A stretch of 64,000 nt of DNA from Cocleimonas flava. GTDB lineage: Bacteria; Pseudomonadota; Gammaproteobacteria; Thiotrichales; Thiotrichaceae. The translations under genes were made by a program, and so were the position numbers. The notes under the pieces were generated by a model. That model was given only the letters and a program-made list of their open reading frames with translations. It was not told the origin of the DNA and searched no databases. The stretch lies in assembly GCF_004339015.1 (NCBI RefSeq), contig NZ_SMFQ01000003.1, positions 682,001 through 746,000 on the forward strand, read 5' to 3'. Shown here piece after piece: positions 1 to 64,000 of this stretch. Numbering within the stretch: the first letter of the stretch is position 1; every line of letters begins with the position of its first letter.

Positions 1-290
1 CAGACGTTAATCGCGTCTATCTTGAACAAGGCAGATTAACCGTGGAAATGCTTAAACGCGGCACAGCCTGGTTAGACACAGGCACTCATGCTTCTTTGTT
101 AGATGCGGCAAATTACATTCGAGTGATTGAAGAACGTCAGGGGCTAAAAATTGCCTGCCCTGAAGAAGTTTCATGGTTTATGAACTATATCACCACAGAA
201 GAGCTACTCAGCCTCGCTAAACCATTACAGAAAAGTGGATACGGCCAATATTTAATTGATATCGTGAATGCAGGTTTGCACCAGCAGTGA
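1..290 (+). CDS. rmlA: Glucose-1-phosphate thymidylyltransferase, C-terminal part
   Basis: This is the last ~95 residues of the enzyme that joins glucose-1-phosphate and dTTP into dTDP-glucose, the first step towards dTDP-L-rhamnose. The frame is open from base 3 and no start lies in the window, so the gene is cut by the edge. It is recognised by the conserved C-terminal blocks YLEQGRL, AWLDTGTH and IEERQGLKIACPEE. The GTG at 42 is internal, not a start. The stop TGA overlaps the possible GTG start of the methyltransferase gene, so it leads into the exopolysaccharide operon and probably supplies rhamnose donor to it. Confidence 0.93.
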   Translation, partial: DVNRVYLEQGRLTVEMLKRGTAWLDTGTHASLLDAANYIRVIEERQGLKIACPEEVSWFMNYITTEELLSLAKPLQKSGYGQYLIDIVNAGLHQQ

Positions 291-1327
291 TACAAGCAGT
301 GGAAAACAACGAGAAAAGTATGAAAGACAGCAATCTATTGCAGTGCAGAATTTGTGACAATGATGATCACAATACTATCTATAAAGTTCGGGAAATGATG
401 CTGGGTCTTCGAGACACTCACAATTACTTCGAATGCGCTGATTGCGGTTGTCTGCAGATAGTAGAAGTTCCTGAAAATATTCAAGATTACTACCCCAACG
501 AAGACTATTACTCATACGACGAAGTCAAAGCCACTAGCGGCTTTAAAGGTAAACTTATTCGCAGTAGAGATCGATTTGCTGCAACTGGCAAAGGAATCTT
601 GGGCAACATCATGCAGCAGTACCAGCCGCATGACAAACTACCTTCATTAAGACACGCGAATGTCACACTTGATTCAAAGATACTTGATGTAGGCTGTGGT
701 GCTGGACACCTGCTACATTCAATGAAAGAAGCTGGTTTTAAAAACCTACTTGGCATCGACCCATTTAACAAAAAAGACATCCAATACGATAATGGTTTAA
801 CAATTGCCAAGAACTCTATTCACGATCTTCCTGCCAGCAACGAAAGTGATAAAAAGTACGGCACTGAAAACGGTTGGGACCTAATCATGTTCAACCATTC
901 CTACGAACATGTTTATGATCAGTTTGAAGTACTAGAAAAAACGTATGACTTACTCAAGCCAGGTGGAATATGCATGCTACGTATTCCTACCGTTACTTCA
1001 TGGGCATGGCGTCATTACGCGGAAGACTGGGTTCAACTGGACGCACCAAGACACTTATTCCTTCATTCACTTAGAAGCATCCATATCCTTGCAGAGAAAA
1101 CCGGCTTTGAACTGGATGAAGTCATTTACGACTCATTTGCTTTCCAGAGCTGGGGTAGTGAGCAATATAAAAAAGACATCGCATTGCACGATGAAAATTC
1201 CTATGCGATTAATCCCGAAAAATCCATTTTTAGCAAAGAAGATATAAAGGGATTCGAAGAACACAGCAAGGTTCTAAATCAATCAAAAGCGGGCGATCAG
1301 GCTGCTTTTTATCTGAAAAAGATATAA
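287..1327 (+). CDS. Class I SAM-dependent methyltransferase with N-terminal zinc-ribbon-like Cys pairs
   Basis: A cytoplasmic methyltransferase of the Methyltransf_23 type. The SAM-binding motif ILDVGCGAGHLL is near residue 130, followed by the acidic strand end LLGIDPF and a motif IV-like FNHSYEHV near residue 205. The N-terminus has CRIC and CADC, two Cys-x2-Cys pairs that could bind zinc. The GTG at 287 overlaps the rmlA stop; the in-frame ATG at 320 is an equally likely start because the CRIC motif follows it closely. Its place in the polysaccharide operon suggests it methylates a sugar or sugar precursor, but the substrate cannot be read from sequence. Confidence 0.8.
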   Translation: MIQAVENNEKSMKDSNLLQCRICDNDDHNTIYKVREMMLGLRDTHNYFECADCGCLQIVEVPENIQDYYPNEDYYSYDEVKATSGFKGKLIRSRDRFAATGKGILGNIMQQYQPHDKLPSLRHANVTLDSKILDVGCGAGHLLHSMKEAGFKNLLGIDPFNKKDIQYDNGLTIAKNSIHDLPASNESDKKYGTENGWDLIMFNHSYEHVYDQFEVLEKTYDLLKPGGICMLRIPTVTSWAWRHYAEDWVQLDAPRHLFLHSLRSIHILAEKTGFELDEVIYDSFAFQSWGSEQYKKDIALHDENSYAINPEKSIFSKEDIKGFEEHSKVLNQSKAGDQAAFYLKKI

Positions 1328-1330
1328 TTC

Positions 1331-1798
1331 GTGAGTAAAAACAAAAAGCCAAAAGTACTGGCGATCGCATCCCCCGGTGGGCACTGGATTCAGCTGAATA
1401 AAATCTGCAATCCGTTGGAGGATCGATTTGATTTAACCTATGTTACGCCCGGTTCTGAATACGCATCTGCAGTAAAAAACTCACGCAAAGTATTAAACGT
1501 GACCGATGCCAGCGCGGACAGTAAAATTAAATTAATCCCGCTTGCCTTCCAATTGCTCTGGATATTCATCAAGGAACGCCCTACTGCGATTATCTCTACA
1601 GGTGCAGCGCCCGGCGCGATTGCATTTTTACTCGCTAAATTTTTACCTATCAAAACCATTTGGGTCGATAGTATCGCCAATGTTAGTCAAATTTCGCGTT
1701 CTGGTCGTATGGTCATGAAACATGCTGACAAAGTGATTACCCAGTGGGAACCATTGAGTGATGGTGAAAAAGTCGTCTATAAAGGCTCAATACTATGA
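1331..1798 (+). CDS. Alg14-like membrane-anchor subunit of a split glycosyltransferase
   Basis: A 155-residue protein of the Alg14/PssD/CpsF family. Such proteins anchor a separate catalytic Alg13-like subunit at the inner membrane and together transfer a sugar to a lipid-linked intermediate. The N-terminus has the family signature with SPGGHW near residue 15, a hydrophobic segment LIPLAFQLLWIFI follows, and STGAAPGA and the C-terminal HADKVITQWEP are typical. The start is GTG, three bases after the methyltransferase stop. The stop overlaps the start of the next gene as ATGA, which suggests coupled translation of the two subunits. The substrate is unknown; rhamnose or glucuronate transfer are family precedents. 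Confidence 0.82.
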   Translation: MSKNKKPKVLAIASPGGHWIQLNKICNPLEDRFDLTYVTPGSEYASAVKNSRKVLNVTDASADSKIKLIPLAFQLLWIFIKERPTAIISTGAAPGAIAFLLAKFLPIKTIWVDSIANVSQISRSGRMVMKHADKVITQWEPLSDGEKVVYKGSIL

Positions 1799-2280
1799 TT
1801 TTTGTAGCTGTAGGCACTCAATTCTCATTCAATCGACTCATCGAATACATGGACGATTGGGCCGCAGAGCATGATGAAAGCGTCATTGCACAAATCAGTG
1901 ACGGAAGCTACACACCCAAAAATATGGAGTGGGAACGCTTTCTCAATGGTGAACAATACAATAAGAACATCAAAGAAGCCTCGGTGTTTGTTTCACACGC
2001 CGGAATGGGCAACATTATCAGTGCACGTGAACAACAAACACCCATTATTGTGATGAATCGACAATTTAAATTGGGCGAACATCGAAATGATCACCAGGCC
2101 GATGGGCTAAAGTGGATGGGTAAATTAGATGGTGTTTATACCGCGAGTACTCAAGAAGAATTAAACCAACATCTAAGTCACATAGAGAAGCTTCAACTTA
2201 AAAATACCATTAGTACAGTAGGCAATCAAAACCTGACCGATTATATCGCTGATTTTATCAACGACGATTTAACAAAGTAG
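1795..2280 (+). CDS. Alg13-like catalytic subunit of a split glycosyltransferase
   Basis: A 161-residue GT28 C-terminal-domain protein of the Alg13/PssE/CpsG family, which holds the nucleotide-sugar binding half of a two-subunit glycosyltransferase. It begins MIFVAVGTQ, the standard family start, and contains VSHAGMGNI and the donor-binding stretch FKLGEHRNDHQ. The ATG lies inside the end of the Alg14-like gene (four-base overlap), so the two are almost certainly made together in equal amounts. It would act on the cytoplasmic face of the inner membrane during repeat-unit assembly. Confidence 0.83.
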   Translation: MIFVAVGTQFSFNRLIEYMDDWAAEHDESVIAQISDGSYTPKNMEWERFLNGEQYNKNIKEASVFVSHAGMGNIISAREQQTPIIVMNRQFKLGEHRNDHQADGLKWMGKLDGVYTASTQEELNQHLSHIEKLQLKNTISTVGNQNLTDYIADFINDDLTK

Positions 2281-2290
2281 CATTACAGTC

Positions 2291-3691
2291 ATGAGTGCTC
2301 TTAAAAAGCTATTCAGCAAAGTATTAAATAACCCGCTGCTCAAACAGAGTTTATGGTCATTGATTGCAAGATTTGTTGGCGTTGCTTTAAATTTTCTAGT
2401 CGTAATGATTATCACCAACCAACTACCAAAGTCATCTGCTGGTGATATTTTACTGTTAATGACATTTATTACAGGTATTGCGCTAATCAGCCGGCTTGGC
2501 ATCGATCAATTATTAATGAAAGAAGTTGCCAGTGCTCACCAGGAAGATCTTGATTTTCATGAAGGGTTCTTTAAAGCCAGTTTGAAAGCAGTTTTGTTTT
2601 TATCATTTATTTTCATGGCTTTATGGGCGCTATCTAGTCATTACATTCAGGCTAACTTCTTTTTTGATCATATTGCTAATAGCAACATTAACGAGAAGCT
2701 ACCAAACGTTAGTATCACTGAATTAGTCGTAGCCAGCCTAGGCATCTTGTTTTTTAATCTTGTCATTTTAAACAGCACTTATTTGAAAGCGATTAAAAAA
2801 ACGGTGATGGGTGTACTCGGCCAAAATGCACTCACAGCGATCACTTTTTTAGTATTGATTGGATTATTCTGGAATTACTTTTCAAAAGATCAGTATGTGT
2901 TTTATATCTATACCGCGTCCCTATTGTTGGCGGGAGTTATTGCAATTATCTATACGTATCGATCATTTGCCAATAAAACCGCAATAACTACATCAACCAC
3001 AGAAACACCTGACAAGCTGCTGGAAACAGTCTCTAAAACAACTACACCCCCCCACTTATACGCACTTATTTCAAAGTCGCTACCGTTAGCACCCGTATCG
3101 ATTATTTCTTTTCTGATGATATTTACTGATACCATCATGGTTGGCTGGTTTTTAGCCAACGAACAAGTCGCTGAATACAGTGTTGCTTCGAAAATTTCTT
3201 ATATTGTTTTATTTTTCTTACAGGCGATGGAAGCAACCATTTACCCCAGATTATTAAATATATTTAGCCATAACAAAGATAAATTACATTCATTTTTCTG
3301 GCAATCAACCGCTTTGGTCATTACTGTCGTTCTGTCTGTCACTGTTTTCATGTATTTATTATCAGATTGGATTTTAATAGCCTTCGGTAAAGAATATGAT
3401 GTGGCGAAATCCGCATTAGGACTTTTATTAATCGCACAGCTTTTCAGAGCAGCAACCATCACCTTTTCGTTTATGTTTATTATCCGTGAAAAAGTAAGAT
3501 ATCTAAATTACATACTTGTCACTGCTTTTGTAGTGAATGTTGTGTGTAATATTATTTTTATCCAGAGCCATGGTATTGAAGGCGCTGCTTTTGCAACACT
3601 GGTAGCGAATGCCACATTACTGATTTTGATAATCGCACTATTCGCAGCACATAAACTATTAACACTTCCTAAAGAAGCCACTCAGCCATGA
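2291..3691 (+). CDS. Wzx-type polysaccharide repeat-unit flippase
   Basis: A 466-residue polytopic membrane protein of the polysaccharide transport (MOP/MviN-like) family. It would move undecaprenyl-linked repeat units across the inner membrane. About 12 to 14 hydrophobic segments run the full length, starting with SLIARFVGVALNFLVVMII and including LPLAPVSIISFLMIFTDTIMV, the usual start of the second half. A polar loop of about 30 residues rich in Thr precedes that half. Part of this loop is encoded by DNA matching the dispersed C-rich repeat (3043-3071). The stop overlaps the next gene by four bases, as expected of one operon. Confidence 0.85.
   Translation: MSALKKLFSKVLNNPLLKQSLWSLIARFVGVALNFLVVMIITNQLPKSSAGDILLLMTFITGIALISRLGIDQLLMKEVASAHQEDLDFHEGFFKASLKAVLFLSFIFMALWALSSHYIQANFFFDHIANSNINEKLPNVSITELVVASLGILFFNLVILNSTYLKAIKKTVMGVLGQNALTAITFLVLIGLFWNYFSKDQYVFYIYTASLLLAGVIAIIYTYRSFANKTAITTSTTETPDKLLETVSKTTTPPHLYALISKSLPLAPVSIISFLMIFTDTIMVGWFLANEQVAEYSVASKISYIVLFFLQAMEATIYPRLLNIFSHNKDKLHSFFWQSTALVITVVLSVTVFMYLLSDWILIAFGKEYDVAKSALGLLLIAQLFRAATITFSFMFIIREKVRYLNYILVTAFVVNVVCNIIFIQSHGIEGAAFATLVANATLLILIIALFAAHKLLTLPKEATQP
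3043..3071 (+). repeat. C-rich repeat match inside wzx
   Basis: The bases CACCCCCCCACTTATA followed by CGCACTTATTT match the dispersed element, in its seven-C variant, in + orientation. It is in frame within the flippase gene and encodes Thr-Pro-Pro-His-Leu-Tyr-Ala-Leu in a hydrophilic loop. The T-tract is broken by one A. It could be an old insertion tolerated by the loop, or chance. Confidence 0.5.
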
Positions 3692-4974
3692 TCATTAGAC
3701 TTCTTGCCATTTTGTTCGTAATTTCCATATTCATTCCTGTAGAATTCCATATTTTAGCTGGCAGCCTGCGATTAGAAGCTTATCGCCTAGTCCTAGCAGT
3801 GGTGTTAATTTATGGTTTTATCAATATCAACCAGATATTGAAACAGGCCAATTTGGTCGATATTTTACTGTTTTTCTTTGTGATATTGGCAACCGCCAGC
3901 CTTATCTACAACCACGGATTGAAAGATGGCATCGAATCGGCAGGTATTCTCATTATAGAAATACTCGGGTCTTTTTATCTAGCCCGGCTGTTTATCACTA
4001 CCCCAAAAAGTTATTACGAAATCAATATGTGGTTTGCTACTATTTTGGCGATATTACTCGTATTCTCCTTGTATGAGGCCTTTGCCAAACATCGTATTTT
4101 GCACGAGTGGGCCAAGGTAATAACCGGCAATGATTCTTTAGATTACCGTTTGTATACTCATTACTATATCCGAATGGGCATTATGCGAACCACCAACCTG
4201 TTCGCTCACCCTATTTTGTATGGCACAATCGGAGCGATATTCTTCCCCTTTATCGTGCTTTTAGTTGCTTATAAATTCAAACTCGGCAATGCCATTAAAG
4301 CGGTTGCCATATTTATCGGGATGGTAACCACACTCTCTTCAGCACCTCTTCTTTCAGTGGCATTCCAAGCAATGACTGCAGTACTTACGCGTTTCTGGCA
4401 TGGCGGCAAACGCTTTTGGTTTGGCTTTGGTTTTCTTGCTATCTCTGGGATGATATTGATCAACGCACTGTCTAATCGTGGTTTCTTTGCGATCCTTATT
4501 TCATACCTGACCTTTAACCCGGTTACAGGCTACTATCGCTTACTCCAGTGGCAGTACACGATGGATGATATTAAAGAACATCCATTATTTGGTATTGGCC
4601 TGCATGACTGGACTCGTCCAGAATGGATGAATAACAGTATCGATAGCTTCTGGTTATTAATGACACTTCAGCATGGCATTATTGCCAGCTTCATTTTACT
4701 GTTCTTGTGTCTATACGCCGTGTTCCACATGCTCAACAGATTACATAAATTCCATCCTGCTACTCGCTGGATGATTCGCTCATGGATATTGGCATTCATG
4801 TCACTTATTCTTATCGGTTTTACCGTCGATTATTTTGGTAAGATACAACCATTATTCTTCTTTATTCTAGGCTCAATTGGCTGGGCAAGTAATCATCAGC
4901 AAATGAACCAGATCATTAAAAGAATGACACAAAGATTAAGAGCAAAAAAACGAAGCACACAGGGACACTCATGA
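3688..4974 (+). CDS. Wzy-type O-antigen/exopolysaccharide polymerase
   Basis: A 428-residue membrane protein with about 11 predicted membrane segments and a larger periplasmic loop before the C-terminal helices. The segment containing EHPLFGIGLHDW is typical of the Wzy_C/O-antigen ligase-like family. In a Wzx/Wzy pathway this protein joins flipped repeat units into polymer on the periplasmic face. It overlaps the flippase before it and the acetyltransferase after it by four bases each. A ligase role cannot be excluded from sequence, but position beside Wzx and upstream of Wzc favours a polymerase. Confidence 0.78.
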   Translation: MIIRLLAILFVISIFIPVEFHILAGSLRLEAYRLVLAVVLIYGFININQILKQANLVDILLFFFVILATASLIYNHGLKDGIESAGILIIEILGSFYLARLFITTPKSYYEINMWFATILAILLVFSLYEAFAKHRILHEWAKVITGNDSLDYRLYTHYYIRMGIMRTTNLFAHPILYGTIGAIFFPFIVLLVAYKFKLGNAIKAVAIFIGMVTTLSSAPLLSVAFQAMTAVLTRFWHGGKRFWFGFGFLAISGMILINALSNRGFFAILISYLTFNPVTGYYRLLQWQYTMDDIKEHPLFGIGLHDWTRPEWMNNSIDSFWLLMTLQHGIIASFILLFLCLYAVFHMLNRLHKFHPATRWMIRSWILAFMSLILIGFTVDYFGKIQPLFFFILGSIGWASNHQQMNQIIKRMTQRLRAKKRSTQGHS

Positions 4975-5471
4975 GAGCCAGATTTATCAACCAGAATATG
5001 TTTATGGTACTTGTGAGAATCCGTAACTCACTACTTTATGCAAGAACCTGGTATTACCGAACTGTCTACGGAATGGATATTGCCAAAGATGTGCGACTAT
5101 CATTCAAGTCACGAATAGATAAAACCAATCCGAAAGGTTTAACCATCGGCGAAAAAACCATGGTTACCTTTGATGCGATTGTGCTTTCTCACGACTATGC
5201 CTCGAGAAGACATGCGGCAAGAACAGTAATCGGGACGCATTGTTTTATAGGCTGCGGATCTATTATCCTACCCAACGTCACTGTTGGTAATCACGTCATT
5301 GTGGCGGCTGGCAGCGTTGTAACGACCGATGTTCCGGATAATTGTATTGTTGCAGGAAACCCAGCCAAAGTTATAAAAACAGGTATAGATACAATTGCTT
5401 ACGGAATGTTATCTGAAGAATATTTAGCAACACAAGATGCCATAGCAGAGAAAACAAATGAGCAAGATTGA
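4971..5471 (+). CDS. Hexapeptide-repeat O-acetyltransferase (WcaF/CapG-like)
   Basis: A 166-residue left-handed beta-helix acyltransferase. The second half shows hexapeptide coils (IGTHCFIGCGSIILPNVTVGNHVIVAAGSVV can be followed as successive I-G-x-x-x-x units) and ends with IVAGNPAKVIK, the standard closing motif. Such enzymes acetylate sugars using acetyl-CoA in the cytoplasm. The catalytic His may be in LSHDY near residue 75. The ATG overlaps the polymerase stop (ATGA), and its 3' end overlaps the next glycosyltransferase by 14 bases. It probably decorates the exopolysaccharide repeat unit. Confidence 0.82.
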   Translation: MRARFINQNMFMVLVRIRNSLLYARTWYYRTVYGMDIAKDVRLSFKSRIDKTNPKGLTIGEKTMVTFDAIVLSHDYASRRHAARTVIGTHCFIGCGSIILPNVTVGNHVIVAAGSVVTTDVPDNCIVAGNPAKVIKTGIDTIAYGMLSEEYLATQDAIAEKTNEQD

Positions 5472-6390
5472 TATAATTTTAGTCTCGTACAATACTGCTG
5501 AATACACAAAACGCGCTATAGCATCAGTCTACGAAGAAACCAAAAAGACTTCTTTTCGAATTATCATGGTCGATAACGACTCGAAAGATAATTCGGTAGA
5601 ATTAATCGCTTCAGAATTTCCTGAAGTTGAAATCATCCAGACCGGCGCCAATCTTGGTTTTGCTGGTGGCGTCAATGTTGGTACAAAAGCGAGTAATAGT
5701 GAATATATCCTGTTACTCAATCCCGATACCGTGATTCTGGAAGGCGCAATCGACAAGCTTTTTGAATATGCCCTGAGTACACCAAAAGCTGGCGTTTGGG
5801 GTGGCATTACACTGAATAACGATTTAAGCCTTAACCCTAATAACGCACGTGCTAGATTATCTTTTAAAACACTGTTATTCAGCGCCTTGGGATTAAGCAA
5901 AGCCTTTAACAAAAGCTGCTTTTTCAACCATGACAATTACGGTTGCTGGGACAGAAAAAGTGAACGCGAAGTCGATGTAGTAACAGGCTGTTTCTTTTTG
6001 ACACCCCGCCACTTATGGGAAGATTTACAAGGGCTCGATGAAACCTTTTTTATGTACGCAGAAGAAGCAGATTACTGCATAAGAGCAATCAAAAAAGGCT
6101 ATCAACCACGTGTTACCCCTGATGCTAAAATCATTCATCATGGTGGTGTCAGCGAAACGAATTTATCGGGCAAAATGCTAAAACTGTTAAAAGGCAAAGC
6201 TGAACTGATCAACAAGCACGCTAAATCCTGGGAAAAGCCGATTCATAAAGGTTTATTGCAGTTACATGTTCTAAACAAACTACTCTCATTGAAACTTTTA
6301 TCTCTATTCAAAAAAGATAAATTAGAAACTCTTAAAGAGTGGCAAACCGTTTACAAACAGCGCAATGAATGGCTTAAAGGGTATCGTTAA
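5458..6390 (+). CDS. GT2 family glycosyltransferase, rhamnosyltransferase-like
   Basis: A 310-residue cytoplasmic GT-A fold enzyme. The N-terminus has ILVSYNTAEYTKRAI, then VDNDSKDNS, the GANLGFAGGVN segment and LLLNPDTV with the metal-binding DxD-like Asp. The middle FFMYAEEADYCIRAIKKG supplies the acceptor-side catalytic acid region. This pattern is that of GT2 rhamnosyltransferases such as WbbL. With rmlA upstream it may transfer L-rhamnose to the lipid-linked repeat unit; the sugar is inferred. It overlaps the acetyltransferase by 14 bases and the next gene by one base (TAATG). Confidence 0.85.
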   Translation: MSKIDIILVSYNTAEYTKRAIASVYEETKKTSFRIIMVDNDSKDNSVELIASEFPEVEIIQTGANLGFAGGVNVGTKASNSEYILLLNPDTVILEGAIDKLFEYALSTPKAGVWGGITLNNDLSLNPNNARARLSFKTLLFSALGLSKAFNKSCFFNHDNYGCWDRKSEREVDVVTGCFFLTPRHLWEDLQGLDETFFMYAEEADYCIRAIKKGYQPRVTPDAKIIHHGGVSETNLSGKMLKLLKGKAELINKHAKSWEKPIHKGLLQLHVLNKLLSLKLLSLFKKDKLETLKEWQTVYKQRNEWLKGYR

Positions 6391-7226
6391 TGGCCACAGT
6401 AATTGTACCAGCACACAATGAAGCCAGTGTCATTGAAGACTGTCTGAACAGCATTATCAACCAATCAGGTATCGATAATATAATCGTCGCTTGCAATGGT
6501 TGCACAGACAATACGGTTGAGATTGTTACAACTAAATTCCCCAGCGTCACTTGCCTCGACATTGTAAAACCTTCAAAAACCAATGCGCTAAATGTCGCTG
6601 AAGAAAAAGCCAAAGCATTAGGTATAAGTTACCCTGTTTTTTATATCGATGCCGATACTCAACTAAGCGAGCATGCCATCCAGCATATTTCACAAGTGAT
6701 GGATACAGGTGACGTTTTACTCTCGGCACCTACACCTATCATTAACACTGATAAGTCATCATTTTTAGTGAAGACCTACTATAAAGTCTGGACCAACCTG
6801 CCCTATATCAAAGAAGGTGTAATCGCGACTTGCAGCTTTATTGTGAGTGAAGAAGGAAGACAACGATTTGATAAATTTGCTGATGTTATTGGTGATGATG
6901 GTTATATCCGTTGTCACTTCAAAAACAAGGAAATAGCAAATATCAAAGGTGCTGAAATTTATATTACTGCTCCTAAAGATATTTTCTCTTTAATTAAGAT
7001 AAAAACCAGAGCCCGATTAGGCAATATGGAATTAATCGCTAAAGACAAATGCCCTGTTCGCGAAGAAAAACATTATGGCAATGTCATGAAAGAAAGATTA
7101 TTTAGTAAGAACTTTTTCTCCACTTCCATCTACATAGCAATAGCTCTGATTATTCGAGTACGTGCAAATGCTCAATTTAAAAAGCTCAGCACGTATACAT
7201 GGGAAAAAGACACGTCTTCACGATAA
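6390..7226 (+). CDS. GT2 family glycosyltransferase
   Basis: A 278-residue GT-A glycosyltransferase. It begins MATVIVPAHNEASVIEDCL, has ACNGCTDNTVEI, and a DxD-type metal site in VFYIDADTQLS near residue 90. The C-terminal hydrophobic stretch near residue 250 may touch the membrane. The start shares one base with the preceding stop, so translation is coupled. It is the last gene of the tightly overlapping run that began with rmlA; a 143-base gap follows. It probably adds one sugar of the repeat unit, but donor and acceptor cannot be named. Confidence 0.82.
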   Translation: MATVIVPAHNEASVIEDCLNSIINQSGIDNIIVACNGCTDNTVEIVTTKFPSVTCLDIVKPSKTNALNVAEEKAKALGISYPVFYIDADTQLSEHAIQHISQVMDTGDVLLSAPTPIINTDKSSFLVKTYYKVWTNLPYIKEGVIATCSFIVSEEGRQRFDKFADVIGDDGYIRCHFKNKEIANIKGAEIYITAPKDIFSLIKIKTRARLGNMELIAKDKCPVREEKHYGNVMKERLFSKNFFSTSIYIAIALIIRVRANAQFKKLSTYTWEKDTSSR

Positions 7227-7369
7227 AACACATTTATTCGTTTTTTATCTAGTTAAACAGCTTAGTTTCTATGATAAATAGCAGAAATAAGTAAATAATA
7301 TCTATATAATTACTAGCTGAATATTTACCAGCTGACTCAATAGCTTGCAACGGAAAGGAAACCTAATCT

Positions 7370-8755
7370 GTGGATGATAAACATATTAGTTCAGAACTTA
7401 TCTATCGTACCGTAGATATTCTGATTATTCTTTTCACACTATTTCTCGGTTCACCCTATACAAATTTTTATAATTTAGAAGGCTATATCATCGCAGGATT
7501 AAGTGCGATTGTTATATTTGGCCTTGTCGGTCGATTTACCGATATCTACACCTCCTGGAGTGGTAGACCTCTTAAAGACGAAGCCCTGCGAATTACCATG
7601 GCGTGGCTGATCACCTTCCTTTCACTAGTCTTTATTGCCTTTGTTACTAAAACGACCGAACAGTTCTCACGCGTTGTACTCGTAGCCTGGTTAATCGCAA
7701 CCCCGGTTTTATTAATTCTGGCACGATTCTTACTGCGTCAGATTTTTGCTCACTTACGCAGAATGGGAGTCAATAACCGCAGAGTTGTTATTGTAGGCAT
7801 GACTCAAAATGGTTTGCACTTCGCCAGAGATCTCGAGAACAGACCAGAATTTGGTTATCACGTCGCTGGTTTTTATGACGATAGAAAAGATCGCGTCCAT
7901 AAAGAAGTACTCAACCATTATGCACACCTTGGTAGCTTCGATGATCTAATCATTGCCGCTAGAAACGGCGAATGGGATCAAATTTATATTGCCCTGCCGG
8001 TTGAAGCACGTAAACGTATGTTGAAATTGCTCAATGACCTTTCGGACAGCGCAACACCCATTAGACTACTTCCGGATTATTTCACGACTAATCTGTTACA
8101 CAGTAAATTTATCGAAATCGCAGACAACCCGGTTCTCTGTATTTATGATTCGCCTTTCTCTGCTGATCACGCATTTATCAAACGAATCGAAGATATCCTA
8201 TTAGGCAGTATCATTCTAACCATGATATCTCCCATTCTATTGGGTATCGCATTAGCGGTGAAATTAACATCAAAAGGCCCTGTGCTGTTTAAACAATCGC
8301 GCTACGGTCAAAATGGCGACAAAATACGAGTATGGAAGTTTAGAACAATGACCGTTTGTGAAGATGGTGATGATGTTAAGCAAGCGACTCGCGGTGATTC
8401 GAGATACACCAAGATTGGTGAATTCTTGCGTAAAACCTCTTTAGACGAGCTTCCACAGTTTTTTAACGTCCTCCAGGGAACAATGTCTATTGTCGGCCCA
8501 CGCCCTCATGCTGTTGCACATAATGAGCAATACAGATCAATTATTCCAGGTTATATGCTTCGCCACATGATCAAACCAGGAATTACCGGCTGGGCTCAAA
8601 TAAATGGCTGGCGTGGAGAGACCAATACGGTTTATAAAATGCGCAAACGTGTAGAGTTTGATCTTGAATATATGCGCGAATGGAGCCTATGGCTCGATCT
8701 TAAGATTATATTCTTAACCATATTCCGCGCTTTCACAGATAAAAACGCGTACTAA
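7370..8755 (+). CDS. Undecaprenyl-phosphate glucose (sugar) phosphotransferase, WcaJ-like
   Basis: A 461-residue polyisoprenyl-phosphate hexose-1-phosphate transferase, which starts repeat-unit synthesis by loading a sugar-1-phosphate onto undecaprenyl phosphate. Four N-terminal membrane helices (residues ~10-110) precede a CoA-binding-like domain beginning RRVVIVGMTQNG, a hydrophobic re-entrant helix near residue 280, and the catalytic domain with VWKFRTM, SLDELPQFFNVL and IVGPRPHA. Length fits WcaJ. The start is GTG; GGAAAGGAAA lies about 9 bases upstream. The gap before it may hold its own promoter, but I see no clear one. Confidence 0.88.
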   Translation: MDDKHISSELIYRTVDILIILFTLFLGSPYTNFYNLEGYIIAGLSAIVIFGLVGRFTDIYTSWSGRPLKDEALRITMAWLITFLSLVFIAFVTKTTEQFSRVVLVAWLIATPVLLILARFLLRQIFAHLRRMGVNNRRVVIVGMTQNGLHFARDLENRPEFGYHVAGFYDDRKDRVHKEVLNHYAHLGSFDDLIIAARNGEWDQIYIALPVEARKRMLKLLNDLSDSATPIRLLPDYFTTNLLHSKFIEIADNPVLCIYDSPFSADHAFIKRIEDILLGSIILTMISPILLGIALAVKLTSKGPVLFKQSRYGQNGDKIRVWKFRTMTVCEDGDDVKQATRGDSRYTKIGEFLRKTSLDELPQFFNVLQGTMSIVGPRPHAVAHNEQYRSIIPGYMLRHMIKPGITGWAQINGWRGETNTVYKMRKRVEFDLEYMREWSLWLDLKIIFLTIFRAFTDKNAY

Positions 8756-8779
8756 TCCAACCTCGTTTAAGACTACATT

Positions 8780-9853
8780 TTGCAATTAGATCAAATCACT
8801 TTTACGCGTTTTGTCGCGGCCCTTACCGTTGTTTTCTTCCATTACGGTCAGACTGTATTCCCGGCAAACGTACCTTTCCTGTTTGAGAATGTAACGGCTG
8901 GCCCAATTGCAGTGGGTTATTTTTACGTTCTCTCTGGCTTCATTATGTCTATTGCTTATTATCAAGTAGACGTATCTAATCGGGCTGAATTTAAAAAGTT
9001 AAAATACTGGGTAGCCCGATTTGCACGTATATACCCTGTCTATTTAATCGCGCTGCTGATCATTGTTGCCGCTAAATATAAAACACTGGGTGAAGACTGG
9101 GACGTTTTCCTCGCACATATTTTTCTCGTTCAATCTTGGATTCCGGGATATCCTATTACCCTCAACACACCTGGTTGGTCTTTATCTGTTGAAGCATTCT
9201 TTTACCTTTGTTTTCCTTTTTTAATTTTGTGGGTTTATAAAAAAGGGATAAAACAACTGGCTGTGTTCAGCATTGTCTTATGGGTTGTGACTCAATTAAT
9301 ACTAACCCATCAATTGAACTCTGACGCCTATATACCAAAGAATCAGCTTCACGACTTTATATACTACAATCCGGCAATGCACTTAAGCTCTTTCTTACTC
9401 GGCATGTTGTGCGGCATATACCTAAAACACACTAAGGATAAACAGACGAGCAACAACGGTTTCCTCCTTTTCGCTTCATTCATGCTTATCTTTATTTTAA
9501 TTTGGGCAAGACCTCATCTTGAAAACCTATTCGGTTTAAAACTAGCCTTTACCAATGGACTACTTGCACCTGTTTTTCTACTCTTTATTATTACTCTAGC
9601 CAGACACAAGGGAGGAATATCGAGAGTCTTCAGCAATCCAAAACTTGTTTTATTAGGTGAAGCGAGTTATTCCTTATACATATTACAAAAACCAGCACAT
9701 GGGATTTATGATAAAGTCATTGTTCCCCGTGTCCCATTGAATGAAACCATTCACTTTTATATCTTTTTGGTTTTACTCATTATTTTATCCATCTTGTCTT
9801 ATAAGTATTTTGAAACACCGATGAGACAATTAATACGCAGAAAACTGCAATAA
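8780..9853 (+). CDS. Acyltransferase-3 (OafA/WecH-like) membrane protein
   Basis: A 357-residue integral membrane O-acyltransferase with about 10 hydrophobic segments. Family marks are ITFTRFVAALTVVFFHYG near the N-terminus with the essential His, FYVLSGFIMS, and the RFARIYPVY stretch. These proteins move acetyl or succinyl groups across the membrane onto glycans. No SGNH domain is attached, unlike the other family member at 32862. The start is TTG at 8780 with no better in-frame candidate. It sits in the exopolysaccharide locus after the priming transferase, so it probably decorates the same polymer. Confidence 0.82.
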   Translation: MQLDQITFTRFVAALTVVFFHYGQTVFPANVPFLFENVTAGPIAVGYFYVLSGFIMSIAYYQVDVSNRAEFKKLKYWVARFARIYPVYLIALLIIVAAKYKTLGEDWDVFLAHIFLVQSWIPGYPITLNTPGWSLSVEAFFYLCFPFLILWVYKKGIKQLAVFSIVLWVVTQLILTHQLNSDAYIPKNQLHDFIYYNPAMHLSSFLLGMLCGIYLKHTKDKQTSNNGFLLFASFMLIFILIWARPHLENLFGLKLAFTNGLLAPVFLLFIITLARHKGGISRVFSNPKLVLLGEASYSLYILQKPAHGIYDKVIVPRVPLNETIHFYIFLVLLIILSILSYKYFETPMRQLIRRKLQ

Positions 9854-9882
9854 GCCTTTTTCAACCGGTAAACGATTATTTA

Positions 9883-9911
9883 TTGTTCCTAAAATGGCTA
9901 CTTGCTAGAAT
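9883..9911 (+). promoter_or_regulatory. Candidate sigma70 promoter for the Wzc-type kinase gene
   Basis: TTGTTC (9883-9888) and TAGAAT (9906-9911) are separated by exactly 17 bases, a good match to a housekeeping promoter. It lies between the acyltransferase stop and the kinase start, and would give a leader of about 120 bases. Not tested; the leader shows no strong hairpin that I can see. Confidence 0.45.
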
Positions 9912-10040
9912 GTGCGCCGCCTCGTATCTACTTCATCCAGATTTATATTAACTTCATCTGTGCTTCTTTGAACCAAATGGAAGCATTTAAGATACTAAGC
10001 CAAGTACTAACTCCCTACTTAAAAAAAGTAACTGAACACT

Positions 10041-12248
10041 ATGACTTCAAACAACGGCCAGCAACTTCCAATGAATCCACGTTCATCAAGAAGTAATGCA
10101 TCTGATAGCGACCTAATTCCTTATCCTCGTGACTTCTATCCAGAGGAATTACTGGAAGATTCAGGCGGGCTTGATTTAAAAGAATTCATTAATGTACTTA
10201 AGAACCACAAGAAATTAATTCTCTCGATCGCATTTGTAACCATGTTAATTGCACTTTTACTAACATTGTTAATGCAGCCAGTTTACCGTGCTTATTCAAC
10301 GATCAAAGTTGAAAGATATGCTGCGAATCCAAATGTGCAAATTCTAAATGCAGAAGCATCCAGAAGTGATAGAGACTTCTTTGAAACACAGATTCAATTA
10401 ATTCAGACAAAAACACTCGCAAGCAGAGTTATTTCTGAACTTGGTTTAGATAAAAAGCCTGAATCAACTGGCTTAGTATCAAGTATTAAAAATCTGTTTT
10501 CCGGCGACAAAGCAGCAGATGCTAAAGATACGACAGCTATGGAAGAAATCTTTTTGAAGAACCTGACTGTTACACCCGTTAGTAATTCTCAACTTCTTTC
10601 AATTAGCTATGATTCTTCTAACCCACAATTGGCGGCTGATATTAATAATGCAATTGCCAAAACTTTTGTAAGACAAAATCTGGAACGTAGATTTGAAACC
10701 GCATCATCCTACAAAACTTATGTTGCGAATAATATTGAAGTTACAAAGAAGAGTCTGGAAGAAGCAGAACAGCGCTTGAATGATTACGCTAGAGAAAACG
10801 ATATTGTTCAAAACGTCGATGGGGAATCAACCAGTAGCCTCACCCTTAAAAAACAAATTGATGAATTAGTGAATGCCGAGAAAGAGCGTATTGATGCGGA
10901 AGCTGCTTATGAGTTATACAAGAGTAATCCAGATTCAGCTCCTTCATTTGCGATCAATGATCCTTACATCCTTTCACTCAAGAAAGCCGCAGCGCGTTTA
11001 GAAACGCAATACCAAGGCTTAACAAGAAAGAAAACAAGAAGCGCTAACAGACTTAGAAAACAGATTGATGATTTAAAAGAACAGATTGCCTCTGAAAATA
11101 AATCTATACAATCGTCTTTCGAATCTCGTTATATGGAAGCGCAGCAAAAAGAGAAAATGGTGAGAAACCAGCTTGATAAATTAAAAGCGGGTGCACTTAA
11201 CCTTCAATCAAAAAGCACTAAATACAATAGATTACTCCGTGAAGTTGAAATCAACCAGCTGGCTTACAATAAACAACTAGAACAGTTAATGGCTGTTAAT
11301 GTCGCAAGCAATGTAGGCACTAACAATATTTCGATCATCGACAGTGCCTCTGTACCCACTAAGAAATTCAAACCGAGCCTAAAAACCAACCTTGGTTTTG
11401 GTCTACTTTTAGGCTTATTACTGGGAATGGGCTTTGCATTCTTACGTGAATTTGTAGATGACAGTGTTAAAAACAGTGAGTTACTAGAGCAAGCAACCGG
11501 CCTACCAGTTTTATCTCAGCTACCAGAAACCAAAAACCTGGGGCCTAAGAAATTGGCATTACAAACGGCATTGGAACCGCGTTCTGCGCTAGCTGAAGCA
11601 ATTCGATCATTACGCACCAGCCTTCGCTTTTCAACCAGACACGGCGCACCTCAAAGTACGTTTATTACTAGCTCAAGTGCAGGCGAAGGAAAAAGCACCG
11701 TTGCTTTAAACCTTGCTACAGCCTATGCGCAAGCGGGTAGTAGCGTGTTATTAATTGATGCAGATTTAAGAAACCCGAGCATTCATCAGTTGCTTGAATT
11801 AAATAATGTAGAAGGCTTAACCAATTACCTAGCAACCACAGAAACTAAAAGTGGTGATGTTACACAGGCATGTATGATCAAGAATCTTAACGTGATTACC
11901 TCTGGCCCTATTCCTCCTGATCCAGTAGAACTTTTATCTGGCAGTAAAATGGCTGAGCTGATTGAAAACGCAAGTGACATCTACGACCATATTATTATTG
12001 ATGGACCACCTGTTTTAGGATTAGCAGATTCTCAGGTATTGGGCAATTTAGCTGAAGCAACTATAGTTACCGTAGAAGCGAGCAAGACACGTAAAACCGC
12101 ATTGCTAGATAGTATGAAGCGTTTGGATCGTGCTAATGCAAATATGATTGGCACTGTATTAAACAGAAACAGTCGTTCTGCGAACCCTGACTACAATCAG
12201 GAATACTATTCGTATACTAGACAGGCACCACAGACAAAGAAAGCATAA
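10041..12248 (+). CDS. Polysaccharide co-polymerase / bacterial tyrosine autokinase (Wzc-like)
   Basis: A 735-residue fusion of a Wzz chain-length domain and a BY-kinase, which controls length and export of exopolysaccharide. Membrane helix 1 (residues ~53-75) and helix 2 (~450-470) flank a long periplasmic coiled-coil region. The cytoplasmic kinase has Walker A SSSAGEGKST near residue 545, Walker A' LLIDADLRNP near 573 and Walker B IIIDGPP near 652. The C-terminal tail has a small Tyr cluster (DYNQEYYSYTR), the usual autophosphorylation site. No Wza exporter or Wzb phosphatase gene is next to it here. A promoter is proposed at 9883-9911. Confidence 0.9.
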   Translation: MTSNNGQQLPMNPRSSRSNASDSDLIPYPRDFYPEELLEDSGGLDLKEFINVLKNHKKLILSIAFVTMLIALLLTLLMQPVYRAYSTIKVERYAANPNVQILNAEASRSDRDFFETQIQLIQTKTLASRVISELGLDKKPESTGLVSSIKNLFSGDKAADAKDTTAMEEIFLKNLTVTPVSNSQLLSISYDSSNPQLAADINNAIAKTFVRQNLERRFETASSYKTYVANNIEVTKKSLEEAEQRLNDYARENDIVQNVDGESTSSLTLKKQIDELVNAEKERIDAEAAYELYKSNPDSAPSFAINDPYILSLKKAAARLETQYQGLTRKKTRSANRLRKQIDDLKEQIASENKSIQSSFESRYMEAQQKEKMVRNQLDKLKAGALNLQSKSTKYNRLLREVEINQLAYNKQLEQLMAVNVASNVGTNNISIIDSASVPTKKFKPSLKTNLGFGLLLGLLLGMGFAFLREFVDDSVKNSELLEQATGLPVLSQLPETKNLGPKKLALQTALEPRSALAEAIRSLRTSLRFSTRHGAPQSTFITSSSAGEGKSTVALNLATAYAQAGSSVLLIDADLRNPSIHQLLELNNVEGLTNYLATTETKSGDVTQACMIKNLNVITSGPIPPDPVELLSGSKMAELIENASDIYDHIIIDGPPVLGLADSQVLGNLAEATIVTVEASKTRKTALLDSMKRLDRANANMIGTVLNRNSRSANPDYNQEYYSYTRQAPQTKKA

Positions 12249-12282
12249 AATAGTTAAAGCAGGTAGTGTGCAAATTTTGAAA

Positions 12283-12310
12283 GCCACCCCCCTACTTTGG
12301 GCGATATTTT
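12283..12310 (+). repeat. C-rich dispersed element, copy A
   Basis: GCCACCCCCCTACTTT then GGGCGATATTTT. The first half is perfect but the CTTTTTT end has decayed. It lies between the convergent kinase and kbl genes, in + orientation, directly before the dyad at 12311. Confidence 0.75.
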
Positions 12311-12346
12311 CAGGTATTTAAGCCAGTTAACCGGCTTAAATACCTG
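12311..12346. terminator. Long inverted repeat between convergent genes
   Basis: CAGGTATTTAAGCC (12311-12324) and GGCTTAAATACCTG (12333-12346) form a perfect 14-bp stem around an 8-base loop. It lies between the convergent kinase and kbl genes and may end transcription from both sides. A clear T-tract is missing on either strand, so it is not a canonical Rho-independent terminator. Confidence 0.5.
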
Positions 12347-12369
12347 ATAGCAAATAAGCACTTTTATAA

Positions 12370-13560
12370 TCAAATTCCCATTTCATTTTTTACTTCGGTA
12401 AAAGCAGTTATCGCCTTATCAATATCCGCTCGGCTATGACCCGCTGATATTTGCGTTCTAATTCTAGCCTTACCCTCTGGAACCACCGGAAATGAAAAGG
12501 CAATGACATAAACACCCTTATCTAACATCTTTTTAGCGAAGCTAGATGCGATTTTAGCGTCATACAACATGATAGGTACAATCGGATGATCACCCTCTAA
12601 AATATCAAACCCCTGCTCCGTTAAAGCATCTCTGTAGTAACGCGTATTCTCCCGTAGGGTCTTACGTAACTCATTAGAGTTCTCAGCAATATCGATCGCT
12701 TTTAAAGCTCCCGCAACCACAGAAGGTGCGACAGTATTTGAAAACAAATAAGGACGAGAACGCTGCCTTAATAACTCAACTATTTCAGTGCGTCCACTGG
12801 TGTATCCTCCACTAGCACCGCCTAAAGCTTTGCCGAGAGTTCCTGTCAATAAATCGATTCGACCCAAGACTCCGCAATATTCGTGACTGCCTTTTCCGCC
12901 TTCTCCAACAAAACCAGTCGCATGACAATCATCCACATGAACCAAGGCCCCATATTTATCGGCAAGATCACAAATCGCTTTTAGATTCGCAACATAACCA
13001 TCCATTGAAAATACACCATCTGTGGTGATTAACTTTATTCTTGATCCGTCTGCATCAGCCTGCTGTAAACACTTTTCCAACTCTTGCATATTATTATTGC
13101 TGTAACGATAACGCTTCGCTTTACATAAACGCACGCCATCAATGATGCTGGCATGATTTAAAGCATCAGAAATAACGGCATCCTGATCATCCAAAATCGT
13201 TTCGAATAAACCACCGTTCGCGTCAAAACAGGATGGATAAAGAATCGTATCTTCTGTTTCTAGAAAAGCAGATAACTGATTTTCTAATTGCTTGTGAATG
13301 GTTTGAGTACCACAAATAAAGCGCACAGATGCCATACCATAGCCATACTTTTCCAAACCTACCTTAGCTGCCGCATTTACCTCAGGGTGTTGTGCCAAAC
13401 CCAGATAGTTATTAGCGCATAAGTTTAAGACTTCTCTGCCATCGCTGAGTGAAATTGTGGCGCTTTGCGCGCTGGCGATAATTCGCTCTTCTTTATAAAG
13501 ACCTGCATCTTTGATCGCATCTAACTTTTGCGTAAAATGTTGTTTTATATCTGTATTCAT
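12370..13560 (-). CDS. kbl: 2-amino-3-ketobutyrate coenzyme A ligase (glycine C-acetyltransferase)
   Basis: The second enzyme of threonine breakdown: it splits 2-amino-3-ketobutyrate with CoA into glycine and acetyl-CoA, using PLP. It is a 396-residue alpha-oxoamine synthase-family protein, the normal length. Seen are [11 protein letters not shown] near the N-terminus, [22 protein letters not shown] and the PLP-lysine motif [14 protein letters not shown]. The chosen ATG at 13560 shares its first base with the tdh stop (TAATG on the minus strand), so the two genes are translationally coupled; an in-frame start five codons upstream inside tdh is less likely. Confidence 0.95.
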
Positions 13561-14591
13561 TAGTGATTTTCCCAATCTAAAATTACTTTACCCGACTCTC
13601 CCGAGAGCATTGCATCAAAACCTTGTTGAAAATCTGTATAAGGTAAACGGTGAGTGATAATAGGGTTTAAGTCCAAACCTGTTTCTATCATCATCGACAT
13701 CTTATACCAGGTGTCATACATCTCACGACCGTATATACCTTTAATGGTCAACATATTGAAGACAACTTTATTCCAGTCGATTTGAGTTTGTTCGGAAGGA
13801 ATACCCAGCATCGATATTTTTCCGCCATGATTCATATTAGCAATCATGTCGTTTAAGGCTTGAGGATTTCCAGACATCTCCAAACCAACATCAAACCCTT
13901 CTTTCATGTTGAGTTCTTTTTGCACATCAGAGAGGTTTTCTTTAGCAGCGTTAACTACACGGGTAGCTCCTAACTTACTGGCCAAGTCCAAACGGTAAGG
14001 GTTAACATCTGTAATCACAATGTTTCGCGCGCCTGCATGTTTACAAATCGCTGCCGCCATCGAACCGATTGGCCCCGCACCCGTGATTAACACGTCTTCT
14101 CCAAGCAAATCCCACTGCAAAGCTGTGTGAGTTGCATTACCGAAAGGATCAAAGATTGCGGCAATATCTTTATCAATACTGTCATTGTGTACCCAAACGT
14201 TCGACATCGGTAACGCAATGTATTCAGCAAAAGCACCAGTTCTATTCACACCAATTCCTGAGGTGTGATTACAATAGTGTCGGTTGCCTGCCATACAGTT
14301 TCTACAACGACCACAAACGATATGGCCTTCTCCGGATACGATCTGACCTTTATGGAAATCAATCACGTTAGAGCCGATATCGACAATTTCACCAACGAAT
14401 TCATGACCCACTACCAGAGGAACAGGAATCGTTTTCTGCGCCCAGTCATCCCAGTTATATATATGGATATCCGTACCACAAATAGCGGTTCGCTGAACTT
14501 TCACCAGCACATCGTTTATACCAATTTCAGGCATTGGAACATCTTCCATCCAGATCCCTATCTCTGGCTTTGATTTTACTAACGCTTTCAC
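13560..14591 (-). CDS. tdh: L-threonine 3-dehydrogenase
   Basis: A zinc-dependent, NAD-linked medium-chain dehydrogenase that oxidises L-threonine to 2-amino-3-ketobutyrate, the substrate of the next gene. At 343 residues it matches E. coli Tdh. The catalytic-zinc region [12 protein letters not shown], the structural-zinc cysteines in [16 protein letters not shown], and the Rossmann motif [12 protein letters not shown] are all present. The start is GTG, with AAGGAA at 14599-14604 seven bases upstream. A palindrome at 14604-14627 touches this ribosome site, so a repressor bound there would block the operon. Confidence 0.95.
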
Positions 14592-14603
14592 AACAATATT
14601 CCT

Positions 14604-14627
14604 TATAGTGTATTTATATCCACTATA
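14604..14627. promoter_or_regulatory. Palindromic operator 1, upstream of tdh
   Basis: Arms TATAGTG and CACTATA surround TATTTATATC, giving a 24-base site immediately upstream of the tdh ribosome site. A near-identical 24-base site lies 64 bases away at 14668. The likely binder is the divergent XRE-cupin regulator; that assignment is inferred from position. Confidence 0.7.
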
Positions 14628-14667
14628 GTAAACTTAAGAGAATAGAGAAATCTACTTATTTATTTAA

Positions 14668-14691
14668 TATAGTGGATTTATATCTACTATA
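14668..14691. promoter_or_regulatory. Palindromic operator 2, between tdh and its regulator
   Basis: TATAGTGGAT then TTAT then ATCTACTATA: a 24-base dyad with ten-base arms carrying one mismatch. It matches operator 1 in 22 of 24 positions, at 64-base spacing, about six helical turns. It is nearer the regulator gene (start 14758), so it may serve self-control. Confidence 0.7.
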
Positions 14692-14757
14692 TAATTACTA
14701 GAGATACCTGAAAATATACTCTTCCGCATATAAAACATTAGTTTATGGAAATTTAAA

Positions 14758-15336
14758 TTGAGCAACGAAACACTGTCATCACTATCTACACGAATCAAAC
14801 AGCAGAGAAAGAAACAGCTCTGGACATTAGAGCACCTTGCAAATCTCTCAGGCGTTAGTCGATCCATGCTTAGTCAGATCGAACGCGGTAAAGCGAACCC
14901 TACTCTTGCGGTCACCTGTAAGATTGCAGAAGCGTTTAATATATCTATTGCCGAGTTGATAGAAGAGCCATGGACACAGCCGTTAATAGAAGTCGTAAAA
15001 GGAGATAATAAAAATTCTATTTTAAGGGATGATCAGTCAGCCTTTATCCAGGTATTGACCCCCATCCATTCGGCCGAGAATATTGAGTTTTATTTGGTAA
15101 AACTTCCTGTGAATGGCGAATTAAACAGCCACCCCCATATGCGAGGGACTCGGGAAATGATCACCGTCCAGAGCGGCGATATCACGGTTATTTCAGGTTC
15201 TGATTCAAAGCATTTAACCACTGGAGATAGTGCGTATTATCAGGCTGACCAGGACCATAGAATTATTAACAATTGGGATCAGGAAGCGGTCATTTACATG
15301 ATTACAAGTTTTGACAATGCTTCAAATACGAACTAA
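14758..15336 (+). CDS. XRE-family regulator with C-terminal cupin domain
   Basis: A 192-residue DNA-binding protein. Residues ~8-65 form an XRE helix-turn-helix (TLEHLANLSGVSRSMLSQIERGKANPTL) and residues ~105-185 form a small cupin that probably senses a ligand. It is divergent from tdh-kbl, and two near-identical palindromes lie between them, so it probably controls threonine catabolism and itself. The start is TTG at 14758: the only nearby upstream ATG in another frame stops after three codons. No strong ribosome site is visible. The ligand is unknown; threonine, glycine or an intermediate are reasonable guesses. Confidence 0.85.
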   Translation: MSNETLSSLSTRIKQQRKKQLWTLEHLANLSGVSRSMLSQIERGKANPTLAVTCKIAEAFNISIAELIEEPWTQPLIEVVKGDNKNSILRDDQSAFIQVLTPIHSAENIEFYLVKLPVNGELNSHPHMRGTREMITVQSGDITVISGSDSKHLTTGDSAYYQADQDHRIINNWDQEAVIYMITSFDNASNTN

Positions 15337-15397
15337 TCCCAATAGTTATGAAGCCTTATGGGAATAGAGTTTTAGAAGCCGAAGCAGACCGTTGAGA

Positions 15398-16798
15398 TTA
15401 TTTTTTAGAGGCTTTTAGGTAGCGTGTAATCTCTTCCTTAGCGTCACTCATTACTGAATCTCGATCGAGACTATCGAGTATATTTTGAACGATCAGTTTA
15501 GGTCCAGAATCACCCCAGGATTTACCTTTGGCTAGATAATCTTCAGCAACTCTACCGACGACCAGAGTGCTATACCAGGCAACCGCACCTTGCGCCAAAC
15601 CAGTGACTACGGTTGAAAAACCTACAGTGCCTATCTTCAATGCAGACGAGGCAAAATGAATTGCCCAGAAAGTCGCATATAAAACCAGCATTTGAGCGGC
15701 GATGGTTTTAATCAGCTCGCCTGCTTCTGATTTACTCATCGGCAAACCGTATATTCTGGAAAGATGAATCACCATACTTACATCAATCGCAGCCGCCGCT
15801 AATAGATCGGCAATAGGTATAGGGTTTAAAGCAACCGCAACACCTTTACCTACGCAATACATGCGAATGGTTTCTTCACCCAACTCTTTTCGGGTTGCGA
15901 GAATCTTCTCCCCCAGTTGTTCACTGAGGTTTCCGGCAAACAAGGAAGCGTTTAGCGCAGATAAGGTCTTACCTTCCGCTTCTAAAATTTCCCATAAGCG
16001 CGATTTTAGATTAAGGATATCGACAGGTCTTTGTCTAACCGTTTCTTTTTCATTACCTTCATCATCAACGTAGATGACTGTTTGTCTACTCGGCGATGCG
16101 GCAGTGAAAACGATATTCGCAGGCGCGATAATACCCTTAACACGTTTGCGAATAATGGTGCGTAATTCGAAGATTTCTTCTTCGTTGTACTGATCTGCTT
16201 TGTTCACGACCAGAATAATCGGGCGATTAGTATCAGCAACGGTCTTTAATGCCGCTAATTCAACTTCGGTTAAATCGCTATCGACCACAAACAATAATAA
16301 ATCAGAACGATTCGCTACTTCATGAGCTAATTGCTCTCTTTCTTCGCCGTCTATTTCATTAATGCCAGGCGTATCAATCAGGTAGATACCGCCAGCATCC
16401 ACTTCCTGCCATTCTTCACTACTTTCTGTTTTAGTTTCGCCGTGTAAAACACTGACACTAAATGCCTGTTTACCTAAAAGAGCGTTCAATACAGACGATT
16501 TACCCACACTCACCCGACCGAAAACAGCTATGTGCAAATGCCCTTTTTCGAGCTTTTCCAGCATTTTACTCAGCTGCTGATACTCATCACTCAGCACATC
16601 ACGTACAGAGTCAGGCACACGCGTATCTTCAAGTAACTGGCTTAAACTTTCCTTCGCCATATCGACATTGGAGTCACCCGAATCAGAGCCTTTGCCAGGT
16701 AATTCTGAAAGTGCGGTTTCTGAGTCGCTATTTTGACTGTTTTTGCTTGTCGAAAACCAGCTTGGCAAATAACTTCGCGCGCGATTCCAGATCTTCAC
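15398..16798 (-). CDS. GTPase with C-terminal DUF697-like membrane region
   Basis: A 466-residue Era-like GTPase. The P-loop GRVSVGKSSV is at residues ~94-103, switch II DTPGINE near 140, and the base-specificity motif NKAD near 199. The C-terminal part (residues ~310-420) has hydrophobic, Gly/Ala-rich segments of the DUF697 type that probably associate with the membrane. The GTG start at 16798 is supported by AAGGAG at 16806-16811, seven bases upstream. This start lies inside the end of the other GTPase gene, giving a 71-base overlap in different frames. The two probably act as a pair; the process is unknown. Confidence 0.8.
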   Translation of the reverse strand: MKIWNRARSYLPSWFSTSKNSQNSDSETALSELPGKGSDSGDSNVDMAKESLSQLLEDTRVPDSVRDVLSDEYQQLSKMLEKLEKGHLHIAVFGRVSVGKSSVLNALLGKQAFSVSVLHGETKTESSEEWQEVDAGGIYLIDTPGINEIDGEEREQLAHEVANRSDLLLFVVDSDLTEVELAALKTVADTNRPIILVVNKADQYNEEEIFELRTIIRKRVKGIIAPANIVFTAASPSRQTVIYVDDEGNEKETVRQRPVDILNLKSRLWEILEAEGKTLSALNASLFAGNLSEQLGEKILATRKELGEETIRMYCVGKGVAVALNPIPIADLLAAAAIDVSMVIHLSRIYGLPMSKSEAGELIKTIAAQMLVLYATFWAIHFASSALKIGTVGFSTVVTGLAQGAVAWYSTLVVGRVAEDYLAKGKSWGDSGPKLIVQNILDSLDRDSVMSDAKEEITRYLKASKK

Positions 16799-18230
16799 TC
16801 AACATCTCCTTAAAGGTAATGGCTGCAGGAGCGGGTTTTAATTGACCTCGCTGTTGCAAAGTTTTATTTACAGCACGCCCTAAGGCATCAAATATCAACC
16901 CATAAGCTACTGCATGAGTCAGCCCGCCGGTTACGGTGCCTATTCCAGGGAAGGCCTTCATACCGTTGCCGGCTACAGCCAGTATTAACGGTACGCTTTT
17001 TTTCATTTGACCTGTACTAAAGTCCAGTAAATTATCGATATCTAATTGTTTAACGGGCACATCGTATAAAGCACACAAACCTTTAACGAGCTGTGTTCCA
17101 AGTACACCCTGTATCACTAAATCCGATCCTGGGCTGACTGAGGCCAATGCTCCCAGTACGGCTTTGCGGGTAGAGCTTTTAATGATTTCTTCTGCTTTTT
17201 TCTGGCGGAAATCATCCTTAGCCACATCTAATTTTTGTTTAACCAATACAAACACACTGGCATCACGTAAGGTTTCTAATGCGCCACTCTGTTTGTCGAT
17301 TTCATCCTGTAGTGCTTGTGCCAATGCAGAGACATCAGCCTTGCGCTCTCTGACGACTTTCTCCTCACGACCATCCGGGTATATTTTGACAACTTCTTCT
17401 TCACCACCAGATTGTACAAACACGTGTTGAATTGATGCTTCCGTGCCTGTATTTAAATTGGTATCGAATCGATCGCTAATCAATTGCTTTTCTTCATCGG
17501 TGAAACGATCACTTTTATTCAAGGCAACAATCATTGGCTTACCGAAACTCTTGAGTTGCTGGATATCGTCAAATTGACTGCGGGACAAATCAGAATCCGT
17601 CACATACACCACAATCTGCGCTCTGATTGCCTCATCTCTAACGGCTGCATCTAATTCGCCACTGGCTTCATTGCGACCAGGAAGGTCAGTTAACACCAAT
17701 TCATCTCCCGACGTACTTTTCCAGGTGTATTGCTTAATATCCTGAGTTGATCCACCACGCACATTGATATCAATATTCAATGAAGCAGAAGTAGCCTCGG
17801 GTAGTAGCGCTTTGACAATGGATGATTTACCCGTGCTGACATCACCAAATAAGGCAACATAGATTCTGCCAGTCTCTTTACGCGCCTGTAATTGCTCAAT
17901 CTCACGCCGCATTTCAGCGGTTTCCATACCTACCGTATCGGCGTGATCTAATTCTTTTAAGATATTTTCTTCGGTGACTTCTTCAATTTTATAATCAGGG
18001 TTTTGCTGACTGGGTTTTAATAATTTATAAATCAACCATAAACTGAATAAAATCACTGCAGCAATAAGTGCTACGTAGGTGTAAAACAGTGGTTCAGGCA
18101 AGTCTTGCAAACGCTCCCAAACATCAAGCGCACTGCGAGTCGCAGAAAATAGAAACAACAATAAAAGCAGTGTCACTAAAACAACTGCAACAGCGAGTAT
18201 TCGCTTGAATTTAAATCCAGATTTTTTCAT
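16728..18230 (-). CDS. Membrane-anchored GTPase with DUF697-like region
   Basis: A 500-residue protein with two N-terminal membrane helices (residues ~11-30 and ~50-70), a GTPase domain with P-loop GDVSTGKSSIV at ~129-139, switch II DLPGRNEASG near 180 and NKSD near 225, and a Gly/Ala-rich C-terminal region like DUF697. It resembles YcjF/YcjX-like or dynamin-related small GTPase families only loosely. It is the first gene of a two-gene unit with the GTPase at 15398, overlapping it by 71 bases. Paralogy of the two suggests a hetero-oligomer at the inner membrane. Function not known. Confidence 0.8.
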   Translation of the reverse strand: MKKSGFKFKRILAVAVVLVTLLLLLFLFSATRSALDVWERLQDLPEPLFYTYVALIAAVILFSLWLIYKLLKPSQQNPDYKIEEVTEENILKELDHADTVGMETAEMRREIEQLQARKETGRIYVALFGDVSTGKSSIVKALLPEATSASLNIDINVRGGSTQDIKQYTWKSTSGDELVLTDLPGRNEASGELDAAVRDEAIRAQIVVYVTDSDLSRSQFDDIQQLKSFGKPMIVALNKSDRFTDEEKQLISDRFDTNLNTGTEASIQHVFVQSGGEEEVVKIYPDGREEKVVRERKADVSALAQALQDEIDKQSGALETLRDASVFVLVKQKLDVAKDDFRQKKAEEIIKSSTRKAVLGALASVSPGSDLVIQGVLGTQLVKGLCALYDVPVKQLDIDNLLDFSTGQMKKSVPLILAVAGNGMKAFPGIGTVTGGLTHAVAYGLIFDALGRAVNKTLQQRGQLKPAPAAITFKEMLSEDLESRAKLFAKLVFDKQKQSK

Positions 18231-18407
18231 TGATTATGGCTGTGATTATCCTGATGTTTTAGAAGTCTTTATTAGCTTAGTGCAAGGGTGTAACCGTTCA
18301 ATTTATTACATAAAGGATTATCACTCAAAAAGTGTGATTCGTCATTGGTATAAAATTGATATAAACAGGATTAACGGTGATTAAACCATTAAATATAAAT
18401 ACCTTAA

Positions 18408-18435
18408 GCCACCCCCCTACTTTGGGGGCTTTTTT
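18408..18435 (+). repeat. C-rich dispersed element, copy B
   Basis: GCCACCCCCCTACTTT then GGGGGCTTTTTT, the copy with the best terminator-like stem (AAGCC with GGCTT, CCC with GGG). It is on the + strand although both flanking genes are on the minus strand, and its T-tract overlaps the stop codon of the LRR gene (18434-18436). Confidence 0.85.
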
Positions 18436-21046
18436 AACTGGTTTCAAGCATGCAAACCACATTGCTAAAATCACATTTAGCCAAATCACTCTTGTGTATT
18501 ACAAAGGAAATTTCACCCGCATCCCAAAAGCAGAAGCCACAATTATTGTCAGAATAGACCTTTAATAAAATCACCCAGTCTTCCAGTTTGCCTTTTTTTA
18601 TTAATGCCGCATGTTCTTGAGGTGACTCATTCTGGGTAAACACATAAGTATTAATTGCATGATGACTATCAGCATAATAGCAGTCATTCCAGCTTTGATA
18701 GATCCCTTTTACCCCGAGCTTTTTCGATAACTCGTCCTGTATCTTATGATATTCATCGACTTCTTTACTGGCGTAAAAGTTCTCTAATGTGGTTTCTTTG
18801 AACAAAGGATCGTTTCGATAAAAATGCGGTAACGAAATCATAGTCGTTTCGGTAGCTTCGAATGGCGCATAAATGCCGCCATCATCACCAATATAATCAT
18901 CATCAATGTCTAAGTCTTTGGCTGACTGTAGTTTTGTCGTATCCGAATAAATCACCTTACAAACAAAGCTTTCCTGATCTTCCAGAAAGAAATAGAGCAT
19001 TCCAGTACGTGGCAAATATGCCTGGTAATCGACTAAATCAGCGCAGTTAAGCTGTGCGATAAATTGCCAACCACACATTCTTTCATAATAACTCGATTCA
19101 AATTCTGGATATGCCATGCCTTCAGGCAGGTCAGGTTTTCCACCAAAACGTGTATTGCCAAGAATACTGTAATCATCCGCTTCAGTGGTTTGCAGGCAGA
19201 CCGCTTTTAAAGCCACATCTTGCAGTGCCTGCTGATGTTTCTCGAACACCGTATTGGTTATTGCTGACTGTAGTTGTTGCAATAATTGCTTATCGTTACT
19301 GGCTAAAAACAGCGAATCGTTGGTATCAACAGTGCCTTTTCCATCTGCGCCTTTATAATCGTAATCGAGCAGTCGTTGCTTTTCAGGTAATTCTAAAACG
19401 ATGTTTTCAATACTGTTTAAGCCTTCTGGTAGATGCGTAAAGCAGTTGTATTCAATTTCAATTTTATTAAGTTGTGGTTGAAGCGCTAAGGCTTTGGGTA
19501 ACGTGGTTAATCGATTCCTGGAAAACGAAATCTGTTTCAAACCAGGTAAACTTATCTCATCAGGTAAATGTGTTAGGTGGTTATGGTTGAGATAAAGATG
19601 TTCTAGAGCCGGTAGCTGCATCAATGATTCTGGAATACTTTCGAGTAAATTATTAGTCAATTGCAACCTGTTTAAGTTTGAAAGCTCACCGATACTATCT
19701 GGCAATTTCTTTATACAAGTATTTGAAATACTTAAAGACGCTAATTGTTTAAAATTAGCGATAGACTTTGGAATCTCATTTAAAGGACTGTATGAGTTTT
19801 CTTGATCAGCGTAATTATAATTACCCAAAATGGTGAGTGTTTTTAGTTGAGTAAACGCCAGAACCTCTTTGGGTAGTTCCACAAAATCTGGTTTTTCAAT
19901 ATACAAATAGCGCACGTCATCAGGATTGGCTTGTAAAGATTCAGCATAGGAAAAAGTATAATTAGTCCAGTCCAGTTGTTCAGCATCGATTTTACAATAG
20001 ACCCTTACCTGAAAAAGGGGCGTATTCGCATACGGTGGTTTTAAGTAACCATTTAAACCCAACCACCCTTCTTTTAACTCTAGTCTTCCAAAAAAATCCA
20101 GACTGTATTCAAACCCTCTACAATAAAGATGCAGAAAGAGGGGCGCGTTAGATTTACCCTCCTCAAACTCAAAAACTCCGGTCGGGATATTATTTTCAAA
20201 CACCTGTTTCAATTCAATATCAAACCCAAAGTAATCGATATGTTCATTAAGCAATTGGCTTTCTACAGCACGTTGAAAGTGTTTATCATTTTTGCCGGGC
20301 AGATGAATTTTGACACCGAAGGTATGTGAGAAATCACTGATTTGAAAAACGCTATTCTCGCTATCCAGTTTGAAAGCAAACTCCCCAACCTCAAACACTT
20401 CATTTCCATCGTCGGGAATGCAAAATTCGGGTATATCCATAACATCCAGTACACTCATATTGTTGATATTATCAATATTTAGCGAAGTGGTTTTTTCTTC
20501 ATAATCAGCAATCTGTTGCTCTAGTTCTGCGCAGTGATCCGAATAATGACCTTTGTAGTGGATATCCTTGAGTATATTTAAAAATAACGGCTCGTAGGTG
20601 TCTCTTACCGACAACTCACAATCAGCGGTTAAATCCAGAATGTATTGATCATCAATGCATACAGTGGCAAAAAGGTGGAAAAAACGTAATTCTTCTTCCT
20701 GATGTTGAATGCTTGAAATAGCTTTTTGCAGATAACAGGTCTTGCCTTCTACTTCGATTTTTTCGATAGTCGACTCAACAATGTTATAGCGTTTTAGTTT
20801 GTAATAAGCCTGAATCAATGCTTCGACTGTATCTGTATCTAAAGAAACATCAGTGCTTTTAAACGCTTCTAAACCCTCTATTTCTGACAACTTCGAAAAT
20901 TCATCCAGCGTGATAATCATTTGTGGTAGCTGTAATTCAAACGACTCATCCGGGTTAGTCAAAATCACATCGCCAAATGATATTTTATTTTCTGAAAAGA
21001 GTTCGTCATAAGACACATCAAATGACAGCGTTTCAATTCTTTTCAT
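18434..21046 (-). CDS. Leucine-rich-repeat protein with C-terminal DUF1963 (YwqG-like) domain
   Basis: An 870-residue protein with no signal peptide, so probably cytoplasmic. Residues ~1-380 are an acidic region I do not recognise. Residues ~400-570 hold about seven leucine-rich repeats (for example LPDSIGELSNLNRLQLTNN). From ~630 to the end is a DUF1963/YwqG-like domain, recognised by LGNTRFGGKPDLPEGM and GWQFIAQLNCADL. DUF1963 proteins have no firm function. Such a fusion suggests protein binding by the LRR part. It stands alone, divergent from livK. The C-rich repeat copy B abuts its stop codon. Confidence 0.8.
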   Translation of the reverse strand: MKRIETLSFDVSYDELFSENKISFGDVILTNPDESFELQLPQMIITLDEFSKLSEIEGLEAFKSTDVSLDTDTVEALIQAYYKLKRYNIVESTIEKIEVEGKTCYLQKAISSIQHQEEELRFFHLFATVCIDDQYILDLTADCELSVRDTYEPLFLNILKDIHYKGHYSDHCAELEQQIADYEEKTTSLNIDNINNMSVLDVMDIPEFCIPDDGNEVFEVGEFAFKLDSENSVFQISDFSHTFGVKIHLPGKNDKHFQRAVESQLLNEHIDYFGFDIELKQVFENNIPTGVFEFEEGKSNAPLFLHLYCRGFEYSLDFFGRLELKEGWLGLNGYLKPPYANTPLFQVRVYCKIDAEQLDWTNYTFSYAESLQANPDDVRYLYIEKPDFVELPKEVLAFTQLKTLTILGNYNYADQENSYSPLNEIPKSIANFKQLASLSISNTCIKKLPDSIGELSNLNRLQLTNNLLESIPESLMQLPALEHLYLNHNHLTHLPDEISLPGLKQISFSRNRLTTLPKALALQPQLNKIEIEYNCFTHLPEGLNSIENIVLELPEKQRLLDYDYKGADGKGTVDTNDSLFLASNDKQLLQQLQSAITNTVFEKHQQALQDVALKAVCLQTTEADDYSILGNTRFGGKPDLPEGMAYPEFESSYYERMCGWQFIAQLNCADLVDYQAYLPRTGMLYFFLEDQESFVCKVIYSDTTKLQSAKDLDIDDDYIGDDGGIYAPFEATETTMISLPHFYRNDPLFKETTLENFYASKEVDEYHKIQDELSKKLGVKGIYQSWNDCYYADSHHAINTYVFTQNESPQEHAALIKKGKLEDWVILLKVYSDNNCGFCFWDAGEISFVIHKSDLAKCDFSNVVCMLETS

Positions 21047-21193
21047 GGGATCTCAGCACCTACTATCTAATAACAAAAATATGGAAAAAATATGACAACA
21101 AAAACAATCGTGCAGATTGCTTGAATTAATTGCTTTATGCTTGTTTTACTAGCCTACACTAATCGTATTCGATTGAAAATTAATGGAATTGAG

Positions 21194-21222
21194 GTCACCC
21201 CCCTACTTTTAGGCACTTTTTT
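21194..21222 (+). repeat. C-rich dispersed element, copy C
   Basis: GTCACCCCCCTACTTTT then AGGCACTTTTTT. It lies in the divergent promoter region between the LRR gene and livK, 115 bases before the livK start, where a terminator is not expected. Confidence 0.85.
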
Positions 21223-21258
21223 AAGCGAATCATAGTAGGCGTTTCAACAAAACTTTTC

Positions 21259-21291
21259 TATACTATTGATTCCACTTGATTCGACTTGATT
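21259..21291 (+). promoter_or_regulatory. Possible -10 box and three helically phased TTGATT repeats before livK
   Basis: TATACT at 21259-21264 is a good -10 box, but no -35 box is seen at the right distance. TTGATT follows at 21266, 21276 and 21286, exactly 10 bases apart, so all three face the same side of the helix. They may bind a regulator of the transporter operon. Weak evidence; could be a chance tandem duplication. Confidence 0.3.
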
Positions 21292-21337
21292 ACATTGCAG
21301 TTACCTCTCTGCTCCGTTTAACTTAAAAGGAAATCGT

Positions 21338-22528
21338 ATGACACTTTTTGCAAAGCAAGCTACCAATCTCTTCAAAACAAATCTCTCCATCAAAACAATT
21401 GCCATGACCAGTCTGGCTCTCATTTTTACTTCAGCGACAACTATGGCTCAAGCGGATACCACAAAAATCGGTATGATTACGACGCTTTCTGGTGGTGGAT
21501 CAAGTCTTGGTAAAGATGTCAGAGATGGTTTTCAGTTAGCGCTAAAAATGTCAGACAATAAAGATATTGAGCTTCTCATCGAAGATGATGGCCGTAAACC
21601 AGCGAAAGCAGTACAGATCGCAGACAAGTTTATTCAAAAAGATAAAGTCGATATTCTTACCGGTATTATCTTCTCTAATCTGGCGATGGCTGTTATACCT
21701 TCAGCGGTTAAGAAAGGCGTTTTTTATGTTAGCCCAAATGCGGGACCTTCGGCATTAGCAGGTAAAGGCTGTCATGAAAACTCATTCAATGTGGCATGGC
21801 AGAATGATAATTTACACGAAGCCATGGGTAATTACGCTAACAGCGCAGACCTTAAAAAGACCTTCATTCTGGCGCCAAACTACCCAGCGGGTAAAGACGC
21901 ATTAACAGGCTACAAACGCTTCTATAAAGGCGAAGTTGCAGGTGAAATCTACACAAAACTCGGTCAAAAAGACTATGCGGTTGAGATTTCTAAAATTAAA
22001 GCATCGGGCGCTGATTCTGTATTCTTCTTCCTTCCGGGTGGCATGGGTATCGCATTCATGAAACAGTATTCACAATCTGGTTCAAAAATCCCGGTTATGG
22101 GACCTGCGTTCTCATTCGACCAGGGTATTCTGGGTGCAGTTGGCGATGCGGCACTTGGCGTTAAAAACTCATCACAATGGAATAAGGATATCGATAACGA
22201 AGCGAATAAAACCTTTGTTGCAGCGTATCAGAAAGAATACAACAAACTTCCATCTCTTTACTCAAGTCAGGGTTACGATGCGGCTAATCTGATTTTATCT
22301 GCATTGAAGAAGTCTCCAGTGAGTGATAAAGATGCATTCCGCAAAGCGCTTAAAGCAGCTGACTTTGCATCGCCACGTGGTGATTTCAAATTTGGAAATA
22401 ACAACTTCCCAATTCAGGACATTTACGTTCGTGAAGTGGTTAAAGAAGGTGATGTTTTGACCAATAAAATCATCAGCAAAGGCCTTGAAAATCATCAGGA
22501 TGCTTACGCTAAAGATTGTGCGATGTAA
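21338..22528 (+). CDS. livK: Branched-chain amino acid-type ABC transporter, periplasmic binding protein
   Basis: A 396-residue type I periplasmic binding protein. A long N-terminal leader ends in a Sec signal peptide (hydrophobic SLALIFTSATTMAQA, cut near residue 40). The mature part starts TTKIGMITTLSGGGSSLGKDVRDGFQLAL, the Peripla_BP_6 pattern. It captures the substrate for the LivHMGF permease encoded next. The true ligand could be an amino acid, urea, amide or aromatic acid; sequence alone does not decide. The 190-base gap to livH holds two opposed C-rich repeats that can form a hairpin, which may explain higher expression of this first gene. Confidence 0.88.
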   Translation: MTLFAKQATNLFKTNLSIKTIAMTSLALIFTSATTMAQADTTKIGMITTLSGGGSSLGKDVRDGFQLALKMSDNKDIELLIEDDGRKPAKAVQIADKFIQKDKVDILTGIIFSNLAMAVIPSAVKKGVFYVSPNAGPSALAGKGCHENSFNVAWQNDNLHEAMGNYANSADLKKTFILAPNYPAGKDALTGYKRFYKGEVAGEIYTKLGQKDYAVEISKIKASGADSVFFFLPGGMGIAFMKQYSQSGSKIPVMGPAFSFDQGILGAVGDAALGVKNSSQWNKDIDNEANKTFVAAYQKEYNKLPSLYSSQGYDAANLILSALKKSPVSDKDAFRKALKAADFASPRGDFKFGNNNFPIQDIYVREVVKEGDVLTNKIISKGLENHQDAYAKDCAM

Positions 22529-22594
22529 TTCATTTGATCATTGATTGCTAATCATTGCTCATTCATTGTTCATTAAAATAGTTACATCATATAA

Positions 22595-22623
22595 GTCACC
22601 TCCCTACTTTGGGGCACTTTTTT
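22595..22623 (+). repeat. C-rich dispersed element, copy D1
   Basis: GTCACCTCCCTACTTT then GGGGCACTTTTTT, with one C-to-T change in the C run. It follows livK and forms the left arm of the hairpin with copy D2. Confidence 0.85.
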
Positions 22624-22646
22624 CTCATTAACGAAATTTGTTACTG

Positions 22647-22675
22647 AAAAAAGTGCTTATAAGTAGGGGGGTGAC
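22647..22675 (-). repeat. C-rich dispersed element, copy D2
   Basis: Read on the minus strand: GTCACCCCCCTACTTAT then AAGCACTTTTTT. The GGGG of other copies is AAGC here, so internal pairing is lost while the CCTACTT core is kept. It is the opposed partner of D1. Confidence 0.85.
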
Positions 22676-22718
22676 TTTTTGTTTCTTTTACTATCCCTAA
22701 ACGCCCGAATAAATAGAT

Positions 22719-23651
22719 ATGACAGCTGCCCTCTTTCTTGAGCAACTCCTTAACGGCTTGCAACTCGGTATGACATTGTTCCTGATGTCAGCTGGTTTGA
22801 CGCTGGTATTTGGCGTAATGGGTTTGATCAACCTCGCCCACGGCTCACTGTATATGATTGGCGCTTTCTGTTGCGCCACTATCACAAATATGACGGGCTC
22901 TTTCTTACTTGGCTTGCTGGCAGGATTTGTCGGTGCAGCGATTGCAGGTTTGATTATCGAGGTTGTTGTGATTCGTAAACTCTACGATCGCGATCATCTC
23001 GATCAAGTGCTTGCCACCTTCGCGCTAATTTTGATCATATCTGAAGGCACTAGCTGGATATTTGGCTCATCACCGTTGTATCTCAGCATTCCAAGCTGGT
23101 TATCGGGTTCTATACCGCTCTCTTTCGGGGAGGATAGCAATAGTTCCTACCCTATTTACCGCCTGGTTATCATTGCGATTGGCTTGATTATTGCTTACTC
23201 ACTATATTTATTAATTACCAAAACACGTCTCGGTATGCGTATTCGTGCTGGCGAATCCGATCGTGAGATGATCGCCGCATTAGGCGTAAACATTCGTGTG
23301 ATTTACTCGCTTATTTTTGCATTAGGTGCAGCACTTGCGGGCTTGGCTGGCTCACTTGTCAGCACACTCTATTCAGTAGAAGTTGGGATGGGCGAACCTG
23401 TGTTAATACTTGCCTTGGTGGTGATTGTTATTGGCGGTATCGGTTCGGTCAAAGGTGCTTTGGTCGCTTCTATTCTAGTTGGTTTGGTCGATACATTAGG
23501 TCGCGTTTTCTTACCTAATATTCTGGCATTGTTTATCGATAATAGTCAGGTTGCAACGCTGAGTGCATCACTTGCATCGGTGTTGGTTTATATTTTAATG
23601 GCTGTGATTCTGGCTATCCGTCCACAAGGATTATTCCCAGCCAATGCTTAA
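22719..23651 (+). CDS. livH: Branched-chain amino acid-type ABC transporter permease
   Basis: A 310-residue inner-membrane permease with about eight helices. LLNGLQLGMTLFLMSAGLTL and FGVMGLINLAHGSLYMIGAF are the classic LivH N-terminal signature, and GIGSVKGALVASILVGLVDT is the C-terminal EAA-like coupling region that contacts the ATPases. It forms the transport channel with LivM. It overlaps livM by eight bases. The gene is set apart from livK by the repeat hairpin, while the genes after it overlap closely. Confidence 0.92.
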   Translation: MTAALFLEQLLNGLQLGMTLFLMSAGLTLVFGVMGLINLAHGSLYMIGAFCCATITNMTGSFLLGLLAGFVGAAIAGLIIEVVVIRKLYDRDHLDQVLATFALILIISEGTSWIFGSSPLYLSIPSWLSGSIPLSFGEDSNSSYPIYRLVIIAIGLIIAYSLYLLITKTRLGMRIRAGESDREMIAALGVNIRVIYSLIFALGAALAGLAGSLVSTLYSVEVGMGEPVLILALVVIVIGGIGSVKGALVASILVGLVDTLGRVFLPNILALFIDNSQVATLSASLASVLVYILMAVILAIRPQGLFPANA

Positions 23652-24639
23652 TTCTACTCATCAAAAAGGCTTTAAAGAAAAGGCTCTCAACCTGATTATC
23701 CTTGGCTTAATTTTTGTTACCGCCTTAGTCACCTATTGGTTAGATCAAGGCTATTACGTCAATTTAGTCTCTCGCGTGGTTATTTTTGCCATTGCCGGTG
23801 TTGGTCTTAATCTCGCATTGGGATATGGCGGCATGGTAAGTCTTGGGCATGCCGCATTTTTCGGTATTGGCGGATATATAGCCGGCATTTCAGCCATGCA
23901 CTTTAGTGAAAGCACCTCATTTATTGCAGGCTTAGACAGCACTAATCAGATGCTTACGATCTGGCTATTTGTCATTATTATTTGTGCCCTTCTCGCCTTG
24001 TTTATCGGTTTGATTTCGCTGCGTACTAGCGGTGTCTATTTCATTATGATCACCCTCGCCTTTGCACAAATGGTGTATTACTTTGCGATTTCATGGCCCG
24101 ATTATGGCGGAGAAGATGGTTTATTAATTTCTAGCAGAAATCAGTTTCTGGGGAACGATACTGATAATGAATTGGTGTTCTTCCTGATCTGTTTTACTGT
24201 ATTGCTGTTAACTGTATTTCTGAGTTCGCGCATCATACGCTCGCGATTTGGTACGGCATTGCAAGTTGCCAGAATGAATGATGTACGTTTAGCCACAGTT
24301 GGCATCAGACCTTATCCAATCAAACTGACAGCTTTTGTGATTTCAGCCGTGATCACTGGCATCGCTGGCGCGTTATTTGCCGATTTAAACCGCTTTGTCA
24401 GCCCTGATATGCTCAGTTGGCAGATGTCGGGCGAGATTATTATCTTTATATTACTGGGTGGCGTAGGTCGCTTATCTGGCCCCATTTTAGGTGCTACATT
24501 GTTTGTATTGCTCGAAACCTTTATCGGCGGTTATACCGAACACTGGAAGTTATTCCTTGGTCTGGTGTTACTCATTGTGGTGCTATATGCCAATGGCGGT
24601 TTGATGAAAATGGTTGTGGGAGAAAAGCAACATGACTAA
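23644..24639 (+). CDS. livM: Branched-chain amino acid-type ABC transporter permease
   Basis: A 331-residue inner-membrane permease partnering LivH. The family motif AIAGVGLNLALGYGGMVSLGHAAFFGIGGY is visible across residues ~50-80 and GGVGRLSGPILGATLFVLLE near 270 forms the coupling loop. About nine membrane helices are predicted. It starts eight bases before the livH stop and overlaps livG by eight bases, so the permease and ATPase genes form one tightly coupled unit. Confidence 0.92.
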   Translation: MLNSTHQKGFKEKALNLIILGLIFVTALVTYWLDQGYYVNLVSRVVIFAIAGVGLNLALGYGGMVSLGHAAFFGIGGYIAGISAMHFSESTSFIAGLDSTNQMLTIWLFVIIICALLALFIGLISLRTSGVYFIMITLAFAQMVYYFAISWPDYGGEDGLLISSRNQFLGNDTDNELVFFLICFTVLLLTVFLSSRIIRSRFGTALQVARMNDVRLATVGIRPYPIKLTAFVISAVITGIAGALFADLNRFVSPDMLSWQMSGEIIIFILLGGVGRLSGPILGATLFVLLETFIGGYTEHWKLFLGLVLLIVVLYANGGLMKMVVGEKQHD

Positions 24640-25417
24640 TTCCACCGTTGATACATCAAATAGTACTACATTGGGCAGTACTGTCCTTAAAATAGAAAAC
24701 CTCACCAAGCGTTATGGGGCTTTAACCGTTAGTGATTCCATTAATTGCGACCTTAAACAAGGCGAAATCCATACTTTAATCGGTCCCAATGGTGCGGGAA
24801 AATCTACCCTGGTTGGACAAATCGCAGGATGGATAAAACCAGATTCTGGTTCTATCACGCTTAACGGTACTGATATCACCAATATGAACGTGGCTAAACG
24901 CAGCCGCTTAGGTTTAGGCCGCAGTTTTCAGGTATCCTGCCTCGCCATGGAACTAAGCGCGCAACGCAATGTGATGCTCGCGGTTCAGGCACGTCAGGGT
25001 TCTAGCTATCGTTTCTGGAAACCGGCAGCCAGTGACCAAAGCCTGATAGACGAAGCCGACAAGATTCTGGATCGATTACACATCAGCGAGTTTAAAGACA
25101 CGCTGGCTTCACAACTATCCCACGGTAAACGCCGCGAATTAGAAGTTGCCTGCGCCCTCGCCTTACAACCCAAAGTATTATTACTGGATGAGCCAATGGC
25201 GGGTTTGGACCCTGCCAGTACACAAGGTTTGATCAACTTTCTGCAAAACCTCAAAGCAGAAATACCTATTTTACTTATCGAACACGATATGGACGCCGTG
25301 TTCCAGCTTTCTGATCGCATCTCTGTATTGGTTTATGGCAAACTGATTTTCTCTGGTTCACCCGATCAAATCAAAGCTTCACCAGAAGTAAGAAAAGCCT
25401 ATCTGGGGGATGACTAA
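24632..25417 (+). CDS. livG: Branched-chain amino acid-type ABC transporter ATP-binding protein
   Basis: One of two cytoplasmic ATPases of the transporter. Walker A GPNGAGKSTL, signature LSHGKRRELEVA (an LSHG variant usual in LivG), Walker B VLLLDEPMAGLDP and the switch His in LLIEHDMDAV are all present; length is 261 residues. The ATG at 24632 is preferred because GGGAGAA lies about nine bases before it; an upstream GTG at 24614 in livM is possible. The last base of its stop is the first base of livF's start. Confidence 0.92.
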   Translation: MTNSTVDTSNSTTLGSTVLKIENLTKRYGALTVSDSINCDLKQGEIHTLIGPNGAGKSTLVGQIAGWIKPDSGSITLNGTDITNMNVAKRSRLGLGRSFQVSCLAMELSAQRNVMLAVQARQGSSYRFWKPAASDQSLIDEADKILDRLHISEFKDTLASQLSHGKRRELEVACALALQPKVLLLDEPMAGLDPASTQGLINFLQNLKAEIPILLIEHDMDAVFQLSDRISVLVYGKLIFSGSPDQIKASPEVRKAYLGDD

Positions 25418-26109
25418 TGTCTTTGCTCAGAGTCGAACACATAGCCGTCTTCTATGGCAAATCGCAGGCATTGTTTGATGTCAGTCTTGAGATCAATCCC
25501 GGCGAAGTTGTAGCTCTAATGGGGCGTAACGGCGTGGGTAAATCAACCACAATACGCGCTATTTGTAACCTCACCCCCCCACTTACAGGCACTATTTCAT
25601 TAAACGGTAAAAATCTGGCGAAGTTGCCAACGCATGTCGTTGCACGAAAAGGAATCGGGCTCGTCCCAGAAGGACGCCGTTGTTTTGCGAATTTAACGGT
25701 CGAAGAAAACCTGTTAGCGACAGAAAGAAAGGGCCAATGGGATATGCAGAAAATTCATCAGCTGTTCCCTCGATTAGAAGAACGCAGCAAACAATCTGCC
25801 GCGACTTTATCGGGCGGCGAACAACAAATGCTAGCGATTGGCCGCGCTTTATTAACCAATCCAAAGTTATTGATTTTAGATGAAGCCACTGAAGGACTTG
25901 CCCCTGTAGTCAGGCAAGAAATCTGGGCTGCTATTCATAGACTGAGAGAAAACGGGCAATCGATATTACTCGTCGATAAAACTCTTAAGGAATTACTCCC
26001 TGTATGCGATCAATGCTTTATATTGGAGAAAGGCCAATCTGTCTGGAATGGTGCACCACAAGCGTTGACGGATGATATTAGTAGTCGGTATTTGGGAGTT
26101 AGTACTTAA
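25417..26109 (+). CDS. livF: Branched-chain amino acid-type ABC transporter ATP-binding protein
   Basis: The second ATPase of the transporter, 230 residues. It shows Walker A GRNGVGKSTT, GLVPEGRRCFANLTVEENL, signature LSGGEQQMLAIGRAL and Walker B LILDEATEGLAP. One departure is VDKTLKEL where most LivF proteins have a switch-region E-Q/H, though LVDKT variants are known in this subfamily. The start overlaps the livG stop by one base. Codons for LTPPLTG near residue 55 are written with a DNA match to the C-rich repeat (25570-25597). A strong bidirectional terminator follows. Confidence 0.92.
   Translation: MSLLRVEHIAVFYGKSQALFDVSLEINPGEVVALMGRNGVGKSTTIRAICNLTPPLTGTISLNGKNLAKLPTHVVARKGIGLVPEGRRCFANLTVEENLLATERKGQWDMQKIHQLFPRLEERSKQSAATLSGGEQQMLAIGRALLTNPKLLILDEATEGLAPVVRQEIWAAIHRLRENGQSILLVDKTLKELLPVCDQCFILEKGQSVWNGAPQALTDDISSRYLGVST
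25570..25597 (+). repeat. C-rich repeat match inside livF
   Basis: CTCACCCCCCCACTTACA then GGCACTATTT matches the intergenic element at almost every position, with a single A in the T-tract. It is in frame and encodes Leu-Thr-Pro-Pro-Leu-Thr-Gly-Thr, which is a normal sequence for the LivF loop. Confidence 0.5.
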
Positions 26110-26160
26110 GAGTTATTAGTACGTAGAAAGAATCACTTGAAAATTTGAATTTAGAATAAT

Positions 26161-26198
26161 AAAAAGGGTGAATAGATAGTCTCTATTCACCCTTTTTT
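26161..26198. terminator. Bidirectional Rho-independent terminator
   Basis: GGGTGAATAGA (26166-26176) and TCTATTCACCC (26182-26192) form an 11-bp stem with a five-base loop, flanked by AAAAA and TTTTTT. It lies between convergent livF and the oxidoreductase gene and can end transcription from both. Confidence 0.9.
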
Positions 26199-26221
26199 AA
26201 TCGTCAAAAGCTTGGTCCTAT

Positions 26222-27259
26222 TTAAAAACCTTCAAGTACCACTTTACCAACCGCTTGATTCGTTTCGATATGAGCATGCGCGCGCTTCAAATTTTCTGCA
26301 TTTATTGTGCCGTAGTTCTCGCCTAAGGTTGTTTTGATCACACCGTCATCAATCAACTGAGAAATCTGATTCAACAAATCATGCTGTTTTTGCATATCCC
26401 ATGTATTGAACATTGAACGGGTGTACATCAATTCCCAGTGCAAAGATAAAGATTTAACTTTAAGCAACGTTACATCAAGCCCGTTTTCTGGATCATCGAT
26501 AAGTGCTAATTTGCCTTGTGGTGCTAACGCTTCTACCAACTGTGGAAAATGCTGTTCTGTATGATTAAGGCTGATAACATGCGTCACATTAACAATACCA
26601 AGATCATTTAATTGGGCAACTAAAGGCTGGTGATGATTGATTACATGATCAGCTCCCAGATCACGAACCCATTGCTCGCTTTCTGGACGTGATGCCGTAC
26701 CGATCACTATTGCATTGGTTAGCTTTTTTGCAAGTTGCGTTAAAATAGAACCCACGCCGCCTGCAGCGCCCATAATCAGGATAGTTGGTTTAGGTGAACC
26801 TGCCTCAGCATCTGCATCTGTTTGACCCGGCGTAAAATCTAAACGGGCAAATAACAATTCATACGCCGTAATAGCGGTTAAAGGCATTGCCGCTGCTTCT
26901 TCATTCGACAGTGATGATGGTTTTGTACCGACGATGCGCTCATCAACCAATTGAAATTCAGAATTTGAACCCTGGCGCGTAATATCGCCCGCATACCAAA
27001 CTTGATCACCAACCTTAAATAACTCTGTATCTTCACCGACAGCGACGACTTCTCCTACTGCATCCCAACCGAGAATTTTATGTTGATCACCTTCTGCTTC
27101 TGCTCGCATTCTTACTTTAGTATCAACAGGGTTTACTGAAACCGCTGCTACTTTTACTAAAATATCTCGACCAGTTGCTACTGGAGTTTCTATCTCGATA
27201 TCCATTAATGAGTCTGCTTGATCAATAGGTAACGACTTTAAATATCCGACTGCTTTCAT
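26222..27259 (-). CDS. Zinc-type alcohol dehydrogenase-like / quinone-oxidoreductase family protein
   Basis: A 345-residue medium-chain dehydrogenase/reductase, cytoplasmic, NADPH-linked by family. The N-terminal GroES-like domain has VNPVDTKVR and ILGWDAVGEVVAVGED; the Rossmann motif MGAAGGVGSIL is near residue 158. The structural-zinc cysteine cluster is absent and the usual catalytic zinc Cys is not evident, so despite the family name it is probably a zinc-free quinone or enone reductase like YogA/ZADH-type proteins. It is divergent from the sulfite-oxidase-like gene. Substrate unknown. Confidence 0.82.
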   Translation of the reverse strand: MKAVGYLKSLPIDQADSLMDIEIETPVATGRDILVKVAAVSVNPVDTKVRMRAEAEGDQHKILGWDAVGEVVAVGEDTELFKVGDQVWYAGDITRQGSNSEFQLVDERIVGTKPSSLSNEEAAAMPLTAITAYELLFARLDFTPGQTDADAEAGSPKPTILIMGAAGGVGSILTQLAKKLTNAIVIGTASRPESEQWVRDLGADHVINHHQPLVAQLNDLGIVNVTHVISLNHTEQHFPQLVEALAPQGKLALIDDPENGLDVTLLKVKSLSLHWELMYTRSMFNTWDMQKQHDLLNQISQLIDDGVIKTTLGENYGTINAENLKRAHAHIETNQAVGKVVLEGF

Positions 27260-27542
27260 TTTTTATTCCTTTGCTATGCTGTTTCGTTTTGCTTTGCTTT
27301 GTTAGTTTAGGTTTGCTCATGTCATTTACCTGTTTTAACGAACACAGGGAAATGACAACTCTGTAATTTATTTGAGAAGTATAGTATTGATATTTTATTG
27401 TTTTTCATAAAGAGTGTTAACAGAGAAACATAATCAACATATTTTTGATAATCTATGTTTGATATATGTTTTCTAGGCAGATCATTCATATACTTCTTGC
27501 TGTAAGAAATTTTATTGTAATAGATTGTTGCTGTATTAGATT

Positions 27543-28694
27543 GTGATGATAAAACGGACCAAAGCCATGAAAAAAAAAGATCCAACTGTTAACCCTATTC
27601 TGAATCCGGAAAGCAAGAAACACTCAGAAACAGACTTCAATCATTTTGAAGTGCTATTAGCAAATCGTAACTCAGGTATCGCGTTAGAAACCTTACGCCA
27701 TGATGTTACCCCTATCGGCATGCATTATTTACTCAGTCATTTTGATATCCCTTATGTTCAGGATGAAAAACAATGGTCTTTAGAAATTGGCGGATTGGTC
27801 AATAATCCGATGACCCTAGATATGGATTACCTCAAGTCACTCCCACAAATCACTCAGCAAGTAACACTGGAATGCGCAGGTAATGGTCGAGCCTTATTTA
27901 AGCCACATTGGCCAAGCATGCCATGGACGTATGAAGCTGTTGGCACAGCAGAGTGGAAAGGCACACGCCTGATTGATGTTTTAAAAACCGCAGATGTTAA
28001 AACCGAAGCAATACAATGGGTATTTAGTGGCGCCGATGAAGGCGTTGACTCTGGCGTACAGCATGATTTTTCGCGTGCACTGAGTATCGAAATGGCAAAT
28101 AACCCAGACATAATGCTGGCATGGGAAATTAACGGCCAATCATTGCCGCCACAACACGGTTTTCCATTACGATTAGTAGTGCCAGGCTGGTACGGAATGG
28201 CAAGCGTGAAATGGCTAAACCGCATCGAAGCCATAGACTATGAATTCCAAGGTTATCAGCAAGTTGGAACCTATGTTTATCGTAAAGATAAGGATGATAA
28301 AGGCACACCAGTATCAGTAATTCGTGTGAAATCATTGATGGTGCCGCCAGGCAAGCCAGACTGGTATACCCGTAAACGTTTATTAGAAGCTGGTGAAACA
28401 ATACTGCAAGGACGCGCCTGGTCTGGCTTTGGCACACCAATCACCAAAGTCGAAATTGGAATAAATGATGATTGGTTTGAAGCAGAAGTCTTCCCTGCTA
28501 ATGAAAAGTACGCCTGGAGCCGCTGGCAATTTAACTGGCAAGCAGAAGCGGGATACCATCAACTCAAGTGCCGAGCCACAGATGCCAATGGCGACACTCA
28601 ACCACTTGAGCCACCTTGGGATAATTCAGGGTTTGGTAATAATTGTGTTCAGATCACTGAAGTCTGGGTTGAAGATGATTTAAGCAATGTTTAA
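27543..28694 (+). CDS. Molybdopterin-dependent sulfite oxidase-like oxidoreductase
   Basis: A 383-residue protein with an oxidoreductase molybdopterin domain (residues ~60-240) and a Mo-co dimerisation domain (~270-375), the two-domain layout of sulfite oxidase. The molybdenum-ligand Cys is Cys111 in LECAGNGR. Also seen is GFPLRLVVPGWYGMASVKWL, a conserved cofactor and substrate region. No twin-arginine or Sec signal is seen, so it may act in the cytoplasm, unlike SoxC or SorA. Three starts are possible: GTG 27543, ATG 27546 or ATG 27567; none has a strong ribosome site. The substrate may not be sulfite. Confidence 0.83.
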   Translation: MMIKRTKAMKKKDPTVNPILNPESKKHSETDFNHFEVLLANRNSGIALETLRHDVTPIGMHYLLSHFDIPYVQDEKQWSLEIGGLVNNPMTLDMDYLKSLPQITQQVTLECAGNGRALFKPHWPSMPWTYEAVGTAEWKGTRLIDVLKTADVKTEAIQWVFSGADEGVDSGVQHDFSRALSIEMANNPDIMLAWEINGQSLPPQHGFPLRLVVPGWYGMASVKWLNRIEAIDYEFQGYQQVGTYVYRKDKDDKGTPVSVIRVKSLMVPPGKPDWYTRKRLLEAGETILQGRAWSGFGTPITKVEIGINDDWFEAEVFPANEKYAWSRWQFNWQAEAGYHQLKCRATDANGDTQPLEPPWDNSGFGNNCVQITEVWVEDDLSNV

Positions 28695-28733
28695 ATCTAT
28701 TGTTGCTGGGGATTAAAGAACGTCGTTTATTCT

Positions 28734-28767
28734 GGAATCTACGATGGACTTTTCTGGCTCTTGGTGA
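28734..28767 (+). repeat. GGAATCTACGATGGA...GGCTCTTGGTGA unit, copy 1
   Basis: GGAATCTACGATGGACTTT then TCTGGCTCTTGGTGA. The same unit recurs at 28841-28873. The left palindrome arm upstream of this copy is degenerate (CGTCGTTTATTCT). Confidence 0.7.
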
Positions 28768-28823
28768 AGTTTTGATAGTAGCTTTTGAGTCTTAAGGACA
28801 GTAGTTGTTGATCGACCATTGTA

Positions 28824-28853
28824 CATCGACGATTCCTTACGGAATCTACGATG
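28824..28853. repeat. Palindrome CATCG-GATTCC-TTAC-GGAATC-CGATG, copy 1
   Basis: Hairpin with outer arms CATCG/CGATG and inner arms GATTCC/GGAATC around TTAC, with a two-by-two internal loop. It is followed by the CTTGGCTCTTGGTGA block and C-rich copy E, in the same order as at 32376. Confidence 0.75.
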
Positions 28854-28873
28854 GACTTTCTTGGCTCTTGGTG
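28841..28873 (+). repeat. GGAATCTACGATGGA...GGCTCTTGGTGA unit, copy 2
   Basis: GGAATCTACGATGGACTTTC then TTGGCTCTTGGTGA. Near-identical to copy 1, 107 bases downstream, and directly joined to C-rich copy E. Confidence 0.75.
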
Positions 28874-28884
28874 AGCCTAAGAAA

Positions 28885-28913
28885 GCCACCTCCCCACTTA
28901 CGGGCACTTTTTT
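28885..28913 (+). repeat. C-rich dispersed element, copy E
   Basis: GCCACCTCCCCACTTACG then GGCACTTTTTT. It follows the GGCTCTTGGTGA block and lies between the sulfite-oxidase-like gene and the secreted glycosidase-like gene, both on the + strand. Confidence 0.85.
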
Positions 28914-29143
28914 GCTTGTTTACAAAGTAAACTAACGATTAACCAGAAGTAATTCATAAACTTACATATATTCGTGCAAGCCACTTAAGGAAAGGTTAAA
29001 ATCGCCTGAACTATTCAAAAGGGGTCTGTCAAAGAAGTAGCAAGCGTATCACGCTTGAGCGCTTTTACAGTTCGAATATAAGGCAAAAAACTCTAGGCAG
29101 TTTTGATTTATTTGCCAGAAAATCATAGGAATAAAGAATAAAT

Positions 29144-30823
29144 ATGAAGTTATCTATCAAGCTGCTTAGCAGTACACTTTTGGCATCGCTCGTTTTGTCA
29201 TTATCAACCGCCACACAAGCTGCTCCTGGTAACCGCCTTGGTTATAACACCAGTGGATTACATCATTTAGCTTCATCAAACCCTTTTACCGATATTTTCA
29301 AAATATCACGCGGCTGGATAACATCGTGTGAATTTAACTGGCAACAAAATCGCCCTATTGACCCTGGTTGTACAAAGAAGACATCTTTTAATACCAAAGA
29401 ATCTGACCAGGTTCCTGTTGACAGAAATGGTTGGCCAACGCGTTTGCCTGCACGTGCCGAACGCCCAATTTACACATCGATCAATGCAATCTGGGATATG
29501 CCAGACAACTTCCCTGTCGGCAAACATTTCGTGACCTACGAAGGTGATGCAGACATTAAAGTACATGGCGATGTAGAAGTAACACGTCAGATTCCAGGCC
29601 GCATCGACTTTAATTTACGTTCGGCTAAACGTAATCTACGTTTACATATTACCCGTATCAACCCGCGCAATTACATTCGCAACATCAAAGTAATTCCGCA
29701 GAAGTATGCGAGCATTTATACCCGTCAGACCTTCAACCCGGAATACTTAAAGACTTCACGTAACTTTAATTCTATTCGCTTCATGCCTTGGCAGAATACT
29801 AAATTAACCAAGCTGGCAGAGTGGCATCAACGCGCTACTCCACAGTCTGCATTTTACAATCACAATGCTGGTATGCCTGTTGAAACGATGGTCGATCTAG
29901 CGAACCAAAGTCAGGCTGATCCATGGTTTTCAATGCCACATTTAGCGTCGGATGATTTCTATCGCAAGTTCGCACAAACCGTTAAAGCTCGCTTAAACGG
30001 TAGACACAAAGTGTATGTTGAGAACTCTAATGAAATCTGGAACTCAATGTACCCAGCTACTCACGATGCAACTCGCAAAGCCCTTAAGTTGTGGCCACGC
30101 GGTAAACTAGACATCAAAAACGTTGGTACTCGTCGTTTGTTCTTAGCGCTTAACTACAACGCTAAACGTAGCCGTGAAATGTGCCGTATCTTCAAGCAGG
30201 TATTAGGCAATCGCGCTGTTTGTGTTGTATCTGCTTATGGATCTGCACCAAAAATGGCTGAAGAATTAATGACCTGCCCATTAGCGGGTGGAGATTGTTA
30301 CAAATCTTTTGATGCTTATGCAGTAGCACCCTATTTTGGTGATTACATTGCACGTATTGAGAACCGTCCTTTAGTGAAACGTTGGGCAGCTTCTGGCAGC
30401 AATGGCGTTAACCAACTGTTTAGAGAGATCATGAATGGCGGACTTGCAAAAGATAATTACCCAGGCGGCGCAATTGAAAATGCTATTCAGGACCGTGTGG
30501 TTAAAAATGTGGCAATTACCAAAAAGTACGGTGTGCAATTACTCGCTTATGAAGGCGGACAGCATTTACTTCGTGTTGATGGCCAGCATCGCATTAAAGA
30601 TCCACGTGTCTTTAGCCTGTTCGCGAATGCGAATAAGAACCCACAAATGGGTAACGCATATACCAAGTACTTAAGAGCCTGGAATCGCGCGGGTGGCGGC
30701 ATGTTAATGCACTTTAATGGCATTGCTGCAATTGATGATCGTAATTACTTCCCAATGCTAGAAAAAGCGGGAACAACGTCACCGAAATATAACGCCATGA
30801 TCAATTATATTCGTGGACGTTAA
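29144..30823 (+). CDS. Secreted glycosidase-like protein, family not assigned
   Basis: A 559-residue exported protein: Sec signal MKLSIKLLSSTLLASLVLSLS with a cut after TQA at residue ~26. The C-terminal half looks like a TIM-barrel glycoside hydrolase of the clan-A type. VENSNEIWN carries Glu297, which sits like the acid/base Glu after Asn in clan-A enzymes, and LLAYEGGQH carries Glu470, a plausible nucleophile. Proteins with this VE-x-SNE-x-WN pattern are often labelled cellulose-binding in databases. I infer polysaccharide hydrolysis in the periplasm or outside; substrate unknown. It is alone between murI and a repeat-rich region. Confidence 0.65.
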   Translation: MKLSIKLLSSTLLASLVLSLSTATQAAPGNRLGYNTSGLHHLASSNPFTDIFKISRGWITSCEFNWQQNRPIDPGCTKKTSFNTKESDQVPVDRNGWPTRLPARAERPIYTSINAIWDMPDNFPVGKHFVTYEGDADIKVHGDVEVTRQIPGRIDFNLRSAKRNLRLHITRINPRNYIRNIKVIPQKYASIYTRQTFNPEYLKTSRNFNSIRFMPWQNTKLTKLAEWHQRATPQSAFYNHNAGMPVETMVDLANQSQADPWFSMPHLASDDFYRKFAQTVKARLNGRHKVYVENSNEIWNSMYPATHDATRKALKLWPRGKLDIKNVGTRRLFLALNYNAKRSREMCRIFKQVLGNRAVCVVSAYGSAPKMAEELMTCPLAGGDCYKSFDAYAVAPYFGDYIARIENRPLVKRWAASGSNGVNQLFREIMNGGLAKDNYPGGAIENAIQDRVVKNVAITKKYGVQLLAYEGGQHLLRVDGQHRIKDPRVFSLFANANKNPQMGNAYTKYLRAWNRAGGGMLMHFNGIAAIDDRNYFPMLEKAGTTSPKYNAMINYIRGR

Positions 30824-30852
30824 GATCGCCTAACAACGCACAGTATTTCAAA

Positions 30853-31767
30853 ATGTCATTTAGCATGGGTGATTCAGGTGATCCTTGCCCAATCGGTGTT
30901 TTTGATTCAGGACTTGGTGGACTTTCCGTACTTCGGGAAATCCACCAACTTCTTCCCCATGAAAATCTCATCTATGTTGGTGATTCAGCGCACGCGCCCT
31001 ATGGCGACAACAGTGCTGAATACGTCCGCAACCGATCACTCATCGTTTCTGAATTCCTCTTGGACCAAGGTGTAAAAGCCATTGTCGTTGCCTGCAATAC
31101 AGCAACTGCCGAGGCGATTGATCTTTTAAGAGTGACTCTAGATGTTCCTGTGATTGGCCTGGAACCAGCCATTAAACCCGCTAGCAAATTGAGTAAGAAT
31201 GGCATTATTGGTGTTCTTGCAACTCAACGGACGATAAACAGTGAGCGACTTCTGGGTTTAACAGAACAATATGCGGCAGATAAACGCGTATTAGCTCAGG
31301 CATGTCCCGGATTGGTAGAGCAAGTAGAAGCATGTGAACTTGAATCTGAAAAGACAAAAGACTTATTGAAGCACTACATCACCCCCCTACTTACAGAGGG
31401 TGTTGATGCATTAATTCTTGGCTGCACACATTACCCTTTCTTGATCGACGCCATTCGAGATATTACTAACGGCATCGGCGCAGGCATAAATAAAGACAAA
31501 AATATTGAAATCTTAGAAACAGGCAAGCCAGTTGCCGTGCAATTACAGCGCGTGTTGGAACAGCATGATCTACAAAGAATCGTGCATGGAAACACTTATT
31601 CCGCAGACGAAAAACAAAACCATTTGAGTAACATCAGCTTTTATAACAGCAGTAAAGACCCAGTCACCCTTAATAGTATGAAACAGCTATGGCAACGAAG
31701 TTTGCAGAAATCAATCAATCCCATAGCCATAAAAGCCCTTCCTGCGCTAGAATACGGCCATGACTGA
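30853..31767 (+). CDS. murI: Glutamate racemase
   Basis: A 304-residue cofactor-free racemase that makes D-glutamate for peptidoglycan. Family motifs are IGVFDSGLGGLSVL at the N-terminus, VVACNTATAEA with the first catalytic Cys and LILGCTHYPFL with the second. ATG at 30853 adds an N-terminal tail MSFSMGDSGDPCP before the family core, so the exact start is uncertain (an ATG five codons in is possible). It overlaps darP by eight bases. Codons for ITPLLTEG are written with a match to the C-rich repeat. Confidence 0.93.
   Translation: MSFSMGDSGDPCPIGVFDSGLGGLSVLREIHQLLPHENLIYVGDSAHAPYGDNSAEYVRNRSLIVSEFLLDQGVKAIVVACNTATAEAIDLLRVTLDVPVIGLEPAIKPASKLSKNGIIGVLATQRTINSERLLGLTEQYAADKRVLAQACPGLVEQVEACELESEKTKDLLKHYITPLLTEGVDALILGCTHYPFLIDAIRDITNGIGAGINKDKNIEILETGKPVAVQLQRVLEQHDLQRIVHGNTYSADEKQNHLSNISFYNSSKDPVTLNSMKQLWQRSLQKSINPIAIKALPALEYGHD
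31379..31400 (+). repeat. C-rich repeat half-match inside murI
   Basis: CACCCCCCTACTTACAGAGGG matches the first half of the element exactly but not the CTTTTTT end. It encodes Thr-Pro-Leu-Leu-Thr-Glu-Gly, which is normal for this place in MurI, so codon choice or chance may explain it. Confidence 0.35.
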
Positions 31768-32296
31768 TAATTCACACCAACTTGACGATATAAACCCACA
31801 CACGGGCGAGCCTTACAAAATTCGCCCGAATAAGACCCAGCTAAAACGCGAGATGAAGGTCTTGCATGATCTTGGGCGCGAACTTGTAGAGCTTGCACAA
31901 AATAAACTGGATGAAGTAACCCTGTCTGAGCGTATGTATGATGCGGTGGTTTCTGCCAAAAAGATGAAAAAAGCGGCTTTACAACGGCAATTTCGTTTCA
32001 TCTCAAGCATTATGGACGAAGAAGACGTTGATACGATTCAACTAGAGCTAAAGCAATTAGCACTTCCGCAACAAAAAGAGGTTGAGGCATTACATCAGCT
32101 TGAAAACTGGCGAGACCAATTAATTGCGGGTGACAATGCTCTGATTGAACAGCTAGTGACTGAAATCGAAGCAGATAGGCAACACATCCGACAATTAGTC
32201 AGAAACGCCAATAAAGAAACACAACAGAATAAACCACCGAAATCTTCACGCTTACTATTCCAATACTTAAAAGAACTTCAAGAGAACGCTGAATAG
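31760..32296 (+). CDS. darP: Ribosome biogenesis factor DarP (YjgA, DUF615)
   Basis: A 178-residue highly charged, mostly helical protein of the DUF615 family, which binds the 50S subunit late in assembly. Recognised by RPNKTQLKREMKVLHDLGRELVEL near the N-terminus, KMKKAALQRQFRFISSIM in the middle and RLLFQYLKEL at the end. Length is normal. The start lies eight bases inside murI, so the two may be translated together, though they have no known shared pathway. Confidence 0.92.
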   Translation: MTDNSHQLDDINPHTGEPYKIRPNKTQLKREMKVLHDLGRELVELAQNKLDEVTLSERMYDAVVSAKKMKKAALQRQFRFISSIMDEEDVDTIQLELKQLALPQQKEVEALHQLENWRDQLIAGDNALIEQLVTEIEADRQHIRQLVRNANKETQQNKPPKSSRLLFQYLKELQENAE

Positions 32297-32375
32297 TTTT
32301 GTATTAAGGAAAATTGCCCTGAAATTAAAGTAAATCCAAAGTATCAATAAGCTCTTATCCAGCGTAAACACTGTA

Positions 32376-32405
32376 CATCGACGATTCCTTACGGAATCTG
32401 CGATG
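32376..32405. repeat. Palindrome CATCG-GATTCC-TTAC-GGAATC-CGATG, copy 2
   Basis: Same hairpin as at 28824 with one base changed (TG for TA in the internal loop). Here the following GGCTCTTGGTGA block is separated by about 60 extra bases flanked by TTTGGCT on both sides, then C-rich copy F follows. Confidence 0.75.
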
Positions 32406-32493
32406 GAGTTTGGCTAACTTAGCGTTTCGTTTGTTGAAACGGATAATTCGATAATTTGGCTTTCCATTTCTGGCTCTTGGTGATCCTTAAAAA

Positions 32494-32522
32494 GCCACCC
32501 CCCTACTTATAAGCCTTTTTTT
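32494..32522 (+). repeat. C-rich dispersed element, copy F
   Basis: GCCACCCCCCTACTTATA then AGCCTTTTTTT. It lies 200 bases after darP in the same direction and ends the second composite repeat. Confidence 0.85.
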
Positions 32523-32861
32523 ATTTCTTATCTAAACGCTTAATCGTTAAATAACCCAAATGCCTATTTTCAGGAATCTTCTTCTGCTTATCTGCAAGTG
32601 TTAGTAAATTGCATGAAAAGCGTTAAAATGGTTCACTAATATATATTGACCACATTACAATGAAAAATAAGCATTAGGCAATGTATGACTAAACAACTTT
32701 AAGTCTCTAATTATCCTAAATAAATCCATTTTTACCATTCAGGTTTTTACTAATAATAGTTATGAAAGAAAAACACACCTTAACGCAGTTTCACAATTTT
32801 CATTTTCAAATGCTTGTTTGAATCTATTTCTATAGAACGTTAATAGACAGATATTGAATAG

Positions 32862-34811
32862 TTGAGACCACCATTGAATTTTAGAGAAGACATAAATGGA
32901 TTAAGAGCTATCGCTGTAATGGTAGTAATGCTTTTCCATTTCGAACCCGCATGGGCTCCTGGTGGATTTGCGGGTGTCGATATTTTCTTTGTTATTTCAG
33001 GCTTTTTGATGACTGGAATAATTTTTAAGGGCATTGCAAACGATAGTTTTTCAATCTTAAGGTTTTATGCTGCCAGAGCCAATAGAATCATACCTCCGTT
33101 ATTTGCGCTCTGTGCCACACTGTTAATCATAGGCTGGTTTGTATTAACCCCTGCGGATTACAGAAACCTCGGGATTAACTCAGCCGCAAGTTCGGTGTTT
33201 ATTTCAAATATCATCTACTGGCTTGAATCGAGTTACTTTGCTCCTGGTGTTGAAAATAATCTGTTACTACACACATGGTCTTTATCCGTGGAATGGCAGT
33301 TCTATCTCATATATCCGGTTTTTCTGCTCTTTTTAAGTAAATTTCTATCGATTAATAACATCAAAAAATTACTGATAGTAATCACACTACTGGGCTTCAG
33401 CTATAATTTATACGCCAGTGTATACAGCCCGAGCGCTGCTTACTACTTATTGGGATCACGATTTTGGGAGATGACCATTGGTGGTCTGGCTTTCTTATAC
33501 CCCATTGCTTTTACAAGAAAAAAGAGCATCGAAGCAATCGGTTTATTGCTTATTTTGGCGTCGTTCATCTTTGTTACCAAGAATGATTTATGGCCGGGTT
33601 ATATGTCGTTACTGCCTGTTGTTGGTGCTTACTTAATTATCATCAGTCATACCGAAAATTCACCTTTTACGACAAATCGACTCTCACTTTTTATCGGTAA
33701 GATTTCTTATTCAATTTATCTGTGGCACTGGATTGTGCATGTATTCTTATTCAAAAATGAATACGACAATCTTTACAGTAAAGTTTTTGGCATTTTAGTG
33801 TCTATTGTACTTGGTTATATTTCGTATTCCTTGTTTGAAAAGAAAAGGTATAAATTAGAAAATATTACTTTCAAAAACTTAATAACCTTCAAACCTCTGA
33901 TTTTATCATTCGCTATTTTCGGGCTTTCTGCGGGTATTTACCTTTTCAATGGCATGTTGAATTACACCTACTTAAGTCATCCGGAAGCATCCGATTACAT
34001 TTCCAAATACGAAAACTATATGGAGCGTAAAGACGTTAAAGAAAACTACGGCGTATTGAATATCGATAACAGATATGAGTCTTCGACATCGACATCGACA
34101 TCTACTTCATCAAATATAGATTCCAACCTTAAACAAAATGATGGTGTGTTTCTGTGGGGAGATTCTCATGCAGATGCCCTCGCCTATGGTCTAGAGAAAA
34201 TATTTAAAGCGAATAACGTTAAATTTCAGGCAACTACAGCTCAGTCTTGCGGTGCGGGTTTAGGCATTGGTGCAAATATAAAGAAAAAGGGCACGGATGA
34301 CTATAAGCAATGCGTTGAAAGCAATACCTTTGCAGTCGACTTTATAAAAACACATAAACCTTCTGTAGTGATATTTGCCCAACATAAAGACCATGATCTG
34401 AACAACTTTGATCAAATAGTCGATGAAATAGCAAATAAAAATATTAGCTACATCATCGTCGGGCCAGTACCACAATGGAGAGGCACTTTACCCTCCAGAA
34501 TTGCATACACTTCGTTAGATCCTAAAGATAAGTACCTGGGCAGTATTCGACCCTGGATTCTTCCTCTGGATCAAAAAATGCAACAGAAATACCAACAGAA
34601 TAAGAATATTCGTTACCTATCTCTGATAGATAGGCTTTGTACGAAAGACGATAAATGTCTGGCTAAAGTAGATGATAAGAATAGCCCTCTGGTGTGGGAC
34701 TATGGACATCTCAGTCTGGAAGGCTCTTATTATGTGGGGCAAAACATTATTTACCCCGAAATAAGTAATCTTATCAATCAGTCTGCAATGACAAGCCAGA
34801 TCGAGCAATAA
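32862..34811 (+). CDS. OafA-like membrane O-acyltransferase with C-terminal SGNH domain
   Basis: A 649-residue fusion. Residues ~5-370 are an acyltransferase-3 domain with about 10 helices (FREDINGLRAIAVMVVMLFHF, GVDIFFVISGFLM, LLHTWSLSVEWQFYL). A Ser/Thr linker near residue 410 is coded by a hexanucleotide repeat. Residues ~425-640 are a periplasmic SGNH esterase-like domain with GDSHADA (block I Ser) and YGHLSLEG (catalytic His). Such proteins O-acetylate LPS or other surface glycans. Start is TTG at 32862, or TTG at 32874; no ATG is available. Confidence 0.87.
   Translation: MRPPLNFREDINGLRAIAVMVVMLFHFEPAWAPGGFAGVDIFFVISGFLMTGIIFKGIANDSFSILRFYAARANRIIPPLFALCATLLIIGWFVLTPADYRNLGINSAASSVFISNIIYWLESSYFAPGVENNLLLHTWSLSVEWQFYLIYPVFLLFLSKFLSINNIKKLLIVITLLGFSYNLYASVYSPSAAYYLLGSRFWEMTIGGLAFLYPIAFTRKKSIEAIGLLLILASFIFVTKNDLWPGYMSLLPVVGAYLIIISHTENSPFTTNRLSLFIGKISYSIYLWHWIVHVFLFKNEYDNLYSKVFGILVSIVLGYISYSLFEKKRYKLENITFKNLITFKPLILSFAIFGLSAGIYLFNGMLNYTYLSHPEASDYISKYENYMERKDVKENYGVLNIDNRYESSTSTSTSTSSNIDSNLKQNDGVFLWGDSHADALAYGLEKIFKANNVKFQATTAQSCGAGLGIGANIKKKGTDDYKQCVESNTFAVDFIKTHKPSVVIFAQHKDHDLNNFDQIVDEIANKNISYIIVGPVPQWRGTLPSRIAYTSLDPKDKYLGSIRPWILPLDQKMQQKYQQNKNIRYLSLIDRLCTKDDKCLAKVDDKNSPLVWDYGHLSLEGSYYVGQNIIYPEISNLINQSAMTSQIEQ
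34083..34100 (+). repeat. (TCGACA)3 hexanucleotide repeat in the acyltransferase linker
   Basis: Three exact TCGACA units, then TCTACTTCA, coding for a Ser-Thr repeat between the membrane and SGNH domains. Unit changes would keep frame and only alter linker length. Confidence 0.75.
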
Positions 34812-34820
34812 CTATAACGT

Positions 34821-35768
34821 TTAAATAACGCCTGCTGCCTGCTCATCAGCAAAATAAGATGATCGCACCATTGGACCACTGGCAACATGCGAGAATCCCA
34901 TCTCGTAACCTACCACTTCTAGTTCTTTAAATTCATCTGGGGTTACGAATCTTTCCACCGGCAAATGATCAAGACTGGGTTGTAGGTATTGACCAAGGGT
35001 TAACATTTCACAATCGTGATCGCGTAAGTCCTGCATAACTGCCTTGACTTCGTCAATCTCTTCACCAAGTCCTAGCATTAAACCGGATTTAGTCGGAACT
35101 CCCGGGTGCATTGCTTTGAATTTCTTAATTAAATCCAGTGACCATTGATAATCAGAACCAGGACGTGATTGCTTATACAAGCGAGGCACTGTTTCTAAAT
35201 TATGATTGAATACGTTAGGCGGAGATTTAGTCATGATTTCAAGAGCGATATCCATACGGCCTCTAAAATCAGGCGTTAGGATTTCTATTTGAATGTCTGG
35301 GTTACTCTCACGAACTGCATTTATGCAATCGACAAAATGTTGTGCTCCACCATCACGTAAGTCATCACGATCTACAGAGGTAATAACAACATATCGCAGT
35401 GCCATTGCTTTGATGGTTTCTGCAAGACTTGCTGGTTCATCTACATTTAACGGTTCTGGACGACCATGACCAACATCACAAAACGGACAACGTCGCGTAC
35501 AGATATCACCCATAATCATGAAAGTAGCAGTACCTTTTGTGAAACACTCACCTAAATTTGGGCATGCAGCTTCTTCACACACAGTCACTAATTTCTGTTC
35601 ACGCAATACTTCTTTTAATCGCCTGACTTCAGGCGTAGTTGGCGCTTTGGCACGTATCCATGAAGGTTTACGTTTGATTTCTGTACTTGGTATGACTTTT
35701 ATCGGGATTCGCGCTACTTTTTCTGCACCACGTAGTTTCACACCCTGTTCTGCTTTCTTCACACTCAT
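34821..35768 (-). CDS. lipA: Lipoyl synthase
   Basis: A radical-SAM enzyme that inserts two sulfurs into octanoyl groups on lipoyl domains of 2-oxoacid dehydrogenases and the glycine cleavage system. At 315 residues it is the usual length. The auxiliary cluster cysteines are in [12 protein letters not shown], the radical-SAM CxxxCxxC in CTRRCPFC, and the terminal Ser in RSSYFADEQ. lipB is not next to it in this window. It converges on the acyltransferase gene with only nine bases between the two stops. Confidence 0.97.
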
Positions 35769-35887
35769 ATTCGTCCTAAACTCTTCTTGGCCTTTAGCTA
35801 CTTATATCGCCACAAGCTCATTTTAGTCTTACACTTATTACAAATCGTAACTGTGCTATTCATTAAGTAATAGAGGATTATATCGCC

Positions 35888-36265
35888 ATGTCTAAACAAT
35901 ACCAAGACTCCAATCAAGAAACGCTGAATACCCCATCTCAATCCATCAGCAATTTATTTCAAATCAGCTTCTACGTTCCAGTCAAAGATTGCGAAGCGGT
36001 CAAACAAGCCATGTTTGATGCTGGTGCGGGTATTGTTGGAAATTATCAGGAATGCGCGTGGCAAACGTTAGGGAAAGGTCAATTTAAACCATTGCCAGGA
36101 AGTAAACCCCATATCGGTGAGGTTAATACGCTTGAAAGCCTAGAAGAATTCAAGGTCGAAATGGTTTGTGCCGATGAATACCTGGAACCGGTCGTTCAGG
36201 CATTAAAAAGCAGCCACCCCTACGAGGTGCCTGCTTTTTCTGTGATAAAGCTTGAAGCGTTTTAA
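35888..36265 (+). CDS. YqfO/NIF3-associated domain protein
   Basis: A 125-residue stand-alone version of the small alpha-beta domain found inserted in NIF3/YqfO proteins (CutA1-like fold). It shows FQISFYVPVKDCEAVKQAMFDAGAG, GNYQECAWQTLGKGQFKP and SSHPYEVPAFSV, the family blocks. Function is unknown; metal binding or oligomer formation have been suggested for the fold. Its last codons hold a terminator hairpin (36205-36239), and its stop TAA overlaps the stop of the convergent gene by three bases. Confidence 0.82.
   Translation: MSKQYQDSNQETLNTPSQSISNLFQISFYVPVKDCEAVKQAMFDAGAGIVGNYQECAWQTLGKGQFKPLPGSKPHIGEVNTLESLEEFKVEMVCADEYLEPVVQALKSSHPYEVPAFSVIKLEAF
36205..36239. terminator. Bidirectional terminator hidden in the end of the yqfO-like gene
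   Basis: AAAAAGCAG (36205-36213) pairs with CTGCTTTTT (36231-36239), with ACC/GGT pairing inside. T-tracts exist on both strands. It lies 26 bases before the stop of the + gene and about 22 bases past the stop of the minus gene, in the coding sequence for SSHPYEVPA. Confidence 0.6.
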
Positions 36266-36909
36266 CGAATTCTTCGAACGACTCTAACTGCACTGCTATT
36301 TGATGCATTCAAACCATCAACACGAATACAATCCGCATGATTTTTATGATTTGGGTTATGCGCTTTTCTATGAACCTTAGCTGCGCGCTTTACTTTAGTC
36401 GTATTCAATACAGCTTGAGCTTGACGGTAAAAGTTAGCGTCGACTGTTTGTAAGCGATTTGCTTGTAAACCGCGAGTCGCTTTTTTGATAAAAATAGCAC
36501 TATTATTCATGGCATCAACGCGAATACAATCTGCATGGTTCTTGTGATTAGGATTGTGAGCGTGGTGTTTCTTATGCATTCTATGTTTTTTGTGCATGCG
36601 CTTTTTGTGCATTTTTGGCTTAACGCGCATCTTTGCACCAGGCGTCCAATTCTTGCCTTTGTAGTTCTTAGTCGCCTTCGACTCAGGGCAATTAGTACGG
36701 TAGTAATACCCTTTTCCACGTTGCGCTATATAGTTGTCATGAGCTGCCCAACCTCGAAATTGACCACCGTAAGCACGTACATTTTTAGCAGCGGCTCCGC
36801 ACATATTCATTTCGTCAGTATCTGGCCATGCGTAAGCTGGCAGTGTCAAAACACTTCCAAAACTGAGGATTAGTAATAAAACCAATCGTTTGATTGATAC
36901 AATTTTCAT
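36262..36909 (-). CDS. Secreted His/Lys-rich protein with internal duplication
   Basis: A 215-residue exported protein I do not recognise. Sec signal: MKIVSIKRLVLLLILSFGSVL, cut near PAYA. A Lys/His/Met-rich stretch follows (MHKKRMHKKHRMHKKHH). The motif HNPNHKNHADCIRVD occurs twice, about 75 residues apart, each with one Cys, which suggests metal binding or a disulfide-linked repeat. The ATG at 36909 is chosen because GGAG lies nine bases upstream; the longer start at 36924 would overlap that site. Stop overlaps the convergent yqfO-like stop. Function unknown. Confidence 0.7.
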   Translation of the reverse strand: MKIVSIKRLVLLLILSFGSVLTLPAYAWPDTDEMNMCGAAAKNVRAYGGQFRGWAAHDNYIAQRGKGYYYRTNCPESKATKNYKGKNWTPGAKMRVKPKMHKKRMHKKHRMHKKHHAHNPNHKNHADCIRVDAMNNSAIFIKKATRGLQANRLQTVDANFYRQAQAVLNTTKVKRAAKVHRKAHNPNHKNHADCIRVDGLNASNSSAVRVVRRIR

Positions 36910-37201
36910 TGAGATAGTCTCCATACTATTTTATAACTTGCTTTAAACTTCCAAAAACATCCATTTTAGGAAGTGTTTAAACCTTGATAGTGTTTAGTGG
37001 CGAAGTTGCCATTAAATAGTTCATAAACACGCTTCAGTGATTAAAATATCAAGGTACGCCTGTAATATTATTGATATCATAGCTCACAAATTTATTAACT
37101 TATTTACTAAAACACTGTTTTGATTAATATTTAAACAGCCTATATCTATTTATAAATTATAGAAATAAGCCCCGTTTTAAGTAATAACCAGGTATCCAAT
37201 T

Positions 37202-37960
37202 ATGTCTAAACAAGATGTTCAAGAGACTACGCATTTCGGTTACGAACAAGTACCAGTAACCGATAAAGCGAGCAAAGTAGCAGACGTATTCCATTCTGTT
37301 GCAGATAAGTACGACATAATGAATGATTTAATGTCGGCTGGCGTACACCGTTTATGGAAGCGATATACGATAGAAACATCAGGCGCTAAAAAAGGCGACA
37401 CTATTCTTGATTTAGCAGGTGGCACTGGGGATTTAGCGGCAAAATTTGCCCGTATAGTCGGCCCTAATGGTCTAGTCACACTCTCGGATATTAACGGCTC
37501 GATGCTTGAAAATGGCCGTCAGCGATTAACCAATATGGGTATTGCAGGCAATATCGAATACGTACAGGCGAATGCCGAATGCCTACCATTTGCAGACAAT
37601 AAATACGACCTGATTACCATCGCTTTTGGCTTACGAAATGTAACGGATAAAGATGCGGCCTTAAAATCTATGTATCGCGTTTTGAAACCGGGTGGAAAGT
37701 TAATGATTCTCGAGTTTTCAAAACCTGTCGTACCTGGTCTGAGTACTATTTACGATCAGTATTCTTTTAAATTATTACCACTCATTGGTAAAGTCGTAGC
37801 GAATGATGAAGACAGTTATCGCTACCTTGCAGAATCCATCCGAATGCACCCCGATCAGGAAACATTGAAAGGCATGATGGACGAAGCAGGCTTTGAACGT
37901 ACCTCGTATCACAATATGACAGGCGGAGTTGTTGCGTTACATACAGGATATAAATTTTAA
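37202..37960 (+). CDS. ubiE: Ubiquinone/menaquinone biosynthesis C-methyltransferase
   Basis: A 252-residue SAM-dependent methyltransferase that C-methylates the benzoquinol (and demethylmenaquinol) ring. Motif [15 protein letters not shown] is near residue 67, followed by [12 protein letters not shown] and the family hallmark [12 protein letters not shown] near 140, and the end [10 protein letters not shown]. First gene of ubiE-ubiJ-ubiB, the standard gammaproteobacterial order, with short gaps of 52 and seven bases. Confidence 0.97.
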
Positions 37961-38012
37961 GTTATCTGTAGTCATCGCTATTACAATTATCTCTTATTAA
38001 AGAATACGCTCA

Positions 38013-38678
38013 ATGAAACTTCCCATACCCTTTCTATCAGCCATCGAGACAGCCATAAATACCTGGATGAAACTTGATGGCGAGTCTTTGGAAAAACTGA
38101 AGCCCTTAGAAGGAAAAATCATTCGTTTTCACATAACGGGGCTCGAGCTGAATTTATACTTTCTTCCTGCTGTTGCTGGCATAAGCGTTCTTGGTAATTA
38201 CCCCAAAGAAAATGAAGGCGGAATGGTCGATGCCACGATTCATGGATCACCAATGGCATTGATTCGTTTGAGCACTGCCGAGAACTCTGGGGAAACATTA
38301 CTCAAGAGCGATGTTGAGATAGACGGAGATATGCGTGTTGCAGAAAAATTCAGCGCTGTTCTCAGAGAGATAGATATCGATTGGGAAGAACACTTATCCA
38401 GATTAGTCGGAGATATTGTTGCACATCAGGCAGGACAGTTTATTCGCGGGGCAAGTCGCTGGTTGAATGAAACCAATGATGCAATGAAAATGAATACCGC
38501 AGAATATATTAATGAAGAAGCTAAGCTCTCTCCTGCTGATGCAGAAGTAAAATATTATATGGATCAGGTAGATGATTTAAGAATGGGCGTTGATAGACTC
38601 GATGCGAGAATTTCAAACCTCACTTCAAATCTTAAAAAATCTGACAACGCTTCAATAAGCAATAACAAAAAAGCATAA
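38013..38678 (+). CDS. ubiJ: Ubiquinone biosynthesis accessory factor UbiJ (SCP2 domain)
   Basis: A 221-residue lipid-binding scaffold of the Ubi complex. The N-terminal SCP2 domain spans residues ~15-115 (DATIHGSPMALIRL, EIDGDMRVAEKFSAVL), with EIDIDWEEHLSRLVGDIVAH as the UbiJ-specific middle. The C-terminus is a predicted coiled coil, as in E. coli UbiJ. Its position between ubiE and ubiB confirms the call. It helps carry lipophilic intermediates. Confidence 0.93.
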   Translation: MKLPIPFLSAIETAINTWMKLDGESLEKLKPLEGKIIRFHITGLELNLYFLPAVAGISVLGNYPKENEGGMVDATIHGSPMALIRLSTAENSGETLLKSDVEIDGDMRVAEKFSAVLREIDIDWEEHLSRLVGDIVAHQAGQFIRGASRWLNETNDAMKMNTAEYINEEAKLSPADAEVKYYMDQVDDLRMGVDRLDARISNLTSNLKKSDNASISNNKKA

Positions 38679-38685
38679 AACACCC

Positions 38686-40341
38686 ATGAATCTTTTCTCT
38701 CAGCTTTATCGGCTCTTCGTCATTAATCGCGTCCTGATTCGTCACAACCTCGATGAATTGATTTACGCCATTCCTGCTTTCCGTCCTTTGCGATTTATTT
38801 ATCACATATCTCCGTGGAACTGGAAAAAAGAAGAACGTGCTCCCCGTGGTGAACGCATCAGAAAAGCATTGGAAGATCTTGGACCCGTATTCGTAAAATT
38901 TGGACAAGTGCTCTCAACGAGACGGGATATGTTACCCGACGATTTAGCAGATGAACTCGCCAAGTTGCAGGATAACGTGCCGCCTTTCTCAGGCAAATTA
39001 GCCCGTGAAATTATTGAAAAGTCTTTAGGCAAGTCAGTTAACGAACTCTTTCAAGACTTCGATGAAACACCCCTCGCGTCGGCATCTATCGCACAGGTGC
39101 ATACCGCTACCTTACAGGATGGTAAAGAAGCAATCGTCAAAGTCGTTCGACCTGGCATAGAAAAAACCATTCGTCACGATATCGACTTAATGCTTTTCAT
39201 CGCAAAAATGGTGAATCGTTTTAGCGCTGTCGGTAAACGTTTACGACCTGTAGAAGTGGTACAGGATTATGAAAAAGTTATATTTGATGAGCTAGATTTA
39301 GGCCGAGAAGCCGCCAATGCCAGTCAATTAAGACGTAATCATTCTGGCACAAAAGATCTGTATGTACCCGATGTATACTGGGATTACTGCGCTGAAAATG
39401 TAATGGTCATGGAGCGCATCTATGGCGTTCCAGCTGGCGACATCAAACAACTACATGCTAACGGTGTAGACATGAAGGTTCTCGGCGAACGCGCTGTTGA
39501 TATCTTTTTCACCCAGGCATTAACACATAACTTCTTTCACGCTGATATGCACCCCGGGAATATTTTTATCGATATCAGTAACCCTAAAGACCCCACTTTT
39601 ATCGGTGTGGACTTTGGCATCATGGGTTCTTTAGAGGCTCAAGACCAACGCTATCTCGCGGAAAATTTACACGCCTTTTTTAACCGCGATTATAAACGTG
39701 TCGCCGAAGTCCATATAGAATCTGGATGGGTACCGTCTCATACCAAAGCCAGTGAGTTTGAGGCAGCGATACGTACCGTCTGCGAGCCTATCTTTCAGTT
39801 ACCTATCAAAGATATTTCATACGGCAAACTATTGCTGAGGCTGTTCCAGACTGCGCGACGCTTTAATATGGAAGTGCAACCACAACTGGTGTTACTGCAA
39901 AAAACACTGCTAAATATCGAAGGCATGGGTCGTGAACTCTACCCAGATCTGGATTTATGGGTAACCGCCAAACCTTTCATACAGCGTTGGATGGATGAAC
40001 AATCCGGCATCAGATCATTATTCAATGGTGCTAAGGAAAACTTACCCAAATTCGTCGAACAGTTGCCACACATGCCGGTGATGATTAATGAAGTGATCCG
40101 CCAAATTCATGAAAAAAATAGCAATTCAGAATCTGAATCACGACAGATTCAAGCACTGCGTGAAGAGATTAAACAAGCCAATCAAAGAACCACTTATACC
40201 GTCACTGGTGGTGTGTTAATTATTAGTGCCGTTCTTTCTAGCTCTCCATTGCTTCTGGTGTCTTCTTACACCTCTCCCATATCCTTAGGCCTTGGTTCAT
40301 TGGGAATTGCGTTGTTAGCATTTGGATTAATGAAGAAATAA
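38686..40341 (+). CDS. ubiB: Ubiquinone biosynthesis kinase-like protein UbiB
   Basis: A 551-residue member of the ABC1/ADCK atypical kinase family needed for ubiquinone synthesis. The KxGQ motif is in PVFVKFGQVLSTRRDMLP, the Ala-rich loop in PLASASIAQVHTA, catalytic HADMHPGN and metal-binding VDFGIMG follow. Two C-terminal membrane helices (residues ~500-550) anchor it. It starts seven bases after ubiJ and ends the operon; C-rich copy G follows 19 bases later, in an orientation that could act as terminator here. Confidence 0.97.
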   Translation: MNLFSQLYRLFVINRVLIRHNLDELIYAIPAFRPLRFIYHISPWNWKKEERAPRGERIRKALEDLGPVFVKFGQVLSTRRDMLPDDLADELAKLQDNVPPFSGKLAREIIEKSLGKSVNELFQDFDETPLASASIAQVHTATLQDGKEAIVKVVRPGIEKTIRHDIDLMLFIAKMVNRFSAVGKRLRPVEVVQDYEKVIFDELDLGREAANASQLRRNHSGTKDLYVPDVYWDYCAENVMVMERIYGVPAGDIKQLHANGVDMKVLGERAVDIFFTQALTHNFFHADMHPGNIFIDISNPKDPTFIGVDFGIMGSLEAQDQRYLAENLHAFFNRDYKRVAEVHIESGWVPSHTKASEFEAAIRTVCEPIFQLPIKDISYGKLLLRLFQTARRFNMEVQPQLVLLQKTLLNIEGMGRELYPDLDLWVTAKPFIQRWMDEQSGIRSLFNGAKENLPKFVEQLPHMPVMINEVIRQIHEKNSNSESESRQIQALREEIKQANQRTTYTVTGGVLIISAVLSSSPLLLVSSYTSPISLGLGSLGIALLAFGLMKK

Positions 40342-40677
40342 AAGTCCTCTTTTTTCTTAGGCACCCCCCTACTTATAGGGCTTTTTTTTAATTGCTAATG
40401 TTGTCTATGTCTATAGGCTTTCTAAACGGCTAAGGACTTTATTTGGCTAATGGTTTCATCATTCGCTATTAGCTTATCTTCATTTAATCATCTTTATCAA
40501 TAAGCCCAGATTAAACCTGTAATTCATTTTATTTATTAAAAATAAATTACTATTAAAAAATAATTAACACAATTTAGCGCTATATAAAGTAAAGTTACTC
40601 AAGGTTTACTTAATCAATATTGAAGTTGTATAGAAATAAAAATAACAAAAAACATACAAGTAATAAGAGGGAAGTCA
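40342..40677. other. Intergenic region between ubiB and the Crp/Fnr gene (336 bases)
   Basis: It begins with C-rich copy G. The remainder (40390-40677) is very AT-rich with several A/T runs, likely the promoter region of the regulator gene. I see no gene and no convincing FNR or CRP site. Confidence 0.5.
40361..40389 (+). repeat. C-rich dispersed element, copy G
   Basis: GCACCCCCCTACTTATA then GGGCTTTTTTT. It is just past the ubiB stop and in the same direction, one of the few copies where a plain terminator role fits. Confidence 0.85.
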
Positions 40678-41373
40678 ATGAGTAGCAGTCTTAATGATTC
40701 TAACTTATTATTAACTAATCGCGCTAAGCAGTTAGAAAATATAGAGTTTTTCAAAGGAATGAACATGTCAGAGCTAACAGAGCTAGCTGGCATGATGAAA
40801 GAAATTAAGTATAAGAAAAATACCATCGTCATTAATCAAGGAGACTTGAGTCGTAGTTTATTCGTCATTGTTTATGGGCGTTTAAAAGTATTTGCGACCG
40901 ATGAAGAAGGCAATCAAACTATATTTACCTTTTTAAATAATGGTGATTTCTTTGGCGAACTGAGCCTGCTGGATGACGCTCCGCGCTCGGCTACGGTATA
41001 TACCCTTGAAGACAGCACAGTACTTAATTTAGACCATGTTAGGTTTAAAGACTTTATTGATACGCACCCTACCGCTTGCTGGCCGCTATTTAAATCACTA
41101 ACAAGCCGCATACGAACAATGGATCAAACCATCTGTTCGCTCACCTCCAGAGATATTTACGGTCGGTTGATTGAAACCTTATACAAACAGGCCGAAGAAA
41201 ACGCAGACGGGGTGCTTATTACGCAAAAGCTGACCCATCAGGATTTTGCTGAAATGATAGGCTCATCTCGTGAAATGATCAGTAGAATTTTTAAAGACCT
41301 CAAGAAAGGCGGCTATATTTCCGTAGAAAGAAAACAAGTGAGTATTCTTAAGCGTTTACCGTCGCAGTGGTGA
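40678..41373 (+). CDS. Crp/Fnr-family transcriptional regulator
   Basis: A 231-residue regulator. Residues ~20-135 are a cyclic-nucleotide-binding fold with the phosphate cassette-like FFGELSLLDDAPRSATV, so a CRP-like ligand is possible. Residues ~150-225 are a winged helix with THQDFAEMIGSSREMISRIFKDLKK as the recognition helix-turn-helix. The FNR N-terminal cysteine cluster is absent, so it is not an oxygen-sensing FNR. Ribosome site GAGGGA is seven bases before the ATG. It stands alone; targets are unknown. Confidence 0.87.
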   Translation: MSSSLNDSNLLLTNRAKQLENIEFFKGMNMSELTELAGMMKEIKYKKNTIVINQGDLSRSLFVIVYGRLKVFATDEEGNQTIFTFLNNGDFFGELSLLDDAPRSATVYTLEDSTVLNLDHVRFKDFIDTHPTACWPLFKSLTSRIRTMDQTICSLTSRDIYGRLIETLYKQAEENADGVLITQKLTHQDFAEMIGSSREMISRIFKDLKKGGYISVERKQVSILKRLPSQW

Positions 41374-41416
41374 AAAATACGGCTTTCGATTAAATCAAAA
41401 ACAGACTTTTACAGCC

Positions 41417-43546
41417 TTATAAACCGCTCACGACACAACGTAACACGCCATAATTCCATTCGCCGTCAAGCTCTTCAAACAAGGGCTTTAATGCGCCCTC
41501 TTCCTTGGTATTCAAGAATTCTGCCGTACGTTCGATAGTCGCGATATCCTCATCATCGAGTTCCAAAACATCCCAGGACTTTAGCATTCCCGCTTCAATC
41601 ACATCCGCCAAGTGCGAATAAATAGTGGATGAGCTCAAATCACGTTTTTCAGATATTTCTTGAACACTCATGCCATCGTTATGAAGCGTGAGCGTTTCAT
41701 TGATGGTATCTGAAAAATTATTTCTGAACATTTTTGGCAACGGGTTATCTTTGATCACCTGCATGAACTGCTTGCCGTAACGTTCTAATTTCATTTCGCC
41801 CACACCACTAATAAACTTAAACGCATTAGCGTCTTGTGGACGTTGACGAGCCATCTCAATAAGACTGGCATCACTGAAAATCACATAAGGTGGGACCCCT
41901 TGCTCATCTGCCAGAGAACTTCTAAGTACTCGCATTGCTTCGAACAAAGGTTCGTCCATGCTACGTAAGTCGGCTTTTGCTTTGCCTTTTTTAGTGGTGA
42001 CTTTCTCAGCCTTCTTAACTTTACGTGCGAATAACTCTATTTCCCCGCGTAATAATGGTCGTGCGGCCTCGGTGAGTTCGAGCGCACCAAACTTCTCCAT
42101 ATTGATTGTGAGATAACCTTGTGCAATTAATTGACGATATAAGCTGCGCCATTCAATTTGCTTCAGATGCGCACCAATGCCCCAGGTGGTTACTTTATCG
42201 TGTTGATTTTGTGCAATACGATCATCAGTTTTACCCATAAGAATATCGGTGACATAGGAAACACCAAAACGTTGTCCCGTTCGGTAAACCGTTGACAGTG
42301 CTTTTTGTGCATCTTCCGTCGCATCCCAGGTTTCAGGTGGGTTTAAACAGTTATCGCAATTCCCACAGGGCTCCAGTAATTCTTCATCAAAGTATCCGAG
42401 AATGGTTTGCCGACGACAACTTGCTAGCTCACACAGTCCTAACATGGAATCGAGTTTTTGCTGGGTTATTCGCTTATAGTCATCGTTTCCAACGCTATCT
42501 TGCATCATTTGGCGCAAGGTAATCACATCTTGCAAACCATAACTCATCCAGGCATTCGCTGGAGCGCCATCACGTCCTGCACGACCGGTTTCCTGATAAT
42601 ACGCTTCGATATTTTTAGGCAAGCTTAGGTGGGCGACAAACCGCACATTAGGTTTATCAATTCCCATACCAAAGGCAATCGTTGCTACGATAATAATGCC
42701 TTCTTCCCGTAAAAACCGTTGTTGATTATGCGCGCGAATATTTGCACCTAAGCCGGCATGATAAGGTAAAGCGGTAACGCCTTGTTTAGTTAGCCATTCA
42801 GCGGTAGATTCTACTTTTTTACGAGATAAACAATAGACGATTCCAGCATCATTCGGATGATTTTCCTTGATGAACTTCCATAATTTATCGCGCCCGTTTT
42901 GCGCTTCTGAAATGTTGTAATTAATATTCGGTCGGTCAAAGCTATTGGTGTAGACCCCTGCTTCACTTAAATTCAGTTGTTGTATGATTTCGTGGCGGGT
43001 ACGTTTGTCGGCGGTAGCCGTTAATGCAATTCGCGGCACATTAGGAAAGCGTTCTGGCAACACCGAAAGGCGTTGGTATTCAGGGCGAAAATCATGCCCC
43101 CATTGCGATACACAGTGCGCTTCATCAATCGCAAATAACGAAATTTTACACCGCTCTAGCATTTGCAAGGTATGTTCACCCAACAACCGCTCAGGTGCTA
43201 CATAGAGCATATCTAATTCATCATTAAACAACGCTTGCTGTACATCTCGGGCTTCTTCTGAACTCAGGGTAGAATTCAAATAAGCCGCGCGAATACCTAA
43301 CTGATTCAGGGTATCAACTTGATCCTGCATCAATGCTATTAAAGGCGAAACGATTACACCGACGCCTTCGCGTGTTAACGAAGGGATTTGATAACATAAG
43401 GACTTACCGCCACCGGTTGGCATCAAAACAAACGCATCACCACCATCAATCAACTGCTGCACAATCTGTTGCTGATTGTGTCGGAATTCACTGTAACCGA
43501 ATGTTTTTTGAAGGATAGATTGTGCGTTTTCTAGGGTATTTGTCAT
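41417..43546 (-). CDS. recQ: ATP-dependent DNA helicase RecQ
   Basis: A 3'-5' helicase for recombination repair. Walker [18 protein letters not shown] box in [18 protein letters not shown], and [10 protein letters not shown] are all there, followed by the zinc/RQC domain ([17 protein letters not shown]), an HRDC domain near residue 540, and an extra C-terminal helix-turn-helix-like region ([20 protein letters not shown]). At 709 residues it is longer than the ~610 of E. coli because of that extension. The ATG at 43546 is chosen over a TTG two codons upstream. C-rich copy H lies 37 bases upstream. Confidence 0.95.
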
Positions 43547-43582
43547 TATCAATTGAAGCTTAGTATTTGATTAACATTAAAA

Positions 43583-43611
43583 CACACCCCCCCACTTTGG
43601 GGCACTTTTTT
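43583..43611 (+). repeat. C-rich dispersed element, copy H
   Basis: CACACCCCCCCACTTT then GGGGCACTTTTTT, the seven-C variant. It lies between two minus-strand genes but points the other way, a short distance upstream of the recQ start. Confidence 0.85.
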
Positions 43612-43696
43612 ATTAGTTTCTGTTGCTCAAATATAGATTATATTTAATTGGCGATAGACACCAAATTATCCTGAAATAAGCTTATTTTACATTAAC

Positions 43697-45448
43697 TTAA
43701 TGAGCCTGAACTTTGAGTGGCGCTTGAAGCGGCGCATTCGGTACCAGTTGAATTCGTTCTTGTTGACTCACTTCACGCCAAACGGTGTCTTTTGAAATCA
43801 CCCCTAAAATATCGCCAGTATTGAATGCTGATACGTTATTTAAAATAGGATCTAGTAAATCAGGTCCATATTGATTTTGTAATTCTTCTGAATAACCTAA
43901 TAAATCAAGTACCGTGGGGAATAATGAGAACTGGTCAGTTCGATTATAATTAGTCGCTGCAGATTCCACAAAATTTGATAACAATGGCTTTTTATCCGTC
44001 ATCACCATCAATGGAACGAGTCCTTCAGTAGCAGGTGCATTCTCGCCAGAAGTACAGTGCGTAGTACTGGATGGTTCAAAATATTGCCCATGATCTGACG
44101 TATAGATAATTGCTGTATCGCTTAAATCAACTTCGTCAAATAGCTTTTCAAAAAACTTATCCACGGTCCAGTAAATGGAGTTTTTATAAGTATTAATAAC
44201 AGGCTCCATCGAACCATCTGCGTAGAGTTCCATTAGTCCATCCAGACCACTGTTTTCTTCACCTGTAGGCACCGGCAGATAGATTTCTGCTGATTTCGGA
44301 TAATTATCATCGTAAGGAAAATGCGCCCCATTTTTATTGGCATAGATGAAAGTAGGTTTATCACTTTGTAATTCTTCTTCCATAATTTCTAGCAAGCGAT
44401 AATCCAGATCCGGACCTTCAACATTTTTAACTTTGTAGAACTTATCGATTAATTTAGCTTCTTCGGAGGTCATATAGTTTTGAAAATCATTAGGTTTAGT
44501 CACCGTTTTTTCAGATGCTTGAGAATCTATATAGACGGTTCGAAAACCTGCTTTTTTCGCGTATTGCCAAATAGTAGGACTGGTTCTGACAGATTCAATC
44601 AGGTTATCTCTGGTTGCCCCTAAACGTAAAATCGCATTTGATCTGGCAGAACAATTACTCCCCGAAACTGCCGTCCCAAAATTGGCGATTTTATCTTGAT
44701 TCTGCATAAAGCTATCTAACAACTTACCTTTACTGGTATAGACATAATCGGGATTAATGCTTTCATCAACCAGATAGACAAGGTGTTTAACTTTTGCGGC
44801 GTATTTTGGCTTATCTTCAACCATTTTTCTTTTCGGAATTTCCTGCACTGATAATTTATATCCCACCGCAGTAGCAATAGAAATTGGTGATAACTGTTGC
44901 GGCAAACCTGCTACTGCCCGATCAGATTTTATGAAAATCAGAGCAACAAACATAAGCAATGGCACAATTGGCAACCAGGCAAATGCGGTTAATAGCGTTC
45001 TGGCTCTTCCTGTCAATTTAGGCGGTGGGTAAGCGATTACGACGAACCCAATGAATGCAACTATTCCGGCTTTGATAACCGCATGATGAAAGTGTTCAAA
45101 CGCCCTGCCTGTTTCATGTCTGGCCTGCCAAAGCTCCAAAACATCAAGCACTTCTAATTCAGAACCGCCTGCAGCGTAAAAACCATAAGAAACAGCCGTT
45201 GTAGCAGCAATGACCAGCGCCCAGAATAATCTGATTAGCGTGTTTTGCTGAAAAGTCACCAAAAGGAGAATTAAAAGCGAAAACAACCACAAAAAAGCAA
45301 ACACAATAATTGTGGTGGTGTTATTCGTTTCAATTAAGTATTCAAGTCTAAAATTGAACCCTTGATTGGTAAAAAGCACAAACACTAGCAACGTGGCTAC
45401 TTTTAACCAGAAACGTGCACTGTAAAAAATGGAATTAGATAAGCTCAT
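43697..45448 (-). CDS. Sulfatase-family membrane protein, phosphoethanolamine-transferase-like
   Basis: A 583-residue alkaline-phosphatase-fold enzyme with about five N-terminal membrane helices (residues ~10-185) and a periplasmic catalytic domain from ~220. Likely zinc ligands are in LVYLVDESIN and IIYTSDHGQYF; the nucleophile Ser/Thr should lie in GTAVSGSNCSARSN. The layout matches EptA/CptA-type lipid A or core phosphoethanolamine transferases and also LTA-synthase-like sulfatases. It is divergent from the ligase/flippase pair, which supports a role in surface glycolipid modification. Exact donor and acceptor are unknown. Confidence 0.75.
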   Translation of the reverse strand: MSLSNSIFYSARFWLKVATLLVFVLFTNQGFNFRLEYLIETNNTTTIIVFAFLWLFSLLILLLVTFQQNTLIRLFWALVIAATTAVSYGFYAAGGSELEVLDVLELWQARHETGRAFEHFHHAVIKAGIVAFIGFVVIAYPPPKLTGRARTLLTAFAWLPIVPLLMFVALIFIKSDRAVAGLPQQLSPISIATAVGYKLSVQEIPKRKMVEDKPKYAAKVKHLVYLVDESINPDYVYTSKGKLLDSFMQNQDKIANFGTAVSGSNCSARSNAILRLGATRDNLIESVRTSPTIWQYAKKAGFRTVYIDSQASEKTVTKPNDFQNYMTSEEAKLIDKFYKVKNVEGPDLDYRLLEIMEEELQSDKPTFIYANKNGAHFPYDDNYPKSAEIYLPVPTGEENSGLDGLMELYADGSMEPVINTYKNSIYWTVDKFFEKLFDEVDLSDTAIIYTSDHGQYFEPSSTTHCTSGENAPATEGLVPLMVMTDKKPLLSNFVESAATNYNRTDQFSLFPTVLDLLGYSEELQNQYGPDLLDPILNNVSAFNTGDILGVISKDTVWREVSQQERIQLVPNAPLQAPLKVQAH

Positions 45449-45727
45449 ATTCGTTTATAATTTTTAATATTGGGGTTTTATGTATACAACTGAATAATTC
45501 TAGTTTGCTATTGTTTTTTAACACTATTAAACACGATAGAGTGAGCATTTCTTCGGTTAAAGCAGAATTTTATCTTAAGTCGAATTTTACAGAATTTATT
45601 CAGGATCGAATATAAAGTATTAAACAGCATCCTTTATTCCGTTTTGACATACTTCTTATCTGGCCATTATTTACACAACAAGGCTTTTAAGTCACACTGT
45701 ATTTTGTAAAATTATAATAAAACCGAT

Positions 45728-46927
45728 ATGAATCATATCTCCTATCAGCAACAAGAAAGTCATACAAAAATAGAATCGAGCCTTATTGTAAAATTGGCAC
45801 TATTTCTATCTCTGTTCTTCATTTTTTCTATCCCATGGGGAAATGCCGTCTGGGATGGACTGACTCGTATTTTTGGTATCATTGCTTTTGGTGCTGCTGG
45901 ACTCTCTTTGCTGAGCCACGGGACACATACCCGTTACAATATTTTCCACTTTTTTGTCGCACTCTTCGGGGTTTGGCTATTATTCAGCCTTATGTGGACG
46001 CCCGACCTGCCACGTGGCGAATTTCTTGTCACAAGTACCGTCCAATTATTGATGATCGCCTTTCTCATGACATTAATTCTTGATACAAAATACAAGATGT
46101 TATTGATGTATGAAAGCTATGTTTTTGGTAATTTAGTGGGTTCGGGTATAATCATCTACAATTACCTAAACGGAATAGAATCAATATATTACCAGCGTTA
46201 TGCAATACCTGTGTTAGATATTGATGGCCAATCAATCATGCTAACGTTGGCTATACCTATGGCAGCATATATCACTACACAATCCAAAAGTAAGATACTA
46301 AAAGTTATTAATATTGTGGCGATTCCAACGATTATCTTTGCAGTATTTTTAACAGGTACACGAACCGCTGCCATCATTGCGATAATCGGCGTCGCTTACT
46401 GGTTGTTTACTTACCGAAATACGTCCATGAGAATCAAGATCACTTTCTTCATTCTATTCATGGTTTCACTGGTTATGGTGTTTACTTTCGCCCCTGAAAA
46501 GTCATTGAATAGAATTTATAGCTCTGGTGAGTCTATTTCCAGCGGTACCTTAAATAATAGAACGGTTATCTGGAGAGCATCGATTGAGCAATGGAAACAA
46601 GCGCCAATAATTGGTAATGGTGTTGGAAGCCTTCAATATGTTCTCAGCACCAAACATGTTGAATACGACAGTGCCCACAACAGTTTTATTCACATTCTCA
46701 CAGAAAATGGAATTATAGGTTTGTCGATATATCTGCTGATCATTATTAGTATCATTTTCTATTCCTTACATGCCCCCCTGCCAGAAAAAGCCTTTATTAT
46801 TGCCACCCTCATGATGATTTTAGTCAGCCAAATAACCCAGCACACCCATTTCAGTAAGGAAACCTGGTTTGTTTTTACGATGCTGGCAATACATGGCTAC
46901 CTAGAAAGTAAACGAGCCAAGGAGTAA
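45728..46927 (+). CDS. O-antigen ligase/polymerase family membrane protein
   Basis: A 399-residue protein with about 11 helices and a large periplasmic loop before the last helices. The Wzy_C/WaaL domain is seen in FLTGTRTAAIIAIIG, NNRTVIWRASIEQWKQAPIIGNGVGS and YDSAHNSFIHILTENGIIG, where the His of HNSF is the conserved ligase residue. That His-bearing loop favours a WaaL-type ligase joining glycan to lipid A core, or a polymerase. It is one base from overlapping the flippase gene that follows (TAATG). Confidence 0.8.
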   Translation: MNHISYQQQESHTKIESSLIVKLALFLSLFFIFSIPWGNAVWDGLTRIFGIIAFGAAGLSLLSHGTHTRYNIFHFFVALFGVWLLFSLMWTPDLPRGEFLVTSTVQLLMIAFLMTLILDTKYKMLLMYESYVFGNLVGSGIIIYNYLNGIESIYYQRYAIPVLDIDGQSIMLTLAIPMAAYITTQSKSKILKVINIVAIPTIIFAVFLTGTRTAAIIAIIGVAYWLFTYRNTSMRIKITFFILFMVSLVMVFTFAPEKSLNRIYSSGESISSGTLNNRTVIWRASIEQWKQAPIIGNGVGSLQYVLSTKHVEYDSAHNSFIHILTENGIIGLSIYLLIIISIIFYSLHAPLPEKAFIIATLMMILVSQITQHTHFSKETWFVFTMLAIHGYLESKRAKE

Positions 46928-48345
46928 TGTTATTTCGCCATAGCGGTATCTATATACTCGCAAAATTAATCCCCGGCTTAATGGCTTTTGCTGCATTAAG
47001 TCTCTATACACATTTGCTCACACCGAGTGAATACGGGGTTTATACGCTGATATTTACTGGCACAGTGTTTATCCATAACGTTGTATTTAACTGGCTTAGC
47101 TCAGGGACTTTGCGTTATTGGTCTAATCAAGAATATAGCGACTCACAATTCATCAATACCCTTTCTACCAGTTTATTGAGAATTTCGTCTGTCGTTTTAG
47201 TTTTCGCTTTAATTGCTGCTGCCTTCTTCTGGGGTAAAACTGAATCTCTTTGGGTAATAGCCTCGTTTTCATTATTAATAGCACTTGCATTATTTACCAT
47301 TACGCAAAACCTGTTCAGCGCTAAAATAGAACCCGCTAGTTATGCGTTTTTAACCATCGTCTATTCCATTTGTTCGCTGACCTTGGGCGGTTTATTTTCG
47401 TATATGGGTTATGGTGCAACGGGAGTTATTTTTGGCATTGCGTTGGGAACATCAATCCCTGCACTCTTTGTTTTCAAAAGGTTGTGGCTACCCTATAAAA
47501 AAGCTGATTTTAACAAAGGCTTATTCAAGCGTTTATTAACCTATGGCATACCTTTAGCAGCCGCTGCTTTAGTAGAAGAAATCACCAAAGTATCTGATCG
47601 TTTTATGTTGGCAGGTATTCAAGGTAAAGATCAGGCTGGGCTTTACGCAGTGGGTTATGACTTATCCGGTAATTCCATTTTGATGATTATGTCAGCAATT
47701 AATATTGCCGCTTACCCTGTCATTATTAAACTTCTGGATAACGAGGGCGTGAAAGCCGCTACCGATTATTTTAGACATTATGTGATCTTGTTATTAGGGG
47801 TATCCATTCCCGCGGTCATTGGGCTTAACCTTGTCGGGCCTAATCTGGTGCATTTATTGATAGATCTCGATTATCAAGAATCTGTAATTTTTCTGTTACC
47901 CTGGATAACTAGCGCAATTTTTCTTCTGGGATTGCAGGTTTTCTACTTTGATTTAGCCTTTCAGCTTGGGCATAAAACCATAGCGAGTGTGAAGATAGCT
48001 GTCGCTATCGCCATAATCAATATTGGTTTAAATTACTGGCTTATTCCTATTATGGGCATTCATGGGGCGGCGATTGCGACGATCTCATCATTTGCCGTGG
48101 GCAGCCTTCTTAGCGCTTACTTTGGTCGAAAGTACTTTTCATTACCCTTCCCTGCTATCGAAACGTTTAAAATCGTTATAGCAACATTAGTTATGTGTTT
48201 ATGCTTATATTGGCTGAGAGATAAAAATGGCTGGGGATGGCTATTACTTCAATTATCCATTGGAGCAGCCAGTTATTTTGTAATGATGCTGTTATTTAAT
48301 ATCTTAGATATTAGATCAATGATAAAGGACAGATTGGCTCGCTAA
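46927..48345 (+). CDS. Polysaccharide flippase (second Wzx-type protein)
   Basis: A 472-residue MOP-family transporter with 12 to 14 helices. It begins MLFRHSGIYILAKLIPGLMAF, the usual Wzx start, and shows TYGIPLAAAALVEEITKVSDRFML in the middle. The ATG shares a base with the ligase stop; AAGGAG is only two bases before the ATG, unusually close. With the ligase gene it forms a two-gene unit outside the main exopolysaccharide locus, so it probably serves a different glycan. Only weakly similar to the Wzx at 2291. Confidence 0.82.
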   Translation: MLFRHSGIYILAKLIPGLMAFAALSLYTHLLTPSEYGVYTLIFTGTVFIHNVVFNWLSSGTLRYWSNQEYSDSQFINTLSTSLLRISSVVLVFALIAAAFFWGKTESLWVIASFSLLIALALFTITQNLFSAKIEPASYAFLTIVYSICSLTLGGLFSYMGYGATGVIFGIALGTSIPALFVFKRLWLPYKKADFNKGLFKRLLTYGIPLAAAALVEEITKVSDRFMLAGIQGKDQAGLYAVGYDLSGNSILMIMSAINIAAYPVIIKLLDNEGVKAATDYFRHYVILLLGVSIPAVIGLNLVGPNLVHLLIDLDYQESVIFLLPWITSAIFLLGLQVFYFDLAFQLGHKTIASVKIAVAIAIINIGLNYWLIPIMGIHGAAIATISSFAVGSLLSAYFGRKYFSLPFPAIETFKIVIATLVMCLCLYWLRDKNGWGWLLLQLSIGAASYFVMMLLFNILDIRSMIKDRLAR

Positions 48346-48356
48346 CTAGCTTGAGA

Positions 48357-48407
48357 GATTGAATCGTTGATTGAATGATTATGTAGTTGAGTAGTTGAGT
48401 AACTGAG
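48357..48407 (+). repeat. Short tandem repeats after the second flippase
   Basis: Two 12-base units GATTGAATCGTT and GATTGAATGATT (48357-48380) are followed by TAGTTGAG, TAGTTGAG and TAACTGAG (48384-48407). They lie between convergent genes. No function is apparent. Confidence 0.6.
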
Positions 48408-48439
48408 AAATAAAAACCAAATAACAGGCATCATGTCTG

Positions 48440-49147
48440 TTAAGGACTTTTGTGCAATCGGCTCATTAACCACAAATATACCGCACTAGATATTCCTTCA
48501 GAACCATAGATCATAGCCATCACCATTATTTGATAACGAACCGCAATCAATGGATCTACTCCTGATAATATCTGCCCTGTCATCATACCAGGCAAGGACA
48601 CAATACCTACAGCAAACAAAGCATTTGTGGCTGGAATCATCGCATTTGCGTAAGCCAGATTTCTCGCTTCGATTTTACTTGTGCCACGATTAGTCTCTTC
48701 ATAAAATCGATCCGCAGCCAGACTGATGCTATTGATACAATTAGAGAAAATCATTCCACCTAAAGGAATTAAATACTGTGGTTTATACCAAGGCGTAAAT
48801 TCCAGAACCACTTGAGTGACTAATGCCAAGGTCGTCGCACCACCCGCCAGTAAAGCGATCAATACATAACCGTACTGTTTAATACGTTGTTCTTTGACTG
48901 TCCGTAATGCAATCCACGCCGAAAGACCAATCATTCCCACTAGAATTAACAGTATTACCCAATAACTCTCTGCACTAAATATATACCCGAGAAGATAGCC
49001 AACAATAATCAATTGGCCGAGCATTCTTAAGGATGCATAAATTCCTTCTTTATAATTTAATGACCACGAAAACTGGATGAATAGAACAAGAATGACGGGA
49101 ATTAAGACCAGCAACAAAGAAGCGATTGGAATGGTAGATATTGTCAT
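48440..49147 (-). CDS. FetB-like ABC transporter permease (UPF0014)
   Basis: A 235-residue membrane protein with about seven helices. GMIFSNCINSISLAADRFYEE in the middle and NAMIPATNALFAVGIVSLPGMMTGQILSGVDPLIAVRYQIMVM in the second half (shown in full only by position, residues ~160-205) mark the UPF0014/FetB family. In E. coli FetB works with the ATPase FetA in iron export. No ATPase gene is adjacent here, so it is an orphan in this window. C-rich copy I lies 17 bases upstream of its start codon, T-tract facing the gene. Confidence 0.85.
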   Translation of the reverse strand: MTISTIPIASLLLVLIPVILVLFIQFSWSLNYKEGIYASLRMLGQLIIVGYLLGYIFSAESYWVILLILVGMIGLSAWIALRTVKEQRIKQYGYVLIALLAGGATTLALVTQVVLEFTPWYKPQYLIPLGGMIFSNCINSISLAADRFYEETNRGTSKIEARNLAYANAMIPATNALFAVGIVSLPGMMTGQILSGVDPLIAVRYQIMVMAMIYGSEGISSAVYLWLMSRLHKSP

Positions 49148-49164
49148 TGATCATATCCAGAACT

Positions 49165-49194
49165 AAAAAAACGCCCTATAAGTAGGGGGGTGGG
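49165..49194 (-). repeat. C-rich dispersed element, copy I
   Basis: On the minus strand: CCCACCCCCCTACTTATA then GGGCGTTTTTTT. It is in a divergent promoter region and would end a transcript just before the FetB-like start, or block read-through from the right. Confidence 0.8.
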
Positions 49195-49415
49195 TTACAT
49201 TTAGCGTCGAGTTAACCTAAACAATACTCAATGGCTTGATGCAAGAATTCTCTACCAGTATATATCAAGTTAGCATTATCGACTCTTTATCACTATTTTT
49301 ACCCTACTCTTCATCTTTAAGTATAATTCAGGATAACCCTTTGCAATATTACCTTGTCTAAAGATAGCTATTTATAGACTACCTCGAGACCCTATTATTT
49401 ATTAAAGATAAGTAG

Positions 49416-50147
49416 ATGCCTTTTTTCCCATTTAAATACTTTAGCGAGAACCCACTAGGCAAAGATTATGTCGTGGGCGACCTTCATGGAATGTTCTCTC
49501 TTTTAGAGTCGCAGCTAGAAAAACTGAATTTCAATCCAGAAACAGATCGCGTTTTTTCTGTGGGAGACCTAATAGATAGAGGGCCGGAATCTTTTCGTGT
49601 AATAGAGTTTTTAGATAAACCATGGTTTTTTTCTATCAAGGGAAACCATGAGATGATGTTATTAGAATCACAACATAAAAAAACCACCTATCGCAGCTGG
49701 GTAGAAAACAACGGTGGCGATTGGTGGCAAGATATCGACATTGATACTCAATTTGAAATTCGCGACCGTATTAAAGAACTCCCAATTGCCATCGAAATAG
49801 CCACTAACATTGGAAAAATAGGTATCGTACATGCGGATATCCCCGTAGGCGTATCATGGCAAAAACTGGTTCACGATATTCATGTAGATAACGAAATCAT
49901 AGATTACTTGATGTGGTCACGTAACCGTTATAAATATATCCAACTAACCGGCGAAACAGAACGTGTAGAAGGTATAGATCTTGTCGTGATGGGACATACG
50001 CCAATACCAAAACCAATGAAGATAAGTAATTTGTATTATATTGATACCGGTGCTTCATACATAAAAGAACAAGATTTAGGACATTTAACGCTTTTGCAAA
50101 TACACCCTGAACTCAAGGTCTTCGAATATCCCGAATCACTCGACTGA
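49416..50147 (+). CDS. Metallophosphoesterase (PrpA/lambda-phosphatase type)
   Basis: A 243-residue calcineurin-like phosphatase. Metal-binding motifs are in order: DYVVGDLHGMF near residue 17, VFSVGDLIDRGPES near 47, FSIKGNHEMML near 77, and VMGHTPIPKP near 190. This set matches Ser/Thr protein phosphatases of the PrpA/PrpB and phage lambda group, and also bis(5'-nucleosyl)-tetraphosphatases. It lies before lptD but with a 101-base gap, so it is not clearly in that operon. The true substrate cannot be told. Confidence 0.85.
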   Translation: MPFFPFKYFSENPLGKDYVVGDLHGMFSLLESQLEKLNFNPETDRVFSVGDLIDRGPESFRVIEFLDKPWFFSIKGNHEMMLLESQHKKTTYRSWVENNGGDWWQDIDIDTQFEIRDRIKELPIAIEIATNIGKIGIVHADIPVGVSWQKLVHDIHVDNEIIDYLMWSRNRYKYIQLTGETERVEGIDLVVMGHTPIPKPMKISNLYYIDTGASYIKEQDLGHLTLLQIHPELKVFEYPESLD

Positions 50148-50248
50148 AATCTACCGCCTAAAACTATTTACACGAGTTAAGTGTTTAATTTTTATCAACA
50201 CTAACGAAGTAGTAGCAAATAAAACGCATTCAAACGTATAATCGGCTC

Positions 50249-52480
50249 GTGAAATTTTCTACCTCTCTTAAAACTATTCTCTGCACTGGATTTTTTGCCT
50301 TATTTTCGGCATCCAACGCTAAAACAATAAATGCAGAAGAATTTGCGTCTTGTGTAGTGCCGCAACAAACAGCATCAAGTTCTAAAACGTTAAACTCATT
50401 ACAAAAATTAATTACAGATAAGCCTGTTAAGGATGCAATCTATCTTGAAGCTGATTCAGGCAGCATCAAAAAACAAGGTATTTCGACACTGAATGGCGAC
50501 ATTATCATTCAACAAAATACAACTGTATTTAACGCAGATCAAGCGCAACTCAACCGTGATAACGAACAGATAAATGCGCGAGGAAATGTTGTACTTACTG
50601 ATACTAATTATGAGCTTAAAAGCCCTGATATCGAGTACAACCTTAAAAGTAAAACAGGCACAATTAAAGATGCAACATACTCGGTTGGCGACAGTGGGCT
50701 AAGAGGTAAAAGCACAGAAATCAAGAAAATAGATGATAAACGCCTGCAGTTACAAGACGCTACCTTTACTAGCTGCCCAGCAAATATGGATAGCTGGCAT
50801 TTGGCATCATCAGACATTATTCTGAATAATGAAACTCAAATTGGTAATGCAAAAAACGTTACATTCAACGTCGGAAAAGTACCTGTTTTTTATTTTCCGT
50901 GGCTCAGGTTTCCGATGAATGATCAGAGACTATCCGGTTTTCTTACCCCTAGTGTAAAACTGCAATCGAACGAAGGTATATCACTCCCCTATTACTTAAA
51001 TTTAGCACCCAATTATGACGCCACATTTAGATTAACAACAATCAACAATACCGGTGTGCAAATTGATAATGAATTTCGTTATCTGACTCAAAAAAGCAAA
51101 GGTACACTCGAATACGATTTCATCCCTGAAGACCAGTCGTACGAAGATCAAATGCGCTATTATTTCAAGGTAGATCATCAAACGAAATTCAACAAACAAA
51201 CACGCTTAAACCTCAAAGCAGAAGGCGTATCCGACGCTGACTTTTTCGATGACTTTTCATCATCACTAGAAACCAGTACACGACCTGCTTTGCAAAGGCG
51301 CTTAGAATTTGTAACAAAAGACACGCCATGGAATGCAAGTATTGCCGTTGAAGATTATCAAGTACTGGATAGTGACGATGACCCGTATTCCAAATTACCC
51401 GAACTAAAGCTAGGCTATGCCCCTAAAAGTGGGCCAAATGAGCTAAAAGTAGGTTTAGACTCAGAACTAGTCTACTTCGACAAAGCTGATGAAACAAACG
51501 GTGCAAGAGCAGATATTAAATTCACCGCATCTAAAAAATGGGGAGATGATGCCTGGTACTTTAAACCTAAGCTAAGTCTCGAACATACAATCTATTCACT
51601 AGATATTTCCACCTCAGACGAAGACACTTATACCGATTCAAGTATTGACCGAACATTACCGACCGTTACCCTCGATGCAGGGCTATTCTTCGACCGACAG
51701 CTTAAAAACAATAAATATACGCAAACTTTAGAACCTCGCCTTTTTTATACTTATACTCCCTATAAGGATCAGAGCGACATTCCTATTTTTGATACCGCCC
51801 TCACTAATTTTTCTGAGAGTAATCAATTATTTCTAGAAAACCGGTTTACCGGTAAAGACCGCATTGCTGATAACAATAAGCTGACGTTTGCCGTTACCTC
51901 AAGAATCCAGAACCGGGAATTGGGTAGAGAACTATTTAAAACAAGTATTGGCCAGGTGTTTAACTTTACAGATAGAAAAGTTACCCTTCCCGGGGGAACT
52001 ATTTCTACTGGCACACGCTCTGATCTAGTATTGGAATTAAGTGGCAGATTAAATGATAATTTCAGGTTATCTACGACTGCCAGTGTGAATAACGAAGATA
52101 GCAGCGATTCAAGTTATTATCTTCGTTTAAACTATCAGGATGACAAAAAGCGTATTGCCAACATCAGTTTACGCAAATTAGATACCGAACTGAAACAATT
52201 AAGTTTTTCAGGTGCATTACCTATTAACGACAAATGGTCGATGGTTGCTAGTACTGACCAAGACCTGAAAAATAATAGAAATCTGGAATCACTTGTAGGC
52301 ATTGAATATCAAGATTGCTGCTGGAAAACCAGACTAGTAGTGAAACGTTATCTGACATCAGATAATATAACCTATGACAATCCAGTCTACCTTGAATTCG
52401 AACTCAAAGGATTAGGAAATATTGGTAGAAGTGCAACAAGCCAAATTAAGGAAAATATATACGGATATGACGATTATTAA
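50249..52480 (+). CDS. lptD: LPS-assembly protein LptD
   Basis: The outer-membrane beta-barrel that inserts LPS into the outer leaflet with LptE. It has a signal peptide (residues ~1-24), an OstA/LptA-like beta-jellyroll (~60-190) and a large C-terminal barrel. Cys residues for the essential disulfides are present: one in EEFASCVVP near the N-terminus and the pair in YQDCCWKTR near residue 690. At 743 residues it is slightly shorter than E. coli. Start is GTG at 50249. It overlaps surA by 14 bases, in the conserved lptD-surA-pdxA order. Confidence 0.96.
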   Translation: MKFSTSLKTILCTGFFALFSASNAKTINAEEFASCVVPQQTASSSKTLNSLQKLITDKPVKDAIYLEADSGSIKKQGISTLNGDIIIQQNTTVFNADQAQLNRDNEQINARGNVVLTDTNYELKSPDIEYNLKSKTGTIKDATYSVGDSGLRGKSTEIKKIDDKRLQLQDATFTSCPANMDSWHLASSDIILNNETQIGNAKNVTFNVGKVPVFYFPWLRFPMNDQRLSGFLTPSVKLQSNEGISLPYYLNLAPNYDATFRLTTINNTGVQIDNEFRYLTQKSKGTLEYDFIPEDQSYEDQMRYYFKVDHQTKFNKQTRLNLKAEGVSDADFFDDFSSSLETSTRPALQRRLEFVTKDTPWNASIAVEDYQVLDSDDDPYSKLPELKLGYAPKSGPNELKVGLDSELVYFDKADETNGARADIKFTASKKWGDDAWYFKPKLSLEHTIYSLDISTSDEDTYTDSSIDRTLPTVTLDAGLFFDRQLKNNKYTQTLEPRLFYTYTPYKDQSDIPIFDTALTNFSESNQLFLENRFTGKDRIADNNKLTFAVTSRIQNRELGRELFKTSIGQVFNFTDRKVTLPGGTISTGTRSDLVLELSGRLNDNFRLSTTASVNNEDSSDSSYYLRLNYQDDKKRIANISLRKLDTELKQLSFSGALPINDKWSMVASTDQDLKNNRNLESLVGIEYQDCCWKTRLVVKRYLTSDNITYDNPVYLEFELKGLGNIGRSATSQIKENIYGYDDY

Positions 52481-53741
52481 CAACTTTTTAAGATCATCAA
52501 ATAAATTTTTACTAGCTCTTGGCTGTGTTTTATTTGCCAATACTGGTATCGCTGCTGACAAAACGCTGGATAGCATTGCAGCGATCGTTAACAACGACGT
52601 TATTATGATCAGCGAAGTTAAAGCGGAAGCTATAAAAGCAAAGCGTTCAAACAAACAAAATGTATCTGAGCAAACATTAATCAAAGAAGCGATGGAAAAG
52701 CTTATTTTGGATAAAATTCAGGTACAGAGAGCTAAAGCAGTCGGTATTAAAATTGATGACACAGCTGTTGACCAAGCTATGCAGTCATTAGCAGAACAAA
52801 ACAAACTAGACCTGCAAAAGTTTAGAATTGCTTTGATTAATGAAGGATATAACTACAAAGATTTCCGTGAAAATATTCGCGATCGTCTTTATATGAATAC
52901 CTTAAGAAAAAGACAACAAGTTAGTAATAAAAGTATTTCTGAATCTGAAGTAGATGATTTGATACAGGCTGAAAGCTTTTCTTTAAACAAAGGCGTTCAG
53001 TATCGCTTCATTGATATCTTCATCCCGAATAAAAATGGCCAAGGTGTTCAGCAATTTAATACTAATTACAATCGCGCCCAGCAATTAAGAAAACTGCTGT
53101 TAGGAAAATCCACTATTCCTAAAGCTACTCTAAGTAAAATGGGTGCAACAAGTCAGGAGCTTGGCTGGAAAGAATCAAGTACTTTAAGCCCTGCTTATAT
53201 GCGTAGCTTAAGCCTTATTGGTGAAGGAGAATTATCGCAAGTGGTTAGAGATGAAAGAGGATTTCATATTCTCAAACTGATTGAACAACGCGGTGGCAAG
53301 AGAACAGAGACAAAACAAGCTAGAGTGCGCCATATACTAGTTTCTGCTGACACTCCAAATGGAAGAATCAAAGCCATTCAAATACGTAATCGTATTCTTG
53401 CTGGAGAGAACTTTAACAAACTCGCTAAAGAAAACTCTGCTGACAAAGGCAGCGCAGAAAAAGGCGGTGAAATGCCAATATCAAATCCGGCTATATTTGT
53501 TCCTCCTTTTGCCAAAGCCGTCAACTCTTTGCCTTTGAATACACTTAGCCAACCCGTTCAAACTAAATTTGGCTGGCATATTATTGAAGTATTAGAGCGT
53601 AAAGTCAGTGACCAGACGAGAGATGCGTTGAAGACACAAGCTCAAACGCTTATTAGCGATAAAAAACAGGAAGAAGGCTTTAAGAATTGGTTGAAAAGCT
53701 TACGTGATCAGGCATTTGTCGAATATCGTTTAAACCTATAG
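52467..53741 (+). CDS. surA: Periplasmic chaperone and peptidyl-prolyl isomerase SurA
   Basis: Helps fold outer-membrane proteins, including LptD, encoded just before. Signal peptide FLRSSNKFLLALGCVLFANT is cut after residues IAA; the N-terminal chaperone domain starts LDSIAAIVNNDVIM. Two parvulin PPIase domains follow, at ~160-265 (VQYRFIDIFIP) and ~275-375 (ARVRHILVSADTPNG). The ATG at 52467 is chosen because AAGGAAAA lies about nine bases upstream and the signal peptide then begins properly; a start 15 codons earlier is unlikely. It overlaps lptD by 14 bases. Confidence 0.96.
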   Translation: MTIINNFLRSSNKFLLALGCVLFANTGIAADKTLDSIAAIVNNDVIMISEVKAEAIKAKRSNKQNVSEQTLIKEAMEKLILDKIQVQRAKAVGIKIDDTAVDQAMQSLAEQNKLDLQKFRIALINEGYNYKDFRENIRDRLYMNTLRKRQQVSNKSISESEVDDLIQAESFSLNKGVQYRFIDIFIPNKNGQGVQQFNTNYNRAQQLRKLLLGKSTIPKATLSKMGATSQELGWKESSTLSPAYMRSLSLIGEGELSQVVRDERGFHILKLIEQRGGKRTETKQARVRHILVSADTPNGRIKAIQIRNRILAGENFNKLAKENSADKGSAEKGGEMPISNPAIFVPPFAKAVNSLPLNTLSQPVQTKFGWHIIEVLERKVSDQTRDALKTQAQTLISDKKQEEGFKNWLKSLRDQAFVEYRLNL

Positions 53742-53825
53742 TTTTTACGAAGTTATAATTTACAGCCATAACTATGCTTTTATTCATAACTTTATAAATA
53801 CAAATTAACACAGCAAACTAATGTC

Positions 53826-54815
53826 ATGAATATTCCTCGTTTAGCTATCACCTCTGGAGAACCCAGTGGAATTGGTCCAGATCTAATTATTCAGCTCGCT
53901 GATACTTTATTTCCTGCAGAATTAATTGTTATTGCAGATAAGAAAATGATGCAGCAACGATCTGACCAGCTAGGTATACCTGTATCTTTTTCAGACTATG
54001 ACGCTTCTTTGCCAAGAGCAGAAAATAACAAAGGGGTTATCAAGATAATTGACACCCCCTGTACCGAACCCGTTTCTGCTGGCATTCTAAACAAAGAAAA
54101 TGCTTCGTATGTTCTAGATACCTTAACAATCGCAACGAAAGGATGCCTATCTGGCGAATTTGATGCGATGGTCACTCCCCCTTTACACAAAGGTATCATC
54201 AACGAGTCTGGTGTTGCATTTACCGGTCATACGGAATTTTTGGCAGAACTAACACAAGCAGAACTTCCGGTGATGATGCTAGCTGCAGATGATTTACGAG
54301 TTGCGTTAGCTACCACGCATTTGCCTTTAAAAGACGTTAGTGCAGCTATCACTAAAGAGTCTTTAACAAAGGTCATTTCCATCTTAAACCATGACCTTAT
54401 TCATAAGTTTGGCATTAAAAACCCTCATATTTTAATCTGCGGCTTGAATCCACACGCAGGTGAAGACGGTCATTTAGGCATGGAAGAAATTGATACGATT
54501 CAACCGGTCATCAAATCATTTAAAGATCAGGGAATGAATCTATCAGGTCCATTACCAGCGGATACGTTATTTACACCAAAGTATCTCGATACAGCAGATG
54601 CGGTGTTAGCGATGTTTCATGATCAGGGTTTACCGGTTTTAAAACATGTCGGTTTTGGCCACGCCATCAATATCACCCTGGGTTTACCGATAATAAGAAC
54701 TTCGGTTGATCACGGTACCGCTTTAGATCTTGCAGGCACGGGAAAAGCATCCTCAGGGAGCATGGTGGCTGCAATTAATTCAGCAATTTTGCTGTCTAAT
54801 GAAACTTTATCTTAA
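53826..54815 (+). CDS. pdxA: 4-hydroxythreonine-4-phosphate dehydrogenase
   Basis: An NAD-dependent enzyme of pyridoxal-phosphate synthesis. The N-terminus RLAITSGEPSGIGPDL is the family signature, with VTPPLHKGIINESG, FTGHTEFLAEL and CGLNPHAGEDGHLG for substrate and metal binding, and MFHDQGLPVLKHVGFGHAINITLGLP near the end (cited by position, residues ~265-290). Length 329 is normal. The usual next genes rsmA and apaGH are missing; dsbB follows instead. Confidence 0.96.
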   Translation: MNIPRLAITSGEPSGIGPDLIIQLADTLFPAELIVIADKKMMQQRSDQLGIPVSFSDYDASLPRAENNKGVIKIIDTPCTEPVSAGILNKENASYVLDTLTIATKGCLSGEFDAMVTPPLHKGIINESGVAFTGHTEFLAELTQAELPVMMLAADDLRVALATTHLPLKDVSAAITKESLTKVISILNHDLIHKFGIKNPHILICGLNPHAGEDGHLGMEEIDTIQPVIKSFKDQGMNLSGPLPADTLFTPKYLDTADAVLAMFHDQGLPVLKHVGFGHAINITLGLPIIRTSVDHGTALDLAGTGKASSGSMVAAINSAILLSNETLS

Positions 54816-54873
54816 ATCACCCATCAAACAAATCTTACATCTAAAAGTAAATTTCAGAGGCTAATAATAAAAA

Positions 54874-55371
54874 ATGAACACAAGTAACCATTCAATTCGA
54901 CCACCAATGCTATTCGGCTTAATAATAAGCCTTGGCATGCTTGCTGTAGCATTATTCTTCCAGTACTACATGGAATTAGAACCTTGCCCTTTATGTATCG
55001 TATCGCGAGTTATCGTTATCGTTTTAGCTGCAGTATTCTTTTTTGCATTGCTACAAGGCCCAACATCATGGGGTCGAAGAATATATGGCCTATTACTGAC
55101 TTTAGTTAGCCTTGCTGGCCTTGGTGTATCAGCAAGACATACGTGGTTACAACACCTACCACCCGAAAAAGTACCAGAGTGTGGGCCAGGTTTAGAATTC
55201 TGGATGAATAACTTGCCTGCTACAGACGTAATCCAGAAGGTCTTTCATGGTTCCGGTGAATGTGCCGAAGTTTCATGGACAATGTTCGGCTTAAGTATTC
55301 CCGAATTAAGTTTAATCGTTTTTGGTTTATTCTTAATCTACAGCCTAAAACTGTTATTTAAAGGCAGATAA
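54874..55371 (+). CDS. dsbB: Disulfide bond formation protein DsbB
   Basis: An inner-membrane quinone reductase that reoxidises DsbA. The 165-residue protein has four helices. The first redox pair is in ELEPCPLCIVSR near residue 40 and the second pair is formed by Cys in VPECGPG and GSGECAEVSW, in the second periplasmic loop. It lies 58 bases after pdxA. No dsbA gene is seen nearby. It would support the disulfides of LptD, encoded upstream. Confidence 0.94.
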   Translation: MNTSNHSIRPPMLFGLIISLGMLAVALFFQYYMELEPCPLCIVSRVIVIVLAAVFFFALLQGPTSWGRRIYGLLLTLVSLAGLGVSARHTWLQHLPPEKVPECGPGLEFWMNNLPATDVIQKVFHGSGECAEVSWTMFGLSIPELSLIVFGLFLIYSLKLLFKGR

Positions 55372-55514
55372 ATACATTGTTTGTTTTCAAGCAAAACTAA
55401 GTATTTTTATAAAAAAGTACTTAAAAATTAAGTCTAGTTTAAATGGTTATTTGAAAAAGCGATTAACTACCCCATAATAACGACATTAACCACACAATCA
55501 TTAGAGAGAACACA

Positions 55515-55853
55515 ATGGAAGAAATAGATGTAATGGATCGAATCAAAGAGGCTGTTGAAGGAAACGAAGTTATTGTTTTCATGAAAGGCACACCTCAGCT
55601 ACCTCAATGTGGGTTCTCTAGCAGAACTGCTCAGGCATTAATGGGTTGCGGCGAAGAATTCGCTTATGTAAATGTTTTAACTGATCCAGAAATTTTTCAA
55701 AATCTACCACGCTATGCTGATTGGCCAACATTCCCACAAGTTTATATCAAAGGTGAATTAATCGGTGGTTGTGACATCACACTTGAGATGTTTGAAAAGG
55801 GTGAATTACAGACCATGATCAAAGAAGCAAAAGCAGGTGCAAAAGAAGCTTAA
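55515..55853 (+). CDS. grxD: Monothiol glutaredoxin Grx4
   Basis: A 112-residue monothiol glutaredoxin for iron-sulfur cluster transfer and storage. The active site CGFS is in LPQCGFSSRTAQAL, preceded by the glutathione-binding Lys in FMKGTP; the GSH contacts WPTFPQVYIKGELIGGCDI follow. Ribosome site AGAGAG lies a few bases before the ATG. A clear terminator (55891-55919) ends the gene. Confidence 0.95.
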   Translation: MEEIDVMDRIKEAVEGNEVIVFMKGTPQLPQCGFSSRTAQALMGCGEEFAYVNVLTDPEIFQNLPRYADWPTFPQVYIKGELIGGCDITLEMFEKGELQTMIKEAKAGAKEA

Positions 55854-55890
55854 GCGACTGATCTGTTCAAGATCTACATAAGTAATAAAT

Positions 55891-55919
55891 AAAAAAGGGA
55901 ACATATCGTTCCCTTTTTT
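55891..55919. terminator. Bidirectional Rho-independent terminator
   Basis: GGGAAC (55897-55902), loop ATATC, GTTCCC (55908-55913), with AAAAAA before and TTTTTT after, which extends the stem to 12 bp. It lies between convergent grxD and the ArsR gene. Confidence 0.92.
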
Positions 55920-55951
55920 ATTGTCTTAAAACTAATTAAGTTTCCAAAATC

Positions 55952-56302
55952 TTAGATAGTATCTGCGACATCATTGCCTAAGATCTTCATAACCGTTTCA
56001 TCCTTTATCGAATAATAAACTCGGTTTGCATCCTTTCTGGATGAAACAATACCTTTATCTCTCAATAAGCATAAATGTTGTGATACATTACTTTGGGTAG
56101 TACCTACCGTTTTTAAAATATCCTGAACGCTCACTTCCCCTGCACCTAAAACGCATAAGATATTAAGCCGTAATGGATGAGATATGGCTTTTAAAGAACG
56201 AGATGCATCTTCTAAATTACTACCAGCAAGTATGCCACGTAGAAACTTGCATGATTCATTTTCAGGACTATGCCCAGTCCCACTATTTTTGTATATTGTC
56301 AT
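55952..56302 (-). CDS. ArsR-family transcriptional regulator
   Basis: A 116-residue winged-helix repressor. ISHPLRLNILCVLGAGEVSV opens the domain, VGTTQSNVSQHLCLLRDKGI is the recognition helix and SSRKDANRVYYSIKD the beta wing. A Cys pair at the N-terminus (SCKFLRG has one; none follows closely) does not match known ArsR or SmtB metal sites, so it may sense redox or another signal. It is downstream of the ygfX-like gene on the same strand, with a gap of 108 bases. Confidence 0.85.
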   Translation of the reverse strand: MTIYKNSGTGHSPENESCKFLRGILAGSNLEDASRSLKAISHPLRLNILCVLGAGEVSVQDILKTVGTTQSNVSQHLCLLRDKGIVSSRKDANRVYYSIKDETVMKILGNDVADTI

Positions 56303-56410
56303 GATACTAAGTCCGCTATATTAGTATAATCTGATATTTTAATACGCACTAAATCTCTTGTCTACTTATTTCACTATAACTAAAATTTATTCATTTTAAT
56401 AATTAATGAC

Positions 56411-56848
56411 TTACTGCGTTCTAAGAACTACTCTCAGTTGCCTAAACAGGTCTTTAGAAACACTATCAGGGGTCACTATTACTGTGTAACTTTTCTTTTT
56501 GTTATCAGCGAAATTCAAAATAAGTAGATAATTAGAAACAAAGCTCTCTGCCTGTAAATCGACTGTCTTTTCTTCTTCTAAAGCATTTTTTATAAACCAG
56601 TTATTTCGAGAATCTTGATACATCATCAACACTGAATATTTAGACTTCAGCCATATATGAAGATGTAAAAAGTATAAACAAGAAATTATTATTGCCAGAA
56701 AAAGAAAAAAAGAAAGCAATAAAGACACTTTTACTATGCTTATTACTACAATGATTGCGATTAAATGAGGAAGAATAATCAATAGCCATTTTTGTAAAGA
56801 AGCATGTACTAGCAAGGAGATATTCCCATTAGATGTTTTATTAATCAT
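56411..56848 (-). CDS. YgfX-like (CptA) membrane protein
   Basis: A 145-residue protein with two close membrane helices (residues ~20-38 and ~42-65), then a soluble part. HIWLKSKYSVLMMYQDSRNNWFI, SFVSNYLLILNFADNKKKSYTVIVTPDSVSKDLFRQLRVVLRT, spread over residues ~65-145, follows the YgfX pattern ending in the Pro-Asp...F-R-x-LRV-x-LR motif. In E. coli ygfX lies next to sdhE; here sdhE is 4.9 kb away with sdhB. Start ATG at 56848. Role may be in cell division or envelope; a toxin role has been proposed for E. coli but is disputed. Confidence 0.65.
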   Translation of the reverse strand: MINKTSNGNISLLVHASLQKWLLIILPHLIAIIVVISIVKVSLLLSFFLFLAIIISCLYFLHLHIWLKSKYSVLMMYQDSRNNWFIKNALEEEKTVDLQAESFVSNYLLILNFADNKKKSYTVIVTPDSVSKDLFRQLRVVLRTQ

Positions 56849-56967
56849 AGATACCCTTATTATTCTAATTTATTAATACTAAGCATTCATCTATAATCCA
56901 GTAAACTCTCGCTAGATAGTATATCATCCGCCCCTACTCGAAACATGCCTCTCTTGGAGAAACCAAT

Positions 56968-58143
56968 ATGAGTCAATCAGGCCAACGTGCTTCAGAATAC
57001 TCTTTAACAGAAAAAGATAACATCCTGATGGATGGATACCGGAAGAGTATCAAAGACGGCCAAATCAGAGTAGACCCAGATCAAGAAGAAGTTATCCACG
57101 AACTTCAAAATATCTATGATCAATTAATCAAAACACCCGCTCCGATAAAACCCAAAAAAACACTGGCTAGATTTTTCTCAAAATCTAAAAATGATCCAGT
57201 GCTCCATAAAATCAAAGGTTTATACCTTTGGGGTGGTGTAGGAAGAGGAAAAACTCATTTAGTGGATTTTTTCTACGACCAGCTTCCTATCGAAAATAAA
57301 ATGCGCTTACATTTTCATCGCTTTATGCAGATCGTTCATGATGAAATGGGCACCCTAGACAGTATTCCTGATCCACTAGAGCAAGTCGCAAAAAGCTTTG
57401 CCAGAAGAACCAGAGTCCTCTGCCTTGATGAACTTCATGTTATTGATATAACTGATGCAATGATTCTAGGACGCTTCTTTCAATATCTATTTGATGAAGG
57501 CTTAATTTTAATCACTACCTCTAATTTCCATCCTGATAATCTATACAAAAACGGATTACAAAGAGATCGTTTCTTGCCAGCTATAGAGCTACTCAAAGAA
57601 AACACTAAAATGGTAGAAATGGGTGGTGACTATGACTACCGATCCAATGCCTTCAAAGAAATCGGTATCTACTACTTTATTAATGATCAAGGCTCAGAAG
57701 AAATTCTTGAAAAGCATTTTCATCAACTCTCGGGCATTGAATTATACGAAGACAAGAAAGACATCATCATCAATGGTCGACTTATTCCTGTGAAGAAATT
57801 CAGTCCCGATGTTGTATGGTTCGACTTCAACGACTTATGTAATGCGCCACGCTCAACAGAAGATTACACAGAGATTGCTTCGTACTTCAAAAGCATCCTG
57901 ATCTCTAATATTCCCGTAATGGGATATGACTTGGATGATGCAGCAAGACGCTTCATCAATATGATCGATACTTTTTACGATATGAGAATTAATATCGTCG
58001 TTTCAGCAGAGAAAGAACCAGAAGCGTTGTATACCGCTGATAAATTAAAATTTGAGTTTGTCAGAGCCGTGAGCAGAATCAACGAAATGCAAACCGACAA
58101 ATATATTACGAGTAGCAAACTTACAGATGATAAGAAGCTATAA
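56968..58143 (+). CDS. zapE: Cell division protein ZapE (AFG1-like ATPase)
   Basis: A 391-residue AAA-type ATPase that acts at the FtsZ ring under stress. Walker A LWGGVGRGKTHLVD is near residue 90, Walker B VLCLDELHVIDITDAMI near 152, followed by ITTSNFHPDNLYKNGLQRDRFLP, the AFG1 hallmark, and an arginine-finger region. Length is typical. Ribosome site TTGGAGAAA precedes the ATG. It is a single gene upstream of the sdh operon. Confidence 0.93.
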   Translation: MSQSGQRASEYSLTEKDNILMDGYRKSIKDGQIRVDPDQEEVIHELQNIYDQLIKTPAPIKPKKTLARFFSKSKNDPVLHKIKGLYLWGGVGRGKTHLVDFFYDQLPIENKMRLHFHRFMQIVHDEMGTLDSIPDPLEQVAKSFARRTRVLCLDELHVIDITDAMILGRFFQYLFDEGLILITTSNFHPDNLYKNGLQRDRFLPAIELLKENTKMVEMGGDYDYRSNAFKEIGIYYFINDQGSEEILEKHFHQLSGIELYEDKKDIIINGRLIPVKKFSPDVVWFDFNDLCNAPRSTEDYTEIASYFKSILISNIPVMGYDLDDAARRFINMIDTFYDMRINIVVSAEKEPEALYTADKLKFEFVRAVSRINEMQTDKYITSSKLTDDKKL

Positions 58144-58308
58144 GTAAAAAATACTCATATAAAATCATGAGTAATAAGCTATAAATATAAAGCCATAAGT
58201 AAAGAACTATAATATGGATTCAATTGCTAAATTCATAAAAGTTAAACATTTGTTCTATACTAGGTCGATTATTTGATACACCCGATTATTTAAACCAAAG
58301 GAAAAAAA

Positions 58309-58695
58309 ATGTCTTGGGATGATCCGCGGCCAATGTCGCCACACTTACAGGTATATAAACTACCTATTACAGCTAAGTTATCTATCTTACATCGAGGCAC
58401 TGGTGGAGCACTATTTTTAGGCTTAATCCTAATGATTGCTGTACTAGTCTCTGCTGCATCTGGGCCTGAAAGCTGGGCTAGCATGCATTCTTTTTTATCT
58501 GGCTTCTTTGGTCAATTGATAATCTTTGGATTTACCTTTGCCCTCTATTATCACGCCTGTAACGGTGTTCGCCATTTATTCTGGGATATCGGAAAAGGAC
58601 TTGATTTAGAAAATGCTCGTAAATCAGGTATTGCCGTTCTTATTGCAAGTGTTGTACTAACCCTTCTCACTTGGCTTATAGCCGCAATTGTATAG
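58309..58695 (+). CDS. sdhC: Succinate dehydrogenase cytochrome b556 subunit
   Basis: Membrane anchor of complex II, 128 residues with three helices. RPMSPHLQVYKLPITAKLSILHRGTG has the quinone-site Ser and Arg (residues ~6-32), and YYHACNGVRHLFWD near residue 85 carries the haem-ligand His. AAAGGAAAA precedes the ATG. First gene of sdhCDAB-sdhE. Confidence 0.95.
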   Translation: MSWDDPRPMSPHLQVYKLPITAKLSILHRGTGGALFLGLILMIAVLVSAASGPESWASMHSFLSGFFGQLIIFGFTFALYYHACNGVRHLFWDIGKGLDLENARKSGIAVLIASVVLTLLTWLIAAIV

Positions 58696-58706
58696 AGGAT
58701 ATATAA

Positions 58707-59096
58707 ATGAAAGATTTAAGATCACCTCTAGCAAAAGTTAAAGGCCTTGGCGCTGACGGACATGGTTCTACAGAACACTTTTGGGTACAGCGTCTAACAG
58801 CTTTAGGACTTGTGCCTTTAGTAATCTGGCTTTGCATTAGCCTGGCATTTCTACCAGAAGCAACCTATGAAACGGTTATTGCATGGTTACGATCTCCATT
58901 TAATGCAATTATGATGATCACTCTAGTCATCGTTTCACTGCAACATGCGCATCTTGGTATACAGGTAATCATCGAAGATTACGTATCAGATCATGCTAAG
59001 CGTCTTGCAGGCATCCTGGTTGTTAAATTTTTAAGCTATTTCTTAATGATCGTCGGCGTTTACTCGATCATTAAAATCACCTTGGGGGGTGTATAA
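58707..59096 (+). CDS. sdhD: Succinate dehydrogenase hydrophobic membrane anchor subunit
   Basis: Second anchor subunit, 129 residues and three helices. FWVQRLTALGLVPLVIWL is the start of helix 1 and VSLQHAHLGIQVIIEDYVSD carries the second haem-ligand His and the quinone-site Asp-Tyr pair near residue 90. It starts 11 bases after sdhC and ends directly before the sdhA start. Confidence 0.94.
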   Translation: MKDLRSPLAKVKGLGADGHGSTEHFWVQRLTALGLVPLVIWLCISLAFLPEATYETVIAWLRSPFNAIMMITLVIVSLQHAHLGIQVIIEDYVSDHAKRLAGILVVKFLSYFLMIVGVYSIIKITLGGV

Positions 59097-60905
59097 GTGT
59101 CAACTCCAGATAACAAAGATATCTCAAATTATAAAGTAATTAACCACGAATACGATGTTGTTATCGTAGGCGCTGGTGGTGCAGGTTTGCGTGCAACTTT
59201 AGGTATGGCAGCAGCAGGTTTAAGCACCGCATGTATCACAAAAGTATTCCCTACTAGAAGTCACACAACTGCCGCTCAGGGTGGTATGTCAGCGGCACTA
59301 GCCAATATGGGCGAAGATAGCTGGCAATGGCACATGTATGACACAGTTAAAGGTTCTGACTGGTTAGGTGACCAGGACGCAATCGAATATATGTGTCGCG
59401 AAGCGGTCCCAGCAGTTATTGAGCTTGAGCACTACGGCGTTCCATTCTCACGTACTGCAGAAGGTAAAATCTACCAACGTCCATTCGGTGGTATGACAAC
59501 TCACTTCGGCGAAGGCGTTGCAGAACGTACTTGTGCTGCAGCTGACCGTACAGGTCACGCTATTCTTCACACCCTTTACCAACAGTCTTTGAAGCACAAA
59601 GCTGAATTCTTTATCGAGTACTTTGCAACTGACTTGATTATGGAAGATGGCGTTTGTAAAGGTGTAATGGCATGGGATTTAACTACCGGTGAATTACATT
59701 GTTTCCGTGGTCATCAGGTTGTTTTAGCAACCGGTGGCTATGGTCGTGCATTCTTTTCTGCAACATCTGCGCATACTTGTACAGGCGATGGCGGCGGCAT
59801 GGTATTACGTGCTGGCTTACCACTTCAGGATATGGAATTCGTTCAGTTCCACCCAACAGGCGTTTATGGCGCTGGTGTATTAATTACTGAAGGTGTTCGT
59901 GGTGAAGGTGGATACCTAACCAACTCTGAAGATGAACGTTTCATGGAGCGCTACGCGCCAAATGCAAAAGATTTAGCATCTCGTGACGTGGTATCACGTT
60001 CAATGACGATGGAAATCAATGCAGGACGAGGCGTAGGCCCTAATAAGGATCATATCTTCCTTAACCTTCAACATTTAGGTCCTGAAGTAATTGATGAGCG
60101 TCTTCCAGGTATTGCAGAAAGTGCGCGTATCTTTGCAGGCGTTGATGTGACTAAAGACCCTATTCCAGTACTTCCAACTGTTCACTACAACATGGGCGGA
60201 ATTCCAACGAATTATCACGGTGAAGTAGTTACCCTAGAAGGCGATGATCCAGATAAGGTTGTTCCTGGTCTAATGGCTATCGGTGAAGCTGCTTGTGTAT
60301 CTGTTCACGGTGCGAACCGTTTGGGCTCTAACTCACTATTAGATATTATCGTATTTGGTCGTGCAGCAGCTTTACGCGCCAAAGAACTTGTTGAAAAAGA
60401 TAAGCCTCATCAGCCATTAGCTGAAGGTGTTCTCGAAAACATTCTGGCTCGTTTCGATAAAACGCGTAATGCTTCAGGTTCAACTTCAACAGCAAGCATC
60501 CGTGGCGAAATGCAGCGCACTATGCAGCAGTATGCAGCTGTTTTCCGTACTGGCGAGACGATGGAAGAAGGAACCAAGAAGATGAAGCAAATCTTCGATT
60601 CTTTCGCTGATGTTGGCATCAACGACCGTGGCTTAAAGTGGAATACTGATTTACTCGAAACACTCGAATTAGAAAACCTCTTAACACAAGCGATGGTCAC
60701 TATCGAAGGTGCATTAAATCGTAAAGAAAGTCGCGGCGGTCATGCACGTGAAGACTTCCCTGATCGTAATGACGACGAGTGGATGAAGCATACATTGGCC
60801 TGGGTAGATGAGGCTGGCAAAGTCAAGTTCGATTACAGACCTGTGCATATGTACACACTTAGCGATGACATCGATGTTATTCCACCAAAGAAACGCGTTT
60901 ACTAG
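59097..60905 (+). CDS. sdhA: Succinate dehydrogenase flavoprotein subunit
   Basis: The catalytic subunit with covalent FAD, 602 residues. FAD-binding [18 protein letters not shown] is near residue 25, the flavin-linked His in [11 protein letters not shown] near 60, and active-site segments [11 protein letters not shown] and [13 protein letters not shown] follow; [12 protein letters not shown] is also present. The start is GTG, directly after the sdhD stop, with GGGGGTG upstream. It is assembled with the help of SdhE, encoded at the operon end. Confidence 0.97.
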
Positions 60906-60916
60906 GATACTTACCC

Positions 60917-61699
60917 ATGGCTGAATTTAAATTACCTGCTAATTCTATTGTTATGACTGGTAAAACAGTTAAAGCGCCTGCAGGTGCAACTAACATAAAG
61001 AAATTTATTGTTTATAGATACGATCCAGATACAGGCGAAAATCCACATACAGACACTTATGAAGTCGATATGGACAATTGTGGCCCAATGGTTCTTGATG
61101 GTTTATTAAAAATCAAAGACGAAATGGACTCAACCGTTGCACTACGTCGCTCTTGTCGTGAAGGTATCTGTGGTTCTTGTTCAATGAATATCGATGGCAG
61201 AAACACCTTAGCGTGTACAAAAGCTATCGACGATATTGAAGGTGATGTGAAGATCTACCCTCTTCCACATCAACCTGTGATCAAAGATCTTGTTTCTGAC
61301 TTGACTAACTTCTACGCGCAATACGCATCGGTTAAACCTTGGATGAGTACTGACGCAGCGGTTCCACCTGATAGAGAAAGATTACAATCTAAAGAAGACC
61401 GTGAAAAGCTAGATGGTCTCTACGAATGTATTCTATGTGCCTGTTGTTCAACCAGTTGCCCAAGTTACTGGTGGAATAGTGACCGTTACCTAGGTCCTGC
61501 TGCGCTACTTAACTCTTATCGCTGGATTGCTGATTCACGTGATGAGAACACCGGTGAGCGTCTGGATGAGTTAGAAGACACATTCAAACTCTACCGTTGT
61601 CACACAATCATGAGTTGTACTGACTCTTGCCCGAAAGGCTTGAATCCTGCTAAGTCAATTGCAGAAATCAAACGCCTAATGGTTAAGCGTAAGTCTTAG
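60917..61699 (+). CDS. sdhB: Succinate dehydrogenase iron-sulfur subunit
   Basis: The electron-transfer subunit, 260 residues, with three clusters. The [2Fe-2S] ligands are in [16 protein letters not shown] and the LACT Cys; the [4Fe-4S] and [3Fe-4S] ligands are in [16 protein letters not shown] and [17 protein letters not shown]. The N-terminal extension (~25 residues) is a little longer than E. coli SdhB. It begins 11 bases after sdhA. Confidence 0.97.
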
Positions 61700-61723
61700 A
61701 CTTATTAAGTCTAAAGTCGACTG

Positions 61724-61969
61724 ATGAAAGATACACCCGAGTATTCAAAGCTACGCTGGCATTGCCGGCGTGGCGTTAAAGAACTCGATGTGGTTTTCTG
61801 TGAATTTCTCGAAAACCACTATCCAACCGCGGACGAAGAAACCCAACAGGGATTCAAAGAACTACTGGATATAGAAGACCCTATTCTGTTATCACTCCTG
61901 ATGAATTATCACACCACAGATAACGAATTGCACAATCGTATAATGGTCAAACTCAGGGATTTATTCTAA
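61724..61969 (+). CDS. sdhE: Succinate dehydrogenase assembly factor SdhE
   Basis: An 81-residue helical protein that promotes FAD attachment to SdhA. The RGxxE signature is in RRGVKELDVVF near residue 15, and the C-terminal YHTTDNELHNRIM is typical. It follows sdhB by 24 bases, so it belongs to the sdh operon; YgfX, its neighbour in E. coli, is encoded separately at 56411. Confidence 0.93.
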   Translation: MKDTPEYSKLRWHCRRGVKELDVVFCEFLENHYPTADEETQQGFKELLDIEDPILLSLLMNYHTTDNELHNRIMVKLRDLF

Positions 61970-61973
61970 TTCC

Positions 61974-61987
61974 GCCTAAGTAGGGTC
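61974..61987 (-). repeat. Degenerate short match to the C-rich element
   Basis: On the minus strand: GACCCTACTTAGGC, the element core without the full C run or T-tract. It is just after sdhE and 37 bases before full copy J. Confidence 0.35.
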
Positions 61988-62023
61988 AAAGTAGCACCAC
62001 AGCACCATAGAGAACACATCAAC

Positions 62024-62052
62024 AAAAAAGTGCCCGTAAGTAGGGGGGTGGC
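62024..62052 (-). repeat. C-rich dispersed element, copy J
   Basis: On the minus strand: GCCACCCCCCTACTTACG then GGCACTTTTTT. It lies between sdhE and the efflux adaptor gene, both on the + strand, so it points against them. Confidence 0.85.
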
Positions 62053-62213
62053 TTATCTATTTCTCCATGCTGTTAATGTTATCTTTATATATAGTTATAT
62101 CCCATAATATTCCTTATATTCTCACCCTACCTTTAAAAAACACGTTATAGATCAATACCCATAGTAACGAGTCATGTGACAATGAATGACACAAACTAAT
62201 GGAAGGATTTCTA

Positions 62214-63398
62214 ATGCGAGTTTCTTACATTGTTATTCCCTTATTGATCGGCGCAGGCATATACGGCTGGTACTGGAAGCAAACCCACCCTGATATTATT
62301 CCCGTTTCAGTTGTTTCTGTTGATAAAGGTGACGTCGAAGCAACCGTGGCCAATACTCGTGCAGGTACTATAAAAGCCTGCCGCAGAGCCAAATTATCCC
62401 CTTCATCTGGCGGCCAGATTAGCGAATTACCTTACGCCGAAGGTGATTTTGTTAAAAAAGACACAATGCTTTTAAAAATCTGGAGTCTGGATTTACAAGC
62501 TGAAGTTGAACACATTAAAAAGAATATCATCGCCAGTGAAGATACAGCTGAAGCCACCTGTTTACAGGCAGACATGGCACAACGCACGGCAGATCGTGAG
62601 TTACGCTTATTGCGCTCCAGATCAATCTCGCAGGAAGAATACGACCTAAAATACACTGAATATCTAGTCAATAAAGCTTCTTGTAAGGCAGCTAAAGCCA
62701 ATATCGATTCTGTTAAAGCCAGCCTGCTTGTCGCTCAGGAACAATTAAAACGCACTGTTTTATATGCGCCCTTTGACGGCGTTATTGCAAAAATTAACGG
62801 TGAGCTAAATGAATATGTAACACCCTCCCCGATTGGTATTCAAACACCGCCGGTGATTGATCTCATAGAGCCGGGTTGCTTTCTGGTCAGTGTACCTGTC
62901 GATGAGGTAGATGCACCCAAAATCAAAATTGGCATGCCAGCCCGAATTTCCTTAGATGCATGGCGCGGCCAAATATTTAAGGCAAATGTTTCTCGCATTG
63001 GCTCTTATGTGACCGATACCGAGAAACAGGCACGAACGGTTGAAATCGAATTAAGCTTTCAAGATAAAACCCAGCTTGATGATTTATTAGTCGGTTATAG
63101 CGCTGATGCAGACATCATTCTACAAACCAACAAAGATGTGTTACGCATCCCTAGTGAGACATTAGTTGATGATTCCCACGTATTACTGTTTAACCCAGAG
63201 AGCAAGCTTTTAGAAAAAATTACCGTAAAAAAAGGTCTCAGTAACTGGAGCTTTACAGAAATAACAGAAGGCTTAAAAACGGGAGATCAATTAGTCACAT
63301 CTGTCGGCACAACTGGCGTTAAAGAAGGTGTTCTGGTCAAAGTTGTAAACGAAAAGACAGCGAAAAATAGCAATAAGATAGATAGTAAAAATGATTAA
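62214..63398 (+). CDS. HlyD/MacA-type periplasmic adaptor subunit of an efflux system
   Basis: A membrane-fusion protein of ~394 residues. One N-terminal helix (YIVIPLLIGAGIYGWYW) anchors it in the inner membrane. A lipoyl-like domain (LSPSSGGQISELPYAEGDFVKKDTMLLKIW, residues ~55-85) surrounds a coiled-coil hairpin (~90-175), followed by YAPFDGVIAKINGELNEYV and beta-barrel domains. It bridges an ABC transporter to an outer-membrane channel. The ATG at 62214 is chosen for AAGGA six bases upstream; an ATG at 62199 would overlap that site. It overlaps the ATPase gene by eight bases. Confidence 0.87.
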   Translation: MRVSYIVIPLLIGAGIYGWYWKQTHPDIIPVSVVSVDKGDVEATVANTRAGTIKACRRAKLSPSSGGQISELPYAEGDFVKKDTMLLKIWSLDLQAEVEHIKKNIIASEDTAEATCLQADMAQRTADRELRLLRSRSISQEEYDLKYTEYLVNKASCKAAKANIDSVKASLLVAQEQLKRTVLYAPFDGVIAKINGELNEYVTPSPIGIQTPPVIDLIEPGCFLVSVPVDEVDAPKIKIGMPARISLDAWRGQIFKANVSRIGSYVTDTEKQARTVEIELSFQDKTQLDDLLVGYSADADIILQTNKDVLRIPSETLVDDSHVLLFNPESKLLEKITVKKGLSNWSFTEITEGLKTGDQLVTSVGTTGVKEGVLVKVVNEKTAKNSNKIDSKND

Positions 63399-64000
63399 AC
63401 TCCAGGATATCTGCCGTTTTTTTAAGGTCGGAGATGAAACGGTACATGCGCTAGATAAAGTCACGCTGGATATCTCGCGTGGCGATTATATAAGCATTAT
63501 GGGCGCATCCGGATCGGGCAAATCAACCCTACTTAATATGCTAGGCCTGTTAGACATGCCAAACTCTGGCAGTTATCAATTTGAAGGTAAGGAACTCACG
63601 ACCTTATCCGAAGAAAAAAGAGCGACTTTTAGACGTGAAAACGTAGGTTTTATCTTTCAATCTTTTCATCTGATTCCTCGCCTGACTGCAGCAGGTAACC
63701 TCGAACTCCCTCTAATGCTGATGGGTATGGCGCCGAAAGAACGCCACACTAAAGTAAAAGATGCATTAGCAAATATTGGACTAGCTGATCGTGCCAATCA
63801 TTTACCTAAACAGTTATCCGGCGGGCAACAACAACGCGTAGCAATTGCGCGCGCCATGATACTCAAACCCCCTTTATTATTAGCCGATGAACCAACTGGC
63901 AATCTTGATACCCACTCCGGCAATGATGTTGTCAAAATACTGGAAGAATTAAACGCCTCTGGCATTACCTTAATCGTAGTCACGCATGACTTGGAATTGG
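63391..64000 (+). CDS. MacB/LolD-type ABC transporter ATP-binding protein, 5' part
   Basis: The first 203 codons of an ABC ATPase cut by the window end. Walker [17 protein letters not shown] is near residue 37, [22 protein letters not shown] gives the Q-loop, [15 protein letters not shown] the signature and [15 protein letters not shown] Walker B with the conserved Glu; VVTHDLEL follows at the edge. The ATG at 63391 overlaps the adaptor stop. A permease gene is expected just beyond the window, making a MacAB-like or lipoprotein-release-like exporter. Confidence 0.93.

Follow-up and report, generated by a model that had tools for sequence, protein, structure and literature searches.

Architecture of the element in the window

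The window analysed here is a 64,000-nt stretch (G000:C2:682001-746000) of the 4.49-Mb genome of Cocleimonas flava, in which genes are long-ORF calls made by our own script and not annotation, seven of the window's ORFs having been checked with Pfam. At two sites, 28720-28913 and 32372-32522, a palindrome, a GGCTCTTGGTGA block and a C-rich element follow one another in this order, as the original prediction had claimed. The predicted palindrome is present, but its letters had to be corrected to CATCG-AC-GATTCC-TTAC-GGAATC-TA-CGATG (TG-CGATG at the second site), with a 2 × 2 internal mismatch.

The first site opens with a truncated unit on the + strand (28734..28767), composed of the right arm of a first hairpin, H1 (GGAATC TACGATG), and the core of a second hairpin, H2. 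This is a direct repeat of 28841-28874 (94%), lies one 107-nt period ahead of the full unit, and corresponds to what had been noticed earlier as an extra partial unit in front; the related genome G007 has one unit here, with H1 likewise truncated. After a spacer (28768..28819, +), to which a spacer within the array at C3:491.7 kb is similar by eye, comes the full H1+H2 unit (28820..28887, +), the best match of covariance model R1 at 100.4 bits, this unit being one of the model's own source sequences. The stems of H1 lie at 28824-28828/28849-28853 and 28831-28836/28841-28846, and those of H2 at 28856-28862/28879-28885 and 28863-28867/28873-28877, all on the + strand. The C-rich, uptake-like motif occupies 28882..28913 (+) and consists of AAAG, which it has in common with the 3' arm of H2, a core (28887-28899) and a T-run. 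Folding of 28818-28915 yields both hairpins at -33.8 kcal/mol; the motif alone folds to only a 3-bp hairpin. The second site carries a long form of the same element on the + strand: H1 (32372..32407; 93% to 28817-28859, R1 match C2:714372) is separated from the GGCTCTTGGTGA block by about 60 nt that include a further hairpin (CGTTTC..GAAACG, 32408..32470), followed by the H2 core (32471..32490) and the C-rich motif (32491..32522, core 32496-32508).

The three parts differ in how rare they are. The palindrome GATTCCTTACGGAATC has two + strand copies in the window, where a search with at most two mismatches gives four matches (each palindrome counting in reverse too), while shuffled sequence averages 0.01. 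The expectation that it recurs elsewhere in the genome holds as well, with 23 places at one mismatch or fewer and none in the control; the repeat is genuine and far more frequent than chance would allow. The GGCTCTTGGTGA block is not rare on its own, with six occurrences at up to two mismatches and 3.58 expected, and its three exact copies all lie within the elements. The C-rich core, CACCYCCCYACTT, has 14 copies in the window. Among these are an inverted pair (22597..22673, cores 22597-22609 on the + and 22661-22673 on the - strand), a core within the glutamate racemase gene (31380..31392, +; Asp_Glu_race, PF01177) and a core with extended flank within an ABC-transporter ATPase ORF (25572..25584, +; PF00005).

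The hairpin unit in the genome and the genus

The H1+H2 unit, about 70-80 nt long, was read at 24 loci of G000, all with one architecture. This count is a lower bound, given further model matches at C2:426976 (80.7 bits) and weaker ones such as C1:809855, and it excludes reverse-strand palindrome matches, which are the same hairpin read backwards. H1 follows the plan (T/C)GTAC(A/G)TCGAC-GATTCC-TTRY-GGAATC-TACGAYG, and H2, 3' of H1, the plan CTTTCTT-GGCTC-TTGGT-GAGCC-T-AAGAAAG. Tandem arrays of two or three units, spaced 107-168 nt, occupy seven of the 24 loci; their spacers are near-constant inside one array and mostly differ among arrays, and only the last unit of these arrays has a complete H2 3' arm. 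Beyond the second window site, the long form is found at five loci (C2:833.5, C2:1228.9, C4:469.4, C4:476.6 and C4:688.9 kb). Gene context was assessed at 23 loci (C4:476565, one of the 24, lies outside this set): the midpoint of the unit falls outside ORFs of >=90 aa at all 23, the unit end overlapping the next ORF by 13 nt at two, and the gene upstream shares the strand of the unit at 15 loci and lies on the other strand at eight. Searches against Rfam returned no match for the window at the gathering score and none for 10 loci at E <= 1. H1+H2 is a new structured intergenic repeat.

The pairing within the unit is conserved. In an alignment of 18 G000 units, eight of 23 pairs change on both sides, and both-sided cells number 28, compared with 8.6 in shuffles (0/500) and at most two in slid controls. 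Across the genus, 31 units show both-sided changes in 16 of the 23 pairs, with 80 both-sided and eight one-sided cells (shuffles 24.7, 0/500), in an alignment fitted to the covariance model, which favours covariation, and in which an individual pair can be broken in as many as 7 of 31 rows. Helices in RNA usually evolve by way of G-U pairs. In both H1 and H2, double changes are nearly always Watson-Crick and one-sided (G-U) changes are rare, so the structure is probably kept at the DNA level, as a palindrome or a single-stranded DNA hairpin; the compensatory Watson-Crick changes across the genus favour such a DNA-level structure. A structured RNA was considered and rejected on account of the lack of Rfam matches, the variable orientation to genes and the rarity of one-sided changes.

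The unit is found in 9 of 12 genomes of this marine genus with the first covariance model and in 10 with a broader one (G005 by a single weak match), the latter matching only one of 51 other genomes of the family (G027, with 7% contamination). Units of the relatives keep the same plan with strongly different sequence. When genome contigs were searched with the palindrome pattern, a search that may omit the window's genome, the only named matches were four contigs of the uncultured Cocleimonas isolate 4-1410. Of 21 units of the relatives, 11 have TTGC in front and GCA behind, flanks that could close a third stem and that are not kept in the G000 units read.

Comparison with G007 shows how the repeat differs between close genomes. 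At the first window site the difference is exactly one 107-nt unit, with which gain and loss are equally compatible, and the array at C3:491.7 kb gives overlapping BLAST pieces as expected if G007 has one unit fewer. At the second window site, G007 lacks both the element and the next gene, which encodes an acyltransferase (PF01757; window 32300-34811); in G007 the DarP (yjgA) gene is followed by an inverted C-rich pair and then by a gene that, by eye, is the window's lipoyl synthase gene. The few presence/absence comparisons made, including C4:33.8 kb and C1:179.8 kb against G007, were not clean and gave no clean empty site; nor did they disclose the target-site duplications that the original prediction had suggested looking for. 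An autonomous partner next to the units was sought among ORFs around 22 G000 loci and 22 loci of relatives, those similar between loci being identified: three LysR regulators, two acyltransferases and two S24 peptidases (one with a LexA DNA-binding domain) recur, and so do, with no identity assigned, a short ORF pair and one ORF flanked by two copies. Such a partner was rejected, there being no transposase among the identified ORFs shared between loci. Two copies free of the C-rich motif, C3:237203 and 238497, flank in direct orientation a 295-aa ORF without a Pfam match. Integron attC sites were also considered, and their core sites were not seen by eye. As a separate observation, a gene for a Y1_Tnp (IS200-type) transposase of 146 aa lies on G001:C70 (1792-2232 of the stretch read), within an array of tandem copies in the form that the element takes in the relatives.

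The C-rich motif

The genome holds 934 exact CACCYCCCYACTT cores, distributed 647:287 between the strands, compared with one for the reversed control, and the consensus over 74 distinct aligned copies is about AAAGYCACCCCCCYACTTWNRGGCNCTTTTTT. Placement was assessed in 59 readable 20-kb stretches (1.18 Mb) spread evenly over the four large contigs; one stretch, G000:C1:325679-345678, is all N and was omitted from all counts. Judged by midpoint, 233 of the 269 cores in this sample lie outside and 36 (13%) inside ORFs of >=100 aa, which amounts to about 1.5 cores per kb outside such ORFs and about 0.2 per kb overall. Cores wholly inside ORFs number 35, compared with a mean of 0.325 (maximum 1 in 40 shuffles) when synonymous codons are shuffled within genes. 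These coding copies preserve a good part of the A-run ahead of the core and of the T-run behind it, and the motif thus seems to be kept as DNA even where no transcript end is expected. In the glutamate racemase gene, there is no gap over 17 codons relative to six core-free relatives, so this copy arose by substitution. Two coding copies of the window were compared with G007, and both are present there.

For the 225 intergenic copies that have a gene on either side, the neighbouring genes both share the motif's orientation at 74, both oppose it at 54, converge at 68 and diverge at 29, a split which indicates that motif orientation is only weakly tied to transcription. Given that 142 of these copies are co-oriented with the upstream gene, a terminator role retains some room. 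Even spacing and indifference to the strand of genes are characteristic of uptake sequences. The C-rich core is spread more evenly than a Poisson distribution would give (counts per 20 kb: mean 4.56, variance 2.29, P 0.0005), and neighbours within 150 bp among the 269 cores form 16 tail-to-tail and four head-to-head pairs. The arms of tail-to-tail pairs are alike, matching at 6.1 of eight variable positions compared with 3.8 for random pairs.

The motif comes in species dialects, read from word counts and C-run context (in G002 and G009 from only about 12 and 15 kb). The C-run is followed by TACTT in G000, G007, G011, G003 and G008, with different preceding letters, by ACCTT, CACTT or TACTT in G006, where GTACA precedes it, and by TGTTT in G010 and G002. 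A pattern covering all dialects has 139-988 copies in 9 of the 12 genus genomes and few or none in the rest (G005 0, G004 9, G001 12). In 51 other genomes of the family it shows no excess, with 0-16 copies just as in the reversed controls (0-16), and the TACTT version has 0 or 1 copy in each of 21 genomes from other families of the class. From these counts, the motif is confined to the genus within the family and patchy within the genus. Competence gene content does not track it: ComEC (PF03772) is found in 11 of the 12 genus genomes, including the three motif-poor ones, and 10 of the 14 controls, E. coli among them, have it too, but it was not found in G003, which has 679 motif copies in a genome that is 89% complete. 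A further finding in G010 is a family of words related to GATAGGCCTTGGTTGGTTACA, present about 24 times in 110 kb and conceivably a CRISPR repeat.

Two repeated sequences that meet

The C-rich block follows the last or only hairpin unit at 19 of the 24 loci, with an exact core at 14 and a variant at five. It is lacking at C2:805701, C2:958482, C3:237203, C3:238497 and C3:513309, so the junction is to be taken as a tendency. At the junction itself, the last letters of H2, AAAG, are also the first of the motif, which starts AAAGYC; units of the almost motif-free G001 and G004 finish with AAAGCA or a similar sequence. In G010, two listed units have the motif on the other strand, and at G010:C59:12394-12529 and C16:658-849 the unit lies between two oppositely oriented C-rich motifs. 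Another arrangement is seen when G000:C1:858.7 kb is set beside G007:C33:16.3 kb: a pair of inverted C-rich motifs encloses the element, and the sequences outside the pair seem to have changed places between the two species, resembling an inversion between motif copies, with the inner unit in the short form in one and the long form in the other.

Our preferred reading, to which we assign a probability of about 0.6, is that two independent repeat systems touch here, a DNA-level repeat of the genus and a likely uptake signal, the latter sitting at the end of the former via AAAG. H1+H2 would act as DNA, both hairpins being maintained as Watson-Crick palindromes; the number of units would change by recombination between them, a mechanism suggested by the one-unit difference, and the unit, as a non-autonomous element, may have reached its dozens of intergenic sites by mobilisation. 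The C-rich block would most likely be a DNA uptake sequence, a role to which its observed distribution points: conspecific DNA carrying the motif would be taken up preferentially, and biased recombination would accumulate it evenly, mostly outside genes and in either orientation, while inverted motif pairs may double as terminators. At the point of contact, the AAAG(C) end of H2 already matches the start of the motif, so that few changes would be needed to complete it.

The original prediction held that palindrome, block and C-rich element form one mobile or duplicated cassette, and part of it stands, the hairpin part being dispersed, structured, non-coding and present in many copies and tandem units, with no gene of its own. 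A single composite, MITE-like transposon with the C-rich element as its end would explain the common order and joint at 19 of 24 loci and the occurrence of copies both in tandem and dispersed, but 934 C-rich cores face only 24 hairpin loci read, five of these loci lack the C-rich part, and G001 and G004 carry hairpin units while hardly having the motif. Since the hairpin unit occurs without the C-rich motif, an outcome that the original prediction had itself named as its refutation, the three parts do not make up one cassette; the other-strand motifs next to two units of G010 likewise speak against a single mobile unit, and the racemase copy shows no insertion relative to motif-free relatives. 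We therefore regard the composite transposon as quite improbable. Terminators need no fixed 13-nt core with species dialects, and this tells against the motif being the intrinsic terminator of the genus, with the hairpin unit as an accessory 3' structure and both acting in RNA. This explanation would suit the T-run after the core, the 142 of 225 intergenic copies behind a same-strand gene, the 68 between convergent genes, and the inverted pairs, which are able to form long hairpins; pairs with a T-run at gene ends also resemble the intrinsic terminators that contain DUS/USS pairs. However, only 16 tail-to-tail pairs within 150 bp occur among 269 cores, many copies are antisense (54), divergent (29) or intragenic (35), the T-run is retained in divergent and intragenic copies, the motif alone forms the 3-bp hairpin described for the first window site, and one-sided (G-U) changes are almost absent from H1 and H2, all of which leaves the terminator explanation unlikely.

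The hairpin part alone could be an element of the REP/REPIN type, with a RAYT (IS200-like) transposase as its mobiliser. With REP, BIME and REPIN elements H1+H2 shares intergenic palindromes, compensatory stem changes, units grouped in tandem, and mostly unidirectional or convergent sites; in the available portions of the REP literature, known REPs carry GTAG and CGTC tags, and the - strand of H1 has GTAG ahead of the core stem in 15 of 18 G000 rows and CGTC after the stem in most. Genes resembling RAYT do exist in the genus. H1+H2 nevertheless lacks both REP features examined, an unpaired GTAG/CGTC at the palindrome end, the GTAG of H1 lying inside a longer stem, and a RAYT gene in the genome, PF01797 giving no match in G000 at E <= 0.001. 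It also comprises two different hairpins in fixed order and orientation; the tags are not kept in the genus, GTAG not being seen in relatives such as G001, G003 and G004; and G-T pairing, often observed in GTAG repeats according to the same portions, is rare. PF01797 is missing from 5 of 10 unit-bearing genomes, G000 among them, and present in both unit-free genomes, G002 and G009, and a RAYT-driven REP was rejected because the presence of unit and gene is unlinked across the genus; the wider REP-type explanation is rather unlikely. In G007, a 178-aa ORF above the PF01797 cut-off (C26:12.4-13.0 kb) adjoins, by eye, other, classic GTAGGTCGGATAA-type REPs, which are unlike H1. KOPS and AIMS are polar chromosome-architecture signals, and a comparable role of the C-rich motif, read by a DNA translocase, would accord with a motif strand that follows GC skew in most of the sample, C1 0-0.87 Mb being unbiased (22:21). 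Region by region, however, much the same bias is found in other C-runs, which may include degenerate motif copies, so the strand bias may stem from replication-linked base composition, and on this ground it was rejected as a replication signal. Given also the common inverted pairs, the extended AT-rich flanks and the dialects, an architecture signal is very improbable.

The reading as two touching systems finds parallels among known repeats. In the available portions of five papers, uptake sequences are marked by abundance, copies within genes, inverted pairs at gene ends and dialects, and self-DNA recognition by them is named for Neisseriaceae and Pasteurellaceae only (PMC3630211, PMC2397512, PMC12616744, PMC13020248, PMC1852404). 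Measured against these portions, the C-rich motif resembles DUS and USS in its short fixed core, in its hundreds to about a thousand copies, some of them within genes, in its inverted pairs at gene ends and species dialects, and, with its AT-rich flank, extended USS in particular. It differs in a core unrelated to published DUS and USS, in a host of the order Thiotrichales (Gammaproteobacteria), and in its sparser distribution (about 0.2 per kb) and 647:287 strand bias. Its share inside genes, 13%, also contrasts with the 34-39% tabulated for Neisseria in the accessible part of PMC2397512. Further literature drawn on, likewise in part, comprises PMC3733652 and PMC8266576. The hairpin unit, compared by features and not by sequence, is reminiscent of repeats of another kind. 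ERIC and BOX are modular, structured, dispersed intergenic repeats with no transposase of their own and with an optional inserted module. H1+H2 shares all of these features and differs from them in the C-rich signal motif joined at one end.

The C-rich block is put forward, from its letters and distribution, as a candidate uptake sequence of a lineage for which none is described as far as could be searched, no uptake sequence reported for this group having been found in the open-licence literature. We would give even odds to the proposal that it is an uptake sequence whose origin is separate from that of the Neisseriaceae and Pasteurellaceae signals, that it has dialects of its own (C6 plus TACTT, ACCTT or TGTTT cores and A/T-rich flanks), and that it has come to extend the ends of a hairpin repeat specific to the genus. 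The hairpin repeat, for its part, is a case of a multi-copy structured repeat with no RAYT gene found in the genome. The evolutionary reason for uptake sequences is presented as debated in the portions of the literature available. If the proposal is true, Cocleimonas would add a third, unrelated lineage with dialects and motif-less congeners, in which molecular drive and selection could be tested against each other by comparison, and it would offer a fresh system for finding the uptake receptor.
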